A stretch of 55,672 nt of DNA from Kiloniella laminariae DSM 19542 (GTDB taxonomy: Bacteria; Pseudomonadota; Alphaproteobacteria; Kiloniellales; Kiloniellaceae). The stretch's first letter is position 1. Every line of letters starts with the position of its first letter. The notes beneath the pieces were generated by a model that did not search any database, was not told where the DNA came from, and saw only the letters and a list, made by a program, of their open reading frames with translations. Positions 1 to 55,672 of this stretch are shown piece by piece. The position numbers and the translations under genes were made by a program. The stretch covers positions 373,092-428,763 of the forward strand of contig NZ_KB893134.1 in NCBI RefSeq assembly GCF_000374005.1. The letters are read 5' to 3'.

Positions 1-1304
1 TTTTCATCTGGCCCGGAGATCAGGAGGGCAGAAATTTCGGGCGGAGTCATCAGCGGGGCGCTGTCATAGACTCCTCCGGGTTGCAGCGAAGGGAACTGGG
101 ATTGTGACCAGCGCAGAATTTCGAGTGCGGGTGAATTGATCAGGAGCTTGGCCGAGGGATAGGCCCAGATCACATGGTCGAGCACATCGTTCGGGCGATA
201 GACACTGTCGGCAATACCGTCGCCATTGAGATCAAAAGACGGGTTGTCGCTCCAGTAATTTCCCCGGTTGTTTTCAGACCAGTCGAGACTGCGGGTTCCG
301 ACATATTTGACCTGGTGCTGATTGTTGATAAAGGCATTTTCAGTGACGAAGTTTCTTTCCGAGCCAGCGGTGAAGTGGATGCCGATTTCGCAGCCTTCAA
401 AATGGTTGCGGCGAAAACGGTTTTTGCTGGAATTATAGATGAACACACATTTCACGCCGCCATTCTGTACCTGGTTGCCTTCGAAAAGCGACTGGTTGGC
501 GTAGTTCAGGGCAAAGCCATGTTCCCGGTCATTGATCGAGTGATTGTTTTTTACCGTGAGTTTTTTTGAAAACATCAGGGCAAAGCCAACATCGTTTCCC
601 CGCGAAACATTTCCGGAGACCTCGCTGTCGTTGGTATACATATAATGGATGGCAAAACGGGTTTGTTCGAAAGTATTGTTTCGAAATATGTTGTTCTTGC
701 TGGTGTTGGTGAAGATACCATCGCGGCCATAGCGCACGGTGTTGCCTTCAACCACAGAACCGGGAGAATTCCAGATCTGGATGCCATTGCCCCGGTCATT
801 GACCTGCAGGACTTTCAGCCCCTCAATCAGGTTGTTTTTCACCCCGGCCTGCTTCGGTCCCCAGAGGTAGACCCCGATCAGATTATTCTGAAGGTGATTG
901 TTCTCGACCCGGCTTCCGTGGGCTGATTTGCTGACAAAGATGCCTGAATCCTGACGGGAGAGATCCTGACCCGAATTGATGATCTTCAATCCGGATATAA
1001 CGGTGTTGGGGGCCAGAATCTCAATGGTATGGCCTTTAGTCTGTCCGTCAATAATGGCCCCGGTTTCGCCTTGAAGCGTGATGCTCTGCTCAATCAGGAC
1101 CGGGCCGTTGTACGTGCCTGGAGAAAGAATGATTTTGTCGCCGTCGCGGGTTTTCTCCAGAACCTCTGTTAAGGGAAGAGATTCTGGAGAGACCCGAAAA
1201 ATCTCGGCCTGGCTCCCCCCAGGAAACCCAAGCCCTAGCAGACAGCAGCCAAGGGCAAGGACGCTGCGGCAGGAGAGGGTTTTTCCGGGGAGAGCACAGG
1301 ACAT
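1..1304 (-). CDS. nosD: NosD, periplasmic protein for NosZ copper-site maturation (3' end cut by window)
   Basis: The reading frame is open from the ATG at 1304 to the left edge, so about 434 residues are visible and the C-terminus is missing. The product starts with a signal peptide (hydrophobic core around residues 15-30, cleavage likely near SQA). A long right-handed beta-helix of the carbohydrate-binding/sugar-hydrolase (CASH/NosD) type follows, seen as repeated short N-rich turns such as NNLIEG, EGNTVRYG and NNTF. NosD works in the periplasm with the NosFY transporter to assemble the CuZ cluster of nitrous oxide reductase. It starts 26 bases after the nosZ stop, in the order nosR-nosZ-nosD usual for proteobacteria, so it is surely co-transcribed. 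An in-frame GTG three codons upstream is an alternative start. nosF, nosY and nosL would be expected beyond the edge. Confidence 0.93.
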   Translation of the reverse strand, partial: MSCALPGKTLSCRSVLALGCCLLGLGFPGGSQAEIFRVSPESLPLTEVLEKTRDGDKIILSPGTYNGPVLIEQSITLQGETGAIIDGQTKGHTIEILAPNTVISGLKIINSGQDLSRQDSGIFVSKSAHGSRVENNHLQNNLIGVYLWGPKQAGVKNNLIEGLKVLQVNDRGNGIQIWNSPGSVVEGNTVRYGRDGIFTNTSKNNIFRNNTFEQTRFAIHYMYTNDSEVSGNVSRGNDVGFALMFSKKLTVKNNHSINDREHGFALNYANQSLFEGNQVQNGGVKCVFIYNSSKNRFRRNHFEGCEIGIHFTAGSERNFVTENAFINNQHQVKYVGTRSLDWSENNRGNYWSDNPSFDLNGDGIADSVYRPNDVLDHVIWAYPSAKLLINSPALEILRWSQSQFPSLQPGGVYDSAPLMTPPEISALLISGPDE

Positions 1305-1330
1305 GATTTTCACTCTGTTAATTGAGTTGA

Positions 1331-3232
1331 TCAGGCTGGTTCAACCAGCATCCGGCCGCGCATCTCCATGTGGAGCGCATGACAGAACCACTGACAATAG
1401 AACCAGTGCACACCAGGCCGATCTGCAATAAAGGTCGCAGAGGCGGTCTGTTGCGGGCTGATTTCAAAGGCGATGCCATAGTTGGCAAGGGTGAAGCCAT
1501 GGGTGAGATCCTCGACGTCATCCAGGTTGGTGATGACGATTGTCACCTCGTCCCCCTGCTTGACGGTGAATTTCTCAAGGCTGAACTCCGGCGCTACCGA
1601 GTTCATATAGACCCGTACCTTGTTGCCATCACGAATAACATCCTGACAATCTTCAGGATCAACCCCGTCCGCCTTAGCCATGGCAATGGTATCGGCAAAG
1701 GTCGGATCGTCTCGTTTGTAGATGTGTGCAGGGTTCACAACAGAGCGATGCACGATGATACAGTCATGGGGCTCGGCAAAGGTCGGGCCGTCATGAACGA
1801 TTTTCATCTCATCACCGGAAATATCAATAAGCTGATCGTTTTCCGGTTTCAAAGGGCCGACATTGATGTAGCGGTCTTTTGAAAATTTGTTAAGTGTAAC
1901 CAGCCACTTGCCATCTGCTTCGGAACTTTCCCCCATAGAGGTATGGTTGTGCCCGGGTTGGTAATGTACATCCAGCTTTTGAACGATAGGATCGACCTCC
2001 TCCCCTTTGTAGGCGCGAATAGCTTTATCCAGGTCCCACTTGCAGATCTGACTGTCGAGGAAAAGCGTGGTGTAGGCATTGCCCCGGTTATCAAAGGCTG
2101 TATGCAGAGGGCCCAGACCAAGCTGCGGCTCGGCGACAATGGCTCCCCTTGGTTCGATTTTGCCTTCAAAAACGTCATCAAGCAGCTCGACATCAATCAC
2201 GGAAACGGTCGGAGACAGCTTGCCATTGACGACAATGTGGCGCTTGTCGGGGGAGGCATTCACACCGTGCGGGCTGTTTGAGATCGGAATATAGGCTGTC
2301 AGAGGTGATCCCTTGCGGCCATCAACCACCGGCACGCCACCTTCGTAGACCTCGTAGTCTCCTTTTGCCACGGCCTCTTCAATACGTTTGATATTGAAAA
2401 CAACCGCGTGATCCTGTTCCGAAGAGGACATTTCGGCAAGGTTGACGCCTTCTTCCGAATTGTAACAGGAAGCAATGGCATATTTACCCTGATAATCTGC
2501 ATCGACGTTATCAAGGTTGCCGCTAACCTTGACCTGCCATTTGACTTCCATCGTGTCGCCATCAATCGCACTGAAAATCGCGACGTATTTGCTCGGGTCA
2601 TCCAGAACAGACCCGTCATTTGGCAGGGGAATCCGGTGTTCACCATTGGCAAAGATATATCCGGTACGTGGATATCTTTGCGGGCGTAAACCGTGAATGT
2701 CGGATGCATTCGGGATTTCGATAATCTTGTCGACTTTCATGATATCGCAGCGAACACGAGCCACACGTGTGTTTGCTTTGTCATTCATAAAGATATAACG
2801 GCCATCATAGGCCCCGTCCGTGAAGGACATATGGGGATGATGCAGATCTCCGTTCATATAGTCTCCGCCACGGGTTTCCAGAAACTTTCTGGTTTTTGGC
2901 AAGAGATTTTCGGTCAGAATTTTTTTGCTTTCATTGGTCACGCCCCAGCCGGTTGCTGAACAGCGGTTGAATACAGGTATGCGCATGAATTCACGCATGG
3001 ATGGAACACCCATAATACGCAATTCACCAGCCTGGCCTGAGGACCAGAAACCGTAGTATTCATCCAGTTGCCCTGGTTCAACCGAAGCCGAATTACCGCT
3101 GGAAGCCTGGGCCGCTTTGGGGAGACCGTTGATGGCAGTGGCTCCTGCTGCTGCTCCGACACCGGCGATGGTGGCCAGCTTGGCGGAACCGCCAAGCAGG
3201 TCTCTTCTGGACAGGCCTTTATTTTCAGACAT
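1331..3232 (-). CDS. nosZ: Nitrous oxide reductase NosZ (clade I, Tat-exported)
   Basis: This multicopper enzyme reduces N2O to N2 in the periplasm, the last step of denitrification. The 633-residue length is normal. A twin-arginine signal (SRRDLLG) lies at residues 8-14, followed by an Ala-rich hydrophobic stretch, so export is by Tat as in clade I enzymes. The beta-propeller holds His-rich CuZ motifs: [25 protein letters not shown] and AEPHDC. The C-terminal cupredoxin domain ends with the complete CuA motif, C613-x-W615-x-C617-x3-H621-x2-M624. No key residue appears to be missing. It lies 72 bases behind nosR and 26 bases ahead of nosD in one minus-strand operon. Control by the FNR-type box ahead of nosR is inferred. 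Confidence 0.98.
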
Positions 3233-3304
3233 GTCTGTGCTCCTCTTTAATGTGCCGGCCTGTCGCTTGTCTCACCACTCAACAGGTCTGGCGTGCAGTC
3301 CCCC

Positions 3305-5755
3305 CTATGGGGACGGTTCTGCTGCTTCGGGCTTGTTGCCCGGAGCAGCTCTGTCCTCGCTGCCTGGATTTTTTTGATTTCGGGCAGGGTGAACAGATTG
3401 TTTCTTGTCGTCTGCGTTATCTGTGCCGATAAAATCGGGAATTTCAGCCGCAGGGCAGCCGCCCTTGATCAGGTTTGCACTTTTGCTTTGCATATCCTGA
3501 AGCCGTTCGCTGCGTTTGCGTTTCTGTACCATTGGCGGGCAGCGGTGGTCGTCATGATAGACAACCTGGCAATGCAGACAGTACAGGCATTCGTTCGGAT
3601 TGATTTCACCTGTGGGATGAATTGCCTGGACCATGCATTCCTTGGCGCAGGTCTGGCAGGGTTTGCCACAGTCTTTTGGGTGTCGTTTCAGCCATTCGAA
3701 CATGCGCATGCGCCCGGGTATTGCCAGGGCAGCACCGAGAGGGCAGAGATAACGGCAATAGAAACGTTCAACAAACAGTCCGGCGGCCAGCAGGCTGACG
3801 GCAAAAAGCACCCAGGGCCATTCGCGGACAAACTTGAGAATGATGGCTGTCTTGAAAGGTTCAATCTCGGCCCAGTGTTCTGCATCTTGCAGGGAATAGA
3901 GCGAGAGGCCGAACAGCGCGAGGAAGATGATATATTTCACTGGCCAAAGACGTTCGTGCAGTCCCCATGGCAGCTCGAACTGTGGCACCCGACAGCGTTT
4001 GGCGATCTGGTTTAAAAGCTCTTGCAGTGCGCCAAAGGGGCAAAGCCAGCCGCAATAGGCACCGCGGCCCCAAAACAGGAGAGCACCGGCAACGGAGAGC
4101 CAGAGCAGGAAAATCATCGGTTCCATCAGGAAGTAGTTCCAGCTGAAATCCGTCAGTAACGCGTTGAAAAAAGTAAGGACGTTGACAACAGAGAGCTGGG
4201 CCTGAGCATAAAATCCGACAAAAAACAGGGTAAAGGTCAGGAATGAATTTCGGGTCCAGACGAGCAGTCGAGGGTGCTTGACCAGCCAGTCCTGAAAAAA
4301 GAAAATTACTGTGAGGACAGCCAGTGCCAGAGACAGGGCGACAATCTCCAGCTGCTTCAGGTCCCACATCCGTTTCCAGAGCGCAATCCGGCTGGCATCT
4401 TCAGAAAGATCAGCCTGGCTCTCTTGAGAAGCGACAGTGTCGGGAACGGCTGTAGCCAGTTTTTCAACTTTGACATAGCTGCCCGGCAGGTCATAGCTCA
4501 GATCAAAGGCAAGAAATACTTTCTTGATTGCCCCGACTTCACGGTTGGCCAGGAGTTCGATTCTGAAGGTTTCAGCCGGGTTGAAAGGAACGTTGGTCGG
4601 GATTCTGAAAATACCAATTTCCTTGAAATCCGGAGTGCCTTCTGCTTCGAGATCACCAATACGAGTATGAAGTTTATCGCGGAAGCGAACACTGTTTTCG
4701 CCCTGGATCAATTGAAAGCGGTCAAAGATCCCGCCACGGACATAACCAGAACCCTTGAAAGAATATCTGCCGTTGGCAAAAATCATGACGGCTTCCTGAC
4801 CGGGTTCCAGACTGGCAAGCAGGTTCTGGTATTCGGCTTCACCAAGCAGGGTTCGGCCGATGACGGGAACGGAAACCGGAGCAAGGTAAAGATCAATATA
4901 TATTTCTTCCGGGTCGCCCTTTTCCGGCCTTTGGGCGGCAATGACATTACCGGATTCGGCGAAGGCTGCGTTGATTTCATCAAGCGTAATAACCCGGTGC
5001 CTGATCGCGCCGTTGCCAAGCAGAGTATCCCAATCGACCGGGGTTGTCTGGGTTCGGTCCACTGTCCGACGTTCACTCGGCCCTTGCGCGGGGGCAGCAG
5101 CTAGCCCGCCCAGACCGATGTGACGGGCAAACTTGATGGCAGAGCGAAAAATTGAATCCTCGATCACCATGATGGTGACTGTGGCGCCGCTGATCATATC
5201 CACTTCACCGGCATCCCGTCCTTTGCCGGTACGGGCAACAGCATCAATACCGCTGTAACCCGCCATGAAGTTGGTGATCTTTTTTTCCGGAATACCTATC
5301 AGAACGATGGGTTCGCTGTGCTTTACCAGTTTTGTGCCGGTAATTGTGCCCTTGAGATCAATGCCGACCATGACGTGAATGGGTTTACCGGAATAGCCTG
5401 TTGCATTGACAAAGTCGGTGTTGAGGTAGGCAAAACCGACCTCCTCGCCATCTGCAATGATTTTGGCGTAGGGAGGTGTCGCGGCGACGGGTTCGAGTTT
5501 GCTGGCTCCGGGGAAAAGTTCTTCTGCGGTGATCTTGCTGCTATATTTGGCAAAATTCCCGGACTGACCCGCGTCGTTTGCGCTTTTGGCCAGACCTGTG
5601 GTGCTGAGAAAAAAATATAAAAAGAGGACCACAAGCAGGGAAGCCAGGGTATGGAGCAGGACGGCGCCTTGTGAGAAAGCGGGCGTTAGGGCGACGGCGT
5701 TTGGACCGCGCTGTAAAGTTCTGGTATCCTGAGCCCACGCCTTTTGGTCTGGCAC
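3305..5755 (-). CDS. nosR: NosR, membrane flavo-iron-sulfur protein of N2O respiration
   Basis: NosR is needed for nosZ expression and for electron delivery to NosZ in vivo. The product has an N-terminal membrane segment (LLVVLFLYFFL). A periplasmic FMN-binding domain follows, with the covalent flavin site SGATVT. Next come several membrane helices with two polyferredoxin-type motifs (CGWLCPFGA and CRYLCPLGA), then a cytoplasmic 2x[4Fe-4S] ferredoxin domain (CQTCAKEC and CLYCLHCQ). The frame is open to a TTG at 5791, but I prefer GTG at 5755 (816 residues). It has an AGGGAG ribosome-binding site 7 bases upstream, and the FNR box position predicts transcription starting near 5789, which would exclude the TTG. 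Even so the protein is longer than many NosR (about 700-760 residues). Confidence 0.95.
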   Translation of the reverse strand: MPDQKAWAQDTRTLQRGPNAVALTPAFSQGAVLLHTLASLLVVLFLYFFLSTTGLAKSANDAGQSGNFAKYSSKITAEELFPGASKLEPVAATPPYAKIIADGEEVGFAYLNTDFVNATGYSGKPIHVMVGIDLKGTITGTKLVKHSEPIVLIGIPEKKITNFMAGYSGIDAVARTGKGRDAGEVDMISGATVTIMVIEDSIFRSAIKFARHIGLGGLAAAPAQGPSERRTVDRTQTTPVDWDTLLGNGAIRHRVITLDEINAAFAESGNVIAAQRPEKGDPEEIYIDLYLAPVSVPVIGRTLLGEAEYQNLLASLEPGQEAVMIFANGRYSFKGSGYVRGGIFDRFQLIQGENSVRFRDKLHTRIGDLEAEGTPDFKEIGIFRIPTNVPFNPAETFRIELLANREVGAIKKVFLAFDLSYDLPGSYVKVEKLATAVPDTVASQESQADLSEDASRIALWKRMWDLKQLEIVALSLALAVLTVIFFFQDWLVKHPRLLVWTRNSFLTFTLFFVGFYAQAQLSVVNVLTFFNALLTDFSWNYFLMEPMIFLLWLSVAGALLFWGRGAYCGWLCPFGALQELLNQIAKRCRVPQFELPWGLHERLWPVKYIIFLALFGLSLYSLQDAEHWAEIEPFKTAIILKFVREWPWVLFAVSLLAAGLFVERFYCRYLCPLGAALAIPGRMRMFEWLKRHPKDCGKPCQTCAKECMVQAIHPTGEINPNECLYCLHCQVVYHDDHRCPPMVQKRKRSERLQDMQSKSANLIKGGCPAAEIPDFIGTDNADDKKQSVHPARNQKNPGSEDRAAPGNKPEAAEPSP

Positions 5756-5823
5756 GCGACAACTCCCTTCGCATCCATTAAGTCCTGACAAGGGGATCTT
5801 CTGCCTGTCGAAGGGGGCTGCCC

Positions 5824-5837
5824 TTGATGTAGGTCAA
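5824..5837 (-). promoter_or_regulatory. FNR/DNR-type box ahead of nosR
   Basis: The plus strand reads TTGATGTAGGTCAA, a one-mismatch version of the Crp/FNR-family consensus TTGAT-N4-ATCAA. Its centre is 75 bases from the preferred nosR GTG. If the activator sits at -41.5, as in class II FNR promoters, transcription would start near 5789. A clear -10 box is not evident. The activator (FnrN, DNR or NnrR) is not in the window. Confidence 0.75.
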
Positions 5838-5978
5838 TAAACAGAAAAAAGATGTGATTAAGATAGATGTTATGTGAGCTAATCGCGCTTGGGGACTGGT
5901 TAAGAATTAGTGTGGTACAGTTTCTCAAGGTTGGATGAGTGTGTCTGGATGAGCCGGAAAAACCTTGATCTGAAATAA

Positions 5979-6824
5979 GTGTTGGACGGGAAGCTGATAT
6001 TGTCTGCATGTGAGAAACGGGTTGTTGCTGCATTCGTTATCAGGCGGTTTTCTGATTGTTATTGTATCTTTTTTCTGTTGCTGACTCTGGTTTTTCTTGT
6101 GTTGAGTTTTCCGGTTCGTGCCCAAGAACCAGTTCAGACCCAAGGCGATGTGATCAATTTTGTCACTCTGGATCACCCGCCCTAAGGGTATTTTTCCAGT
6201 GCGGGCGAGCCCGAAGGTTATCTGTTTGAAATTACCAACAGTCTGATGGAAGAAGCTGGAGTAGCAGGAACCAATTCTGTTCTTCCAACCTTGCGGCTTT
6301 TCAAGGCTCTTGATGAAGGGGCCGCGAGCTGTGCCATTCTTGCCCGGGTTCCTATTCCTGAAGCCCGGTATGACAAGCTTGCGCCTATCGGCAAGGATAT
6401 TCAGCTGGGTGCCATCCCGAAAAAATCGGTTCTATTGGAAAAGTATGAAGATCTGGTCGGTTTAAAAATTGCGGTGCCGAGAGGCGTTTTTGTCGGTGAC
6501 CCCTTTGATCATGATATCAGATTGAAAAAAATTCTGACCGATAGTTATGATCTGAGTAGTGTCTTGTTCAAATTTGACCGGGTTGATGCTGTTGTTGGAG
6601 CCTATGACAGCCTGCTTTTTAATATGCAGCGGGCGGAAATAGAGCCGGAAAGAATTGGTCTTCCCCTGATTTTTTCTTCCGCGCCCATGTGGGTGATGTG
6701 TCAGCCGGGGAAGGTTTCTTCTGATCAGAGAGCCCGCTTGATCACGGCAACAGAGAGACTGCGCAGCAATGGCACGATTGCCAGAATCATCAAAAAATAT
6801 CTTCAGGCTGATCCGGCTCTGTAA
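5979..6824 (+). pseudogene. Family 3 solute-binding protein gene interrupted by one in-frame TAA
   Basis: The frame encodes a signal peptide (hydrophobic run CIFFLLLTLVFLVL, cleavage near VRAQ). A periplasmic amino-acid-type substrate-binding fold follows (VNFVTLDHPP, then GYFSSAGEPEGYLFEITNSL, then PLIFSSAPMWVM). A TAA at 6183-6185 splits it. The frame is identical on both sides, and homologues usually have a tyrosine at this spot (PPYGYF). A single-base Tyr-to-stop change would explain it. There is no frameshift and the rest of about 210 codons is intact, so either the decay is recent or this is a sequencing error. The GTG start at 5979 is uncertain because no good ribosome-binding site is seen. 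It is transcribed divergently from nosR; a functional link to N2O respiration is not shown. Confidence 0.8.
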
Positions 6825-6840
6825 ATCAGGAGAATCTGGC

Positions 6841-7677
6841 TCAGGAACGCAGGCTGCCTGAAAGAACAAGCTGAGTAAGCTGATCAAGGATTTCCCGTAG
6901 ATGCGGACGAAGGAGATCAGCCTTGGCCTTGTCGTAGTCAAAGGGGAGCTGTTCCCTTGCCAGATGGGTTGTCTGGGTCAGTTCCATCTGGATTGCGTGA
7001 ATTCCTGTTTTGGGTTGCCCGTAGTGGCGTGTGGTCCAGCCGCCCTTGAAGCGTCCGTTAAGGACAGTCGTGAATCCTTCGGCTTTTTGACAAATATCTT
7101 TAACGACCTGTTCAATCAGGGCGTGGCAAGTCTCGCCATGATTGGTGCCGATACTAAAATCAGGCAGTTTGCCGTCAAATAGAAAAGGAATATGCGAGCG
7201 GATGGAGTGGCAGTCATAAAGAATGGCTGTGCCATGAAGCTGGCGAACCCGTTCCAGCTCAGTGGCAAGTGCTTCATGATACGGACTGTGAAACAGAGTG
7301 CGTCTGCGTTCGATTTCATCAGCATCCGGTTCCTGGCCAGCAAGATAGATTGGCTGGTTATCAAAGTCGGTGAGCGGGCAGAGACTTGTCGTGTTCTGGC
7401 CGGGATAGAGGCTGACCCCGCCGGGATCACGATTGGCATCAATGGCGTAGCGATGGAAATTGGCTTTGACGATTGTTACTTCCGGTAACAACCCGCTGTA
7501 GAGCTGGTCTATGTGCCAGTCGGTGTCCGTCAGCATTTTCCCGGTTTGATTCAGCTTTTCCAGTATATCCGCAGGGAGCCATGTGCCGGTATGAGGCATG
7601 CCGAGAACCACCGGACTGCTTCCTCTTGTCACTGTTACAGCAGTTGGGGTCGAGGGATGTGGGCTGGAGGAGGGCAT
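6841..7677 (-). CDS. hutG: N-formylglutamate deformylase (N-formylglutamate amidohydrolase family)
   Basis: The enzyme hydrolyses N-formyl-L-glutamate to glutamate and formate, the last step of the five-step histidine pathway. The 278-residue protein carries the family pattern: MPHTGTW near residue 27, DTDWHIDQLY, an internal DCHSIRSHIPFLFDG with metal-binding and catalytic candidates, then GRFKGGWTTRHYG and IQMELTQ near the C-terminus. It is divergent from hutF, which makes its substrate. The roughly 100-base region between them contains an inverted repeat that could serve both promoters. The hutH, hutU and hutI genes are not in the window. Confidence 0.92.
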   Translation of the reverse strand: MPSSSPHPSTPTAVTVTRGSSPVVLGMPHTGTWLPADILEKLNQTGKMLTDTDWHIDQLYSGLLPEVTIVKANFHRYAIDANRDPGGVSLYPGQNTTSLCPLTDFDNQPIYLAGQEPDADEIERRRTLFHSPYHEALATELERVRQLHGTAILYDCHSIRSHIPFLFDGKLPDFSIGTNHGETCHALIEQVVKDICQKAEGFTTVLNGRFKGGWTTRHYGQPKTGIHAIQMELTQTTHLAREQLPFDYDKAKADLLRPHLREILDQLTQLVLSGSLRS

Positions 7678-7724
7678 AGGGAATCTCGCTTGCGAACTGG
7701 CTTGATTAGGATGAACTTTTTTGT

Positions 7725-7742
7725 ATTATGTCTGCACATAAT
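7725..7742. promoter_or_regulatory. Inverted repeat between hutG and hutF, candidate HutC operator
   Basis: ATTATGT-CTGC-ACATAAT is a perfect 7-base inverted repeat in the divergent promoter region of hutG and hutF. GntR/HutC regulators bind palindromes of this size, and hutC lies directly downstream of hutF. The assignment rests on position and symmetry only. Confidence 0.5.
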
Positions 7743-7774
7743 GTTTTGTCAAGATGATGACCGGGAGAAGCAGA

Positions 7775-9139
7775 GTGAGACATTTATGGGCTGAACAGGC
7801 GCTGACCGACAGAGGCTGGGAAAAAAATGTGCAGGTGACCATCGGGGATGATGGTGTGATTGCAGCTGTGGAGTCCGATTGTCTTGCCAAAGGACAGCGT
7901 TGCGGCATTCTCTTGCCCTCGCCGACCAATCTGCACAGTCATGCTTTCCAGCGTGCTCTTGCCGGTATGACAGAAACCCGTGGCCAGGACCCCCGGGACA
8001 GTTTCTGGACCTGGCGCAAGCTGATGTACCGTTTTCTGGATCACCTGACCCCCGATGACATCGAAGCCATCACAGGCTTTGTCCAGATGGAGATGCTGGA
8101 GGCCGGCTACGCAGCGGTTTGCGAGTTTCACTATGTCCATCATCAGGCTGGCGGTATTGCCTATGAAGATATTGGGGAACTCTCCAATCGCATTGTCGCT
8201 GCGACGGCGGAAACCGGGATCGGCCTGACCCTCTTGCCAGTGCTTTACGAACACGGCGGTTGTGATGGTCGTGCCCTTGGGCCCGGGCAAATCCGTTTTG
8301 GCAACACCCCCGGGCGTTTCCAGAAACTGTTCGAAGCCGCAGATAAGGCACTTGGTTTCTTGCCAGGTGATAGCCGACTGGGTGTTGCGCCGCATTCTCT
8401 GCGCGCTGTCAGTCAGGAAGGACTGACCTTTGCAACCGGGCTGGCCCCGAAAGCTCCGTTGCATATGCATATTGCGGAGCAAACAGCGGAAATCGAGGAA
8501 ATTCAGGCGGCCTGGGGCAAACGTCCAATGGAATGGCTGCTTGAGAACCATGAAGTCGACAGTCGCTGGTGTTTGATTCATTCAACGCATATGGAGCCGC
8601 ATGAAACCGAAAAACTTGCCAGATCAGGCGCTGTAGCCGGACTTTGTCCGATTACGGAGTCCAGTCTTGGTGACGGAATCTTCGACGGGGTTCGCTATCT
8701 CTCAAATGGAGGAAAATTCGGGATCGGTTCTGACTCCAATATCCGGATTTCCCTGTCTGAAGAACTGCGGACGCTGGAATATTCTCAGCGGTTGCGGGAT
8801 CGGGGCCGTGCGGTTTTGGCGACAGCCGAGAAATCAACAGGGCGAGTACTGCTTGATGGTGCCGTTCAGGGTGGAGCCCAGGCCGGACAGCGGAACGCGG
8901 GAGTTTTGAAAGCAGGGATGATCGCCGATCTTTTTGCTCTGGATGCCAGTGCTGTAGATCTTCTTGGCAAAGAAGGGGATGCACTGCTGGACAGCTATAT
9001 CTTTGCCGGTGATGACCGCATGATTACGGATGTCTGGTCTGCTGGCCGTCACCTGGTAAAAGAAGGGCGACACATCAAACATGATGCCCTTGTTGCCCGT
9101 TACAAAAAGACCATGCAATCGCTTAGAGACAGAGTTTGA
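7775..9139 (+). CDS. hutF: Formimidoylglutamate deiminase HutF
   Basis: HutF deaminates N-formimino-L-glutamate to N-formyl-L-glutamate and ammonia, feeding HutG. It is an amidohydrolase-superfamily protein: the metal-binding NLHSHAFQRALAG lies near residue 50, followed by HMHIAEQ, LIHSTHME and GIGSDSNI, where the catalytic His and Asp residues are expected. I choose the GTG at 7775 (454 residues, the usual family length) because GGGAGA lies 6-7 bases upstream and the mature-looking sequence RHLWAEQALT begins at once. An ATG at 7754 is in frame but has only a weak ribosome-binding site. The stop overlaps the hutC start by four bases. Confidence 0.93.
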   Translation: MRHLWAEQALTDRGWEKNVQVTIGDDGVIAAVESDCLAKGQRCGILLPSPTNLHSHAFQRALAGMTETRGQDPRDSFWTWRKLMYRFLDHLTPDDIEAITGFVQMEMLEAGYAAVCEFHYVHHQAGGIAYEDIGELSNRIVAATAETGIGLTLLPVLYEHGGCDGRALGPGQIRFGNTPGRFQKLFEAADKALGFLPGDSRLGVAPHSLRAVSQEGLTFATGLAPKAPLHMHIAEQTAEIEEIQAAWGKRPMEWLLENHEVDSRWCLIHSTHMEPHETEKLARSGAVAGLCPITESSLGDGIFDGVRYLSNGGKFGIGSDSNIRISLSEELRTLEYSQRLRDRGRAVLATAEKSTGRVLLDGAVQGGAQAGQRNAGVLKAGMIADLFALDASAVDLLGKEGDALLDSYIFAGDDRMITDVWSAGRHLVKEGRHIKHDALVARYKKTMQSLRDRV

Positions 9140-9837
9140 CAAGGCAGGAAATCAACAGCTGGCAAAGCGTCAAGGCGGAGGTGATGCGCCGGATTGTCGA
9201 GCGTGTCTGGTTGCCCGGGGACCAAATCCCCAACGAGGTTGATCTGGCCGAGGAATTCGGTTGTGCCAGAGCCACGGTCAACCGGGCTTTGCGTGAAGTT
9301 GCCGAGGCCGGTCTTGTCGAGCGGCGGCGCAAGGCCGGGACCCGTGTTGCGCTGAACCCGACACGCAAGGCAACGCTTGAAATTCCCATTACCCGACAGG
9401 AAGTTGAGCAGCGCGGATGGCGCTGGCGTCATGCTATTCTCGAACGGGAAGAAACCTTGCCGCCCGTGGCCGTGACGACAAGGCTTGGTCTGTCCGGGAA
9501 GCTGCCGATGCTGCATATTCGTACGCTGCACTATGCGGATAACAATCCCTTTTTATATGAAGATCGCTGGGTCAATATCTCGGCCATCGAAGCAATCCGG
9601 GCGGTTGATTTCCTGACCATCGATGCCAATGAATGGCTGGTCCAGAATGCGCCCTTTACCCGTGGGGATATTACGTTTTCTGCAGCTAACGCCACGGAAC
9701 TTGAGGCCGAGTTGCTAGAGACTAAAGAAGGGGCGGCAATCTTTGTGATCGACCGCACAACCTGGAATGCGGATATCCCGGTTACCCTCGTGCACCTGGC
9801 CTATGCGCCGGGATACCGGGTTCATACGGAACTCTGA
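9136..9837 (+). CDS. hutC: Histidine utilization repressor, GntR/HutC family
   Basis: The 233-residue protein has an N-terminal GntR winged helix (about residues 8-75; PNEVDLAEEFGCARATVNRAL is the recognition helix region). A UTRA ligand-binding domain follows (HIRTLHYADNNPFLYEDRWVN to VTLVHLAYAPGYRV). HutC proteins repress hut genes until urocanate binds. The predicted start is a TTG at 9136 that overlaps the hutF stop (TTGA), so translation is coupled; starting later would cut into the winged helix. The inverted repeat at 7725-7742 is its most obvious target in the window. Confidence 0.9.
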   Translation: MTRQEINSWQSVKAEVMRRIVERVWLPGDQIPNEVDLAEEFGCARATVNRALREVAEAGLVERRRKAGTRVALNPTRKATLEIPITRQEVEQRGWRWRHAILEREETLPPVAVTTRLGLSGKLPMLHIRTLHYADNNPFLYEDRWVNISAIEAIRAVDFLTIDANEWLVQNAPFTRGDITFSAANATELEAELLETKEGAAIFVIDRTTWNADIPVTLVHLAYAPGYRVHTEL

Positions 9838-9977
9838 ACAGGGGTCCAGAGGTGTAAAGCTATAGGGAAGCCTGTTCAGGCATGAGTTCCTCGGCAAGAA
9901 ATTTTCGATAAAAAAACTGAGAAGCTGCGGGCGTCCTGAGACTGTGATTTTTTTGTAGATGCGTTATGTCTGAAACA

Positions 9978-11204
9978 TTAAAGCGTTGCATCCAGTGCCT
10001 TGAGCAGTTTTTCTATGTCGTTGGGGCTGGTGTAGTGGACAAAGGAAACGCGCAGGGCCCCGGCTTCCGGGTCGAGGTTCATTCCCTGGAAAAGCCGGTA
10101 GGAATAGAAGTGGCCTCCGGCGGCCATTATACCGTGTTTCGACAGTTTTTCAGCAGCGGCGCGGCCGTCCCCTTTAACAACCATGGAAATTGTCGGAGCC
10201 CTGTCTGCCGCAGTGTCCGGGCCGAGGAGCCTGATATCGTTGCGTCCGCGGATATATTCGAGGAGAGGCATCATCAGGGCTTTTTCTTGTGCCTGGAAGA
10301 GGTCGTGAATCTGGTGTCCTCGTTTTGCCCTGTCCGGTTGATCCTTGAAGTGGTGGGCATGTACCGCATCAAAATAGTCGGCAATACCACCGGATGCAGC
10401 AATCTGGGCATGATCCGGTCCGGCCGGGGTGAGGCGTTTGTGGACAAGACCTGCGTTGAAAAAATGCCCCTGGTTGGCCAGGGCATCCCGGGTTTCTTTT
10501 CGGACAACCATCAATCCCTGATGCGGGCCAAAGGTTTTATAAAGTGAGAACAGATAAATATCAGCCTCGAGAGCAGTGACATCTGGAAAGCCGTGTCCTG
10601 CGTAGGAAACACCATCAACCACTACACGGGCACCAACTGCATGTGCCCGGCGGGTGATTTCTGCAACCGGGTTGACTTGGGCAATAATATTCGAGCAGTG
10701 CGGAAAGGTCACCAGTCGGGTTTTGTCGCCAAGAAGCCGGTCGAGGTCTTTGAGATCGAGATATCCTGTTTGGGGGTCAATCTGCCATTCCCGGATGATA
10801 ATCCCGCTTTCGGATAAACGTCGCCAGGATCCGGAATTGGCCTCGTGATCCTGATTGGTGACAATGATTTCGTCTCCGGGTTGCAAAATTGCCTTAAACG
10901 CCTGGGCCAGAACATAGGTGTTCTGGCTGGTGGAGGGGCCGAGATCGATCTCGTCCTCCCCAACATTCAGATAGGCGGCGAGTTTGGCTAGGGCGTGGTC
11001 CATCTCCTGTCCGGCCCGTTCGGAGGCAGGGAAGGGATGATAGGGCTGTAACTTGGTTTGCCGATAATAACGGGTCAGGTGTTCAATCACCTGGCTACAG
11101 GCATAGGATCCGCCGGCATTCTCGAAAAAGGACCAGTTTTGCAAAGAAGGTTCTTCAAAAGCAGGAAACTGGGCGCGGATAAAATCGAGATCAAGACGGG
11201 TCAT
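9978..11204 (-). CDS. Class V aminotransferase, cysteine desulfurase-like (VC1184 type)
   Basis: This 408-residue PLP enzyme has the Csd/SufS-like fold: FFENAGGSYACSQV at residues 27-40, GPSTSQNTY for phosphate binding, NQDHEANSG, and DGVSYAGHG (Asp197). The PLP lysine lies in FSLYKTFGPHQG (Lys223). It resembles the cysteine-desulfurase-like subfamily typified by Vibrio VC1184, whose substrate is unknown. No sulfur-accepting partner gene is adjacent, so cysteine desulfurase activity should not be assumed. It converges on hutC and is divergent from the PAS kinase at 11505. Confidence 0.85.
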   Translation of the reverse strand: MTRLDLDFIRAQFPAFEEPSLQNWSFFENAGGSYACSQVIEHLTRYYRQTKLQPYHPFPASERAGQEMDHALAKLAAYLNVGEDEIDLGPSTSQNTYVLAQAFKAILQPGDEIIVTNQDHEANSGSWRRLSESGIIIREWQIDPQTGYLDLKDLDRLLGDKTRLVTFPHCSNIIAQVNPVAEITRRAHAVGARVVVDGVSYAGHGFPDVTALEADIYLFSLYKTFGPHQGLMVVRKETRDALANQGHFFNAGLVHKRLTPAGPDHAQIAASGGIADYFDAVHAHHFKDQPDRAKRGHQIHDLFQAQEKALMMPLLEYIRGRNDIRLLGPDTAADRAPTISMVVKGDGRAAAEKLSKHGIMAAGGHFYSYRLFQGMNLDPEAGALRVSFVHYTSPNDIEKLLKALDATL

Positions 11205-11504
11205 GACGGGCTCACTGGGCAGGAAAGGGGAAGGTTACTTCTGTCGAGTTTGGATGCAGGAACTTTATCAAACAGTTTTTTCCTGCTTTGCGTCAAGTCA
11301 TTCTGTCGCCAGAGTTTGCAGCCCCTGTTTACAACCAGAGTTTTATGTATTTACACCAAATGAGAGAATTTATTAATAAAGCTGAAAGTATGATGATCGC
11401 TTGCGTTGCATGGTCGCGCGAACAAAAACGCGTGAAAAATCAGGCCCTGATAACAACAGCAGATATTTGCAAGGGTATGTACTTACCATGACGAGATACT
11501 TTGA
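11205..11504. other. Divergent intergenic region, 300 bases
   Basis: This lies between the class V aminotransferase (minus) and the PAS histidine kinase (plus). It must hold both promoters. A short open frame on the plus strand (about 11288-11491) has no ribosome-binding site and no recognisable sequence. I see no convincing operator, terminator or RNA gene. Confidence 0.5.
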
Positions 11505-13178
11505 ATGAGCATAAAGTCAGGCCTTACGACCACAGAAAATCCGTTGTATTTGCCAAAACAGACAATCGCTTTTTTTGACCGGGACAGATGCCTGATCGGC
11601 TGTCATGCCGATTTCCAGATATTTCTTGGCCTGCCTGACAGGTTTGTCCAGGGCGGCACCGGGCTGGATCAGATTTTGAAATATTGTCTGGGGGAGGAGA
11701 CGGCTGAAATCAAGGGTGAAATCAAGGGTGAAAACAGGATCAGCGGTCTTGAACAGTGCCAGGAGCTTTTCAGCAAGCAGCAGCCGGTGGTGATCCTGCT
11801 TCAGACAAAAAAAATGGTGCAGCTGACAATGGCCGATCTGTCCGGAGGGGGGCTTAGTCTGGTTGTGACAGACGCAACGCCTTACTGTGCGGGAGGGCTG
11901 GAGACCATCGCCGCCAAGTTAAAGGTTGTGGTGGAGAGTATCAGCCAGGGAATCTCCCTGTTCGATCATAATCTGGATCTGGTGCTCTGGAACGAACGCT
12001 TTTGCGAGGTGATGGAATTCCCCCCCGAACAGCTCAGGCCGGGGATCGCCCTGTCGGAACTGTTCCGCTTTAACGCGGAAAGAGGAGAGTACGGTGCCGG
12101 AGATGTCGAGTTGCTGGTGGCGGATCGCATGGAGCTGGCAGCCCGTTTCAAGTCCCATCGCTTTATCCGGAAACTGCGGGATGGCCGGGTGATAGAAATT
12201 TCCGGTCATCCTGTGTCTGATGGCTTTGTCACGACCTATACCGATATTACCGAACAACATAAGTCAGCTGCAGCTCTGGCGGAAGCCAATAGACAACTGG
12301 AACAACGGGTAAGTTTACGCACCCGAGAGCTGGAACAGGAGCTGGATAACCGAATCAAGACAGAACAGCGCCTGTTGCAAACCATGGAACAAGAGCAGCT
12401 GGCAAACCGGGCCAAAACTGAATTTCTGGCGAACATGAGCCATGAACTGCGCACGCCGCTGAACTGTATTATCGGTTTCTCGGAACTGCTGAAGAAACAG
12501 ATATTCGGACCTTTGGGGCAAGAGCGTTATGTTGAATACTGCACGGACATTCACTCAGCGGGTGTTCACTTGCTTGAGGTTCTGAATGATGTTCTGGACG
12601 TATCAAAGCTGGAAGCTGGAGAAATCGAATTACGGGAAGCCAGCTTTGACCTGCAGGAAATTACCCGGGCCAGTATCCAGATCGTGGCTGCGAGGGCCGA
12701 GAGCAGTGATCTTAACATCAGTACTCACTTCCCTCCGGATCTTCCGTTTCTTTTTGCCGATCCCCGCCGGGTTAAACAGGTCTTGATCAATCTGCTCTCC
12801 AATGCGGTCAAATTTACGCCGGAGGGTGGAAAAATCATGGTTTCTGCATCAATCTCGCTCCAGAATGGCTTGTTCCTCTCGGTACGGGATACGGGTATTG
12901 GCATTGGGGTGAAAGATTTAAAGCGGGTTATGGAGCCTTTTGTCCAGGTGGGTGACAGTCTGACCCGCAAGCAGGAAGGAACCGGATTGGGTCTGCATAT
13001 TGTCGGCAACCTGATGGAAATGCACGGGGGGACGATCGAGCTGGAAAGTGAACCAGGGCAGGGAACCACTGTTACATTGTCCTTCCCTAAAGAACGCCTG
13101 CGTTTTGATCCATTGAACAAATTACAAAAAACGGATCCTGCAGAAGAACAGCCACAAGGTGACCGCCTTCTGCATTAG
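11505..13178 (+). CDS. Soluble PAS-domain sensor histidine kinase
   Basis: The 557-residue protein has no membrane segment. The order is an N-terminal PAS-like region (about 15-125), a second PAS_7-type domain (about 135-250; SLFDHNLDLVLWNERFCEVM), a coiled coil (255-300), HisKA with the phosphorylated His313 in NMSHELRTPLN, and an HATPase_c domain (N box INLLSNAVKF; G boxes VRDTGIGIG and GTGLGLHIV). There is no receiver domain and no response regulator next to it, so it is an orphan kinase sensing a cytosolic signal. A 12-base unit is tandemly duplicated at 11706-11729 (protein EIKGEIKGE) in the linker of the first PAS region. The start ATG has only a weak GAGA ribosome-binding site. Confidence 0.9.
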   Translation: MSIKSGLTTTENPLYLPKQTIAFFDRDRCLIGCHADFQIFLGLPDRFVQGGTGLDQILKYCLGEETAEIKGEIKGENRISGLEQCQELFSKQQPVVILLQTKKMVQLTMADLSGGGLSLVVTDATPYCAGGLETIAAKLKVVVESISQGISLFDHNLDLVLWNERFCEVMEFPPEQLRPGIALSELFRFNAERGEYGAGDVELLVADRMELAARFKSHRFIRKLRDGRVIEISGHPVSDGFVTTYTDITEQHKSAAALAEANRQLEQRVSLRTRELEQELDNRIKTEQRLLQTMEQEQLANRAKTEFLANMSHELRTPLNCIIGFSELLKKQIFGPLGQERYVEYCTDIHSAGVHLLEVLNDVLDVSKLEAGEIELREASFDLQEITRASIQIVAARAESSDLNISTHFPPDLPFLFADPRRVKQVLINLLSNAVKFTPEGGKIMVSASISLQNGLFLSVRDTGIGIGVKDLKRVMEPFVQVGDSLTRKQEGTGLGLHIVGNLMEMHGGTIELESEPGQGTTVTLSFPKERLRFDPLNKLQKTDPAEEQPQGDRLLH

Positions 13179-13193
13179 AGAATCTGATCTTTA

Positions 13194-14174
13194 TTAAGCC
13201 TGATCTTTGATCACGAGAGTGGATTGGCGGGTTCTGTCAACAGTCAGGCGGGTTACATCGGGACGGGAATAGTGCCCGGCTGGATCAAAGTTCTGTCGTT
13301 CCCGCCGTACAAGCTTGTGATCAATCGTTGCAACGGCCAGGCGCTCTTCACCGATGATCGGCTCGATTACCCACTGGCCATCGGGCCCCATCAGACAGGT
13401 CCCGCCATTGGCGAGGAAGCCGCGGGTGTCCTGACCCATGATGAGGTCTCGATGTGGCACATCTGCCGGGATATCCTGCAGACGCATCAGACCGCAAACC
13501 GACATGACGTAGGAGCGGGATTCCTTGGCAATAAAACCGGGAAGGTCAACGGTGTTGTGAGAGCCACCGGGCCAGCAGGAGAAATGCAGGTCTTCGCCCT
13601 GGGCATAGAGCGAGGCCCTTGCCAGCGGCATCCAGTTTTCCCAGCAGTTCAGCCCTCCGACCGTGAACTCCCCCAGAGCGTGGGTGCGCAGGCCGTGACC
13701 GTCGCCAGCAGCCCAGCAGAGGCGTTCTTCGTAGGTAGGCATCAGCTTGCGGTGTACTGACCCGATCTGTCCCTGTTTGTCGATATAGACCAGGGTGCAA
13801 TAAAGGCTGTGGCCGCCGCGATCCTGGGGGCGCTCCATGACGCCAAGATAGATCGCGATTTGACGTTCTTTAGCCAGCTTGCAAAGAGGTTCGAGATCGC
13901 CGCGCTCGATGGACACACCTTCATCGAGATAGCGGGCATGAATTTCTTTCTGGATGTCCGAGTTGAAACGGGCACCGTCGGTACGGTCAAGCCAGAAGGG
14001 ATAGCCGGGTGCCAGTGCTTCGCCAAATCCGACCAGATCGCAGTCCTGATCCGCAGCCTGGGATACATAGTCGGCAATCTTGGCAAGTGTGGCGTCACGG
14101 TTAAGCCAGACCGGGGTGATCTGGGCGAGGCCAAGGGTAAGAAGATCTTTGTCGGGGGCGGTTACAGCAGTCAT
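13194..14174 (-). CDS. Nitrilase / carbon-nitrogen hydrolase
   Basis: The 326-residue protein has the nitrilase triad: Glu52 (GFGEALAPGYPFW), Lys143 (HRKLMPTYEE) and Cys177 (GGLNCWEN). The CWEN context and the FGE motif match true nitrilases (nitrile to carboxylate plus ammonia) better than ureidopropionases or NAD synthetase amidases. The substrate cannot be told from sequence. The frame is open to 14315, but ATG 14174 has a GGAAG ribosome-binding site and starts right before the conserved first strand (LGLAQITPVW). It lies downstream of the sbmA-like gene but is separated from it by a terminator hairpin. Confidence 0.9.
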   Translation of the reverse strand: MTAVTAPDKDLLTLGLAQITPVWLNRDATLAKIADYVSQAADQDCDLVGFGEALAPGYPFWLDRTDGARFNSDIQKEIHARYLDEGVSIERGDLEPLCKLAKERQIAIYLGVMERPQDRGGHSLYCTLVYIDKQGQIGSVHRKLMPTYEERLCWAAGDGHGLRTHALGEFTVGGLNCWENWMPLARASLYAQGEDLHFSCWPGGSHNTVDLPGFIAKESRSYVMSVCGLMRLQDIPADVPHRDLIMGQDTRGFLANGGTCLMGPDGQWVIEPIIGEERLAVATIDHKLVRRERQNFDPAGHYSRPDVTRLTVDRTRQSTLVIKDQA

Positions 14175-14274
14175 CTTTTTTCTTCCACGGGATTGATGTC
14201 GCGGAGAGTTTAGGCGCGGATTTGAGACAAGATCAAAGCCGGATAGCCTTTGGCGGATAGAATAGCGCAAGAAT

Positions 14275-14307
14275 GTGAAAAGAGCGGCGGGATGGCCCGC
14301 CGCTCTT
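14275..14307 (-). terminator. Hairpin terminator after the sbmA-like gene
   Basis: A perfect 12-base stem (AAGAGCGGCGGG with its complement) around a 4-base loop lies 41 bases past the sbmA stop. On the minus strand it is followed by TTTT. The U-tract is short, but the GC stem is strong. Confidence 0.65.
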
Positions 14308-14347
14308 GGTCTCAAATGCTAAGAATAAGACACTGCTGAAGTAAAAT

Positions 14348-15388
14348 CTAAAGCGGGTGTATTTTTTCAAAACGTTTCAGATTGTGTTCGAATTCGTTCA
14401 AACGACGATAGATCGAGCGTAGTTCAGTAATGGTCGTCCAGTTGTGCAAAAAGAGGGAAAAACTGCCGTGGACTTTCTGGAAGGCGTTGTTTACCTGCAC
14501 CATAACTCCGAGAAGTATGACGCCAGTGAAGAGGCCCGGTCCCATTATTAGATATGCAGCGATGACCATGAACTGATCGTAAGAATTCAGCCAGACATCA
14601 AAATAACCGTAATGCCAATAAAGACGTTTGTAGTTTAAACGAATACCCGTAAAAAGTTCGAAGAGAGTTTCTGATTTTGCATATCCGGCTTTGTTATCTT
14701 CCGCCAAGACGAGATCTTTACGGAAAGCGGCTTCTACTCTCTGGTTGTTATATTCCAACCCCGGGAGCTTTATGCCGACGAACCATGAAACAAGCATGCC
14801 TCCAAGAGAAACGATTAGTGCTGCCCAGACGAGGGAGCCTTCAATGTCCCTGAGTATGGGAATATCAACTTTACTGCTGAAATCCCAGAGAATGGGCAGG
14901 AAAGCAATCAGGGTCATGATCGCCCGGACTATTTGAAGCCCGAGTGATTCAACAATGCGTGCAAAACGATTGCAGTCTTCCTGGATACGCTGAGAAGCGC
15001 CTTCAATTTCTTCTTCTACTGTCTTCCATCGTGGAATAAAGCCAAAAGTCATGGCTTCGCGCCATGACAAACCATAAACACGGGTGAACCAACCTGTTGC
15101 CGTAGCAATGAAGACATAGGGTGTGGCGAGAATCAGAAAGGATGTCTCACCTTCAAAACCATTGAGAATATAGTCGATCCCCATGAGTTTTTGATAAAAA
15201 ATGTTTATGCCATCTTCTGATTTTTCGTAAAAATCCTTGGCGTTTTGCAGGTGATCGTAAAAGCCCCCATACCACTTATTGATGGCAACACTAATCTGCA
15301 CCTGCACCCAGAGTGAAGTTATAAGGATTACTGCGCCGCCATAGGCCCAGAGCGCCCATTGTCTGGATTTGAAGAAGCTGTGGAACAT
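14348..15388 (-). CDS. sbmA: SbmA/BacA-family peptide transporter
   Basis: The 346-residue integral membrane protein has the family features: a long first helix (YGGAVILITSLWVQVQISVA), the WREAMT motif after the third helix, and then IEGASQRIQED, EYNNQRVEAAFRKDLV and a C-terminal SIYRRLNEFE. SbmA and BacA are proton-driven inner-membrane importers of peptide antibiotics. In host-associated alphaproteobacteria they give tolerance to host peptides. The nucleotide-binding domain of the related ABCD/BclA proteins is absent, as expected. It ends at a strong hairpin, so it is probably monocistronic. An inverted repeat lies about 80 bases upstream. Confidence 0.88.
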   Translation of the reverse strand: MFHSFFKSRQWALWAYGGAVILITSLWVQVQISVAINKWYGGFYDHLQNAKDFYEKSEDGINIFYQKLMGIDYILNGFEGETSFLILATPYVFIATATGWFTRVYGLSWREAMTFGFIPRWKTVEEEIEGASQRIQEDCNRFARIVESLGLQIVRAIMTLIAFLPILWDFSSKVDIPILRDIEGSLVWAALIVSLGGMLVSWFVGIKLPGLEYNNQRVEAAFRKDLVLAEDNKAGYAKSETLFELFTGIRLNYKRLYWHYGYFDVWLNSYDQFMVIAAYLIMGPGLFTGVILLGVMVQVNNAFQKVHGSFSLFLHNWTTITELRSIYRRLNEFEHNLKRFEKIHPL

Positions 15389-15470
15389 GGGTTTCTTTCT
15401 CTTGAGGCCTCAAGACTTAGGATCTGCGCATGCTCGCAAGGGGATAAGGCAGAATCATGGCAGGTGGAAT

Positions 15471-15513
15471 AACAAGAAGTTATTCCCTGAAACAAAGAGA
15501 ATAGCTTCTTGTT
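15471..15513. repeat. 15-base inverted repeat between the dehydrogenase and sbmA genes
   Basis: AACAAGAAGTTATTC is matched by its complement with one mismatch across a 13-base spacer. No T-tract follows on the minus strand, so a simple terminator for the upstream dehydrogenase is doubtful. A regulator-binding site for the sbmA-like gene is the alternative. Confidence 0.55.
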
Positions 15514-15588
15514 GTGACCGTGTTTAGCACAGGTGTTTCTCAGACAGCGAGAATAATAATTTGCGCGGATCTGCTTCGGGGAAGAGGA

Positions 15589-16458
15589 TCAGTCGTTTTG
15601 CAGCAGGTGCACTAGGCTGGAGGTATCCCAGCGTTTGCCGCCACGGCCCTGGACCTGGGCATAGAATTGGTCGATCAGGTGGGTAACTGGCAGGCGGGCC
15701 CCGTTGCGCTGGGCTTCTTCGAAACAGATGCCAAGATCCTTGCGCATCCAGTCAACGGCAAATCCGAAGTCGAACTTGCCTTCGCACATGGTGCTGCCCC
15801 GGTTTTCCATCTGCCAGGAACCCGCGGCACCCTTGGAGATCACATCGATGACTTTGGCCATATCGAGATTGGCTTTCTGGCCGAAGTTCATGGCCTCGCT
15901 CAGGCCCTGAACCAACCCGGCGATGGCGATCTGGTTGACCATTTTGGTCAACTGCCCTGATCCGGCAGGGCCCATCAGGGTGACGGCGCGGGAAAAGCAG
16001 TCGGCAACAGGCTTGATCCGGTCAAAGCTGGCTTGCTCTCCACCGCACATGACAGTCAAAACACCGTTTTCCGCTCCGGCCTGACCGCCGGAAACAGGCG
16101 CATCGATAAAATGGAGCCCTTGGTCACGGGCGAGGCCATCGAGTTCGCGGGCGACGTCAGCCGAGGCTGTCGTGTGATCAACCAGGATTGCACCCGATGC
16201 CATACCAGCAAAAATACCATCTTCTCCCAGTACTACCGAACGCAGGTCGTCGTCATTGCCGACGCAGCAAAAGACGATCTCGGCTCCTTCTGCCGCGCTG
16301 CGTGGTGTACTGGCCTTGCTGCCCTTGTGTGCCTTGACCCAGGCCTCAGCCTTGGCCGGACTGCGGTTGTAGACGGTGACGTCATGCCCTTTTGCAGCAA
16401 GATGTCCTGCCATGGGATAGCCCATAACTCCCAAACCGACGAATGCGACTTTAGCCAT
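15589..16458 (-). CDS. Beta-hydroxyacid dehydrogenase (3-hydroxyisobutyrate / tartronate semialdehyde reductase family)
   Basis: The 289-residue NAD(P)-dependent enzyme has an N-terminal Rossmann motif (GLGVMGYPMAGHLAAKGH). The substrate-binding signature DAPVSGGQAGAENG comes next, then the catalytic lysine in GSGQLTKMVNQ and a helical C-terminal domain. The family interconverts short beta-hydroxyacids and semialdehydes. The candidates are 3-hydroxyisobutyrate and tartronate semialdehyde (glycerate pathway), and neighbours do not decide between them. The frame opens at 16506, but ATG 16458 has an AAGGA ribosome-binding site and sits directly before the first strand. Confidence 0.88.
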   Translation of the reverse strand: MAKVAFVGLGVMGYPMAGHLAAKGHDVTVYNRSPAKAEAWVKAHKGSKASTPRSAAEGAEIVFCCVGNDDDLRSVVLGEDGIFAGMASGAILVDHTTASADVARELDGLARDQGLHFIDAPVSGGQAGAENGVLTVMCGGEQASFDRIKPVADCFSRAVTLMGPAGSGQLTKMVNQIAIAGLVQGLSEAMNFGQKANLDMAKVIDVISKGAAGSWQMENRGSTMCEGKFDFGFAVDWMRKDLGICFEEAQRNGARLPVTHLIDQFYAQVQGRGGKRWDTSSLVHLLQND

Positions 16459-16613
16459 TTTTGTTCCTTCAATCATCCGGGTCGTCCTGATCCAGCGCAG
16501 GTGCAAAATCAGAAAATTATATCGGAAAAGAGCTTAGAAACTTGCCGGGGATGACGCAAGGGATGCCGGGAATTGTCTGTGTAAAAGGGGATACAATCTG
16601 GTGAAGGAAGAAA

Positions 16614-16919
16614 TCAGAGTGATTGTTCCAGTGCTCGGACAAAATCCTGTATCGTCTGATTTTCCCGCTTGTAGTAAGTCCACTGTCCATGCCGCTGGGA
16701 AGAGACCAGATTGGCCCGTTGCAGGTTTGCCAGATAGAGCGAGGTGGTCGACTGGGAGAGGCCCGCTTTCTCCTGAATCCGCCCGACACAGACACCATAT
16801 TCCTCCATGTCGAGAGGTTGCGGCGGGAAATGTTTTTCCGGCTCGCGCAGCCATTGCAAAATGGCCCGGCGAGTCGGGTTGGACAGGGCTTTCAGTATCT
16901 CGTTGATTTCCACGCTCAT
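16614..16919 (-). CDS. ArsR-family transcriptional regulator
   Basis: The 101-residue winged-helix protein begins with the ArsR signature ALSNPTRRAILQWL. The recognition region is KAGLSQSTTSLYLANLQRANLV, and a wing follows (RHGQWTYYK). A Cys lies in YGVCVGR, but the ELCVCDL metal-binding motif of ArsR/SmtB metal sensors is absent, so a metal ligand cannot be asserted. It sits just downstream of the Old Yellow Enzyme gene on the same strand; such regulators often control flavin reductases. Confidence 0.85.
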   Translation of the reverse strand: MSVEINEILKALSNPTRRAILQWLREPEKHFPPQPLDMEEYGVCVGRIQEKAGLSQSTTSLYLANLQRANLVSSQRHGQWTYYKRENQTIQDFVRALEQSL

Positions 16920-17004
16920 AGGCTTGGGGTTGTTTCCATCAGGTAAAAAATTGGCAAGCGAATTTCTTGCTACGGGTTGGTGATGCTAATCGCCAATGGT
17001 TGAT

Positions 17005-17060
17005 CTTGCAACTGTCACCCCGACTTCCCCTATTATTCCGGGGGGAATGACAGTTGCAAG
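17005..17060. repeat. Perfect 13-base inverted repeat after the ene-reductase gene
   Basis: CTTGCAACTGTCA is exactly mirrored 30 bases on, with further C-run/G-run pairing inside the loop. It begins 8 bases after the ene-reductase stop and lies in the leader side of the ArsR gene. There is no T-tract, so it could be an RNA-stability hairpin, an attenuator or an operator. Confidence 0.6.
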
Positions 17061-17068
17061 AGATTCTG

Positions 17069-18199
17069 TCAGGTCAGGCTTTGCAAGGCTTCTTTGTCAA
17101 AAGGAGTGATCAGCTCGAGCTGGCCCGCCTTTATTTTGTTGGCCCACTGTGGATCACTGAGCAATGCCCGCCCAACGGCAACCAGATCAAAATCATCCTT
17201 CGCCAGACGGCGGTTGAGTTCTTTGAGATCGGTTGTGCCTGCTTTGGGGTCTTCTGTGCCAGCAAAAATTCCGGATGAAAACTGTTTGTCGAGGCTGACT
17301 GAACCAACAGTAATTACGGGCTTGCCGGTTAATTTTCGCGCCCAGGTGGCCAGATTGTCTTCGGAGCTTTCGAAAGCCGGTTCCCAAAAGCGTCGGGTAC
17401 TGGCATGGAAGACATCAACACCAGCTTGCGCAAGTGGTTGGAGTATAAGGGCCAGCTCTTCAGGGTTTTGAGCGATCCTGGCGTTGTAGTCCTGCCCCTT
17501 CCATTGAGAAAATCGGTAAACAATCGGAAAATCCGGGCCAACAGCAGTTCGAATGGCGGCTACAATTTCCAGACCGAGACGGGACCTGTTCTCCAGTGAT
17601 CCGCCGTAGTTGTCGCTGCGGTGGTTGGTCTCCTCCCAATAGAACTGGTCAATGAGATAGCCATGGGCGGCATGGACTTCAATTCCATCAAACCCAAGCC
17701 TCCGGGCATCAAGTGCAGCACGAACATAGGAAGCAATCACGTCTTGGATGTCTTCAAGACTCATCTGTTGTACCGCGATCTGATCATTTTCGCGGATTTC
17801 AGAAGGTCCCTGACCCGGAACGGCGGGATCTGGTTGTAGTCCTGCGCGACGAACCGCACCGACATGCCAGATCTGGGGAATGATTTTCCCTCCAGCAGCA
17901 TGAACTTCCTCGACCACTTTTTTCCAGCCAGCAAGGGCTTTTTCACCGTAGAAAGCAGGTGCGTTATCATAACCATTGGCAGCCTTGTGATCGATGTAGG
18001 TTCCTTCTGTGATGATCAGGCTGACTCCTCCTTCTGCCCGGCGGCGATAATAGGCGGCAACATCTGCTCCAGGTATGCCGTTTGGGCTGTGCAGGCGCGT
18101 CATAGGAGCCATAACAACACGATTAGCCAGGTCATATGAGCCAAAACGGAAAGGTTTGAAAAGTGGGGCCAGGGTCTCAGGGGCAGTCGTATTATTCAT
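17069..18199 (-). CDS. nemA: Old Yellow Enzyme-family alkene reductase (NemA-like)
   Basis: The 376-residue FMN TIM-barrel enzyme reduces activated C=C bonds and possibly nitro compounds with NADPH. Family motifs are LANRVVMAPMTR, the His-Asn-type substrate pair region EVHAAHGYLIDQF, and the signature FYWEETNHRSDNYGGSLENR. FMN phosphate-binding GSVS and AVGRALL lie near the C-terminus. ATG 18199 is preferred over the open frame to 18277, because the N-terminus PLFKPFRFGSYDLANRV follows at once. The gene is flanked by an AT-rich palindrome upstream and an ArsR gene downstream. Confidence 0.9.
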   Translation of the reverse strand: MNNTTAPETLAPLFKPFRFGSYDLANRVVMAPMTRLHSPNGIPGADVAAYYRRRAEGGVSLIITEGTYIDHKAANGYDNAPAFYGEKALAGWKKVVEEVHAAGGKIIPQIWHVGAVRRAGLQPDPAVPGQGPSEIRENDQIAVQQMSLEDIQDVIASYVRAALDARRLGFDGIEVHAAHGYLIDQFYWEETNHRSDNYGGSLENRSRLGLEIVAAIRTAVGPDFPIVYRFSQWKGQDYNARIAQNPEELALILQPLAQAGVDVFHASTRRFWEPAFESSEDNLATWARKLTGKPVITVGSVSLDKQFSSGIFAGTEDPKAGTTDLKELNRRLAKDDFDLVAVGRALLSDPQWANKIKAGQLELITPFDKEALQSLT

Positions 18200-18271
18200 T
18201 TTATCGTACTCGTCAGTGATTGATAATGTTGTGTCTGAGATCGTTCGACGGAGACAGGATAAAATTGATAT

Positions 18272-18303
18272 AATCATATATCGATAAATATCAATATATG
18301 ATT
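18272..18303 (-). promoter_or_regulatory. AT-rich palindrome in the ene-reductase promoter region
   Basis: AATCATATAT is exactly mirrored as ATATATGATT across 12 bases, with inner TGATAT/ATATCA half-sites. On the minus strand a TTGATA with a TATATC about 16 bases later overlaps it, which fits a promoter under an operator. The ArsR gene at 16614 is an obvious candidate binder. It could also end transcription of the kinase gene at 18332, but there is no T-tract. Confidence 0.45.
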
Positions 18304-18331
18304 TGTAAAAAACATATACCCATAAATGATC

Positions 18332-20731
18332 TTATTTTTCCTGGGGATGGCTGTACTGGTGAATCAGCTCAATGAGTCTTTTGAAATCGACAGGTTTCGA
18401 CAGGTAATCATCCATGCCAGCGGCAATATAGCTGTCGCGGTCACCCTGCATGGCGTTAGCGGTCACAGCGATGATCGGGACAGTTCCCTTTTCTCCCTCA
18501 AGGGACCGTATTTTTCTGGTAGCTTCTATGCCATCCATATCGGGCATCTGGATATCCATCAGGACAACATCAGGGGTTTGATGTTTTACGAATTGAAATG
18601 CTTCCTTGCCGTTGACAACAACGTCGATCCGGTGCCCCTTTTTGGATAGAAATTTAGTCAGAAGCATCTGGTTTATCTGATTATCTTCAGCAATGAGAAT
18701 GTGCAGGGAATCTGCGCTGATTTCTCCGGGTTGTAACGGAGGGGAAATCGGGGAGGGGGCATCGGTGATGGTTTCTTTGATCAAAACAGGCGTTGGTCTG
18801 GAGAGAATTTCTGCTTCTTCTGCGGGAGCTTGAGCAATTTCCAGTGGTATTTTAAACCAGAACAGACTGCCTTCTTCGGGTGAGCTTTCCAGGCCGACTT
18901 CTCCCCCCATCTGGTCACAGAGGTGTTTGACGATGGATAGTCCCAGACCGACCCCCCCGTGTTTGCGACTGGCGGAACCGTCGACCTGGGTGAAGCGTTC
19001 AAAAATTCTTCTCTGATCCTCGGGGGCAATACCGATGCCGCTGTCCTGAACACCGCAATAAACCAGTTGTGTTGTGCCTTCGAGGGGCAAAGCGGCAGAA
19101 ATGGTAACTGTAATCTGCCCCGCACTGGTAAACTTGATTGCATTTGCCAGCAGATTGAACAGCATTTGCTTCAATCTGGTCGGATCACCCTGTAGCCAGA
19201 GTGGCAGGGTCGGATCCAGCTCTTTCACAAGTTTCAATCTCTTTGCTGTGACGCGCGGGGATTTTGCCGTGATGATTGAATCGAGCAGTTCGGCAATATT
19301 GAAATCCTGATGCTGAAGTTCACTGGTGCCGGCTTCCAGCTTTGAAATATCGAGAATGTCATTGATAAGAACCAGAAGGTGATCTGCTGACTTGCTGATC
19401 GAGTTCAGGTATTCCTGCTGCTCCTGATCCAGATTGCTTTCCATCAGCAGGCTTGTCATTCCAACCACACCGTTCATCGGTGTTCTGATTTCATGGCTGA
19501 CTGTAGCGAGGAATTCAGATTTGCTCCGGTTTGCTTTTTCGGCTTCAAGTTTGGCTGTAAGGAGACGCTGTTCTGTTTTCTGGCGTTCCCTGATCTCGCC
19601 TTCTAGCTGTGCATTGGTTTCTCGGAGCCACCGCGTCCGGTCGCGAACCTTGTTTTCCAGTTCATTTTGGTGTTCTCGAATCTCTTCTTCCATTGCGTCA
19701 AAGCTCTGGAGGGCGAGTTGGAGTTCGTTGGATTGTGTATGTTTGCTGATGCCATCAGGGAGATCGCGACCATGCCCCAGGGTTGTGATCTTGTCGCGCA
19801 GGGTTGCCAAGGGTAATACCACTATCCGACGTAAGGTAATTACGACAAAAAAGAGTGTTATGGCAAAAAAGGCGGCAATCAGCTGCAAGGCGGAACTGAT
19901 GGCGAATTGCCCTTTTGCGAGGATATCCATCGGGTGGGGGTGAACCAGCCGCATCAGGGAAACGCTGGTAACGTCCCTGATATCAAAGAAAGAATAAAAA
20001 ACCTCTTCATCCGGGGAGCTATAGATAGCGACTGTTCCAGGATCAATCGTCTCGGTGAAAAGATCCCCCGGGATGGAATATTTTGAGGGTGGTGCTTCCA
20101 CATCTGTCGAGATTTTGTGGAAAATGACATTGAGATCTGCAGCAATTTTGTCGAGACGTTTTTGATCAAGAAAGCGCCCTATAATCGCTATTCCGTTTGG
20201 GGGGCCGTCACCGTTGCTTTTAAGAATCGGATAGGCTGCCAGCAACATAGGCCCCTGCCGGGTCTGAATGTAGCCGGAGATTGATTCATTTGTGATGACG
20301 TTTTCTGGCGAGAAATGCTGGATGGTTTGCGGAGAGCTGTAGTTTAGATCCAGGTCGCTGTACCCTTCAGCATCTATGTTCCGCCACCTTCCCCAGGCCA
20401 GTTCTCCGTCCATGTTGATGAAGCCAAGCAAATCGATGTCGGTAAAGACCAGGGTTTCATCCGGGGCACTGGAATTGATAAAGTTTACATCCCGGCTGTC
20501 CATGTAGTTATAGGTGTCATCCCAGATACCCCAGTCGCTGGAATAGACGACAAGATGGGCGAGCTCGTCATTGAGGGTATTCAGGATCTGATGGCCACTA
20601 TTCAGGGCATTGTCATGATCCAGACTTTTGAACTGGGGAATGATGACCTTATAGAGAATCCCTGCACTGAACAGGATCAGCGCGAGAAAAAGCACAGCCA
20701 ACAACGAGCCGATTTTACTCTGGATTGTCAT
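18332..20731 (-). CDS. CHASE4-domain hybrid sensor histidine kinase/response regulator
   Basis: The 799-residue inner-membrane kinase has TM1 at about 8-31, then an extracytoplasmic CHASE4 domain (about 45-260; signature SSDWGIWDDTYNYM) and TM2 at about 277-300. A HAMP-like linker and coiled coil follow, then HisKA with His413 (VSHEIRTPMNG), HATPase_c (NLLANAIKF, GVGLGLSIV), and a C-terminal receiver with Asp726 in LMDIQMPDMDG. No separate response regulator or Hpt gene adjoins. It lies 97 bases behind the SufU-like gene on the same strand; co-transcription with the cox accessory genes is possible but not shown. Confidence 0.92.
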   Translation of the reverse strand: MTIQSKIGSLLAVLFLALILFSAGILYKVIIPQFKSLDHDNALNSGHQILNTLNDELAHLVVYSSDWGIWDDTYNYMDSRDVNFINSSAPDETLVFTDIDLLGFINMDGELAWGRWRNIDAEGYSDLDLNYSSPQTIQHFSPENVITNESISGYIQTRQGPMLLAAYPILKSNGDGPPNGIAIIGRFLDQKRLDKIAADLNVIFHKISTDVEAPPSKYSIPGDLFTETIDPGTVAIYSSPDEEVFYSFFDIRDVTSVSLMRLVHPHPMDILAKGQFAISSALQLIAAFFAITLFFVVITLRRIVVLPLATLRDKITTLGHGRDLPDGISKHTQSNELQLALQSFDAMEEEIREHQNELENKVRDRTRWLRETNAQLEGEIRERQKTEQRLLTAKLEAEKANRSKSEFLATVSHEIRTPMNGVVGMTSLLMESNLDQEQQEYLNSISKSADHLLVLINDILDISKLEAGTSELQHQDFNIAELLDSIITAKSPRVTAKRLKLVKELDPTLPLWLQGDPTRLKQMLFNLLANAIKFTSAGQITVTISAALPLEGTTQLVYCGVQDSGIGIAPEDQRRIFERFTQVDGSASRKHGGVGLGLSIVKHLCDQMGGEVGLESSPEEGSLFWFKIPLEIAQAPAEEAEILSRPTPVLIKETITDAPSPISPPLQPGEISADSLHILIAEDNQINQMLLTKFLSKKGHRIDVVVNGKEAFQFVKHQTPDVVLMDIQMPDMDGIEATRKIRSLEGEKGTVPIIAVTANAMQGDRDSYIAAGMDDYLSKPVDFKRLIELIHQYSHPQEK

Positions 20732-20828
20732 TTTGCTGCCGCTTCCCTCTCCCGAACTTTGCGCGCAATAGTGCGTTGGTACTGCAAAATTTTCAATGCT
20801 TGTCGTTACAAGCTATACATCCTTTAGT

Positions 20829-21248
20829 TTAATTTTTCCTTTCAATTTTTTCTATTGCCTGAAAGGGAAGCAGAATACAGCTGTGTCGGTTTTTTATCGG
20901 AACAGCTGGCTGGAACAGGGAAAATGCTTCCCAGGGAGCAGGAAGCACAAGCGCAACCTGTTCTTTTAATTGCATTTTTAATTGCAGGTGCAGGTTTGTG
21001 ACGGCGTCGAGTTCTTCTCCTACAGCATAGCTGTGCAACAACTCAGCTGAAGCCTTGCAAAGGGCACAGGCGCGCGCTTTATAGCCGATTGCCGTAATCG
21101 TTCGCTGATTCAAAGTCAGGTCAATTGTGATCCGGTCACCACAAAGGGGGTTGTCGTGCAGGATTGAGACATCCGGGTTTGCAAGTGAGCTGTCGCCTGC
21201 GGATGCGAGTTTGAGGATGGCCTTGTTGTAAAGGGCGTCATCCTGCAT
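20829..21248 (-). CDS. SufU/IscU-like iron-sulfur cluster scaffold, last gene of the cox accessory operon
   Basis: The 139-residue protein fits the NifU_N/SufU family. Cys36 and Asp38 lie in NPLCGD, Cys61 in GYKARACALCKASA, and the third ligand Cys124 in RHSCILLPF, matching the three-cysteine set of SufU. An extra Cys64 stands where most family members have Ser. The ATG at 21248 has an AGGGGGA ribosome-binding site and overlaps the end of the upstream gene by 11 bases, so translation is coupled. It probably helps assemble the 2Fe-2S clusters of CoxS or a sulfur transfer step in cofactor maturation; this is inferred from position. It could instead be a regulator-like SufU without scaffold activity. 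Confidence 0.8.
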   Translation of the reverse strand: MQDDALYNKAILKLASAGDSSLANPDVSILHDNPLCGDRITIDLTLNQRTITAIGYKARACALCKASAELLHSYAVGEELDAVTNLHLQLKMQLKEQVALVLPAPWEAFSLFQPAVPIKNRHSCILLPFQAIEKIERKN

Positions 21249-22935
21249 CACTGAATCCCCCTGCTGGTTTTGCCATGAGTTTCTCCGCAGATTTTTCTGG
21301 AAATTTTTCTGGAAATTTCCCCTGTAAATTTTTGAGAGCCTCGGGGGTATCGATATCTGTAAGTATGGCATCAGTGTTCATGGGAACTTCCTGGATATCG
21401 CCAGTATAGTTTCCAAGGAGGTGACGGGCACCATTGTCCCCTTTTATTGTCATCATTTCCGGGATGAACTGACGCGACCAGAGAACCGGATTGCCCCGTT
21501 TGCCGATAAAGGTCGGGATGCAGATGGCAGCATTGTTTTCCGGATCGAAGGCATTGATCAACTGGTTGATCTGATTTTTGTCGATCAGGGGCATGTCCCC
21601 GAGGCAGACCAAGATAGCATCACTATCGGCGGGGACAGCCTTAAGGCCTGAGATCAGGGAGGTACTGAGACCCTCGGCAAAGCTGGGGTTATGGACAAAA
21701 TCCAGCCTGTCGTCAGTCAGTTCGGCTCTGATTTTTTCGGCTTCATGCCCCGTGACGACAACGATGTTATCTACTGTACTTTGTTCCAGATTATCGACGA
21801 CCCACTGAATCATGGGTTTTCCTCGCCATGGTTGCAGAAGCTTGTTGAGTTCTCCCATGCGGCGGGATTGCCCGCCAGCAAGGAGTAACGCCGTAATCTT
21901 GTATGCAGGAAGAAGTGCTGTTTCAGACAAGGCGGCGTTTCTGGAGGTTCCTTCGCGGGGTTGGGGTCTGGTGACAATTTCAGACAGGAGACCGCCACAG
22001 CCTAGGGAGGTTAAGTCTTTTGCCGTGACCTTTATATCAGCAAGACAGCGCTGCAGTATCCAGTCAAAGCCATTGAGTTTGGGCGAGCGGGCACAGCCGG
22101 GGAGACCGATCACAGGGACGCTACTGTGTTCTCCGAGTAAAAGCAGATTTCCGGGGTCAACTGGCATGCCAAAGTGCAGGATCCGGCCACCTGCTTTTTC
22201 CAGGCCGGCGGGCAGGCTGTCGCGCCGGTCGGTGATGGCCGAGGCCCCAAAAACAAGGATGAGATCGTGATCGTTGCTCCTGAGTTCCTGAATAGCTGCG
22301 GCAATAGCATCAGAACTGTGTTCTGTAACAAGGCAGGTGTGGAGATCGTTGTTGCAACTCTGCAGTCGTCGGGCAACGATTTGACGGGTTTTATCAAGCA
22401 GACTGTCCTTGATCTGGGGGAGACTGGTGAGAATAAGACCCACACGTTTTTTGCGGAAGGGAGCGACAGACAGCCTGGCTGCCCGTCCCGCCAGCTCAAC
22501 GGATCTTGCCGGAGCGGCAAGCGGAATGATCTTGGCGGTAGCGACCATCTGACCAGGATAGACCACGGCATAGGCGGGCAGTGTTGCCATGGTGATGGCT
22601 TCATCAATTCCATTAAGCTGGTTAATCTCCTCAGGAGAAACCAGAAACAGACCGTGTGCGGTACTGTAGAGATTACAGCGCCCGGTAAAGGCTTCTTTCA
22701 GGGTAATGTTTTCCGCGGTGACGGCCTCGGCCAGTTGAGCGGCAGCAATATCCTCGTGAAGATCCCCTGCTTCCAGTCGCAGGGTTGTCACTTTGTGTTG
22801 GCCTGCCCGGACAAGATTTTGCAGGTCGGTTTCTGTCAATCTGTAGCCTTTGCCCAGCCGTCCTTCCGCGATCTTGATCGAATGAGCCAGATAGGTTCCT
22901 GCGGCATCCAGAGTTTCGATTTCGGCAAAAATCAT
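21238..22935 (-). CDS. Molybdopterin-binding (MoeA-like) / MocA-MobA nucleotidyltransferase fusion
   Basis: The 565-residue fusion has an N-terminal MoeA/MogA-type molybdopterin-binding region (about 1-330; VGLILTS, LILVFGASAITDRRDSLP, VIGLPGCARSPK). The C-terminal half is a nucleotidyltransferase (about 347-540) with LLAGGQSRRMG at 351-361, NKLLQPW and CLGDMPLI. The NKLL context resembles MocA (CTP:molybdopterin cytidylyltransferase), which makes the MCD cofactor used by CO-dehydrogenase-type enzymes; that specificity is inferred. The tail carries a short KFPEKFPEK repeat from a 12-base duplication at 21291-21314. It overlaps xdhC upstream by ATGA and the SufU-like gene downstream. Confidence 0.88.
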   Translation of the reverse strand: MIFAEIETLDAAGTYLAHSIKIAEGRLGKGYRLTETDLQNLVRAGQHKVTTLRLEAGDLHEDIAAAQLAEAVTAENITLKEAFTGRCNLYSTAHGLFLVSPEEINQLNGIDEAITMATLPAYAVVYPGQMVATAKIIPLAAPARSVELAGRAARLSVAPFRKKRVGLILTSLPQIKDSLLDKTRQIVARRLQSCNNDLHTCLVTEHSSDAIAAAIQELRSNDHDLILVFGASAITDRRDSLPAGLEKAGGRILHFGMPVDPGNLLLLGEHSSVPVIGLPGCARSPKLNGFDWILQRCLADIKVTAKDLTSLGCGGLLSEIVTRPQPREGTSRNAALSETALLPAYKITALLLAGGQSRRMGELNKLLQPWRGKPMIQWVVDNLEQSTVDNIVVVTGHEAEKIRAELTDDRLDFVHNPSFAEGLSTSLISGLKAVPADSDAILVCLGDMPLIDKNQINQLINAFDPENNAAICIPTFIGKRGNPVLWSRQFIPEMMTIKGDNGARHLLGNYTGDIQEVPMNTDAILTDIDTPEALKNLQGKFPEKFPEKSAEKLMAKPAGGFSDAG

Positions 22936-23633
22936 TTTTTGTCCCCCTGGTTGTCTCCCTGGTTGTCTCCCTGGCGAAGTGCGGCTGTTATGGCACCGAG
23001 AATGGAGAGGGCAATTTCGGCGGGGCTTTTCGCACCGATATCCAGACCAACCGGCCCGTCTATGCGATCCAGCCGGGGAAGGTGTTTCAAGCGCTCCAGC
23101 CGTTTGGCATGTGTACGCTTGCTGCCCAGGGCACCAATATAGAAAGCGGGTGAGGGCAGGGCTATTTCCAGAGCAGGATCGTCCAGTTTGGGATCATGGG
23201 TCAGAATGACGACAGCAGTCCGGTGGTCGGGTTTTAATTCTGCAAGGGCTTCATCTGGCCAGTCATTGAGGATGGAACAGTCCGGAAACCGCTCTGCATT
23301 ACCAAAGGCACGACGCGGGTCGATGACGGTAACGTCATAACCTGCCATCCGGGCCATGGGAACGAGAAACTGGGAAATATGGACAGCACCAACAATAACC
23401 AGCCGTAAGGGCGGGTTATAAACCTGGACAAAGGTTTGTTTGCCAGCTGTTTCATAAATAAAGGAACGGTCATCCCGGACGGCAGCAAGGATTTGTTCAA
23501 GCAGGGGGTGTTCTGCTTGGGGGGAAAGGGGAAAAAGCGTGTCTTGCTGACCTGTTTCCATGTCGGTGAGCAGAACGATTGTCTGTTTTTCCTGTTGTGA
23601 GCGGACCAGTTGATCGAGCGTGGATCTTTTCAT
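22932..23633 (-). CDS. XdhC family protein, C-terminal (Rossmann) half
   Basis: XdhC proteins bind Moco, protect it and insert it into xanthine-dehydrogenase-family enzymes, including sulfuration control. This 233-residue product holds the Rossmann part (LVIVGAVHISQFLVPMA, VTVIDPRRAF), then LTHDPKLDDPAL, YIGALGSKRTHAKRL and GLDIGAKSPAEIALSI. The first half of a classical XdhC is a separate gene just upstream, with the two overlapping as ATGA. It corresponds to one of the CoxF/CoxI proteins of known cox clusters. The C-terminus ends in QGDNQGDNQGDKK, from a 12-base tandem repeat at 22945-22974. Confidence 0.88.
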   Translation of the reverse strand: MKRSTLDQLVRSQQEKQTIVLLTDMETGQQDTLFPLSPQAEHPLLEQILAAVRDDRSFIYETAGKQTFVQVYNPPLRLVIVGAVHISQFLVPMARMAGYDVTVIDPRRAFGNAERFPDCSILNDWPDEALAELKPDHRTAVVILTHDPKLDDPALEIALPSPAFYIGALGSKRTHAKRLERLKHLPRLDRIDGPVGLDIGAKSPAEIALSILGAITAALRQGDNQGDNQGDKK

Positions 23634-23989
23634 GAATGTTCCAGCCGTTCGACATAGATCCGGATCGTGCCGCCACAGGCCAGTCCGACATCCCATGCCT
23701 GTTCATCGCCAACCCCGAATTCAAGAATACGCGCCTTGCCATCAATCATGATTTCCTGAGCTTCCTGGATCACAGCGCCTTCAATGCAACCTCCGCTGAC
23801 GGACCCCAACATGGTCATTCGATCATCAATGATCATTATGCTGCCGGGCGGGCGGGGTGATGACCCCCATGTCTGAACCACAGTTGCCAGCGCAACCTTC
23901 CGACCCTGATCCTGCCAGAGGGCAGCAGTCAGGAGCAGATCCGGGATCGGGGTGTTTGACATTGGAGCAGGGGTTTTAGTTGAGGCCAT
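23630..23989 (-). CDS. XdhC/CoxI family protein, N-terminal half only
   Basis: The 119-residue protein matches the XdhC_CoxI domain: VALATVVQTWGSSPRPPGS, then GSVSGGCIEGAV with a conserved Cys and GLACGGTIRIYVE with another. Both cysteines are in the part of XdhC thought to contact the molybdenum cofactor. I choose ATG 23989 because of the GGGAG site 5-6 bases upstream. This makes it overlap the coxE end by 14 bases and the next xdhC gene by ATGA. The split into two stand-alone halves is common in cox clusters. Confidence 0.85.
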   Translation of the reverse strand: MASTKTPAPMSNTPIPDLLLTAALWQDQGRKVALATVVQTWGSSPRPPGSIMIIDDRMTMLGSVSGGCIEGAVIQEAQEIMIDGKARILEFGVGDEQAWDVGLACGGTIRIYVERLEHS

Positions 23990-25277
23990 TATCTCTCCCG
24001 GGTTTGTGTTCCATAGATATTTCAGAGGAGGTGTTCCGTCTGAATTCTGGGAAAGTGTTTCTGTATTTAGGGCTGTTTTGCAAGCTAGCAACCAGGCTTT
24101 CCAGGCTGTTGATATTGTGTGCAGACCGGAATTGGTCCACATGGGGCAGCATCAGAGCAATGCCTTTGGCCCGGGGTTCAAAACCATCGAACCGGAGCAG
24201 GGGGTTAAGCCAGATCAGCTTGCGGCAGGAGCGGTGCAGACGATCCATCTCGGCGGCAAGATCCTGATCGCTGTCCCGCTCCAGTCCGTCGGTTATCAGG
24301 AGAACATTGGCTCCCTGTCCAAGCACTCTTCGGGACCAGTTCTTGTTGAAATCATGAAGCGTTGCCGCAATCTTTGTTCCTCCAGACCAGTCATCTACCT
24401 GTTTGCCCACGGCTTCGAGAGCCTCGTCAATATCCCTGTGGCGCATCTGTCGGGTGATGTTGTGCAGGCGCGTGCCAAAAACGAAACTGTGGATGCGGTC
24501 CCGGGCGGAGCTGAGGCCATGGATGAAATGGAGTAACATCCGGCTGTAATGGCTCATGGAGCCTGAGATGTCGCAGAGAACCACCAGAGGAGATTTTTCC
24601 AGGCGACGTTTTTTTCGCCGGAGAATAATACTATCCCCGCCCAGTCGCAGGCTCGCCTGCAGACTGCGGCGCCCATCAATTATCCGGCCTGTCGCGCTTG
24701 AGGTAAAACGTCTGGTCTGGAGGTTTTCCGAGGGCAGCTTCAGCTTTTTCATCAGGCGCAAGGCTCGTTGCTGTTCTGCGCGGGTCATCTGTTCAAAGTC
24801 GCGGTGCCTCAGAACCTCTTCGTCAGAGACCGTCATTCTGGCATCAAACTCGACTTCAGGTTCGTCGTCTTCCTTATCACGGAGTGGCTGGGGGGGCTGT
24901 TCCGGGGCAAAGGCTTCACTGACCCGACGGAGGGCACGATCTTTTTCATCCCGGGGGGCGTTTTCGAGAAAGGTTGTGGGCAAAAGCATCTGCATGGCCC
25001 GTTCCAGCAGTTCGGGATTGCGCCAGAAAATATGAAAACACTGGTCAAAGATCTCCTGCTGATCGTGGCTGGTGATAAAAAGGCAGCGCAAGGTCGCATA
25101 GAAATCATCTCGCCGCGCCAGCCCGCCAGTCTTGATTGCCTCAATTGCTTCATGGACCCGTGACGGAGGGACAGGCAAACCCGCTTTTCTGAGGGTGCGG
25201 GCAAAATGCAGCAAATTTTCTGCGAGGTAACCTGCTTTGTTGTTTCGAGAGGAGAGGGGGGCCGCGGGTGGTTTCAT
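23976..25277 (-). CDS. coxE: CoxE-like von Willebrand factor A domain protein
   Basis: The 433-residue protein has an N-terminal helical region, an acidic linker, and a C-terminal VWA domain. Its MIDAS motif is D236-I-S238-G-S240 in VVLCDISGSMSHYSRM, with WSGGTKIAATL and LLITDGLERD completing it. CoxE works with the MoxR-type ATPase CoxD to put the active site of CO dehydrogenase together, including sulfur and copper insertion in the form I enzyme. It starts three bases after the coxD stop. Confidence 0.9.
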   Translation of the reverse strand: MKPPAAPLSSRNNKAGYLAENLLHFARTLRKAGLPVPPSRVHEAIEAIKTGGLARRDDFYATLRCLFITSHDQQEIFDQCFHIFWRNPELLERAMQMLLPTTFLENAPRDEKDRALRRVSEAFAPEQPPQPLRDKEDDEPEVEFDARMTVSDEEVLRHRDFEQMTRAEQQRALRLMKKLKLPSENLQTRRFTSSATGRIIDGRRSLQASLRLGGDSIILRRKKRRLEKSPLVVLCDISGSMSHYSRMLLHFIHGLSSARDRIHSFVFGTRLHNITRQMRHRDIDEALEAVGKQVDDWSGGTKIAATLHDFNKNWSRRVLGQGANVLLITDGLERDSDQDLAAEMDRLHRSCRKLIWLNPLLRFDGFEPRAKGIALMLPHVDQFRSAHNINSLESLVASLQNSPKYRNTFPEFRRNTSSEISMEHKPGRDNGLN

Positions 25278-25280
25278 GGG

Positions 25281-26228
25281 TCAGGAGCCTGTCTGGGCCA
25301 GTGTCCGGGCCAACTCACTTTCGACCCGTTGCAGAATGCTTGCGGCTTCACTGCCCTGTATCCGGGCGATGTCATCCTGATATTTGAGCAAAACGCCCAG
25401 AGTGTCCGTAACAGTTTCGGGCGCGAGAGAAACACAGTCCAGCTGGGTTAGTGCCTGGGTCCAGTCAATGGTTTCGGCGATGCCGGGTTGTTTGAAAATA
25501 TCGGGATTTCTGCGAAGCTCCTGGATAAAAAGAACCACCTGCTGGCTAAGCTTTTCGGCAGCATCCGGGGCCTTGATTTTGAGAATGGCCAGTTCCCGGG
25601 CGGCATCGGGATAATCGACCCAGTGGTAGAGACAGCGACGTTTCAGGGCGTCGTGAATCTCCCGGGTCCGGTTTGAGGTAATGATGACGACAGGGGGCTC
25701 ACTGGCCTTGATTGTGCCGAGTTCGGGAATGGAAATCTGATAATCGGACAGGATTTCCAGCAGATAGGCTTCAAAGGCTTCATCGGCGCGGTCAAGTTCA
25801 TCAATGAGTAGAATAGGGCTTTTCCCTTCCTTGCCTTCGAGGGCTTCAAGCAAGGGACGTTTGATCAGAAACTCGGGTCTGAAAATGTCCCGGGTCAGAG
25901 CTTCCCGGTCGGTTTCGCCACTTGCTTCGGCAATGCGGATCTCGACCATCTGGCGCGGGTAGTTCCATTCGTAGACGGCAGAGCTGATGTCGAGGCCTTC
26001 ATAACATTGCAGGCGAATCAGAGGGCGATCCAGTGTCGCTGAAAGGACCTTGGCAATTTCGGTTTTCCCGACACCGGCTTCCCCTTCAAGAAACAGGGGT
26101 CGTTGCATTTTCAGGGCAAGGAACAAGACAGTGGCCAGGGATCTGTCGGCGACATAGCGGCCTTCCTGTAGCTTCTGGAGGGTGGCGTCAACGGATAACG
26201 GAAGCTGGCTCCGCGAGAGATCTGGCAT
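25281..26228 (-). CDS. coxD: CoxD-like MoxR AAA+ ATPase
   Basis: The 315-residue AAA+ chaperone has Walker A GEAGVGKT (49-56), Walker B LLIDELDRADEAFEAYLLE (from 140), sensor 1 region VIITSNRTREIHDALKRR, and a C-terminal lid. CoxD partners CoxE in maturing the molybdenum active site of cox-type enzymes. ATG 26228 with GGAG six bases upstream is preferred to the open frame up to 26249. It is the first gene after the terminator that follows coxM, so the accessory genes rely on read-through or an internal promoter. Confidence 0.92.
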   Translation of the reverse strand: MPDLSRSQLPLSVDATLQKLQEGRYVADRSLATVLFLALKMQRPLFLEGEAGVGKTEIAKVLSATLDRPLIRLQCYEGLDISSAVYEWNYPRQMVEIRIAEASGETDREALTRDIFRPEFLIKRPLLEALEGKEGKSPILLIDELDRADEAFEAYLLEILSDYQISIPELGTIKASEPPVVIITSNRTREIHDALKRRCLYHWVDYPDAARELAILKIKAPDAAEKLSQQVVLFIQELRRNPDIFKQPGIAETIDWTQALTQLDCVSLAPETVTDTLGVLLKYQDDIARIQGSEAASILQRVESELARTLAQTGS

Positions 26229-26245
26229 GGGGTACTCCGGCCTGA

Positions 26246-26287
26246 ACAAAAAAGAAAACCGCTTCCTGCGTGATCACAGGAAGCGGT
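26246..26287 (-). terminator. Rho-independent terminator between coxM and coxD
   Basis: A perfect 11-base stem (ACCGCTTCCTG with its complement) around an 8-base loop begins 10 bases past the coxM stop. On the minus strand it is followed by TTTTCTTTTTT. It separates structural genes (coxGSLM) from maturation genes. Confidence 0.88.
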
Positions 26288-26296
26288 ACAGGCTAT

Positions 26297-27076
26297 CTAG
26301 CCGCCGATCTGGGCAACGGCACGTTTGGTCAGAACTTTTATCAGGTTGGCTCTGTAGTCAGCCGAAGCATGGATGTCGCTGTTTAGACCTGCCGCTGATA
26401 CTGAGACTCCCTCAATCGCCTGGGCAGAGAAGTTATTGTTCAGGGCCGTTTCAAGACCCTTATGGCGAAAAACGCAGGGGCCTGCCCCGGTTACTGCCAC
26501 GCGGACACCGCTGCCGGTTTTTGCAACAAAGACGCCGACGATGGCATAGCGGGACGCCGGGTTGTCGAACTTGACATAGGCAGCTGCCTGAGGTCGGGGG
26601 AAGGTTACATTGATAATGATCTCGTTTTCTTCCAGAGCGGTTTCAAAGAGATCGACAAAAAAATCATCCGCATTGATAACCCGTTTGTTTGTGGTGACCT
26701 GGGCATTCAGCCCGAGCAAGGCCGCCGGGTAATCTGCGGCAGGATCATTGTTGGCGACGGAGCCGCCAATGGTGCCCCGATTGCGCACCTGCGGATCGCC
26801 AATCCCTGCGGCCAGACAAGCAAGGGCAGGAATATCGGCTTTGCTGGCAACCTCGGCATGGGTGGTCATGGCCCCGATGGCAAGCTTGTCATCATCAGGA
26901 CAAACGCCTCTGAGACTGTCGATTGCCCCGAGGTCAACCAGTGCTTCCGGCTGTGCCAGACGCTGTTTCATCGTGGGGAGCAGGGTCTGCCCTCCGGCGA
27001 GTAGCTTGCAGTCCTCTTTGAGGAGGGCAACGGCTTCGTCCAGAGTTTCTGGACGCTGGTAGTCAAATTGATACAT
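26297..27076 (-). CDS. coxM: CoxM-like FAD subunit of a xanthine dehydrogenase-family enzyme
   Basis: The 259-residue medium subunit passes electrons from the 2Fe-2S subunit to an acceptor through FAD. The FAD-binding motifs are both present: AGGQT at 27-31 and TIGGS at 102-106 (within GDPQVRNRGTIGGSVANNDP). The C-terminal CO_deh_flav_C domain is short but complete. It follows coxL by 14 bases and ends at the terminator. Its place after S and L is the order typical of form II clusters. Confidence 0.92.
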   Translation of the reverse strand: MYQFDYQRPETLDEAVALLKEDCKLLAGGQTLLPTMKQRLAQPEALVDLGAIDSLRGVCPDDDKLAIGAMTTHAEVASKADIPALACLAAGIGDPQVRNRGTIGGSVANNDPAADYPAALLGLNAQVTTNKRVINADDFFVDLFETALEENEIIINVTFPRPQAAAYVKFDNPASRYAIVGVFVAKTGSGVRVAVTGAGPCVFRHKGLETALNNNFSAQAIEGVSVSAAGLNSDIHASADYRANLIKVLTKRAVAQIGG

Positions 27077-27090
27077 GTGCTGTTCCTCCC

Positions 27091-29442
27091 TCAGAGACCT
27101 TGCGCCGCGCGCCAGACTTTTTCCGGCGTTGCGGGCATGTCGATTTCCTTGCCAAGAGCATTGGTGATGGCGTTCATCAATGCCGCAGGGGCAGAGATGG
27201 CACCGGCTTCACCGCAACCTTTGACACCAAGTGGATTGGTGGTGCAGGGGGTATTGATGGTCTGGACCCGGAAGGTCGGCAGATCATCGGCCCGAGGCAT
27301 GCAGTAATCCATGTAGGAACCGGTCAGGAGCTGACCACTTTCCTTGTCGTAGACACAGTTTTCCAGCAAGGCCTGCCCGATGCCCTGGGCAATGCCGCCG
27401 TGAACCTGCCCTTCAACAATCATCGGATTGATAACGTTGCCGAAGTCATCAACCGCAACCCAGTCGAGGATTTCAGTCGTTCCGGTGTCCGGGTCGATTT
27501 CAACCTCGGCAATATGGGTCCCCGCAGGGAAGGTAAAGTTCAGCGGATCATAGAAGGCTGTCTCGTCCATGCCGGGCTCGACATCCGCCGGGTAGTTGTG
27601 CGGGACGTAGGCCGAGAAGGCAATTTCAGCCATGGTCATCTGCTTGTCGGTCCCGGCGACTTTGAAGATCCCTCCGGCGTGTTCGATATCCTCGACTGAA
27701 GCTTCCAAAGTATGGGCGGCGATCTTCTTGCTTTTCTCGACGATCTTGTCGATTGCCTTCATGATCGCCGAACCCCCGACCGCGAGGGAACGGGAGCCGT
27801 AGGTGCCCATGCCGAAAGGAACCTTGCCAGTATCACCGTGGGATATTTCGACCTGATCAATCGGAACGCCCAGCTGGTCAGAGATAATTTGGGCAAAGGT
27901 GGTCTCATGCCCCTGTCCATGAGAGTGGCTGCCGGTAAAGACAGTCACACTTCCGGTCGGGTTGAAACGCACCTGGGCTGATTCCCAGAGGCCGACACCG
28001 GCCCCGAGAGAACCTACCGCGGCGGACGGTGCGATACCACAGGCTTCGATAAAGGCCGAGAAGCCGATACCACGCAGTTTGCCTTTGGCCTGTGACTGGG
28101 CTTTGCGTGAGACAAAGCCGTTGTAGTCAATGGCCTCAAGTGCCTTGTCCATAGCCAGGGCATAGTTGCCGCTGTCATAGGTCATGATCACAGGGGTTTC
28201 ATAAGGATAGGCGTCGGGTGCGATGAAGTTGCGTTTGCGGATCTCTGCGGGATCAATACCCATTTCCCTTGCGCCGATCTCGATCATCCGTTCCACAACA
28301 TAGGTTGCTTCCGGGCGTCCGGCACCGCGATAGGCATCAACCGGGGCTGTATTGGTAAAGCCTGCCTGAACCTCGCAATAGATTGCCGGAATGGTGTATT
28401 GCCCGCTTAGAAGTGTGCCATAGAGATAGGTTGGCACGGCTGAGGCAAAGGTCGAGAGATAACAACCGACGTTTGCTTTGGTAGAAACCTTGAGTCCGAG
28501 GATTTTTCCATTGGCATCAAACGCCATCTCGGCAAAGGTCTCATGATCGCGACCATGGGCATCACTGAGGAAAGATTCAGAACGCTCTGCGGTCCATTTA
28601 ACAGGGCGGTTGAGTTTTTTTGTCGCCCAGGCGCAGACGGTTTCTTCGGAATAAATGAAGATTTTAGAGCCGAAACCACCCCCTACATCCGGTGCGATGA
28701 CCCGGAGTTTATGTTCAGGGGCTACCCCGTTGAAGGCCGAGAGAACCAGACGGTGAACATGCGGGTTCTGGCTGGTGGTATAAAGGGTAATCTCGTCGGT
28801 TCCTGAATCGTAATCGCCCAGAGCTGCCCGGGGTTCCATGGCGTTGGGGATCAGACGGTTGTTGCGCAGCTTCATGCGTGTGACATGGTGCGCTGATCCG
28901 ATTGCAGCGTCCGTCTTGCCGCGGTCACCCAGTTCCCAGTCAAAAGAAAGGTTGCCGGGAACATCATCATGAATCTGTGGGGCGCCCGCTGCAAGGGCAT
29001 CGCCGACTTCGATAACATGGTCGAGTTCTTCGTACTCTATTTCAACCAGTTCGGCTGCGTCACGGGCCTGTTGCAGGGTCTCGGCAACAACGAGCGCGAC
29101 CTGATGCCCGACATAGCGCACCCGGCCTATCGCAAGTGCGGGATGGGCCGGGGCCTTGTGCGGCGTGCCGTCCTTGGAGGTGATGCCCCAGCCGCAGATC
29201 AGCGGGCCGATTCCGTCAGCCTGCATATCCGGTCCGGTCAGAACAGCAACAACTCCAGGAGCTTTCAGGGCCGCAGTTGAATCGAGACTGGTGATCTTCG
29301 CATGGGCGTGCGGAGAACGGATGAAGTAACCATAGGTCTGTCCGGGGCGGGAAATATCATCGAGATACCGACCCTTGCCGATGATAAAGCGTTTGTCTTC
29401 CTTGCGTTTGACGGAAGCACCAATACCTGTTTGTGTTCCCAT
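27091..29442 (-). CDS. coxL: CoxL-like molybdenum large subunit, form II
   Basis: The 783-residue subunit binds the Mo-cytosine dinucleotide cofactor. Visible features are [22 protein letters not shown], and the active-site loop AYRGAGR at 370-376. The catalytic glutamate lies in KGCGEAGAI (about Glu745), as in xanthine dehydrogenase-family hydroxylases. Form I CO dehydrogenases have AYxCSFR with the copper-binding cysteine. AYRGAGR is the form II signature, so this enzyme lacks the Cys that holds Cu, and CO oxidation is doubtful. The real substrate may be an aldehyde, purine-like or other C-H compound. It is tightly packed (2 bases) after coxS. Confidence 0.93.
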
Positions 29443-29444
29443 GA

Positions 29445-29912
29445 TCAGCCCTCCATTTCCTGTGCAGCCGCTTTGACAGACTTGACGATGTTCTGGTAAC
29501 CGGTGCAGCGGCAGATGTTGCCTTCCAGCCCCTTGCGGATGGTCGCATCATCCGGCTTTCCGTGTTTCTTGACCAGATCAACGGCACTCATGATCATGCC
29601 CGTGGTGCAGAAGCCACACTGCAGGCCATGATTTTCCTGGAAGGCCTTCTGCATTGGGTGAAGATCGTTGCCCTTGGCTAGGCCCTCGATGGTCGTGACC
29701 TCTGCACCATCAGCCTGCAGGGCAAGCATGGTACAGGATTTGGCGCTTTCGCCGTTGATATGAATAACACAGGCGCCGCACTGGCTGGTATCGCAGCCGA
29801 CGTGGGTGCCGGTCAACCTGAGGTTTTCGCGAAGAAAGGAGACAAGCAGTGTATTGGGCGCAATATCGGCCGTCACCTGCTTGCCATTTACTGTCATGGA
29901 CACCGTTGGCAT
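29445..29912 (-). CDS. coxS: CoxS-like 2Fe-2S subunit
   Basis: The 155-residue small subunit carries two 2Fe-2S clusters. Cys40, Cys45, Cys48 and Cys60 are the plant-ferredoxin-type set. Cys99, Cys102, Cys134 and Cys136 are the second set (CGFC and ICRCTGYQ). All eight ligands are present. It has a good AGGAG ribosome-binding site 8 bases before the ATG. It moves electrons from the molybdenum site to CoxM. Confidence 0.94.
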
Positions 29913-29986
29913 CGGTTTCTCTCCTGTTCGTAATCTCGTAGCCAGGCATTTGCTGCTTTGTGGTCTACGTGCCCGAAGGGGCGAAG

Positions 29987-30014
29987 GTATCGGCCCGTTT
30001 TCGGGGAGATACCG
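29987..30014 (-). repeat. Hairpin in the coxG-coxS intergenic region
   Basis: GGTATC/GATACC arms enclose CCCG-AAAA-CGGG, separated by a 2x2 internal loop. It sits between the coxG stop and the coxS start and has no T-tract. A smaller GCCC-CTTC-GGGC hairpin follows closely (29972-29983). It may set relative mRNA stability or coxS translation. Confidence 0.45.
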
Positions 30015-30045
30015 GAAGTAATATGTTGTGCACGGCCAGGGCTGG

Positions 30046-30657
30046 TCAGGTCAGCTGGTAAACAACCACAACAATCAGGACTGCGGCTGCAATCCAGTAA
30101 AAGGGTGTATAACCAGCTCTGTCTTTGGTCGCGGAGCTCTGTCTGTCTGCCTGCCCGTTGGCTGAAGTGTCAGAATCACTGTCGGTCAGGGGCTGTGTCT
30201 GATTTTCAAGATCGTTGTTCTCGCCGACAATCTCTGTAAATTTGGCAAAAAAATCATCGGCCATTTTTTTTGCAGCGGCATCCACAAGGCGTGAGCCGAT
30301 CTGGGCGAGTTTGCCTCCGACCTTGGCGTTCACACTGTAAGTTAGAAGGGTTTGCCCATCCTGTTGTTCAAGGGTAACTCTGGCCTGTCCCTTGCCAAAA
30401 CCTGCGGCACCTCCCTTGCCCTCACCTGTGAGAGTGTAGCCATTGGGTGGGTCAAGATCGGAAAGCGTCACTTGTCCCTTGAATTTGGCTTTTACCGGGC
30501 CAACCTTTGCAGTCAGGCTGGCCTGGAGTTCTGTGTCGGATGTTTTCTCAACGCTGTCACAGCCGGGTATGGATCGCTGAAGAATTTCAGGATCGTTAAG
30601 AGCCCCCCAGACCTTGTCCTGGGAAGCAGGGATCAGCTGTTGCCCTTCCATTTCCAT
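30046..30657 (-). CDS. coxG: CoxG-like SRPBCC protein with C-terminal membrane anchor
   Basis: The 203-residue protein has a CoxG/SRPBCC domain (about 1-150; [39 protein letters not shown]). A polar linker of about 25 residues and a final transmembrane helix ([17 protein letters not shown]) follow. CoxG helps to anchor CO dehydrogenase to the cytoplasmic membrane in Oligotropha. The frame is open to 30792. ATG 30657 is chosen because the conserved domain starts immediately after [12 protein letters not shown]; its AGG-rich ribosome-binding site is modest. It heads the transcription unit coxG-S-L-M. Confidence 0.87.
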
Positions 30658-30749
30658 TGTATTGTGCCTGCCTGTTTGATCTGGTTCCGGGTTTTCCCGA
30701 AATTTCTTAATTGGAGTTTTCGGTTCTGATACAGATTTATAAAAATCAG

Positions 30750-30777
30750 CGTATACAGGAGTATGATCCGATGTCAT
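30750..30777 (-). promoter_or_regulatory. Possible sigma-70 promoter of the coxGSLM unit
   Basis: On the minus strand ATGACA, a 16-base spacer and TATACG precede coxG by about 95 bases. Two palindromes lie just upstream of it. No -24/-12 sigma-54 element was found. Confidence 0.3.
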
Positions 30778-30790
30778 CTCTGGCTTTAAC

Positions 30791-30802
30791 ACTGTTAACA
30801 GT
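30791..30802. promoter_or_regulatory. Perfect palindrome ACTGTTAACAGT upstream of coxG
   Basis: This twelve-base palindrome is centred near position -53 from the predicted coxG start of transcription. It may be a second regulator site, or a site for a different regulator from that of the palindrome at 30816. Confidence 0.4.
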
Positions 30803-30815
30803 TGGCTTCCGATAG

Positions 30816-30833
30816 TGTCGCGAAATTGCGACA
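30816..30833. promoter_or_regulatory. Palindrome TGTCGC-N6-GCGACA, candidate site for the adjacent GAF/Fis regulator
   Basis: Perfect 6-base arms lie between the regulator stop and coxG, centred near -81. Fis-type helix-turn-helix dimers of AcoR-like activators bind dyads of this size. The assignment is by position. Confidence 0.55.
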
Positions 30834-30861
30834 GTTGATCGGGTAAAGAATACAGCCTGTA

Positions 30862-31842
30862 TCAGGCGTCCAGCTTGAGCCGCTTGATCTTGCGGTGGAG
30901 TGTCGCCCGGTTGATCCCCAAAGCCCGTGCAGCAGCGGTAACATTGCCCCCGGAGCGTGCCAGGGCATTCTGGATTGTTCGCCGTCCCACAAGCTGATAA
31001 TCCCGGGCTTCATCGACCTCAAGCCCATAGAGCGTTGAAAGAGGAAGGGGGCGTGCCAGGTCCTTGTCACGCAGACCATAAAGCGTCCGGGCACTCCGTG
31101 TTGCGCCGATGACGAGATCGTCCTGGTCTACAGCAATAAGGGCCGGGCTTTGTCGATTGATTGGAACAGTATTTATATCGTTCTTCGGGGTCGCGAGAAG
31201 AATGCGGGAAACAGAAAAGTTGTGGCGGAAATATTCAGTTTCGATGCTGCGGGCGGCATCAATAACGGCAAGAGAAATCAGTCGGGAAAAATTCTCCGTG
31301 AGATCCGCCCGGGAGGACGAGACGTCAATAATGGCAAGAAGTTTCCCGGTTTGATCAAATACAGGTGCGGCCGTACAGGACAACAGGACATTCTTGCTGT
31401 GAAAGTGCTGGTCTTTATGGATTGTCAGAGCCCGCTCTTCGGCAATACAGGTGCCAATGCCATTGGTACCTTCGCTCAACTCGCTCCAGATTGCTCCAGT
31501 TCCCAGGCCCCACTTGTCAAAAGTGGTTTGATCAGCCGCCGCGTCGCGCCGATCCAGAAGAATACCGTTGGCATCAGACAGCAATACGCAACAGCCCATG
31601 CCACCAACAGCAAGATAAAGACGATCAAGCATGTCAGAGGCGATGCGAATAAGGGGGCCCACACGCTCGCGGGCTTGCTGGAGTTCGGGATCCGATAGTC
31701 TTTCCGGAGAACGGGACTGTTCCGGGTCGAGCCTGTGCAGCATCATGGAGCGCTGCCAGGATGCGATAAAGAAGTGCTGTGCTGCTTTGTTGCCCGCAAT
31801 CGCGTTTTCAATACGCTCCGCATGGCTCGGCGCGGATTTCAA
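30862..31842 (-). CDS. AcoR-like regulator with GAF and Fis-type HTH but no AAA+ domain
   Basis: The 326-residue protein has the N-terminal region of AcoR/sigma-54 activators (SWQRSMMLHRLDPEQSRSPERL). A GAF domain follows (about 70-190; GCCVLLSDANGILLDRR, WSELSEGTNGIGTCIAEERAL, FHSKNVLLSCTAAPVFD). The C-terminus is a Fis-type HTH (about 285-323; ALARSGGNVTAAARALGINR). The AAA+ ATPase normally between them, with GAFTGA, is missing; a short linker (AVDQDDLVIGATRSARTLYGL) replaces it. It therefore cannot activate sigma-54 in the usual way and probably acts on sigma-70 promoters. The start is TTG 31842 with GGGGAG six bases ahead. It lies directly upstream of the cox genes on the same strand. Confidence 0.88.
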   Translation of the reverse strand: MKSAPSHAERIENAIAGNKAAQHFFIASWQRSMMLHRLDPEQSRSPERLSDPELQQARERVGPLIRIASDMLDRLYLAVGGMGCCVLLSDANGILLDRRDAAADQTTFDKWGLGTGAIWSELSEGTNGIGTCIAEERALTIHKDQHFHSKNVLLSCTAAPVFDQTGKLLAIIDVSSSRADLTENFSRLISLAVIDAARSIETEYFRHNFSVSRILLATPKNDINTVPINRQSPALIAVDQDDLVIGATRSARTLYGLRDKDLARPLPLSTLYGLEVDEARDYQLVGRRTIQNALARSGGNVTAAARALGINRATLHRKIKRLKLDA

Positions 31843-32165
31843 GCGTTTCTCCCCTGTGTATTTTATTTCCCGTATTTTTATTCCCCGGTAACGCTCTGTT
31901 TTGTTTTGGTTAATTCAATCGTTCGGGGTTTTTCGCATTATAATAGCAAAGATTGCCCGGCCTTCAAATCAGTTTTACGGCAGGCACATCTTGCAGAAAA
32001 GTAGTGCGTTGGAATAGCGGAGAAATTTAGATGGATTGTTTTGCATAAGAAGGGAACCATCAGTGGTTGTGATATCGGGTGGGTGCGTGTTGGCGGGGGC
32101 TGGTCGAATTTTTCAGGAGAATGTGCTATGTTTGTTTGACCGTTGCCATATGCGAGGAACTTGTG
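31843..32165. other. Intergenic region of 323 bases between the cox regulator and a small gene
   Basis: The regulator promoter on the minus strand and that of the small plus-strand gene at 32166 must lie here. A TATAAT hexamer is present at 31939-31944 on the plus strand without a good -35 box. I see no other gene, repeat or terminator. Confidence 0.4.
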
Positions 32166-32381
32166 ATGGAAAAAAATCATCGCCTATTTGCTCAATTCAG
32201 AACCGCCCAGGATGCAGCCCGGCCTGAAGGAAATCATGGATATTTTTTCTTTCGCCGTGAAATGCTGGAGCGTCAGAAGCGCAGTTATAAAGATCCGCTG
32301 AAGCTCTTTCGGATAATACGCACGAAGCAGGATCAGGACCGTCCGGCGGGTGCAACAGATATGTTTATGCGCCGCGAGTAA
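32166..32381 (+). CDS. Small hypothetical protein (71 residues)
   Basis: I do not recognise this protein. It is polar and rich in Arg, Lys, Gln and Phe (RREMLERQKRSYKDPLKLFR), with no signal peptide or membrane segment. The ATG at 32166 is preceded by AGGA at 7 bases, and the frame is open further upstream without a better start. Real coding is suggested by the ribosome-binding site and the isolated position between regulatory regions. It could bind nucleic acid given its charge, but that is a guess. Confidence 0.5.
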   Translation: MEKNHRLFAQFRTAQDAARPEGNHGYFFFRREMLERQKRSYKDPLKLFRIIRTKQDQDRPAGATDMFMRRE

Positions 32382-32400
32382 CATTAAACGCGGCGACCAT

Positions 32401-32433
32401 AAAAAAAGACCAACCGGGGGAAGCCGGTTGGTC
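32401..32433 (-). terminator. Strong minus-strand terminator hairpin
   Basis: A perfect 10-base stem (GACCAACCGG with its complement) and a 6-base loop are followed on the minus strand by seven T. No minus-strand protein gene lies just to its right, which leaves the terminated transcript unexplained. Confidence 0.75.
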
Positions 32434-32779
32434 AAGGCGGGTGCGGATACTCAGGGGGGGAAGGTTCTCTCTAAAGCGTGAGGCCCGGACCCTTGCATCG
32501 GGGTAAGATGCTCTTGAATGAAATCTGTTCTCGCGCAGAGGGTGTTTTTCGGCGGCGGTGCAACAGTTTCAAATTTCTATTTATCTCCTGTTACCAGTCT
32601 GAGAGGACAGTCATGTTTGATTTAGGTCCTGAAATTCAATCACTGGAGTCTTTAATTATTATTCTTTCAATTTATGATTGTTTATTGTGAATGTCAATCC
32701 ACGGTAGATTTCTTCTGGAAAAATCTGTTTGGATCGGGGGAAGAAGATTATGTGTGGGGGACGAGTCACAACAGGTGGC
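32434..32779. other. Intergenic region between two terminators
   Basis: There is no convincing protein gene here. A 25-codon plus-strand frame at 32613-32690 has an AGGA site five to six bases before its ATG but resembles nothing. On the minus strand the stretch 32434-32520 runs into the hairpin at 32401-32433 and could be a small RNA (see findings). Confidence 0.4.
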
Positions 32780-32823
32780 GCAATAAAAAAAGAGAACCGT
32801 TAAATGTTCTCTTTTTTTATTGC
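32780..32823. terminator. Perfect 18-base inverted repeat, bidirectional terminator
   Basis: GCAATAAAAAAAGAGAAC is exactly mirrored around an 8-base loop. It gives A-tract and T-tract on both sides, so it would stop transcription from both directions. It lies 88 bases downstream of the small minus-strand gene at 32911. Confidence 0.85.
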
Positions 32824-32910
32824 TAAGGAGACAAGAGAAAGTGTCAGCAGGTGGGGTCTGAACGATGCCCACTGGAGTCTCTCAGGAATCCTTTGATCTG
32901 TACTCAGGAA

Positions 32911-33102
32911 TCAGGCTGTTCTTGTCAGTGCAAGGACGTAGCGTGTTTTCATGCCGACAAAAGGTGAGGTCAGCAAATGGAACAGCTTTGTTACGAGCTT
33001 GTGGGCTTCTGCTGAGCGCAAGCGGCGTGCTGCAAGGATGTGCTGTTCCATATCAGCAGCAGAAAAATCAAAAGCAGCATTATTCAGATTCTGGTATTTC
33101 AT
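32911..33102 (-). CDS. Small hypothetical protein (63 residues)
   Basis: The protein is unrecognised. It begins MKYQNLNNAAFDFSAADMEQ and continues with a likely amphipathic helix (HILAARRLRSAEAHKLVTKL). An AAGGA ribosome-binding site precedes the ATG by about nine bases. It is divergent from the LysR gene at 33212 and ends ahead of the bidirectional terminator. It vaguely resembles short Arg-rich alphaproteobacterial proteins of the RSP_7527 type, but I cannot confirm this. Divergence from a LysR gene suggests it may be a target. Confidence 0.55.
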   Translation of the reverse strand: MKYQNLNNAAFDFSAADMEQHILAARRLRSAEAHKLVTKLFHLLTSPFVGMKTRYVLALTRTA

Positions 33103-33211
33103 TGGCTTGATCCTTTCAGATGGTTAGCCGTTGTCTTCAATATGCGCCTTTTCTGCAGAATGATAATATCTCTTGTTGGAGAAGGATTGTTTCGTATATT
33201 TTGATAATGCT

Positions 33212-34132
33212 ATGGATGTAATCAGTGATATGACCGTTTTTGTTGAGGTGGTGGAAGCGGGCGGCATGACAGCTGCCGGGCGCAACCTCAACCTTTCAGC
33301 TGCTGTAGTCAGCAAGAGAATTGCCAATCTGGAAGAGCGACTTGATGTTCGTCTGCTCAACAGGACGACGCGCCGTTTGAGCCTGACGGATGAGGGGGCG
33401 GGGTATTTTGCCCGCTGCAAGGTTATTCTCGAAGACATTGCCGATGCCGAGGCTGCCCTTTCCGGAGTTACCGGGCACGTCAAAGGGACGCTGAGGATAA
33501 CGGCCCCGGCATCTTTTGGACGAAAGCATATTTCCAGCCTTTTGCCTGAATTTCTGAAGCTACACCCTGGAGTTGCGATTCAAATTAGTCTGAGTGACCA
33601 GATTGTTGATATGGTTCACCATGGATTTGACCTTGCCATCCGGACCGGAGAACTACAGGACAGCAGCCTTATTGCCCGGAAACTCAGTCCGGCCCGGCGG
33701 GTTGTCTGTGCCTCGCCCGACTATCTGGCACAAGCAGGTATTCCCGGACACCCAAAAGATCTGGAAAAACATAACTGTCTGGTCTTGGGATATCCCGGTG
33801 GCGTGCACGATCACTGGCACTTCAAGAGTGTCGAGGGAGAGATTTCTGTCAAGGTTCGGGGAACACTTGAGACCAATAACGGGGAAATTCTCCGGGATGC
33901 GGCCAAGGAAGGTATCGGAATTGCGATCAAATCAACCTGGGACATTGCCGAAGAACTGAAGGCGGGGCTGCTGATACCAATTCTGACAAATTATGAACTG
34001 CCAAGCGCGGCAGTCTACGTACTCTATCCAAACCGTCAGCATTTGCCGGCCAAGAGCCGTGCTTTTATCGATTTTCTCGAAAGCAAGTTTGGTAGCGAAC
34101 CCTATTGGGATGAGGGGATTTCTCTGGGATAG
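33212..34132 (+). CDS. LysR-family transcriptional regulator
   Basis: The 306-residue protein has an N-terminal winged helix (1-60; MTVFVEVVEAGGMTAAGRNL, LSAAVVSKRIANLEERLDVR, LLNRTTRRLSLTDEG). A substrate-binding co-inducer domain of the PBP2_CrgA type follows (GTLRITAPASFGRKHISSLLP, DLAIRTGELQDSSLIARKL). The frame is open to a TTG at 33173; ATG 33212 gives the standard N-terminus MDVISDMTVFVEV. The target is unknown. The divergent small gene at 32911 and the convergent sugar dehydrogenase are its neighbours. Confidence 0.9.
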   Translation: MDVISDMTVFVEVVEAGGMTAAGRNLNLSAAVVSKRIANLEERLDVRLLNRTTRRLSLTDEGAGYFARCKVILEDIADAEAALSGVTGHVKGTLRITAPASFGRKHISSLLPEFLKLHPGVAIQISLSDQIVDMVHHGFDLAIRTGELQDSSLIARKLSPARRVVCASPDYLAQAGIPGHPKDLEKHNCLVLGYPGGVHDHWHFKSVEGEISVKVRGTLETNNGEILRDAAKEGIGIAIKSTWDIAEELKAGLLIPILTNYELPSAAVYVLYPNRQHLPAKSRAFIDFLESKFGSEPYWDEGISLG

Positions 34133-34171
34133 GCGAGAGGTGTTGTAGCCGTGTACTCTCTGTTTATGGGA

Positions 34172-35380
34172 CTACGGAGCGGGCTCGAGGCGGTAGAGTC
34201 CACCCTTGTTTTCATCAGTAATCAGATAGATCAATCCATCGGGGCCCTGGCTTATATCCCTGATCCGGCCAATTCTGTGGGGGATCAATTGCTCCTCTTC
34301 ACTGACACGCCCTTCGGGGGTGTAGCGCTGGCGTACCAGCATCTTGAATTTCAGGGCAGCTGTAAAAAGATCGCCCTGCCAGTTGGGAAAAGCGGCCCCG
34401 TTGTAGAAGGTGATACCGGCAGGGGCAATGGAGGGTGTCCATTGATGCTGAGGCTGTTGCATGTCGGGCTGCTCTGTATCGCCAATTGAACCGCCTGAGT
34501 ATTCTTCGCCATAGGTAATGATCGGCCAGCCATAGTTGGCACCGGCAATGAGCCGGTTAATTTCATCTCCGCCCTTCGGACCATGTTCACTCAGCCAGAG
34601 CTCATCTGTATCAGGATCAAGGGCAAGCCCTTGCGGATTTCGGTGGCCGTAGGAGAAAATTTCAGCAAGAGCGTCCTTGGTATTCACAAAGGGATTGTCC
34701 GGAGGAGCGTTACCCTCGCCTGTCAGTCGCAGGACCTTTCCGGCATGAAGGTCCAGCCGCTGGGCGCTGTCACGGTTTCCTCTGTCGCCAATGGTCACAA
34801 ACAGATAACCCTTGCGATCAAATAGCAAGCGGGAGCCGTAGTGGTGACTGGCGCTGGAATCCGTTTTGGCAATAAAGACTGTCTGCAGATCCTGCAGCCG
34901 GTTTTGTTCCAGTCTTCCTCTGGCAACCGCGGTGGTAGAACCAGACGCAAGGCTGTGGCTGTAGGTGAAGTAAATCCAGTGGTTGGTAGAAAAATCAGGG
35001 TGCAGGGTGACGTCAAGAAGTCCGCCCTGTCCGCGAACATGAAGATCAGGCAAAGCCGGCAGGGAAATCTTTTCCAGATGTCCTGCTCTGTAGAGGAAAA
35101 ACTGCCCGCCGCGTTCTGTAATCAAGAGACTCTGATCCGGCAGGAAAACCATGCCCCAGGGATTTTTCAGCCCCTGTGTCAGGCGAACAAGCCTGAAGTC
35201 TTCCTGCTCGCTGTTGAGCGTTGCCATAACGCCTCCTGTATTTGGGAGGTTCTCGGCGGCGTGACTGTTCCCAAGGCTACCCAGAACAATGCTCAAGGTC
35301 AAAGAGGTGACGACGAAAGTATGGGATAGACGCCTGGTCAAATAGGAGGAAGCCAGTTTCTTTTGTTGAATAAAAGGCAT
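34172..35380 (-). CDS. PQQ-dependent aldose sugar dehydrogenase (YliI/Asd-type)
   Basis: The 402-residue periplasmic six-bladed beta-propeller has a signal peptide (about 1-42, hydrophobic TFVVTSLTLSIVLGSLG, cleavage near SHA). Family motifs are GLKNPWGMVFLPD, LLITERGG, VRGQGGLLDVTLHPDF, a possible catalytic His region SSASHHYGSRLLFD, and the Ca/PQQ loop SYGHRNPQGLALDP with WLSEHGPKGGDEIN. Such enzymes oxidise aldoses to lactones and pass electrons to the respiratory chain. PQQ biosynthesis genes are not in the window. Confidence 0.9.
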   Translation of the reverse strand: MPFIQQKKLASSYLTRRLSHTFVVTSLTLSIVLGSLGNSHAAENLPNTGGVMATLNSEQEDFRLVRLTQGLKNPWGMVFLPDQSLLITERGGQFFLYRAGHLEKISLPALPDLHVRGQGGLLDVTLHPDFSTNHWIYFTYSHSLASGSTTAVARGRLEQNRLQDLQTVFIAKTDSSASHHYGSRLLFDRKGYLFVTIGDRGNRDSAQRLDLHAGKVLRLTGEGNAPPDNPFVNTKDALAEIFSYGHRNPQGLALDPDTDELWLSEHGPKGGDEINRLIAGANYGWPIITYGEEYSGGSIGDTEQPDMQQPQHQWTPSIAPAGITFYNGAAFPNWQGDLFTAALKFKMLVRQRYTPEGRVSEEEQLIPHRIGRIRDISQGPDGLIYLITDENKGGLYRLEPAP

Positions 35381-35617
35381 TGGGGGCTCCTGAAAAACCG
35401 GATCGGGCAGGTGGTTGGGAACAAGAATAGAGCAAATCTGGGTAATTCCGAAGCTTTGCCCGAACAGATTTTCGTGAAGATAAATTTTTTTGGAATATTT
35501 AGCAGTTTTATTAAATTGTTGGCTCTCCTCAGGCGGCTTAAACCGGAAAGAGATCAGAAAGACTGTGTATGTTCTGCGCTAACCGTGACTTAACCCAAGA
35601 GATCAGTGGAGAGACTC

Positions 35618-36955
35618 ATGACCCGGAAAAATGACAATACTGTCGATGGCCCGCAAAACCAAACGATTGCCGGTCGTGCTCTGGGTGTCTTCACCGCGGG
35701 AATATCCAACGGAGAATTCGGCTTTCCTCCAGAAACATTGATGATGCTCGAGCGGGGCAAGGGAGCAAAACTCTGGGACAGTGCCGGTCGGGAATATCTG
35801 GATTTTTCCATTGGATGGGGATCTTGCCTCGTCGGGCATGCCAGAGAAGAAGTTGTTGAGGCCGTAAGAAAACAGGCTGGATCAGGATCGAACTTTTCCT
35901 ATCTCAATCGCCATGCGCTGGAGCTGGGAGAAGAGATCCAGCGCTTATCCCCTGGGGTTGAGCGCCTGCGGTTTTGTGCGTCGGGTACCGAGGCGACCAT
36001 GTACTGTCAGCGTCTGGCCCGAGCCTTTACAGGCAAACCCAAAATTCTCAAGTTTGAAGGGGCTTATCACGGGGCCAATGAAGCAGGTGTGACATCACTT
36101 TTTCCGCAGCTGAACTTGCCTTATCCGACACCGGAGCTGACATCGGCAGGAACGCCGATGGCCCGCGAAAATCTTTTGGTCGCCCCCTATAATGATCTCG
36201 AGACAACCCGTCAGATTATTGCCAGCAACCGTGACGATTTGGCCGCTGTGTTGATGGAGCCACTCCAGCGCTGCACGCCCCCTTTCCCGGGGTTTCTTGA
36301 GGGCGTCCGTCAGCTTTGTGATGAATACGCCATTCCGCTGATCTTTGATGAGGTGGTCACGGGTTTTCGTCTTGCCTATGGCGGCGCACAGGAAAAATAC
36401 GGTGTTGTTCCTGATCTGGTTGCTTATGGAAAAGCACTGGGCGGGGGGTATCCCATCGGGGCCTTCGGGGGGCGTGCTGATATTATGGATCACGTCAATG
36501 AGCACTATATCGGTCAGGAGAACTATGTCTGGATGGCCTCTACTCTGGGGGGGAATCCTGTTTCCACAGCGGCAGCGAATGCCGCGCTGTCGGTATACCG
36601 GCAGCCAGGAATATATGAAGATCTGTTTGAAAGAGGAAGTTATCTGCGCCAGCAAATGCGGCTGATTATTGATGATCTGGAGGAGACGGCACAGGTAATC
36701 GGAGACGGACCTCTGGCACAGATAGTTTTTACCGACCAGCCTGTATTCAATTATCGCTCTACAGCACAGGGAGATAAAAGAAAGGGGCGGGCAATGATGC
36801 TGGCCCTGTTCCGCCGGGGTGTTTTTCTCAACCCGATGGGAACAAAACTTTACCTGTCGATTGCACATGACCGGCAGCTTTGTGATGATTTCCTCGATCG
36901 TTTTCGCAGCAGCCTGACAGAGGTCAGGGAGTTGCCATTAAAGGACGCGATCTGA
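35618..36955 (+). CDS. Class III aminotransferase, glutamate-1-semialdehyde aminomutase-like
   Basis: The 445-residue PLP enzyme has FSIGWGSCLVGHA, the GSA-type FCASGTEATMYCQRLARA, KFEGAYHGANEA and FDEVVTGFRLAYGG with the PLP-binding Asp. Its PLP lysine is Lys272 in VAYGKALGGGYPIGAFGG. It resembles HemL but carries N-terminal and substrate-loop differences; similar proteins act as omega-aminotransferases. ATG 35618 has GGAGAG six bases upstream. It stands alone, so the substrate cannot be inferred. hemN lies 2.6 kb away, but a role in heme synthesis would need a separate test. Confidence 0.88.
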   Translation: MTRKNDNTVDGPQNQTIAGRALGVFTAGISNGEFGFPPETLMMLERGKGAKLWDSAGREYLDFSIGWGSCLVGHAREEVVEAVRKQAGSGSNFSYLNRHALELGEEIQRLSPGVERLRFCASGTEATMYCQRLARAFTGKPKILKFEGAYHGANEAGVTSLFPQLNLPYPTPELTSAGTPMARENLLVAPYNDLETTRQIIASNRDDLAAVLMEPLQRCTPPFPGFLEGVRQLCDEYAIPLIFDEVVTGFRLAYGGAQEKYGVVPDLVAYGKALGGGYPIGAFGGRADIMDHVNEHYIGQENYVWMASTLGGNPVSTAAANAALSVYRQPGIYEDLFERGSYLRQQMRLIIDDLEETAQVIGDGPLAQIVFTDQPVFNYRSTAQGDKRKGRAMMLALFRRGVFLNPMGTKLYLSIAHDRQLCDDFLDRFRSSLTEVRELPLKDAI

Positions 36956-37069
36956 AGTCTGTGGCAATAAAGGCTGGAGGCGTCGGGTCAAAGAGACTCG
37001 GGCGCTTGCCTGTTTCCGGGATTTTCTTTGTTCTGTCCTTTTTTCAGAGCAGCGTGTCAAATTGGTGAT

Positions 37070-37144
37070 GCTAGTGGTTCGATTCCAACATTTGCATCTG
37101 AGCTTGCCGATGAGAGATGCAAATGTTGGAATCGAACCACTAGC
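37070..37144. repeat. Palindromic repeat with 30-base perfect arms (copy 1)
   Basis: Perfect 30-base arms (37070-37099 and 37115-37144) enclose a 15-base loop. The left arm starts CTAGTGGTTCGATTCC and its first 28 bases recur exactly at 47537-47564. It is intergenic, after the aminotransferase gene. There is no open frame or transposase. A TGTCAAATT at 37055-37063 just outside matches the inner part of copy 2. Confidence 0.92.
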
Positions 37145-37343
37145 GGAAATCTTTTTTATGAGCTTGTAATCAAGGCGATCTCTTCATACCTTCTGCTCAG
37201 CCTTAAATTATCTTTAAATCACCATATGATTGTCTTGTTTAAAACCGAGATTTTACGATAATTGTTATCTAATCGTTTGATCGATTGGTGAGGGCGGAGT
37301 ATCAGGACAGGAATGATCCTGAAAGCCATATCGAGAGCTATTG

Positions 37344-37568
37344 ATGAGAGAGTCTTCGCGCATGCCTGAAATAGGTGATGTTTTTTCAAAAAGGGATGCT
37401 TCATATCAGGATTGGGTCGTGACTGAAGTTTACAAATCAGCCATCGACGGACTGATGTATGCCCGTCTGCGCAATAAAAACATTGGTGACAAGTCTGTCA
37501 GCGCTGTTGAATTAACGCGTCGGGGATCTGACTGGTTGCGCAAGATGGCAGCTCCGCCAAAGAGCTGA
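37344..37568 (+). CDS. Small hypothetical protein, paralogue of the gene at 37799
   Basis: This 74-residue cytosolic-looking protein is unrecognised. Its core matches the next gene nearly throughout: IGDVFSKR, QDWVVTEVYKS, IDGLMYARLRNKN and ELTRRGSDW align with VGEVYSKR, QDWLVTDVYRS, VDGVIYARLSNSL and ELLRRGSDW. The pattern GDVFSKR...W.V..VY suggests a compact beta-barrel-like fold, but that is a guess. Two starts are possible: ATG 37344 and ATG 37362 (MPEIGDV), each with a GAGAG upstream. A terminator separates it from its paralogue, so the two are separately transcribed. Confidence 0.7.
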   Translation: MRESSRMPEIGDVFSKRDASYQDWVVTEVYKSAIDGLMYARLRNKNIGDKSVSAVELTRRGSDWLRKMAAPPKS

Positions 37569-37603
37569 TTGTTTCTGCAAGATCTGAATGATTGACGAGA
37601 GAT

Positions 37604-37636
37604 AAACCCGCCGCTTTGCTGCGGGTTTTGCTTTTT
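37604..37636 (+). terminator. Rho-independent terminator after the first small paralogue
   Basis: An AAACCCGC/GCGGGTTT stem with a 9-base loop is followed by TTTTGCTTTTT on the plus strand, 36 bases after the stop. Confidence 0.85.
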
Positions 37637-37798
37637 GTGCACTCTTGTTACCAGGGGCGCTGGGGTCGTTGTGTGTCGATGGGGTGATAAAAATATGTAA
37701 AGGCTTCTGCCGCCTTCTGACGGCCTTGATGCGGTCCTTCCACTTCCATAATTTCTGACCATAGTCACCTGATAACCAAGACAACAGAAAGATGTGTT

Positions 37799-38104
37799 AT
37801 GGCCATGCTCAAAGCTGTAAAAAAATCGCCAGAAATCGAGAAACTCCCCCAGGTAGGGGAGGTCTATTCAAAACGTACCCGTTTTCTTCAGGACTGGCTG
37901 GTGACGGATGTCTACAGATCTCATGTTGACGGTGTGATCTATGCCCGTCTAAGCAATTCACTGATGGGGGAAAAGAACGTCGGGGCGGCGGAATTGCTCC
38001 GTCGGGGATCTGACTGGAGCCAAAAGAAAACGGGTTCCGGCACCGAGGATCACCAAGCGCTCCCTTCTCTCCAGGCTGATCTGCTGATGGTTCAGGGCAA
38101 ATAA
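37799..38104 (+). CDS. Small hypothetical protein, paralogue of the gene at 37344
   Basis: The 101-residue protein has an extra N-terminal stretch (MAMLKAVKKSPEIEKLP) and a C-terminal tail of about 25 residues compared with its neighbour. The shared core lies at about residues 18-75. No signal peptide or membrane helix is present. Tandem duplication followed by divergence is the simplest history; keeping both suggests selection. It converges on nnrS. Function unknown. Confidence 0.7.
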   Translation: MAMLKAVKKSPEIEKLPQVGEVYSKRTRFLQDWLVTDVYRSHVDGVIYARLSNSLMGEKNVGAAELLRRGSDWSQKKTGSGTEDHQALPSLQADLLMVQGK

Positions 38105-38155
38105 GAAGAGCTTGTGCGGATTACCGGAAGAGATTTTTCTGTCTTCGGGCTGGAT

Positions 38156-39355
38156 TCAGCCTGCTTTTCCATCAGCGCGCGGCTGGAGCATGATCGGAAA
38201 AAAGTAAACCGCATAAAGTCCAAAGGCCAGAATCCAGAACAGGGCTGAGCAGTGCAGGAGGTGCGTTGTCCAGGTGCCTTCAAGGAGGCTTTGCAGAACC
38301 CGGAGGATTGCTGAAAGACTGAGGAAAACCAGTGCAAGGGTAAGAATTCTGGTGCTTGCAAGAGCTCTGCCGGAATGTCCAAGTCCGGCCCTGATCATGA
38401 CGATGAGAATCATTGAAGCGATAGAGCCCGCCGTAAGGGCATGGAGCGCGCCTTCCCAGAAATAGCCGTACTGCTGGAGTCCAAAAGCCTTGAGCAGCAG
38501 GCCGACGGGGAGCCAGAGGTATCCAAGGTGCATACTCCACAAGAGGGGATCATCAAGGGTGCGCCAGCCCTTCCAGCAGGCAAGGCGTGCAAAATGCAAA
38601 AGGGAGAGGATCAGGCAGTAGAGAGCAAAGATCTCAGGGGCGTTCCCGGAGAGCCAGAGATCTCCCGGGACCATCAAAACAGTTCCGGCAATACAGAGCA
38701 GGGTCAGGGGCGGAGGTGTTGTGATGGCAACAATCTCGCCCTTTTTCTGTAAGGCATTGCGGGTAAAGGCGGGGACGATCCTGCCGCCGATGATGGTGAT
38801 CAGGACCAGCAGAATGGAAATGGCAGCCTCAAGCGTGGCGCGCGGGCTGAGCGATATAAATTCCAGCTCTGCAAGATAAAACAGCAAGTTACACCCAGCC
38901 AGAAGCAGGAACACAAAGGGGAGCACAAGGTTGCGCAGGTTGCCCGATTTATAAAGTGTGCGTGCTGTCAGACCAGCCAGGACCGGAAGAAAAAGCAGAT
39001 CAAGGATCACGACAGCTTCCAAAGGCAATAGAGGGCCGGACCAGAGGGCGATCCGCCCCAGCAACCAGAGACTATATAAACCGGCAAGGGGTGCGCCGGA
39101 TAATGGAGCTGTTCCGGTCCAGTTCGGCATGGCTGTGAGGATAAAGCCCGCCACAGCAGCCGTTCCCAGACCGAAAATCATTTCGTGGCCATGGATCAGG
39201 GAGACCGGGATCGGGGAGGTGATCTCAAGCAAGTCTGTGAGGTTCAGTATCCAGAGCAGCAAAGCGAGCAGGGCATAAAGGGCTGCCGAGAGGAAAAAGG
39301 GTCTGAAACCTGCTCTCCAGAGTGGCGTGGCCGAGCTTTGCATGACTGTATCCAT
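38156..39355 (-). CDS. nnrS: NnrS family heme- and copper-containing membrane protein
   Basis: The 399-residue protein has about twelve predicted membrane helices and the NnrS N-terminal pattern LWRAGFRPFFL. HGHEMIFGLGTAAVAGFILTA follows in helix 2, then WTGTAPL, and HALTAGSIASMILIVMIRAGLGHSGR toward the C-terminus. NnrS is linked to nitric-oxide stress relief in denitrifiers and is typically under NnrR/FNR control. It is 170 bases downstream of hemN on the same strand and so may be read from the hemN FNR-type promoter; I see no separate FNR box before it. An internal ATG four codons in is an alternative start. Confidence 0.92.
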   Translation of the reverse strand: MDTVMQSSATPLWRAGFRPFFLSAALYALLALLLWILNLTDLLEITSPIPVSLIHGHEMIFGLGTAAVAGFILTAMPNWTGTAPLSGAPLAGLYSLWLLGRIALWSGPLLPLEAVVILDLLFLPVLAGLTARTLYKSGNLRNLVLPFVFLLLAGCNLLFYLAELEFISLSPRATLEAAISILLVLITIIGGRIVPAFTRNALQKKGEIVAITTPPPLTLLCIAGTVLMVPGDLWLSGNAPEIFALYCLILSLLHFARLACWKGWRTLDDPLLWSMHLGYLWLPVGLLLKAFGLQQYGYFWEGALHALTAGSIASMILIVMIRAGLGHSGRALASTRILTLALVFLSLSAILRVLQSLLEGTWTTHLLHCSALFWILAFGLYAVYFFPIMLQPRADGKAG

Positions 39356-39525
39356 TTGATTGCCTGCACAACAGTAAGAAGTATTTTAAATGCCTTTAAT
39401 AGATTTCGATCTGATCATGGGGCAGCAAAAAGCACAAGAGCGACGGGCTGCGACGAATTGTTCCTGTGTTTCGTTCCGGGAAATAGCTGGAGGATCTGGA
39501 CAGGATGACCGGCAGGAATGGTGTC

Positions 39526-40875
39526 TCAGACGGCCTGAGAATAAGCCCGCTCCCTTTGGCCATGATATTCGTCGAATACGGCGCAGACCGTCCGGACCAG
39601 CGCCCGGGCATCGTCAGTGACCGAGATCAGGGAGCCATCCAGTGTGACAATCCCATCGCTGGCAAGATCCTGTAACTGGCCAAATTCATAACGGAACAGA
39701 TCAGGGGAACAGCTGTATTGCTCACACAGAAGGGCCAGATCAACCCGGTGATAACACATGAGCTGTTCAATGATTGCGGCGCGCAATTTGTCCTGCCCCT
39801 GGAAAGGGATCGATTTGAGAACGGCAAAATTGCCTTTGTTGATCGTGCTTTTATAGGTAGTGATCGGCACCTGGTTCTGGACAAAACCGGCAGGAAGGCA
39901 TCCGATGGATGAAGCACCAAATCCGATCATCGCTTCTGCCTTGTCGGTGGTATAGCCCTGAAAGTTACGGCGCAGGGTGCCATTGGCAAAGGCAATGGCC
40001 ATTGGATCATCCGATTTGGCAAAGTGATCAAGGCCAATACGGACAAAGCCATAGGAACCAAGCAGTTCTGCCGCGGCTTCCTGCTGTTCAAAACGTTCGT
40101 TGAAGTCAGGTAAAACTTCTTCGGGGATCAGGCGTTGATGCGGTTTCAGGGCGGGGATATGGGCATAACCAAACAGGGCAATACGCTCCGGGGCCATCTC
40201 CATGACCTGCCGAACAGTTTCAAGCACCGACTCCACGGTCTGGTAGGGCAGACCGTACATCAGATCCATATTGATGCCGTGGACGCCAGCCTGATGCAGC
40301 CAGGAGGCGACCTGTGCGGTTTGCTCAATACTCTGGATGCGGTTGATGGCCTGCTGTACCTTGGGCTGAATATCCTGCACGCCAAGACTGGCCCGATTGA
40401 TTCCACCTTCCGCCCAGGCGTTGATTGCCTCCTGAGACATATCCCGGGGGTCGATCTCCACCGCAAGTTCGGCATCAGCTGTAAAGCTGAAGGCTTCCCG
40501 CAGGGTTCCGAAGAGGGCGCGAACATCTTCAGGAATGAGAATGGTCGGGCTGCCACCGCCAAAATGAAGATGGCTGACCGGGCGTCCCGGTCCCATAACA
40601 TCGGCAGTCATCAAGATTTCTTTTTGCAAGACAGCCAGATATTCCCGGATAGGCTTGTATTTCTGGGTTATCTTGGTGTGGCAGCCACAGAACCAGCAAA
40701 GGCTGTCGCAGTAGGGAATATGGGCATACAGAGACAACGGCATCTCTTCGGGAACGGCGGAAAGCCACTCCCGATAGCTGTCCTCGCTCAGGCCGGGCTG
40801 GAAGAGGTGTGCCGTCGGATAGCTCGTATAGCGAGGTACCCCGCGGTCATATTTCTGTATGGTTTCTGTTTTCAT
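39526..40875 (-). CDS. hemN: Oxygen-independent coproporphyrinogen III oxidase
   Basis: This radical-SAM enzyme converts coproporphyrinogen III to protoporphyrinogen IX without oxygen. The 449-residue protein has the N-terminal RYTSYPTA and the 4Fe-4S motif C56-x3-C60-x2-C63 with a further Cys65 (HIPYCDSLCWFCGC). SAM-binding GGGSPTI and the NMDLMYGLPYQT loop follow, with a C-terminal HemN domain. It makes heme when oxygen is absent, which fits the nos and nnrS genes. The predicted promoter puts the transcription start at or next to the ATG, so the message may be leaderless. Confidence 0.95.
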   Translation of the reverse strand: MKTETIQKYDRGVPRYTSYPTAHLFQPGLSEDSYREWLSAVPEEMPLSLYAHIPYCDSLCWFCGCHTKITQKYKPIREYLAVLQKEILMTADVMGPGRPVSHLHFGGGSPTILIPEDVRALFGTLREAFSFTADAELAVEIDPRDMSQEAINAWAEGGINRASLGVQDIQPKVQQAINRIQSIEQTAQVASWLHQAGVHGINMDLMYGLPYQTVESVLETVRQVMEMAPERIALFGYAHIPALKPHQRLIPEEVLPDFNERFEQQEAAAELLGSYGFVRIGLDHFAKSDDPMAIAFANGTLRRNFQGYTTDKAEAMIGFGASSIGCLPAGFVQNQVPITTYKSTINKGNFAVLKSIPFQGQDKLRAAIIEQLMCYHRVDLALLCEQYSCSPDLFRYEFGQLQDLASDGIVTLDGSLISVTDDARALVRTVCAVFDEYHGQRERAYSQAV

Positions 40876-40910
40876 GCAAACAGAAATATCCGAGCTGTTG
40901 AGTCGGAGCC

Positions 40911-40924
40911 TTGATTTATGTCAA
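40911..40924 (-). promoter_or_regulatory. FNR/DNR-type box ahead of hemN
   Basis: TTGATTTATGTCAA on the plus strand has the same half-sites as the nosR box (TTGAT-N4-GTCAA). It is centred 42 bases ahead of the hemN ATG, with TATTTC placed correctly as a -10 box at 40883-40888. It lies in the 112-base gap after the cytochrome c gene. Confidence 0.8.
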
Positions 40925-40987
40925 GCGCGGCGATCAGGCTTTCTTTTTATTCCGAATTCCCCGGACATCAAAGCCACGAATGCTGAA

Positions 40988-41551
40988 CTACTCTGCGCTT
41001 TTTGCGGTGATTTGTTTCTGCCGAAACTGAATTTCTGAGGGCCACTGGCTTTTGATGTAGGCCAGGGTTGCGGAAATTTCCTCATCCGTAAGGTTGTCTC
41101 CGAAAGCAGGCATGCCGCTGATGAACCCTTCCGGGGCAACCGCGGCACCACCGAATTTGGTGATATGAAGCAAGAGGTTGTCGGGATGGTGCCAGGTGTG
41201 ACCATCTGCGTTGTGGGGTGGTGCAGGAAGCGTGCCGTCCGAACGGGGAGATCGCCAATTGGGTTCCCCTTCCAGATTCTGGCCGTGGCAGGAAGCACAC
41301 TGTTTCTCATAGATAGCTTCACCAAGGGAAACCTGCGCCAGATTCGTCGGGTCAGGGAGAGGAAACGCGGCTGATTTTTCGCGGTTTGTCTGTTCGTCTT
41401 CAGTTTCAAGGACTCGACTGATTACATAGGCAAGAGCAGCAAGGAAACAGATGGTGGTAATGCAAGCGATCAAAACAGAGAGACAGTTCCATTGTTTTTT
41501 ACAGATTGGTGTTGCCTGGGCCGGTTCTGTTTGGATCGATTTTTTGGGCAT
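40988..41551 (-). CDS. Membrane-anchored monoheme cytochrome c
   Basis: The 187-residue protein has one N-terminal transmembrane helix (about 24-45, LSVLIACITTICFLAALAYV) that anchors a periplasmic class I cytochrome c domain. Heme attaches at C85-A-S-C88-H89, and Met147 in SGMPAFGD is the likely distal ligand. The helix TDEEISATLAYIKSQWP is typical of soluble cytochrome c folds. It probably carries electrons to a terminal reductase or oxidase; neither is adjacent. Its stop is 64 bases before the hemN FNR box. Confidence 0.9.
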   Translation of the reverse strand: MPKKSIQTEPAQATPICKKQWNCLSVLIACITTICFLAALAYVISRVLETEDEQTNREKSAAFPLPDPTNLAQVSLGEAIYEKQCASCHGQNLEGEPNWRSPRSDGTLPAPPHNADGHTWHHPDNLLLHITKFGGAAVAPEGFISGMPAFGDNLTDEEISATLAYIKSQWPSEIQFRQKQITAKSAE

Positions 41552-41863
41552 GGGTGCCTCTGTATTTTCCTAATGTGTGCAGGCGAAATTTGTGTTTGGG
41601 ACCATAGATGTTCCAGTTGGAGGAAGCTCAAGCAGTAAATGCTTATTTTAGTATTAGTGATTACTTCTTATGAAACTTAATTTTTCTTATTTTTGCGGTG
41701 CGGCATATATTGATTTTTGTCGTTAAAGGCGTATTTTAACTTCAATGAGTTACGTTTGATGAGAAGGCCGGATCGTTGAGAGCCACTCTTTCGGGAGCTG
41801 GATTCTCTTTCTGCGTGAAGAGGCCCCATCTGGAGAGAAGCATACCAGCCGAAGGAGACTAAA
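41552..41863. other. Divergent intergenic region of 312 bases ahead of acnA
   Basis: This is AT-rich in the middle. A plausible plus-strand sigma-70 promoter for acnA is TTGATT (41710-41715), a 16-base spacer, and TATTTT (41732-41737). This gives a leader of about 120 bases. No gene or riboswitch was recognised. Confidence 0.4.
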
Positions 41864-44542
41864 TTGGCTCTTGGTAAGGATACCCTGAAAACCCGCCGCC
41901 AGCTCAAAGTTAATGGTAAAACCTATGACTATTACAGCTTGGAGGAAGCTTCCAAAACACTCGGCGACATTTCACGTCTGCCGTTTTCCCTGAAAGTACT
42001 GCTCGAAAATTTGCTGCGCTTTGAAGACAATCGCAGTGTTAGCGTTGATGATATCAAAGCCATGGGCAGCTGGCTGAAAGATTGTCGCTCTGATCGGGAA
42101 ATTGCCTATCGTCCTGCACGTGTTTTGATGCAGGATTTCACCGGTGTTCCTGCTGTGGTTGATCTGGCCGCCATGCGTCAGGCCATGGTTGACATGGGCG
42201 GGGATCCGAAAAAGATCAATCCGCTTTCCCCTGTTGATCTGGTGATTGACCATTCGGTCATGGTGGATTCATACGGCGGTCCCGGCTCGTTCCAGAAAAA
42301 CGTGGATCTGGAGTTTGAGCGCAATGGCGAACGCTATGCTTTCCTCCGCTGGGGTCAGAAAGCTTTTGATAACTTCCGGGTTGTTCCTCCTGGAACCGGG
42401 ATCTGTCATCAGGTGAACGTCGAGAACCTGGCGCAGGTGGTCTGGACCAAGGAAGAAGATGGCGTGACCATCGCCTATCCGGACACTCTGGTTGGAACAG
42501 ATTCTCATACAACAATGGTTAATGGCCTGTCCGTGCTCGGTTGGGGCGTGGGTGGTATTGAAGCCGAAGCCGCGATGCTGGGACAGCCGGTCTCCATGGT
42601 TATTCCCGAAGTTGTCGGGATGAAAATGACCGGCGAAATGAAAGAAGGCACCACGGCGACTGATCTGGTTCTGACCATTACTGAAATTCTGCGGTCCCAT
42701 GGTGTGGTTGGAAAGTTTGTCGAATTCTACGGCTCTGGCCTCGATAATCTGACACTGGCCGATCAGGCGACCATTGCGAACATGGCTCCGGAATATGGGG
42801 CAACCTGTGGTTTCTTCCCGGTTGATGCCGAAACAATCCGTTATCTGCGTTTCACTGGCCGCGATGAAGATCGTGTCGCACTGGTTGAAGCCTATGCCAA
42901 AGCACAGGGCATGTGGCGGGAAACCAATACTCCTGATCCGGTCTTTACGGCGTCGCTTGAGCTTGATCTCTCGACTGTTGAACCAAGTCTTGCCGGACCA
43001 AAACGTCCACAAGACCGGATTTCCCTGAGCAACCTTGCACCGAAGTCAATTGCGACAATCAAGGAAGCTGTCAAAGGCGATATCAAGAAAACAGCCGCAG
43101 TTACTGGTAAGGACTACGGGCTAAGTCATGGCGATGTGATGATCGCAGCCATCACCAGCTGTACCAACACTTCGAACCCGTCGGTTCTGATCGGTGCAGG
43201 ACTGGTCGCGAAAAAAGCCTATGAACTTGGTTTGGCTGTAAAGCCGTGGGTCAAGACTTCATTGGCACCGGGGTCTCAGGTGGTAACTGATTATCTCGAG
43301 AAGGCCGGTTTGCAGGATTATCTCAACAAGCTTGGTTTCGATCTGGTTGGATACGGCTGTACAACCTGTATCGGGAACTCCGGACCGCTGGCGGATGAGT
43401 ATATCGAGGCGATTGACAGGGAAGGCTTGCAGGTTGCCGCGGTTCTTTCCGGCAACCGTAACTTTGAAGGTCGTGTCAGCCCGCAGACCCGTTTGAACTA
43501 TCTGGCATCCCCACCACTGGTTGTTGCTTATGCGCTTGCCGGGAATGTGACACTGGATCTGCTCAATGACCCGATTGGTCAGGATAAAGCGGGCAAGGAT
43601 GTCTTCCTCAAGGATATCTGGCCGTCTTCTCAGGAAATTGCTGAGGTTTCAGGTTATGCCCTGACCCCGGAAATGTTCAAGGATCGTTACAGCAACGTCT
43701 TTGAAGGGCCTGAAGAGTGGAAGAAGATCGAAACGGCTACTGGCCTGACCTACGACTGGAATGACCAGAGTACCTATGTTCAATATCCTCCTTTCTTCGA
43801 AGGTATGAGCCGGGAAGCTGGTGGCTTTAGCGATGTTGCGGGTGCACGCCCACTTCTGGTTCTTGCCGATAACATCACAACAGACCATATCTCGCCTGCC
43901 GGTGCGATCAAGGCAGACAGCCCTGGTGGCAGCTATCTGACAGAGCATCAGGTTCGCCCGGTTGATTTCAACTCCTACGGCTCTCGCCGTGGCAACCATC
44001 ATGTGATGATGCGCGGCACCTTTGCCAACATCCGGATCAAGAACGAAATGGTTGACGGCATTGAAGGTGGTTTCTCCAAGTATAAGGGCGAGACCATGCC
44101 GGTCTATGACGCGGCCATGAAGTATATGGCTGACGAGACACCATTGGTTGTCTTTGGTGGCAAGGAATACGGCATGGGATCATCCCGTGACTGGGCTGCC
44201 AAGGGGACACGCCTGCTGGGAATCAAGGCTGTCATCGTTGAAAGTTTTGAGCGTATTCACCGATCGAACCTGGTTGGTATGGGCGTCTTGCCATTGCAGT
44301 TCAAAGACGGCATGACCCGCCAGAGCCTGAAGATCACCGGGGATGAAACCATTGATCTGTCCGGTATTGCTGACGGGATCAAGCCGGGTATGGATGTGGA
44401 TTGCCGGATCAGCCGTCCAGACGGTTCTGTGGAGAACATCAAGCTTCTCTGCCGGATTGATACTGCTGATGAGGTGGAATACTACCGTCATGGCGGGATC
44501 CTGCATTACGTACTGCGTAACCTGATGAACGACGCCGCCTAG
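41864..44542 (+). CDS. acnA: Aconitate hydratase A
   Basis: AcnA interconverts citrate and isocitrate in the TCA cycle with a 4Fe-4S cluster. The 892-residue product has the IRP/AcnA layout. Substrate and cluster motifs include [34 protein letters not shown] with the first cluster Cys, and [14 protein letters not shown] with the other two. [15 protein letters not shown] and the C-terminal [13 protein letters not shown] follow. Translation starts at a TTG (41864) eight bases after a good AAGGAG site; the sequence [20 protein letters not shown] matches other AcnA N-termini. A strong terminator follows. Confidence 0.97.
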
Positions 44543-44561
44543 TCGCGATTACGTTGCAAAT

Positions 44562-44597
44562 AAAAAGGCAGTCTGGAATTCCAGACTGCCTTTTTTT
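44562..44597 (+). terminator. Terminator after acnA
   Basis: A perfect stem (AAAAAGGCAGTCTGG with its complement) and an AATT loop are followed by a T-run, 20 bases after the acnA stop. Confidence 0.93.
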
Positions 44598-44659
44598 GAT
44601 CGCGTAAACTTGAAGGTGAGTGACTGGTGCAGCAGAGAGCCCGGGATTAATCTGGGCAG

Positions 44660-45505
44660 ATGAAACACTCTTTTTCACTCCTGCTCAAACATCCGGTTAC
44701 CAAGATTCTGGCTGTTATTCTGGGGCTTTCTTCAGCCTGGGTATATCAGGCTGCAAGGGGGCCTTCCGCTGAACAGGTTGCCGCAGCGGAAGCCCGACTT
44801 GGATTTGTTACCCGTGTTGCCGAGGCGTCTGATCTTTCTGAGGGGGCTGCAGAGAGTCTGTCTCCCGTGGTTGTTGAGCTTTTTACCTCTCAGGGCTGTA
44901 GCTCCTGTCCTCCAGCCGACGCCTTGTTGAATGAACTGGCTGATCTGCCGGGTATTATCGCGCTATCCTATCATGTGGACTATTGGGATTACATTGGCTG
45001 GAAAGATCCTTTCTCCAGCCCTGAGGCCACGGCAAGGCAACGGGGATATGCGCAGGCCCTGGCCTTACGTTATGTCTATACCCCGCAGATTGTTATCGAC
45101 GGAAAGACCGAAATGGTCGGCTCGCGCAGAGGGGATGTCCTGTTGGCAATCGAGGCGGCGTCACAAAGAGTAAAACCAGTCAGTCTTCATATTGATCAAG
45201 TCACCCCGGGCAAATCCCGGATTATTTTTGAGGGTCTGTTGCCTGCGGGTCAAACCGCAACTTTGTGGCTGGCGAGCTTTGATCAAAAGCACGAAACAGA
45301 AATTAGCCGGGGAGAGAACAAGGGCCTGTTCATGATCAATCGGCATGTGGTGCGCAATATTGATGCCGTCGCTGTGTGGAATGGTCGCGATAAAAGACTG
45401 GATCTTGATCTGGCGTTGTTTGGCGACCCAGGAGGGGGAGACTATGCCGTTATTCTACAAGACGGTACAAACGGTACTGTTCTCGGGGCTGCCTTTATAA
45501 AATAA
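44660..45505 (+). CDS. DUF1223 thioredoxin-like secreted protein
   Basis: The 281-residue protein has an N-terminal signal or anchor (ILAVILGLSSAWVYQA). A DUF1223 domain follows: VVELFTSQGCSSCPPAD with the CxxC pair Cys80 and Cys83, YHVDYWDYIGWKDPF, and RYVYTPQIVIDGK with a cis-Pro-like TPQ. The fold resembles thioredoxin. The family is uncharacterised, but the CSSC site suggests a periplasmic redox or metal function. It stands alone after the acnA terminator. Confidence 0.85.
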   Translation: MKHSFSLLLKHPVTKILAVILGLSSAWVYQAARGPSAEQVAAAEARLGFVTRVAEASDLSEGAAESLSPVVVELFTSQGCSSCPPADALLNELADLPGIIALSYHVDYWDYIGWKDPFSSPEATARQRGYAQALALRYVYTPQIVIDGKTEMVGSRRGDVLLAIEAASQRVKPVSLHIDQVTPGKSRIIFEGLLPAGQTATLWLASFDQKHETEISRGENKGLFMINRHVVRNIDAVAVWNGRDKRLDLDLALFGDPGGGDYAVILQDGTNGTVLGAAFIK

Positions 45506-45522
45506 TGCCCGGAGCAGAGGGG

Positions 45523-46422
45523 TTAGTTTTGTCCCTGTAAAACGGGGATCTGTGCCATGTAGTCTTGTAAAAAATCACGAAAACATTTCGCTTTGGCACT
45601 GAGAAGCCGCCCGCTTGGCCAAACGGCATAGATATCTCTTTGCGGGCCGCAGCAGGGAGCCATGAGCTGAACCAGCTGTCTGTTTTCGAGAGCGGTGTGT
45701 ATTTCGCTCCGTGGTAACAGGGCGATACCGACGCCATCAATTGCCATTTGGGTAGCAAGAGTGATGTCATTTACAAATGTACTGGACTGCGGATGAAACG
45801 TTTGCCGCATTTTTGTATCCGGGTTGGTGATCTCCCATACAGGCAGGATGTTTCCGGTGATCAGACGATGATCTTTCAGCTCGTCGATTGAGCGGGGTTC
45901 TCCCTGTTGCCTGAGATAATCCGGGGCAGCAACCAACAGGGTGGAGACAGACCCCAGGCGTTTTTGGAAAAGTTGCGAATCTTCCTGTGGGCCAACCCGC
46001 AAGGCCAGATCAATCTGGGCGGACAATAGATCTTCACGTTCATTGTTGAGCTGTAGATGCAGCTGAATCGCAGGGTAGGCCTTGATAAAGGACGACCACA
46101 TGGGATGAAGCAATCCAATTGAAATGTTGGTCGGTGCCATGACTCTCAACTGTCCGCCGAGCTGTTGCAGATCCTGATTGAGATCGCGTGTGGTGGTTTC
46201 CAACTGTTCTACAAGATGGGCACAGGAGCGGTAATAGGCTTCCCCTTCACTGGTCAGACTGAACTTGCGTGCAGATCTGTGGATGAGTTGACAGCCCAGA
46301 GTTTCTTCCAGCTTTTTGAGCCGCCGGGTGACTGTTGCTGCAGGCAGATTTAAATAAGTTGCGGCCCCGGAAAGGCTCTGGTTTCTGGCAATGTGGATAA
46401 AAAGAGAGATATCATCAAGCAT
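45523..46422 (-). CDS. LysR-family regulator, divergent from a monooxygenase operon
   Basis: The 299-residue protein has a winged helix (MLDDISLFIHIARNQSLSGA, LPAATVTRRLKKLEETLGCQ, RSARKFSLTSEG). A PBP2-type effector domain follows (GQLRVMAPTNISIGLLHPM, DLALRVGPQEDSQLFQKRL). The frame is open to 46458, but ATG 46422 gives the normal N-terminus. A 16-base palindrome directly before the ATG suggests autoregulation. The divergent genes at 46532-47459 are the likely targets. Confidence 0.9.
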   Translation of the reverse strand: MLDDISLFIHIARNQSLSGAATYLNLPAATVTRRLKKLEETLGCQLIHRSARKFSLTSEGEAYYRSCAHLVEQLETTTRDLNQDLQQLGGQLRVMAPTNISIGLLHPMWSSFIKAYPAIQLHLQLNNEREDLLSAQIDLALRVGPQEDSQLFQKRLGSVSTLLVAAPDYLRQQGEPRSIDELKDHRLITGNILPVWEITNPDTKMRQTFHPQSSTFVNDITLATQMAIDGVGIALLPRSEIHTALENRQLVQLMAPCCGPQRDIYAVWPSGRLLSAKAKCFRDFLQDYMAQIPVLQGQN

Positions 46423-46423
46423 G

Positions 46424-46439
46424 ATTCCATTAATGGAAT
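46424..46439. promoter_or_regulatory. Palindrome ATTCCATTAATGGAAT next to the LysR start
   Basis: This perfect 16-base palindrome begins two bases from the LysR ATG, within the divergent promoter region (46423-46531). It overlaps the place of the LysR ribosome-binding site, so binding could block its own expression. Confidence 0.55.
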
Positions 46440-46531
46440 TTATAACGTCAATATTCAATATATATATTAAAAATGAAATTAAATATCTTTGTTCTCACTG
46501 GGTTTAACCAAAAAAAACAGAGAGAATGATC

Positions 46532-46837
46532 ATGTTGTGGATTAGTGCAGGTATCGAAGTTACGAAGCAGAGTGAAATAGCACGGGCCCGGCGAGAGCTG
46601 GAGAAGCTGGTGGGTGAAACACAGACTGAGCCGGATTGCATCAAGTTTGAAATTCTGCAAAATCTGGAAAATCCGGCGTGTTTTACCCTCTGGGAATGCT
46701 GGGTGGATGAGGCGGCCCTGAAAGCCCACTTTGAACAGCCTCATACCAAAGCCTATCTCGCGCTGGAGCTGACCGAGGTCATGTATATCGAGCGGCTGGT
46801 GTCCTGTGCCGGAGGGTCACTGGAGCAGGCGGCATGA
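46532..46837 (+). CDS. Antibiotic biosynthesis monooxygenase (ABM) domain protein
   Basis: The 101-residue protein has the ferredoxin-like ABM/quinol monooxygenase fold: GIEVTKQSEIARARRELEKL, EPDCIKFEILQNLENPACFT, LWECWVDEAALKAHFEQPHT and KAYLALE. Such small cofactor-free or heme-linked enzymes oxidise quinols and related aromatics. ATG 46532 is preferred to the ATG six bases earlier because GAGAG is then seven bases away. It overlaps the next gene by ATGA. Confidence 0.82.
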   Translation: MLWISAGIEVTKQSEIARARRELEKLVGETQTEPDCIKFEILQNLENPACFTLWECWVDEAALKAHFEQPHTKAYLALELTEVMYIERLVSCAGGSLEQAA

Positions 46838-47067
46838 AACAGCGTCTTCTCTTTTCCGCCCTTATGTCATTTGTTCTATCGTTTCTGATGTCCTGCTGGG
46901 TGACCTGGATAAACCTTGGCTTGAGTGCGATGTTTATCGAACGCTGGCTCAATGCTTTTATTCTTGCCTGGCCTGCCGCGGCAGCCGTTTCTTTTCTTTT
47001 CGGGCCGATTGTCCAGCAGCTGACATTGCGTATTCTGCTGATGCGGCGATCAGAATTTCAGCGTTAA
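46834..47067 (+). CDS. DUF2798 small membrane protein
   Basis: The 77-residue protein has two membrane helices (LLFSALMSFVLSFLMSCWVTW and LNAFILAWPAAAAVSFLFGPIVQ), ending in RxxLRILL-type sequence as in DUF2798. Function unknown. It is translationally coupled to the monooxygenase gene and 17 bases ahead of the RidA gene. Confidence 0.82.
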   Translation: MKQRLLFSALMSFVLSFLMSCWVTWINLGLSAMFIERWLNAFILAWPAAAAVSFLFGPIVQQLTLRILLMRRSEFQR

Positions 47068-47084
47068 AAGCAGGGAATAAGATC

Positions 47085-47459
47085 ATGCAGCTACAGCGTA
47101 TTAACCTGCCAGAACTGGGGTTGCCTGTCGGCCCTTATGTCCATGCGGTTCGTCATCAACACACGCTTTATACGTCGGGGTTCACGGCTTATGGCACAGC
47201 ATACCAATATGGCTCTCTTGCCGAACAAACCCGGGGCATTTTTGAACAGTTGTTGTCGATCGCTGAAGCCCAAAAAACGTCGCTGGAAGGGTTGGTGAAG
47301 GTAACAATATTTGTCACTGATCTGGAGCGGATTGCCGAATTAAGAGATTGCCTCATGGAGCTCTATGATGGTGCTGTTCCGGCAAGCTCTCTGGTCAAGG
47401 TCGATCGTTTGTTCTCGCCAGAACTTCTGATCGAAGTTGAAGCTATTTTTGCTCTTTGA
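47085..47459 (+). CDS. RidA/YjgF/YER057c/UK114 family protein
   Basis: The 124-residue protein has the RidA fold with GLPVGPYVHAVRHQHTLYTSG and QTRGIFEQLLSIAEAQKTSLEGLVKVTIFVTD. The Arg that binds the carboxylate in true RidA (R105 in E. coli, in the RxxxEI region) is not obvious here, since the C-terminus reads VDRLFSPELLIEVEAIFAL. Deaminase activity on enamines is therefore uncertain. ATG 47085 has an AGGGA site about nine bases upstream. It is the third gene of the LysR-flanked operon and ends at a terminator. Confidence 0.85.
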   Translation: MQLQRINLPELGLPVGPYVHAVRHQHTLYTSGFTAYGTAYQYGSLAEQTRGIFEQLLSIAEAQKTSLEGLVKVTIFVTDLERIAELRDCLMELYDGAVPASSLVKVDRLFSPELLIEVEAIFAL

Positions 47460-47475
47460 ACAGGGGGTTATCAAA

Positions 47476-47519
47476 GAAGCAGGGGGCGGTGTCCTTGGAC
47501 ACCGCCCCCTGCTTCTTTT
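47476..47519 (+). terminator. Strong terminator after the RidA-family gene
   Basis: A perfect 19-base GC-rich stem (GAAGCAGGGGGCGGTGTCC with its complement) with almost no loop is followed by TTTTG on the plus strand. Confidence 0.92.
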
Positions 47520-47536
47520 GTGGTTGATGAAAAGGC

Positions 47537-47649
47537 CTAGTGGTTCGATTCCAACATTTGCATCCCCCACCGGCAAGTTCAGGTGAATTTGACATTTGAA
47601 AACGAACCCGGCCGCGGATGGGATTCAAATGTCAAATTTGCTCCACTAG
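47537..47649. repeat. Composite palindromic repeat (copy 2), ending in the htpG stop codon
   Basis: It opens with the same 28 bases as copy 1 (CTAGTGGTTCGATTCC and on to 47564) and closes with CCACTAG at 47643-47649. The interior differs: a perfect 15-base inverted repeat, AATTTGACATTTGAA at 47586-47600 and its complement at 47624-47638, flanks a GC-rich centre. The two arms share an ACATTTG core. No gene lies inside. Confidence 0.85.
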
Positions 47650-49538
47650 ATCAGGCCTTTCCCCATGACCCTGGACATGCGCTGGGCAAAGGTTGCGGCG
47701 TCAGCGGGTGCCTGTCCTTCGAGAATGCGGGCCTGATCCAGCAACAGCCAGGCGACGTCTTCAAGTTCTGAAGCGCCACCGTCTTTTTTGATCAAGCCGG
47801 AAAGCTGTTTAACCAGAACGTGTTTGGGGTTGATTTCCAGAACCCGTTTGCTGATCCGGTCGACCTGTTTATGGCTGCGCAGGATACGTTCGAGATGGAT
47901 ATCCATATCGCCATCATCCGCAACCAGACAGACAGCTGAATCTGTCAGGCGCTCCGAGCTTCTGACATCCTTGATCTCGCCTTCGAGAGTCAGTTTCATA
48001 AAGCCAAGCAGGGCACCTAGTTCGTCCTTGGTTTCTTCCTTGTCTTCAGCTTTGTCTTTATCTGCTTCCTCACCGGGAATCTTGCCAAGATCAGCACCAC
48101 CACGGGTAACGGACTTGAAGCTCTTGCCTTCAAATTCGGTAACTGTGGTCATCCAGAACTCGTCAACCGGATCATAGAGAACCAGCACGTCAACATCCTT
48201 GGCCTTGAAACCCTCAATCTGTGGGCTGCGGCGCAGGGCCTTTTCATCTTCGCCAGAGATGTAATAGATGTGCTCCTGTCCTTCTTTCATACCAGCGACA
48301 TAGTCAGCGAGGCTGATCCAGCCATCGGTCTTGACAGAGCGGAAGCGGCAGAGCTTGAGCAGATCATCCTTCTGGGCAACATCCTCGTAGAGGCCTTCCT
48401 TGAGAACCGGGCCGAACTGTTCCCAGAACTTGATGTATTCCTCTGATTCTTTGGTTGCTTTTTTCTCGAGCAGGCCAAGGACACGTTTGGTGATGCCGCT
48501 GCGGATTTTACGCAAAAGCGGATTATCCTGCAGCATTTCACGGCTGATGTTCAGCGGCAGATCCTCGGTATCGATTACGCCTTTGAGGAACCGCAGATAC
48601 GGTGGAATCAGCTCCTGGCAATCATCGGTAATGAAAACCCGGCGTACATAAAGCTTAACCCCGTGTTTGCGTTCAGGGTGAAACAGGTCAAAGGGCTTGC
48701 TGCCGGGAATGAAAAGCAGACCGGAATATTCATGAACACCCTCAACCCGGAAATGTTCCTGAAGCCAGGGATCATCATAGGCATGGGCGACGTGGTGATA
48801 GAATTCCTTATATTCCTCATCGGTGACTTCGGATTTGCTCCGGGTCCAGATGGCAGAGGCAGAATTGAGGGTTGCCCATTCTTCGCCGGCTTCCTTGTCA
48901 TCTTCCTGCTTGATGGCTTTAAAGCGGATGGGAATGGGGATGTGGTCGGAATAGGTCTTGATAATGGTGCTCAGGCGCAGCTCTTCGCCGAATTCACTCT
49001 GATCATCTTTCAAGTGCAGGGTAATGGAGGTTCCCCGACCGGCCTTGTCAGCTTCGCCGATGGTAAAAGCACCCTTGCCGTCTGAATCCCATTTCCAGCC
49101 TTGTGTCTCACCAGCTTTGCGGCTGACCACACTGACCTTGTCTGAAACCATATAGGCCGAATAAAAACCAACCCCGAACTGGCCGATCAGGTTGTTGCCT
49201 TCTTTGCTGCTTTCCATCTGTGACATGAAGGCGCTGGTACCGGAGCGGGCAATCGTTCCCAGATTGTCTATCAGCTCTTCACGGTTCATGCCGATGCCAT
49301 TATCGCTGATGGTCAGCGTCTTTGCTTTGGAGTTTACTTCCAGATCAATCCGGAAATCCGGATCGTCTTTCATCAGGTTGCCATCGGTCAGCGCGAGATA
49401 ACGCAGCTTGTCACAGGCATCTGATGCGTTGGAAATCAGTTCGCGCAGGAAGATTTCTTTGTTTGAATAGAGTGAATGGGCAACGATGTCCAAGAGGCGA
49501 GAAACCTCGGCCTGGAAGGAGAGTTGTTCCTCAGACAT
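47646..49538 (-). CDS. htpG: Chaperone protein HtpG (Hsp90)
   Basis: The 630-residue chaperone has the Hsp90 ATP-binding N-domain (NASDACDKLRYLAL, DNGIGM, LGTIARSGTSAF, GQFGVGFYSAYMVS). A middle domain follows (VRRVFITDD, GVIDTEDLPLNISREMLQ), then a C-terminal dimerisation domain. It is cytosolic and stress-induced. A heat-shock-type promoter is visible upstream. The TAG stop (47646-47648) is inside the terminal CCACTAG of the palindromic repeat, so the element has met or set the end of the gene. The protein ends VMGKGLI. Confidence 0.97.
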   Translation of the reverse strand: MSEEQLSFQAEVSRLLDIVAHSLYSNKEIFLRELISNASDACDKLRYLALTDGNLMKDDPDFRIDLEVNSKAKTLTISDNGIGMNREELIDNLGTIARSGTSAFMSQMESSKEGNNLIGQFGVGFYSAYMVSDKVSVVSRKAGETQGWKWDSDGKGAFTIGEADKAGRGTSITLHLKDDQSEFGEELRLSTIIKTYSDHIPIPIRFKAIKQEDDKEAGEEWATLNSASAIWTRSKSEVTDEEYKEFYHHVAHAYDDPWLQEHFRVEGVHEYSGLLFIPGSKPFDLFHPERKHGVKLYVRRVFITDDCQELIPPYLRFLKGVIDTEDLPLNISREMLQDNPLLRKIRSGITKRVLGLLEKKATKESEEYIKFWEQFGPVLKEGLYEDVAQKDDLLKLCRFRSVKTDGWISLADYVAGMKEGQEHIYYISGEDEKALRRSPQIEGFKAKDVDVLVLYDPVDEFWMTTVTEFEGKSFKSVTRGGADLGKIPGEEADKDKAEDKEETKDELGALLGFMKLTLEGEIKDVRSSERLTDSAVCLVADDGDMDIHLERILRSHKQVDRISKRVLEINPKHVLVKQLSGLIKKDGGASELEDVAWLLLDQARILEGQAPADAATFAQRMSRVMGKGLI

Positions 49539-49616
49539 GATTCTTTGTCCACCTTTATTATGCTATGTAATTGATGTTGTTTCATTCCTGAGGAAAGTTC
49601 CCCGGGAACAGAAGAG

Positions 49617-49645
49617 ATATGGCGCAGGAAGGTGATTTTTTCAAG
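49617..49645 (-). promoter_or_regulatory. RpoH-type heat-shock promoter of htpG
   Basis: On the minus strand CTTGAA, a 17-base spacer and CCATAT lie 79-107 bases before the ATG. CTTGAA with a C-rich CATAT-like -10 box is typical of alphaproteobacterial RpoH promoters. Confidence 0.55.
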
Positions 49646-49809
49646 TTATTAGAGACGGAGGGAAGCTACAGAAACTTGAACAACGACCCAACTGATGTGC
49701 GCAGATGTTGCCGCGTGAGGCGGGGGCAGACTTTGCAGAAGGGGATATCTTAGGGTACAAAGTCGGAAAGTCTAACTTGTCGATGATCTGAATACCTTCA
49801 GGAGTAGTT

Positions 49810-50448
49810 ATGTTAAGTCTGGCTCGATTGCCTGTATTACTGGGTGCAATCCTGCTCTTGAGCGCCTGTGCTGCGAGTCCCAATTCTTCACCGATGAAGA
49901 TATTTGATCGCAAGGGGATTGCCGCGCCAACAATTGATGCTTTCGAGTATTGTCATGGCTATGGCTGTCAGACCAAAGTTAAACTTTCCCTGGATGAAGC
50001 AGAAAAAAATGATCTTATTTCGGCTTTCGGTTCGGCGGAAACGCCACAGGAAGAGCGGGCAGGTATGGCCCGGGCCGTTGCCTATATGGAACAGCTGAAT
50101 GGCCCGAAAACGGGAACGGACAAGGATGTCGGTGGAACCTTTACGGGCTATGGTCAGGCCGGGCAGCTTGACTGTGAAGATGAGGCAACAAACACAACAA
50201 CAACCCTGATTTTTCTACGTGATCTTGGCTTGCTAAAACACCACCGTTTGCGATCCCAGGTCACAAGAGGATTTTTCTTTCGAGGCTGGCCCCATACCTC
50301 GGCAGCGGTGATCGAGATTGCTTCCGGGAAAAGTTATGTAATTGATTCCTGGTTTGAGAGCAGCGGTGTGGCCCCGCACGTTGTGCCTTATGAGATCTGG
50401 TCGTCGGGATGGGACCCGGCCAAAGATGGAGCTGTTGAGCCCGAATAG
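49810..50448 (+). CDS. Predicted lipoprotein with possible Cys-His-Asp (transglutaminase/papain-like) triad
   Basis: The 212-residue protein has a lipoprotein signal (LLSAC, lipidated Cys20). The domain after residue about 80 is unrecognised. It contains Cys122 in QLDCEDEATNTTTTL ahead of a helix, His162 in WPHTSAAVIE and Asp179 in YVIDSWF, spaced and framed like the nucleophile, His and Asp of transglutaminase-like cysteine enzymes. Two other cysteines (Cys48, Cys53 in YCHGYGCQ) may form a disulfide. It would act at the periplasmic side. Neighbours (htpG, copCD) give no hint. The triad reading is an inference from pattern. Confidence 0.7.
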   Translation: MLSLARLPVLLGAILLLSACAASPNSSPMKIFDRKGIAAPTIDAFEYCHGYGCQTKVKLSLDEAEKNDLISAFGSAETPQEERAGMARAVAYMEQLNGPKTGTDKDVGGTFTGYGQAGQLDCEDEATNTTTTLIFLRDLGLLKHHRLRSQVTRGFFFRGWPHTSAAVIEIASGKSYVIDSWFESSGVAPHVVPYEIWSSGWDPAKDGAVEPE

Positions 50449-50492
50449 CTGGCCTTATGGTCTGATGCCGGGCAATTCTCTGTCGATGTCGT

Positions 50493-51374
50493 CTAACGAT
50501 GGCCCAGATTTTCAGGGGAGACGAGTGTCGTGATACTGGCTGTCGCGAAAAGAATTACAACAACCAGCAATATCTCGCAGCAGATCGCCCGCCGAAGGTG
50601 CTGAATGGCAAGCGGGCTTCCTCGACTGATTGCGGGCACCAGGTAAAATTTGTTCAATCCGGCAACACCAAGTAGTAGACCGACTATTCCGATCTTGCCC
50701 AAGAGTATCCAGCCGTAGGCAGTTTTAAAGAGCCCCTGGAAACCGCCAGCTATAAACCATGCCATCACAGCGCCTGAAATCAGCAGCAGGGGGATAAGCC
50801 AACTGGCGATACGTCCAAAATGTTCAAGGGTTGGGGCGGCGCTAGTCGGAGCCCTCTTCAGGAGCATTAGAAGTGGAGCAAAGCTGCCTGCCCAGAAACT
50901 GGCAATGACAAGGTGGAAGAATATGAGGGTTTTGAGCAGAATCTCCGGGCTGTAGAGGCTTGTGTGCCCGGTTAAAATATAAGAGGAGAGGATGAGCAGC
51001 AGGCCAAGGATTGAGAGAGGTGTTCTCGCGGTCGTTATTCCCGTTAGGGCGAGTAACAAAAAACCAAATGCCAATAAGATGGAAAGTTTGCCCGCATCAG
51101 AAGACAGGACAAGCAGGATCATTTCCAGATCAGCAAGTGCGGTGCTCTCCCCTCCCGCTAACCAAATGGCACTGGTCGCAAGGTTGAGGGCGACAAAAAG
51201 AATGCCACAAACGGCAAGGCGTCGTATCAACCGGAATATCTGATCTTTAATGAGGATAATATCCCTTGAGAAGAGCAAAATGAAGATCGTACTGCCACAG
51301 GCAAAGAGACTTAGACCATAGAGAGCAGCCTTTTCACCCAATAACAGGAGTTCAAGCAGAGTGTCTGAAAACAT
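50493..51374 (-). CDS. copD: CopD family copper-related membrane protein
   Basis: The 293-residue protein has about eight membrane helices, including the family stretch LIFFHLVIASFWAGSFAPLLML with a conserved His in the fifth helix region. GWILLGKIGIVGLLLGVAGLNKFYLVPA comes before the end. CopD with CopC is tied to copper import or resistance. It starts 14 bases after the copC stop and is surely co-transcribed. Copper supply may matter here because NosZ and cytochrome oxidases are copper enzymes; that link is an inference. Confidence 0.88.
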   Translation of the reverse strand: MFSDTLLELLLLGEKAALYGLSLFACGSTIFILLFSRDIILIKDQIFRLIRRLAVCGILFVALNLATSAIWLAGGESTALADLEMILLVLSSDAGKLSILLAFGFLLLALTGITTARTPLSILGLLLILSSYILTGHTSLYSPEILLKTLIFFHLVIASFWAGSFAPLLMLLKRAPTSAAPTLEHFGRIASWLIPLLLISGAVMAWFIAGGFQGLFKTAYGWILLGKIGIVGLLLGVAGLNKFYLVPAISRGSPLAIQHLRRAICCEILLVVVILFATASITTLVSPENLGHR

Positions 51375-51388
51375 TCAAAATTTCTTTG

Positions 51389-51745
51389 TTAGGGCTTGAT
51401 TGAGAAGCTGAACGACCCTTTGGTCGGGTGGCCATCGCTTGCTAGGCCCCGCCAATCTATCTGGTAGGTACCTGCTTCGAGGTGGGGCAGGGGCGCAGAA
51501 ATGATTGATGTTGGTTCGTTGTTTTGTTCGCCCCCCAGGGGGATCAACTCTCCTGCGGGTGTCTCCAGCTTCATAGAGGTTATGCGTACAGGCGAGGGAA
51601 AGGTGAGTGTTATCTGTTCTGGTGCGGCCGCAAGGATTGCTTGATCAGCAGGCTCGCTCATCACCATTTTCCCATGGGCGAAGGCGATACCCGGAAGAAG
51701 AGTGGCAAAAAACAGGATGCTAATGATCCTGAGGGACTTGAGCAT
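51389..51745 (-). CDS. copC: CopC periplasmic copper-binding protein
   Basis: The 118-residue protein has a signal peptide (LRIISILFFATLLPGIAFA) and a mature N-terminus that begins with His (HGKMVMSEPAD), as in CopC proteins that bind Cu(II) through the amino-terminal His. The C-terminal DWRGLASDGHPTKGSFSFSI gives the Asp and His of the same site. ATG 51745 has AAGGAG seven bases upstream; the frame is open further, but the signal peptide fixes the start. It forms an operon with copD. Confidence 0.9.
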   Translation of the reverse strand: MLKSLRIISILFFATLLPGIAFAHGKMVMSEPADQAILAAAPEQITLTFPSPVRITSMKLETPAGELIPLGGEQNNEPTSIISAPLPHLEAGTYQIDWRGLASDGHPTKGSFSFSIKP

Positions 51746-51943
51746 GGACTTCTCCTTTAAACATAGCCGACCAAGGTTAAACCTTCCCCCTGCAGGAGGG
51801 TCAACAGAAGTAAATCTTGCCGCGAACATTTCCATCGAGAGCTTTTCTGTGTATAGAGGGCGCCATTGCATTAGGTCATAAATTAAAGATTCGGATTTGC
51901 TTCTGTCAGGTTGTTCCCGGGTCCCTTAGCCAGGAGGGATTAT

Positions 51944-54712
51944 ATGAGTTTTCTCGCTTCCAAAAAAATCACTGCTGTTCTCGGGCCGACCAACACTGGA
52001 AAAACTTTTCTGGCTATGGAGCGGATGCTTGGCTACAGCTCGGGCATGATCGGTTTTCCCTTGCGGCTTCTGGCGCGGGAAAACTACGATAAAGCGGTTG
52101 CAATCAAAGGAAAAAACAACTGTGCGCTGGTGACGGGTGAAGAAAAAATCCTGCCGAAAGGAGCGCGATATTTTTTCTGTACGGTTGAATCCATGCCGCT
52201 GGACAAGCTGGTAGAGTTTCTGGCCGTCGATGAAATCCAGCTGGCAGCGGATGATGAACGCGGCCATATTTTTACCGATCGCCTGCTGCACGCGCGGGGC
52301 ACAGCCGAGACCATGTTTATGGGTTCGAGTACAGTCCTGCCGCTGTTGCGCAAGCTGATCAGGGATATCGAACTTATTGAGCGACCTCGCTTTTCCAAGC
52401 TGACCTATGCCGGAAGCAAAAAAATTATCCGCCTGCCGCCGCGAACGGCTGTGGTGGCGTTTTCAGCTGCGGATGTCTATATTCTGGCAGAAACGATGCG
52501 GCAACACCGGGGCGGAACGGCCGTAGTGCTGGGGGCTTTGAGCCCGCGGACCCGCAATGCCCAGGTGGCCATGTTCGAGAATGGTGAAGTTGACTATCTC
52601 GTCGCAACCGATGCGATCGGAATGGGACTAAATCTGGATGTCAATCATGTGGCTTTTGCCCGCATGGAAAAGTTTGATGGACGCATTTCGCGAAGATTGA
52701 TGCCATCGGAAGTCGGGCAGATTGCCGGGCGAGCCGGACGTCATACCCGGGATGGTACCTTCGGGGTGACGGGTAACGTTAACCCCTTGAGCGAGGATCT
52801 GATCGAGCGGGTGGAGAATCACATTTACGATCCACTCAGAGTGCTCTACTGGCGTAATCGGGATCTGGATTATCGTTCTCCAGAAGGTTTGATGCGATCA
52901 CTGGAACAGAGATCCGAAGATTCGGTTTTGATGCGGGTTCGCGATGCAGATGATCATCTGGCTCTTGCCGCCCTAATGCAAGAAACAACCGTTCAGGAGA
53001 CGGCAACAACACAAGCATCGGTTAAGTTACTGTGGGAAGTTTGTCAGATTCCGGATTTCAGAAAAATCCTGACTGATCAACATATTCGGTTGCTTTCTCA
53101 GATATATCATTATTTGATGAGCAACCGTGGGCTGTTGCCAGATGACTGGGTTTCAGGACAAATTCGGCGGTTCGATCGTATTGACGGGGATATCGACACT
53201 TTGGTGTCGAGGATATCCCATATTCGTACCTGGACCTACATTAGTCACAGGGCGGACTGGTTAGAGGATAACGAGCATTGGCAGGGCGAAAGCCGTGCGA
53301 TAGAAGATCGGTTATCAGATGCATTACACACCCGTCTGACTCAACGGTTTGTTGACAGGCGGGCAACGACATTAGTGCGGAGCCTCCGCGCGGGAGAAAG
53401 TATAGTGGCGGCGGTTAAAGCGAACGGAGATGTTATTGTCGAGGGAGAACTCCTTGGACGGATTTCCGGATTTGCCTTTGTCTTGGACGAAAGTCTGCAG
53501 GGCGGTGATATCAAGACGGCCCTTACAGCGGCACGGAAAACCCTGATGGCGGAAATGCCTGCCCGGGTGACCATGCTGGAAGAGGACAACGACGGATCTT
53601 TTCTGCTCAACGATGCAGCAGAGTTGACCTGGCGCGGCATAGCGGTTGGCAAGCTTGTTAAAGGCGACATTCCGCTTAATCCGCTGGTCGAGGTCTACGG
53701 CACAGAGTTTCTTGACGGTCCCATGCGGGAACGGGTTCGGGTACGTTTGAATGGATGGCTTGAACGCCATCTTCGGGCTCAACTTAAACCACTGTTTTTT
53801 CTGTCTGAGGCAAAGCTCGAAGGGGCTGCGCGCGGGATCTCCTTTCAGGTTCTAGAGGGGCTGGGACTGGTGCCACGGCATCTGTTGCGAGACCAGATCA
53901 ATGGCCTGAGTAAAGTTGACCGGAAGGCTTTGGCGGATCTTGGATTGCGTCTGGGCCGAGAAAGCGTCTATCTGCCTAATCTTAATCGTCCCCGTCCCTG
54001 TCGTATCCGGGCATTGCTCTGGGCCGCGTGGAATGAACTTTCTGTGCCGGATCTACCGGATTTTGATCTGGTCAGCTTTGAGCCACAGATGACACAAAGC
54101 GACAGCTTTTGCGGGGCTGTGGGGTATCGCCGGCTTTCTGATCGCAAGGGCAAGGAACTTGTTTTGCGGGCGGAAATTCTGGAACGCTTGTCTCATGAGG
54201 CCTACAAACTGTTGCGTTTGAGCAAGGAAGCAGCAGAACCCAAATCGGAAAAGGGTAATAAAGAAACAGCGACAACGGCTGTTACGGAAGTCGATGTGCC
54301 TGCGGCGGAAGCACCGCTGGTCGAAAATACAACTGTAAGTGATGTTGCGATCCAAACGTCGATTCCTGAAGAGGCTGAAACGGTCGGGGTAAGCCCTGCC
54401 AATGAAGTTGCTGCTGTGAAAAAAGAAACCAAATCGGATGATGTCCTGGAACTTCCGGCAGGCTCTTTTGTCATCAGCAGTGAAATGCGCAAGGTTTCCG
54501 GGCTTGAAGACCAGCTTATCGCCTTCGTTCTGAAAACCCTGCGTTTTCAGCCAAATCGACTGAAAGGCGGAGTGACAACCTTCAGTCTCCGTGGCCCGAA
54601 AAAGCAGGACCCGAAGAAGAAAGAAGCCCGCAAGAAACAGGTTGAGGCAGAAAAAGCCCGTATGGCAGATTCTCCTTTTGCTGTTTTACAGGATCTTTCC
54701 TTTAACCGCTAA
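51944..54712 (+). CDS. Suv3-like ATP-dependent RNA helicase
   Basis: The 922-residue protein is similar to mitochondrial Suv3 (superfamily 2). Walker A is GPTNTGKT (14-21), the DExx box is DEIQ (96-99), and motif III lies near MGSSTVLP. The helicase C-lobe has YLVATDAIGMGLNLDV and GQIAGRAGRHTRDGTFG. A long alphaproteobacterial C-terminal extension ends in an Ala/Glu-rich, then Lys-rich, tail that is probably disordered. ATG 51944 is chosen for its AGGAGGG site. It likely unwinds structured RNA with exonucleases. The next gene, an S4-domain RNA-binding protein, is 11 bases on. Confidence 0.9.
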   Translation: MSFLASKKITAVLGPTNTGKTFLAMERMLGYSSGMIGFPLRLLARENYDKAVAIKGKNNCALVTGEEKILPKGARYFFCTVESMPLDKLVEFLAVDEIQLAADDERGHIFTDRLLHARGTAETMFMGSSTVLPLLRKLIRDIELIERPRFSKLTYAGSKKIIRLPPRTAVVAFSAADVYILAETMRQHRGGTAVVLGALSPRTRNAQVAMFENGEVDYLVATDAIGMGLNLDVNHVAFARMEKFDGRISRRLMPSEVGQIAGRAGRHTRDGTFGVTGNVNPLSEDLIERVENHIYDPLRVLYWRNRDLDYRSPEGLMRSLEQRSEDSVLMRVRDADDHLALAALMQETTVQETATTQASVKLLWEVCQIPDFRKILTDQHIRLLSQIYHYLMSNRGLLPDDWVSGQIRRFDRIDGDIDTLVSRISHIRTWTYISHRADWLEDNEHWQGESRAIEDRLSDALHTRLTQRFVDRRATTLVRSLRAGESIVAAVKANGDVIVEGELLGRISGFAFVLDESLQGGDIKTALTAARKTLMAEMPARVTMLEEDNDGSFLLNDAAELTWRGIAVGKLVKGDIPLNPLVEVYGTEFLDGPMRERVRVRLNGWLERHLRAQLKPLFFLSEAKLEGAARGISFQVLEGLGLVPRHLLRDQINGLSKVDRKALADLGLRLGRESVYLPNLNRPRPCRIRALLWAAWNELSVPDLPDFDLVSFEPQMTQSDSFCGAVGYRRLSDRKGKELVLRAEILERLSHEAYKLLRLSKEAAEPKSEKGNKETATTAVTEVDVPAAEAPLVENTTVSDVAIQTSIPEEAETVGVSPANEVAAVKKETKSDDVLELPAGSFVISSEMRKVSGLEDQLIAFVLKTLRFQPNRLKGGVTTFSLRGPKKQDPKKKEARKKQVEAEKARMADSPFAVLQDLSFNR

Positions 54713-54723
54713 GGTCTGCAAGC

Positions 54724-55122
54724 GTGCCAGAAAGAGGACAGGAAACGGGAAGCCAAACTCTGCGGATAGACAAGTGGTTATGGTATGCCCGCTTTTTCAA
54801 GTCCCGTAGCCTGGCGAGCGAGGCCTGCAGCAGCGGGCGGGTTCGTACGGGTGGTACAGCAGTTCGCAAATCCAGTCATAATATCCGTGTTGGCGATGTT
54901 TTGACCTTTAACCAGGGGCCACATATCCGGGTGGTCAAGGTACTGGAGCTCGGTCAGCGTCGCGGGCCTGCCCCCGAGGCTCAGTTGTTGTATGAGGATC
55001 TTGAGCCGCCGCAAAAGAAAACCACAAGCACATTTTCTGGTGAAGGAGTGATGCGAGAGGCCGGGAGCGGGCGTCCGACAAAAAAAGATCGCCGGGAGAC
55101 GGATCGCTTGCGTGGAGATTGA
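54724..55122 (+). CDS. S4-domain RNA-binding protein (HslR/Hsp15-like)
   Basis: The 132-residue protein has an S4 domain (about 12-75; LRIDKWLWYARFFKSRSLAS, GRVRTGGTAVRKSSHNIRVGDVL). A basic tail follows, ending GRPTKKDRRETDRLRGD. Hsp15/HslR binds stalled 50S subunits that carry nascent chains. The start is a GTG at 54724 with a weak AAGG. Following the Suv3-like helicase closely is a frequent arrangement in this class and suggests a shared RNA role. Confidence 0.9.
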   Translation: MPERGQETGSQTLRIDKWLWYARFFKSRSLASEACSSGRVRTGGTAVRKSSHNIRVGDVLTFNQGPHIRVVKVLELGQRRGPAPEAQLLYEDLEPPQKKTTSTFSGEGVMREAGSGRPTKKDRRETDRLRGD

Positions 55123-55143
55123 GGCGGCTCAAACGCCCTGTTT

Positions 55144-55672
55144 CTAAAGCCGGGTCATGATAATACCTGCTGCAATTGCGCAGGCAGAGAGCCAGCGCAA
55201 CAGACCTGTCTTCTCTTTCAGAAAAATTACAGCAATTAACATGGCAAAGAGAACGCTGCTTTCTCTTAAACCTGAAACCAGAGCGATGGGTGCTTTTGTC
55301 ATGGCCCATATGGCGATCCAGTAAGAGCCCAGGGACAAGGCACCTGCAATCAAACCGGTTTTCCATTCTGGCAGGGTTTTTGTGACTGCCTGCTTGCCCC
55401 GGGTTGCTATGGCAAGGATCAGCATGCACAGGCCATCTCCGGCAAAAAGCACCAGGGTGAAACCTGAGGCTGTTAGCGCCTCACGTGCCCCTATCCCATC
55501 AACCAATGTGTAGGCAGCCGTAAAAAAAGCGGTGCCGAGGGCAAAGAGCAACGCTGTGCCTGATAGATGGGGGCTGTTTTTCTGGGGCGCGAAAGCCATC
55601 ACCATAATGCCAAGGCCAATTGCTACGACCCCGAGACTTTTGGACAGGGTTAGTATTTCGCCAAGGAAGAGG
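55144..55672 (-). CDS. EamA/DMT-superfamily transporter (5' end cut by window)
   Basis: The frame is open to the right edge, with about 175 C-terminal residues visible. LFLGEILTLSKSLGVVAIGLGIMVM is the end of the first EamA domain. The second EamA repeat follows with helices such as LLFALGTAFFTAAYTLVDG and IALVSGLRESSVLFAMLIAVIFLKEKTG. Such ten-helix proteins export metabolites or amino acids. The product is assigned by fold only. An ATG at 55605 falls within a helix, so it is not the start. Confidence 0.88.
   Translation of the reverse strand, partial: LFLGEILTLSKSLGVVAIGLGIMVMAFAPQKNSPHLSGTALLFALGTAFFTAAYTLVDGIGAREALTASGFTLVLFAGDGLCMLILAIATRGKQAVTKTLPEWKTGLIAGALSLGSYWIAIWAMTKAPIALVSGLRESSVLFAMLIAVIFLKEKTGLLRWLSACAIAAGIIMTRL

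Follow-up and report, generated by a model that had tools for sequence, protein, structure and literature searches.

A perfect palindrome of Kiloniella laminariae as a probable single-hairpin copy of an IS630-type MITE with relatives across the alphaproteobacteria

Judged by analogy, the nearest established counterparts of the element analysed here are RUP with IS630-Spn1 and the Correia/NEMIS elements. In the parts of the published accounts that were available, RUP of Streptococcus pneumoniae is a geneless element of 107 bp with IS630-like ends and a TA target (PMC2229807), while the Correia/NEMIS elements of Neisseria are MITEs that have long paired ends, terminate in TA and give transcripts on which RNase III acts (PMC10969869; PMC2229807). 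From similarly partial accounts, ISY100 inserts almost only at TA, which it duplicates (PMC2170065); CIR repeats of Caulobacter and Brucella measure about 110 bp and consist of two inverted repeats and a linker with GANTC at or near the terminal loop, their mobility mechanism being left open in that text (PMC2229807); and IS711 uses YTAR as its insertion site, which in one strain lies inside the 103-bp Bru-RS1 (PMC3163539). The family considered below is like RUP in being short and geneless, with ends like those of an IS630-family IS and a TA target; by description it differs from RUP in its two-hairpin full-length form, its offset inner arms, its alphaproteobacterial hosts and the GANTC in its end. 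Correia/NEMIS, again by description, is unlike it in having one end-to-end stem-loop and a length of about 107 or 155 bp. With IS630 and ISY100 it shares the transposase family and the TA target (CTAG for IS630), but those are autonomous ISs whereas the window element is geneless. An IS630-associated transposon is said, from work by Tenzen and Ohtsubo in 1991, to prefer the TA in CTAG. A literature search of titles and abstract openings, covering few subscription papers, returned no description of the element or of GANTC in IS630 ends. The kind (IS630-type MITE) is known; as far as the literature searched reaches, the combination of a two-hairpin plan, offset inner arms and a GANTC in the end makes a new variant.

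The window is a stretch of 55,672 bp of the host genome (G000:C1:373092-428763, G000 being the host genome). At 37070 an inverted-repeat scan returned two 30-nt arms, 100% complementary and with 15 nt between them, which agrees with the exact 30-base arms and 15-base loop described in the earlier note. The element proper is 73 bp long and runs from CTAG to CTAG; positions 37070 and 37144 are flanking bases that pair by chance. Folded as RNA, 37060-37155 gives a hairpin of -56.2 kcal/mol (z -10.5), which 0 of 200 shuffles equal. The loop has the orientation of the other copies when it is read on the minus strand. The features of the locus are as follows.

37071-37143, minus strand: putative single-hairpin (A-only) IS630-type MITE, 73 bp, CTAG to CTAG, from repeat structure and copy comparison
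37070-37099, unstranded: left perfect arm (37070 is the pairing flank), from the inverted-repeat scan
37115-37144, unstranded: right perfect arm (37144 is flank), from the inverted-repeat scan
37071-37074, unstranded: CTAG, outer boundary and target tetranucleotide, from the sequence, the G002 empty-site comparison and the target rule
37140-37143, unstranded: CTAG, other boundary, from the sequence and the G002 empty-site comparison
37081-37085, unstranded: GATTC, a CcrM site (GANTC) at offset 10 from the end, from the sequence and the position rule of IS ends
37129-37133, unstranded: GAATC, a GANTC at offset 10 from the other end, from the sequence

No intrinsic terminator was found at this hairpin in a terminator scan, its T-tract not lying directly after the stem. 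The earlier note had likewise denied a terminator, on the ground that no T-tract follows; this second part needs amending, as a T6 run does begin at 37152, 8 nt past the stem and thus too distant for the terminator scan. The same run is present in the empty site of G002 (a congener), so it is not part of the element. In Rfam scans every match stayed under its gathering score, the best (MIR5185, at 37064-37146) reaching 42.2 of 101.7, and with no terminator and no Rfam family over its gathering score the readings of the hairpin as an Rfam RNA or a terminator were dropped. The description of the repeat as undescribed stands for its sequence to the extent covered by the Rfam scans and the literature search, but not for its kind, MITEs being known. 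Close by, at 37341-37568 and 37799-38104, lie two adjacent small ORFs of 75 and 101 aa without a Pfam family match, which resemble tandem duplicates (pattern by eye; DNA self-match).

Copies of the element occur elsewhere in the window and the genome. CTAGTGGTTCGATTCC has three window matches at up to 3 mismatches, all of them exact (expected 0.49), and six exact matches genome-wide. The half-site CTAGTGGWKCRAWTYYRACATTTG, searched with both end types at up to 3 mismatches, gave 12 matches at 8 loci in G000, and the reversed-pattern control gave none. These 8 loci hold short (57-113 bp), dispersed, geneless copies with CTAG-bounded ends. The repeat of the first 28 bases at 47537, already noticed before this analysis, is exact over precisely that length (37071-37098 equals 47537-47564). 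Compared with one another and with the full-length form, the copies read as follows.

47537-47649, plus strand: the other copy in the window, 113 bp long, in which the outer end of hairpin A is joined to most of hairpin B (an internal deletion of the full-length element), from copy comparison
47547-47551, unstranded: GATTC at offset 10, left end of the second copy, from the sequence
47622-47626, unstranded: GATTC in the second copy's right half, at offset 23 counted from the right end, from the sequence
37070 copy: hairpin A alone
L007 copy: hairpin A and linker
L015 copy: hairpin B alone
L012 and L016 copies: the outer ends of hairpins A and B, the internal junction being identical in both copies
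L017 copy: A hairpin, right end out of phase
L014 copy: one end gone

Just before the second window copy, at 47469-47522, AAGCAGGGGGCGGTGTCC and GGACACCGCCCCCTGCTT form a hairpin that is very strong and has T-rich sequence after it; a similar hairpin is also present at the G002 counterpart.

The plan of the full-length element became visible in relatives. G002 carries two 169-bp copies, each made of hairpin A, linker and hairpin B, and overall the full-length element measures 163-171 bp, with two hairpins and a linker of 12-14 nt. A 167-171 bp form occurs in plasmids of Martelella, Rhizobium, Aminobacter, Agrobacterium, Sphingobium, Ochrobactrum and Labrenzia, and in contigs of Brucella gallinifaecis, Hongsoonwoonella and Rhizobium sp. 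SL86; searches of plasmids for the G115 and G426 forms, and for the flanks of the G115 copy, gave no match. In 12 sequences of this form, aligned with MAFFT without structure and with the structure taken from one alignment row, both hairpins are paired in 96.2% of cells, and 25 of the 50 pairs are altered on both sides, that is, by compensatory change. None of 500 shuffles reached any of five covariation measures, and slid structures were 27-42% paired. A covariance model matched 19 of 385 alphaproteobacterial genomes, 15 of them with copies of 163-171 bp (at most 7 candidates per genome were taken, which makes the copy numbers minima); the other four are G000 itself (deletion forms), G115 and G384 (118-123 bp) and G184 (doubtful). 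In Labrenzia and several of the matched genomes the arm sequences are quite different and track those of other subgroups of IS630 (compare CTAGTCACCCGAATCTGAAGTTCG with CTAGTCACCTGAATCTGAAGTTCG, the IS end of L304), with length, linker and hairpins constant. In the folded copies the linker-side arm has 2-5 extra bases in 33/33 A and 32/33 B hairpins; the one B hairpin that departs from this is that of L357, which is misfolded or degraded. The folding set comprised 35 full-length copies, several of them pairs from one genome, from which L261 and L264 were dropped as single long hairpins. The search of the genome and its relatives that had been proposed thus returned 8 loci in G000 and copies in G002 and other alphaproteobacteria, rather than two copies only and none in relatives.

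The termini of the element point to its probable mobiliser. The A end of the 37070 copy agrees with the IS630-family right end CTAGTGGATTGATTCCAACATTTG in 22 of 24 bases (2 differ). Related ISs or parts of them were found, with a same-order transposase as query (E <= 1e-40), in 9 of 61 genomes of the order and in none of the genus, and these ISs read CTAG...CTAG wherever both ends paired well; IS ends were here located from gene position, independently of the half-site pattern. Named genomes scanned with a pattern gave at least 115 stretches; the 80 listed are labelled as alphaproteobacteria or unspecific Proteobacteria MAGs, with one Chlamydiae MAG among them. When 81 ends were examined (the 80 listed loci, among at least 115, and L270), 20 could be matched with a partner end to give complete ISs of 1143-1169 bp; four of these are identical copies from one genome. 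On a Martelella plasmid a gene with such an end is annotated as an IS630 family transposase, and DDE_3 and HTH domains are present in the L047 transposase. With 22 of 24 bases alike and CTAG bounds on both, the termini match IS630-family right ends, and the element is on this ground an IS630-type MITE. Exact patterns for the linker signature and for the A end gave 0 and 0 matches in viral contigs. At L190 and L218 an IS630 end begins at the boundary CTAG of another, MITE-like element, and at L146 a 100-bp element with IS630-like ends begins at the boundary CTAG of another element; these nested and tandem composites look as if CTAG ends had been used as targets.

Of 30 bases compared, hairpin B shares 20-22 with IS right ends but only 16-19 with IS left ends, and deletion of the middle of an IS would therefore not by itself account for the element. 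The idea that the outer end of hairpin B equals the IS left end failed on identity, though both carry GANTC at offset 23 in G000. The host genome has only fragments of other IS630 sequences, and no cognate IS of the subgroup was found at E <= 1e-40 in nine genus genomes (one of them 77% complete); the mobiliser is therefore not resident. Such fragments lie in G000 at the starts of contigs C7 and C24 (L049, L050), which suggests that repeats broke the assembly.

The comparison of corresponding sites with and without the element, another proposal of the earlier note, was made with G002. Among the nine genus genomes (G005 is 77% complete) the half-site occurs at up to 2 mismatches only in G000 and G002, seven of the eight congeners having none. 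G002 is without the element at 8/8 places corresponding to the G000 loci, and a single clean CTAG stands at three of these empty sites, those of L007, L014 and L015. The other five are altered: the site for 47537 reads TTAG, that for 37070 reads CCTG, and three more deviate. The flanks of L012 and L016 align less well to G002, and for L016 BLAST found the right flank only, the left side being taken from the alignment. At L007 the inserted stretch relative to G002 is hairpin A and the 14-nt linker between two CTAGs. As CTAG is its own reverse complement, duplication of TA and duplication of CTAG look the same.

Elements related in form were seen at other sites. Around 1501 in L034 of G028 and L024 of G040, two species carry at one chromosomal site a 42-bp and a ~268-bp related CTAG element, the shorter being what an internal deletion has left, little more than a palindrome. 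In G039, L035, L038 and related loci hold a CTAG element of 100 bp, one end of which contains GANTC, and the same genome has four half-site matches and an intact IS630 with CTAG ends.

We consider that the 37070 element is a MITE that would have been moved in trans by an IS630-family (Tc1/mariner-like) transposase, and give this reading a probability of about 0.88. The earlier note had offered a small non-autonomous mobile element as one of its options, and it is this option that the dispersed copies, the element-free corresponding sites, the IS630-family termini and the CTAG target bear out. The transposase would recognise the end CTA-GTGGTTCGATTCCAACATTTG and excise the element, and insertion at the TA of a CTAG, presumably with duplication of TA, would leave copies that read CTAG...CTAG. 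The full-length form would be about 169 bp (hairpin A, a linker of 12-14 nt, hairpin B), with outer arms spaced like real IS ends and inner arms that are complementary but for 2-5 extra bases, and the G000 copies would be full-length elements shortened at CTAG or through internal deletion. Against this reading stand the empty site for 37070 in G002, which is CCTG and not CTAG, with clean sites at only 3 of 8 places, and the nine genus genomes, in which no IS of the subgroup was found at E <= 1e-40.

The perfection of the 37070 arms calls for an explanation of its own. The right arm of hairpin A is GGTGCAAATGTTGGAATC-(3 nt)-GAACCACTAG in both copies of G002, and L007 is similar; relative to these, the 37070 right arm has lost the 3-nt insert and has one G-to-A change. 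Both differences make the arms complementary, hence the perfect palindrome. Perfect arms might simply reflect youth, a recent insertion with no arm correction, and the absence of this insertion from G002 fits such a history. Yet other copies that G002 lacks have imperfect arms, full-length relatives carry the inner-arm insert, and the substitution and the 3-nt deletion both run towards complementarity, so we regard youth as the less probable account. From the sequence comparison the perfection appears better explained by loss of the arm insert. Conversion of a wobble pair to a true pair, together with this loss, would give 37070 two identical in-phase ends, and template-switch (quasipalindrome) correction may be the simplest route, in one event across the arm; gene conversion or two separate changes could also have had this outcome. 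The earlier note took the intact arms to imply recent spread or selection. The insertions are indeed absent from G002 and compensatory change has kept the pairing in the family, but the perfect arms as such are better accounted for by the loss of the insert. The out-of-phase inner arms may guard against internal cutting by the transposase; L015 and L017 each stand alone with one out-of-phase end, so any inertness of such ends is not strict.

The end of the element contains GANTC, the CcrM site, and we compared this motif among ISs and MITEs. The comparison drew on 33 distinct rows with usable ends out of 65 IS loci, selected for C/G flanks, matching ends and sufficient alignment length. Three of them, L301, L313 and L315, which have a non-C left flank and in two cases also a shorter alignment, were put in by hand. 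Excluded were copies, short alignments and unpaired ends, among them L283 and L289, in both of which GANTC is present. GANTC occurs at right-end offset 10 in 19/23 alphaproteobacterial rows (18/21 genomes) versus 1/10 other rows, or 18/21 versus 1/9 without the three rows added by hand. N is C, A, T or G, the surrounding G, A, T and C being kept in 23, 20, 21 and 23 of 23, and the next commonest gapped palindrome, at any offset, reaches 6/23 rows. At offset 23 of the left end, GANTC is found in 10/23 alphaproteobacterial rows. In the closer ISs the left end has it at offset 23 in 19 of 20 cases, or 16 of 17 when four identical copies are collapsed, with N being G, T or A; their right ends were chosen by pattern, their left ends by CTAG and 8/12 matching bases only, and the set overlaps the 33 rows (L098 and L186 have identical ends). 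Of the full-length MITE copies, 26/35 have GANTC at offset 10 of the outer A end.

On a tree of the 33 rows the GANTC ISs form two groups with other ISs between them, and a single clade is rejected (p-AU 2.3e-15). Simple Fisher values for a link between GANTC and host are about 1e-4 and ignore kinship; the tree offers only three independent host contrasts, one or two of them as expected and none opposed, so that the link is not significant by this test. Of 37 hosts searched, 22 score above the cut-off for RAMA, a domain of CcrM; these are 22/24 of the alphaproteobacterial and 0/13 of the other hosts. It is below cut-off in G012 (weak) and G290 (none), and the IS of G290 is without GANTC; G050 has RAMA and ISs without GANTC, and G547, whose genome is 78% complete, has GANTC without RAMA. 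The host genome G000 encodes CcrM (6pbd, E 1.6e-161), and the GANTC count in the window is low, 112 versus 178 expected.

Any function of the end GANTC site is one that we infer, and the plain alternative is that GA-N-TC is merely a transposase contact, unrelated to CcrM. The transposases of IS10 and IS50 belong to another family than that of IS630. In these two ISs, according to the part of the source available, an adenine-methylation site limits transposase expression (PMC4265352), and they are a Dam precedent for the GANTC idea, differing from it in that Dam and GATC act there and CcrM and GANTC would act here. As a tentative proposal, to which we give less than even weight, GANTC would lie in the transposase-binding end of alphaproteobacterial IS630-type transposons and double-hairpin MITEs, and its methylation after replication would license cell-cycle-timed transposition, a counterpart of Dam on IS10/IS50. 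The same proposal would make the MITEs a single old family of conserved architecture, with out-of-phase inner arms as the guard against internal cutting and a switch of partner via changed ends, in which CIR and Bru-RS may be short members.

That last point touches on the identity of the element, which would have been known since 2003 or 1994 if it were a CIR-type repeat or a Bru-RS. CIRs, in the account available, are alphaproteobacterial and consist of two inverted repeats and a linker with GANTC, a plan that the full-length relatives share, and two-hairpin forms of 118-123 bp were seen, though only in G115 and G384; for Bru-RS one may point to the insertion of IS711 at YTAR, once inside Bru-RS1, as the part of that source available has it. 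Measured against the CIR description in the accessible text, however, the full length here is 163-171 bp and GANTC lies in the stem, not at or near a loop. The 37070 copy, unlike a CIR, keeps one hairpin, and Bru-RS is by description 103-105 bp. We therefore hold this identity to be unlikely.

If host selection maintained a regulatory hairpin or other conserved RNA structure at fixed loci (a processing site, an attenuator or an sRNA), this would account for the strong hairpins and the compensatory changes throughout the family. But the positions are not conserved, the element being absent at 8/8 places in G002 and its half-site (up to 2 mismatches) from 7/8 congeners, no Rfam family attains its gathering score, and the ends match transposon ends; this view is already largely refuted by the empty sites, and we give it very little credence. 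A RAYT-type REP, mobile by single-strand HUH transposition, is a GTAG-headed asymmetric hairpin, and beyond being a small intergenic palindrome the element has little of it, both ends being one symmetrical CTAG inverted repeat, the loci numbering only 8 and the ends matching a DDE transposon, so that the REP-like option of the earlier note falls away as scarcely credible.

With the element read as an IS630-type MITE, an odd palindrome becomes a mobile insertion whose target and transposase family can be named. Beyond this locus, the analysis describes a widespread alphaproteobacterial non-coding element whose two-hairpin plan is held by compensatory change and whose ends follow different IS630 subgroups. 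It also makes testable whether CIR repeats are moved by IS630-type transposases, and it makes a timing of transposition by CcrM, should there be one, directly testable.
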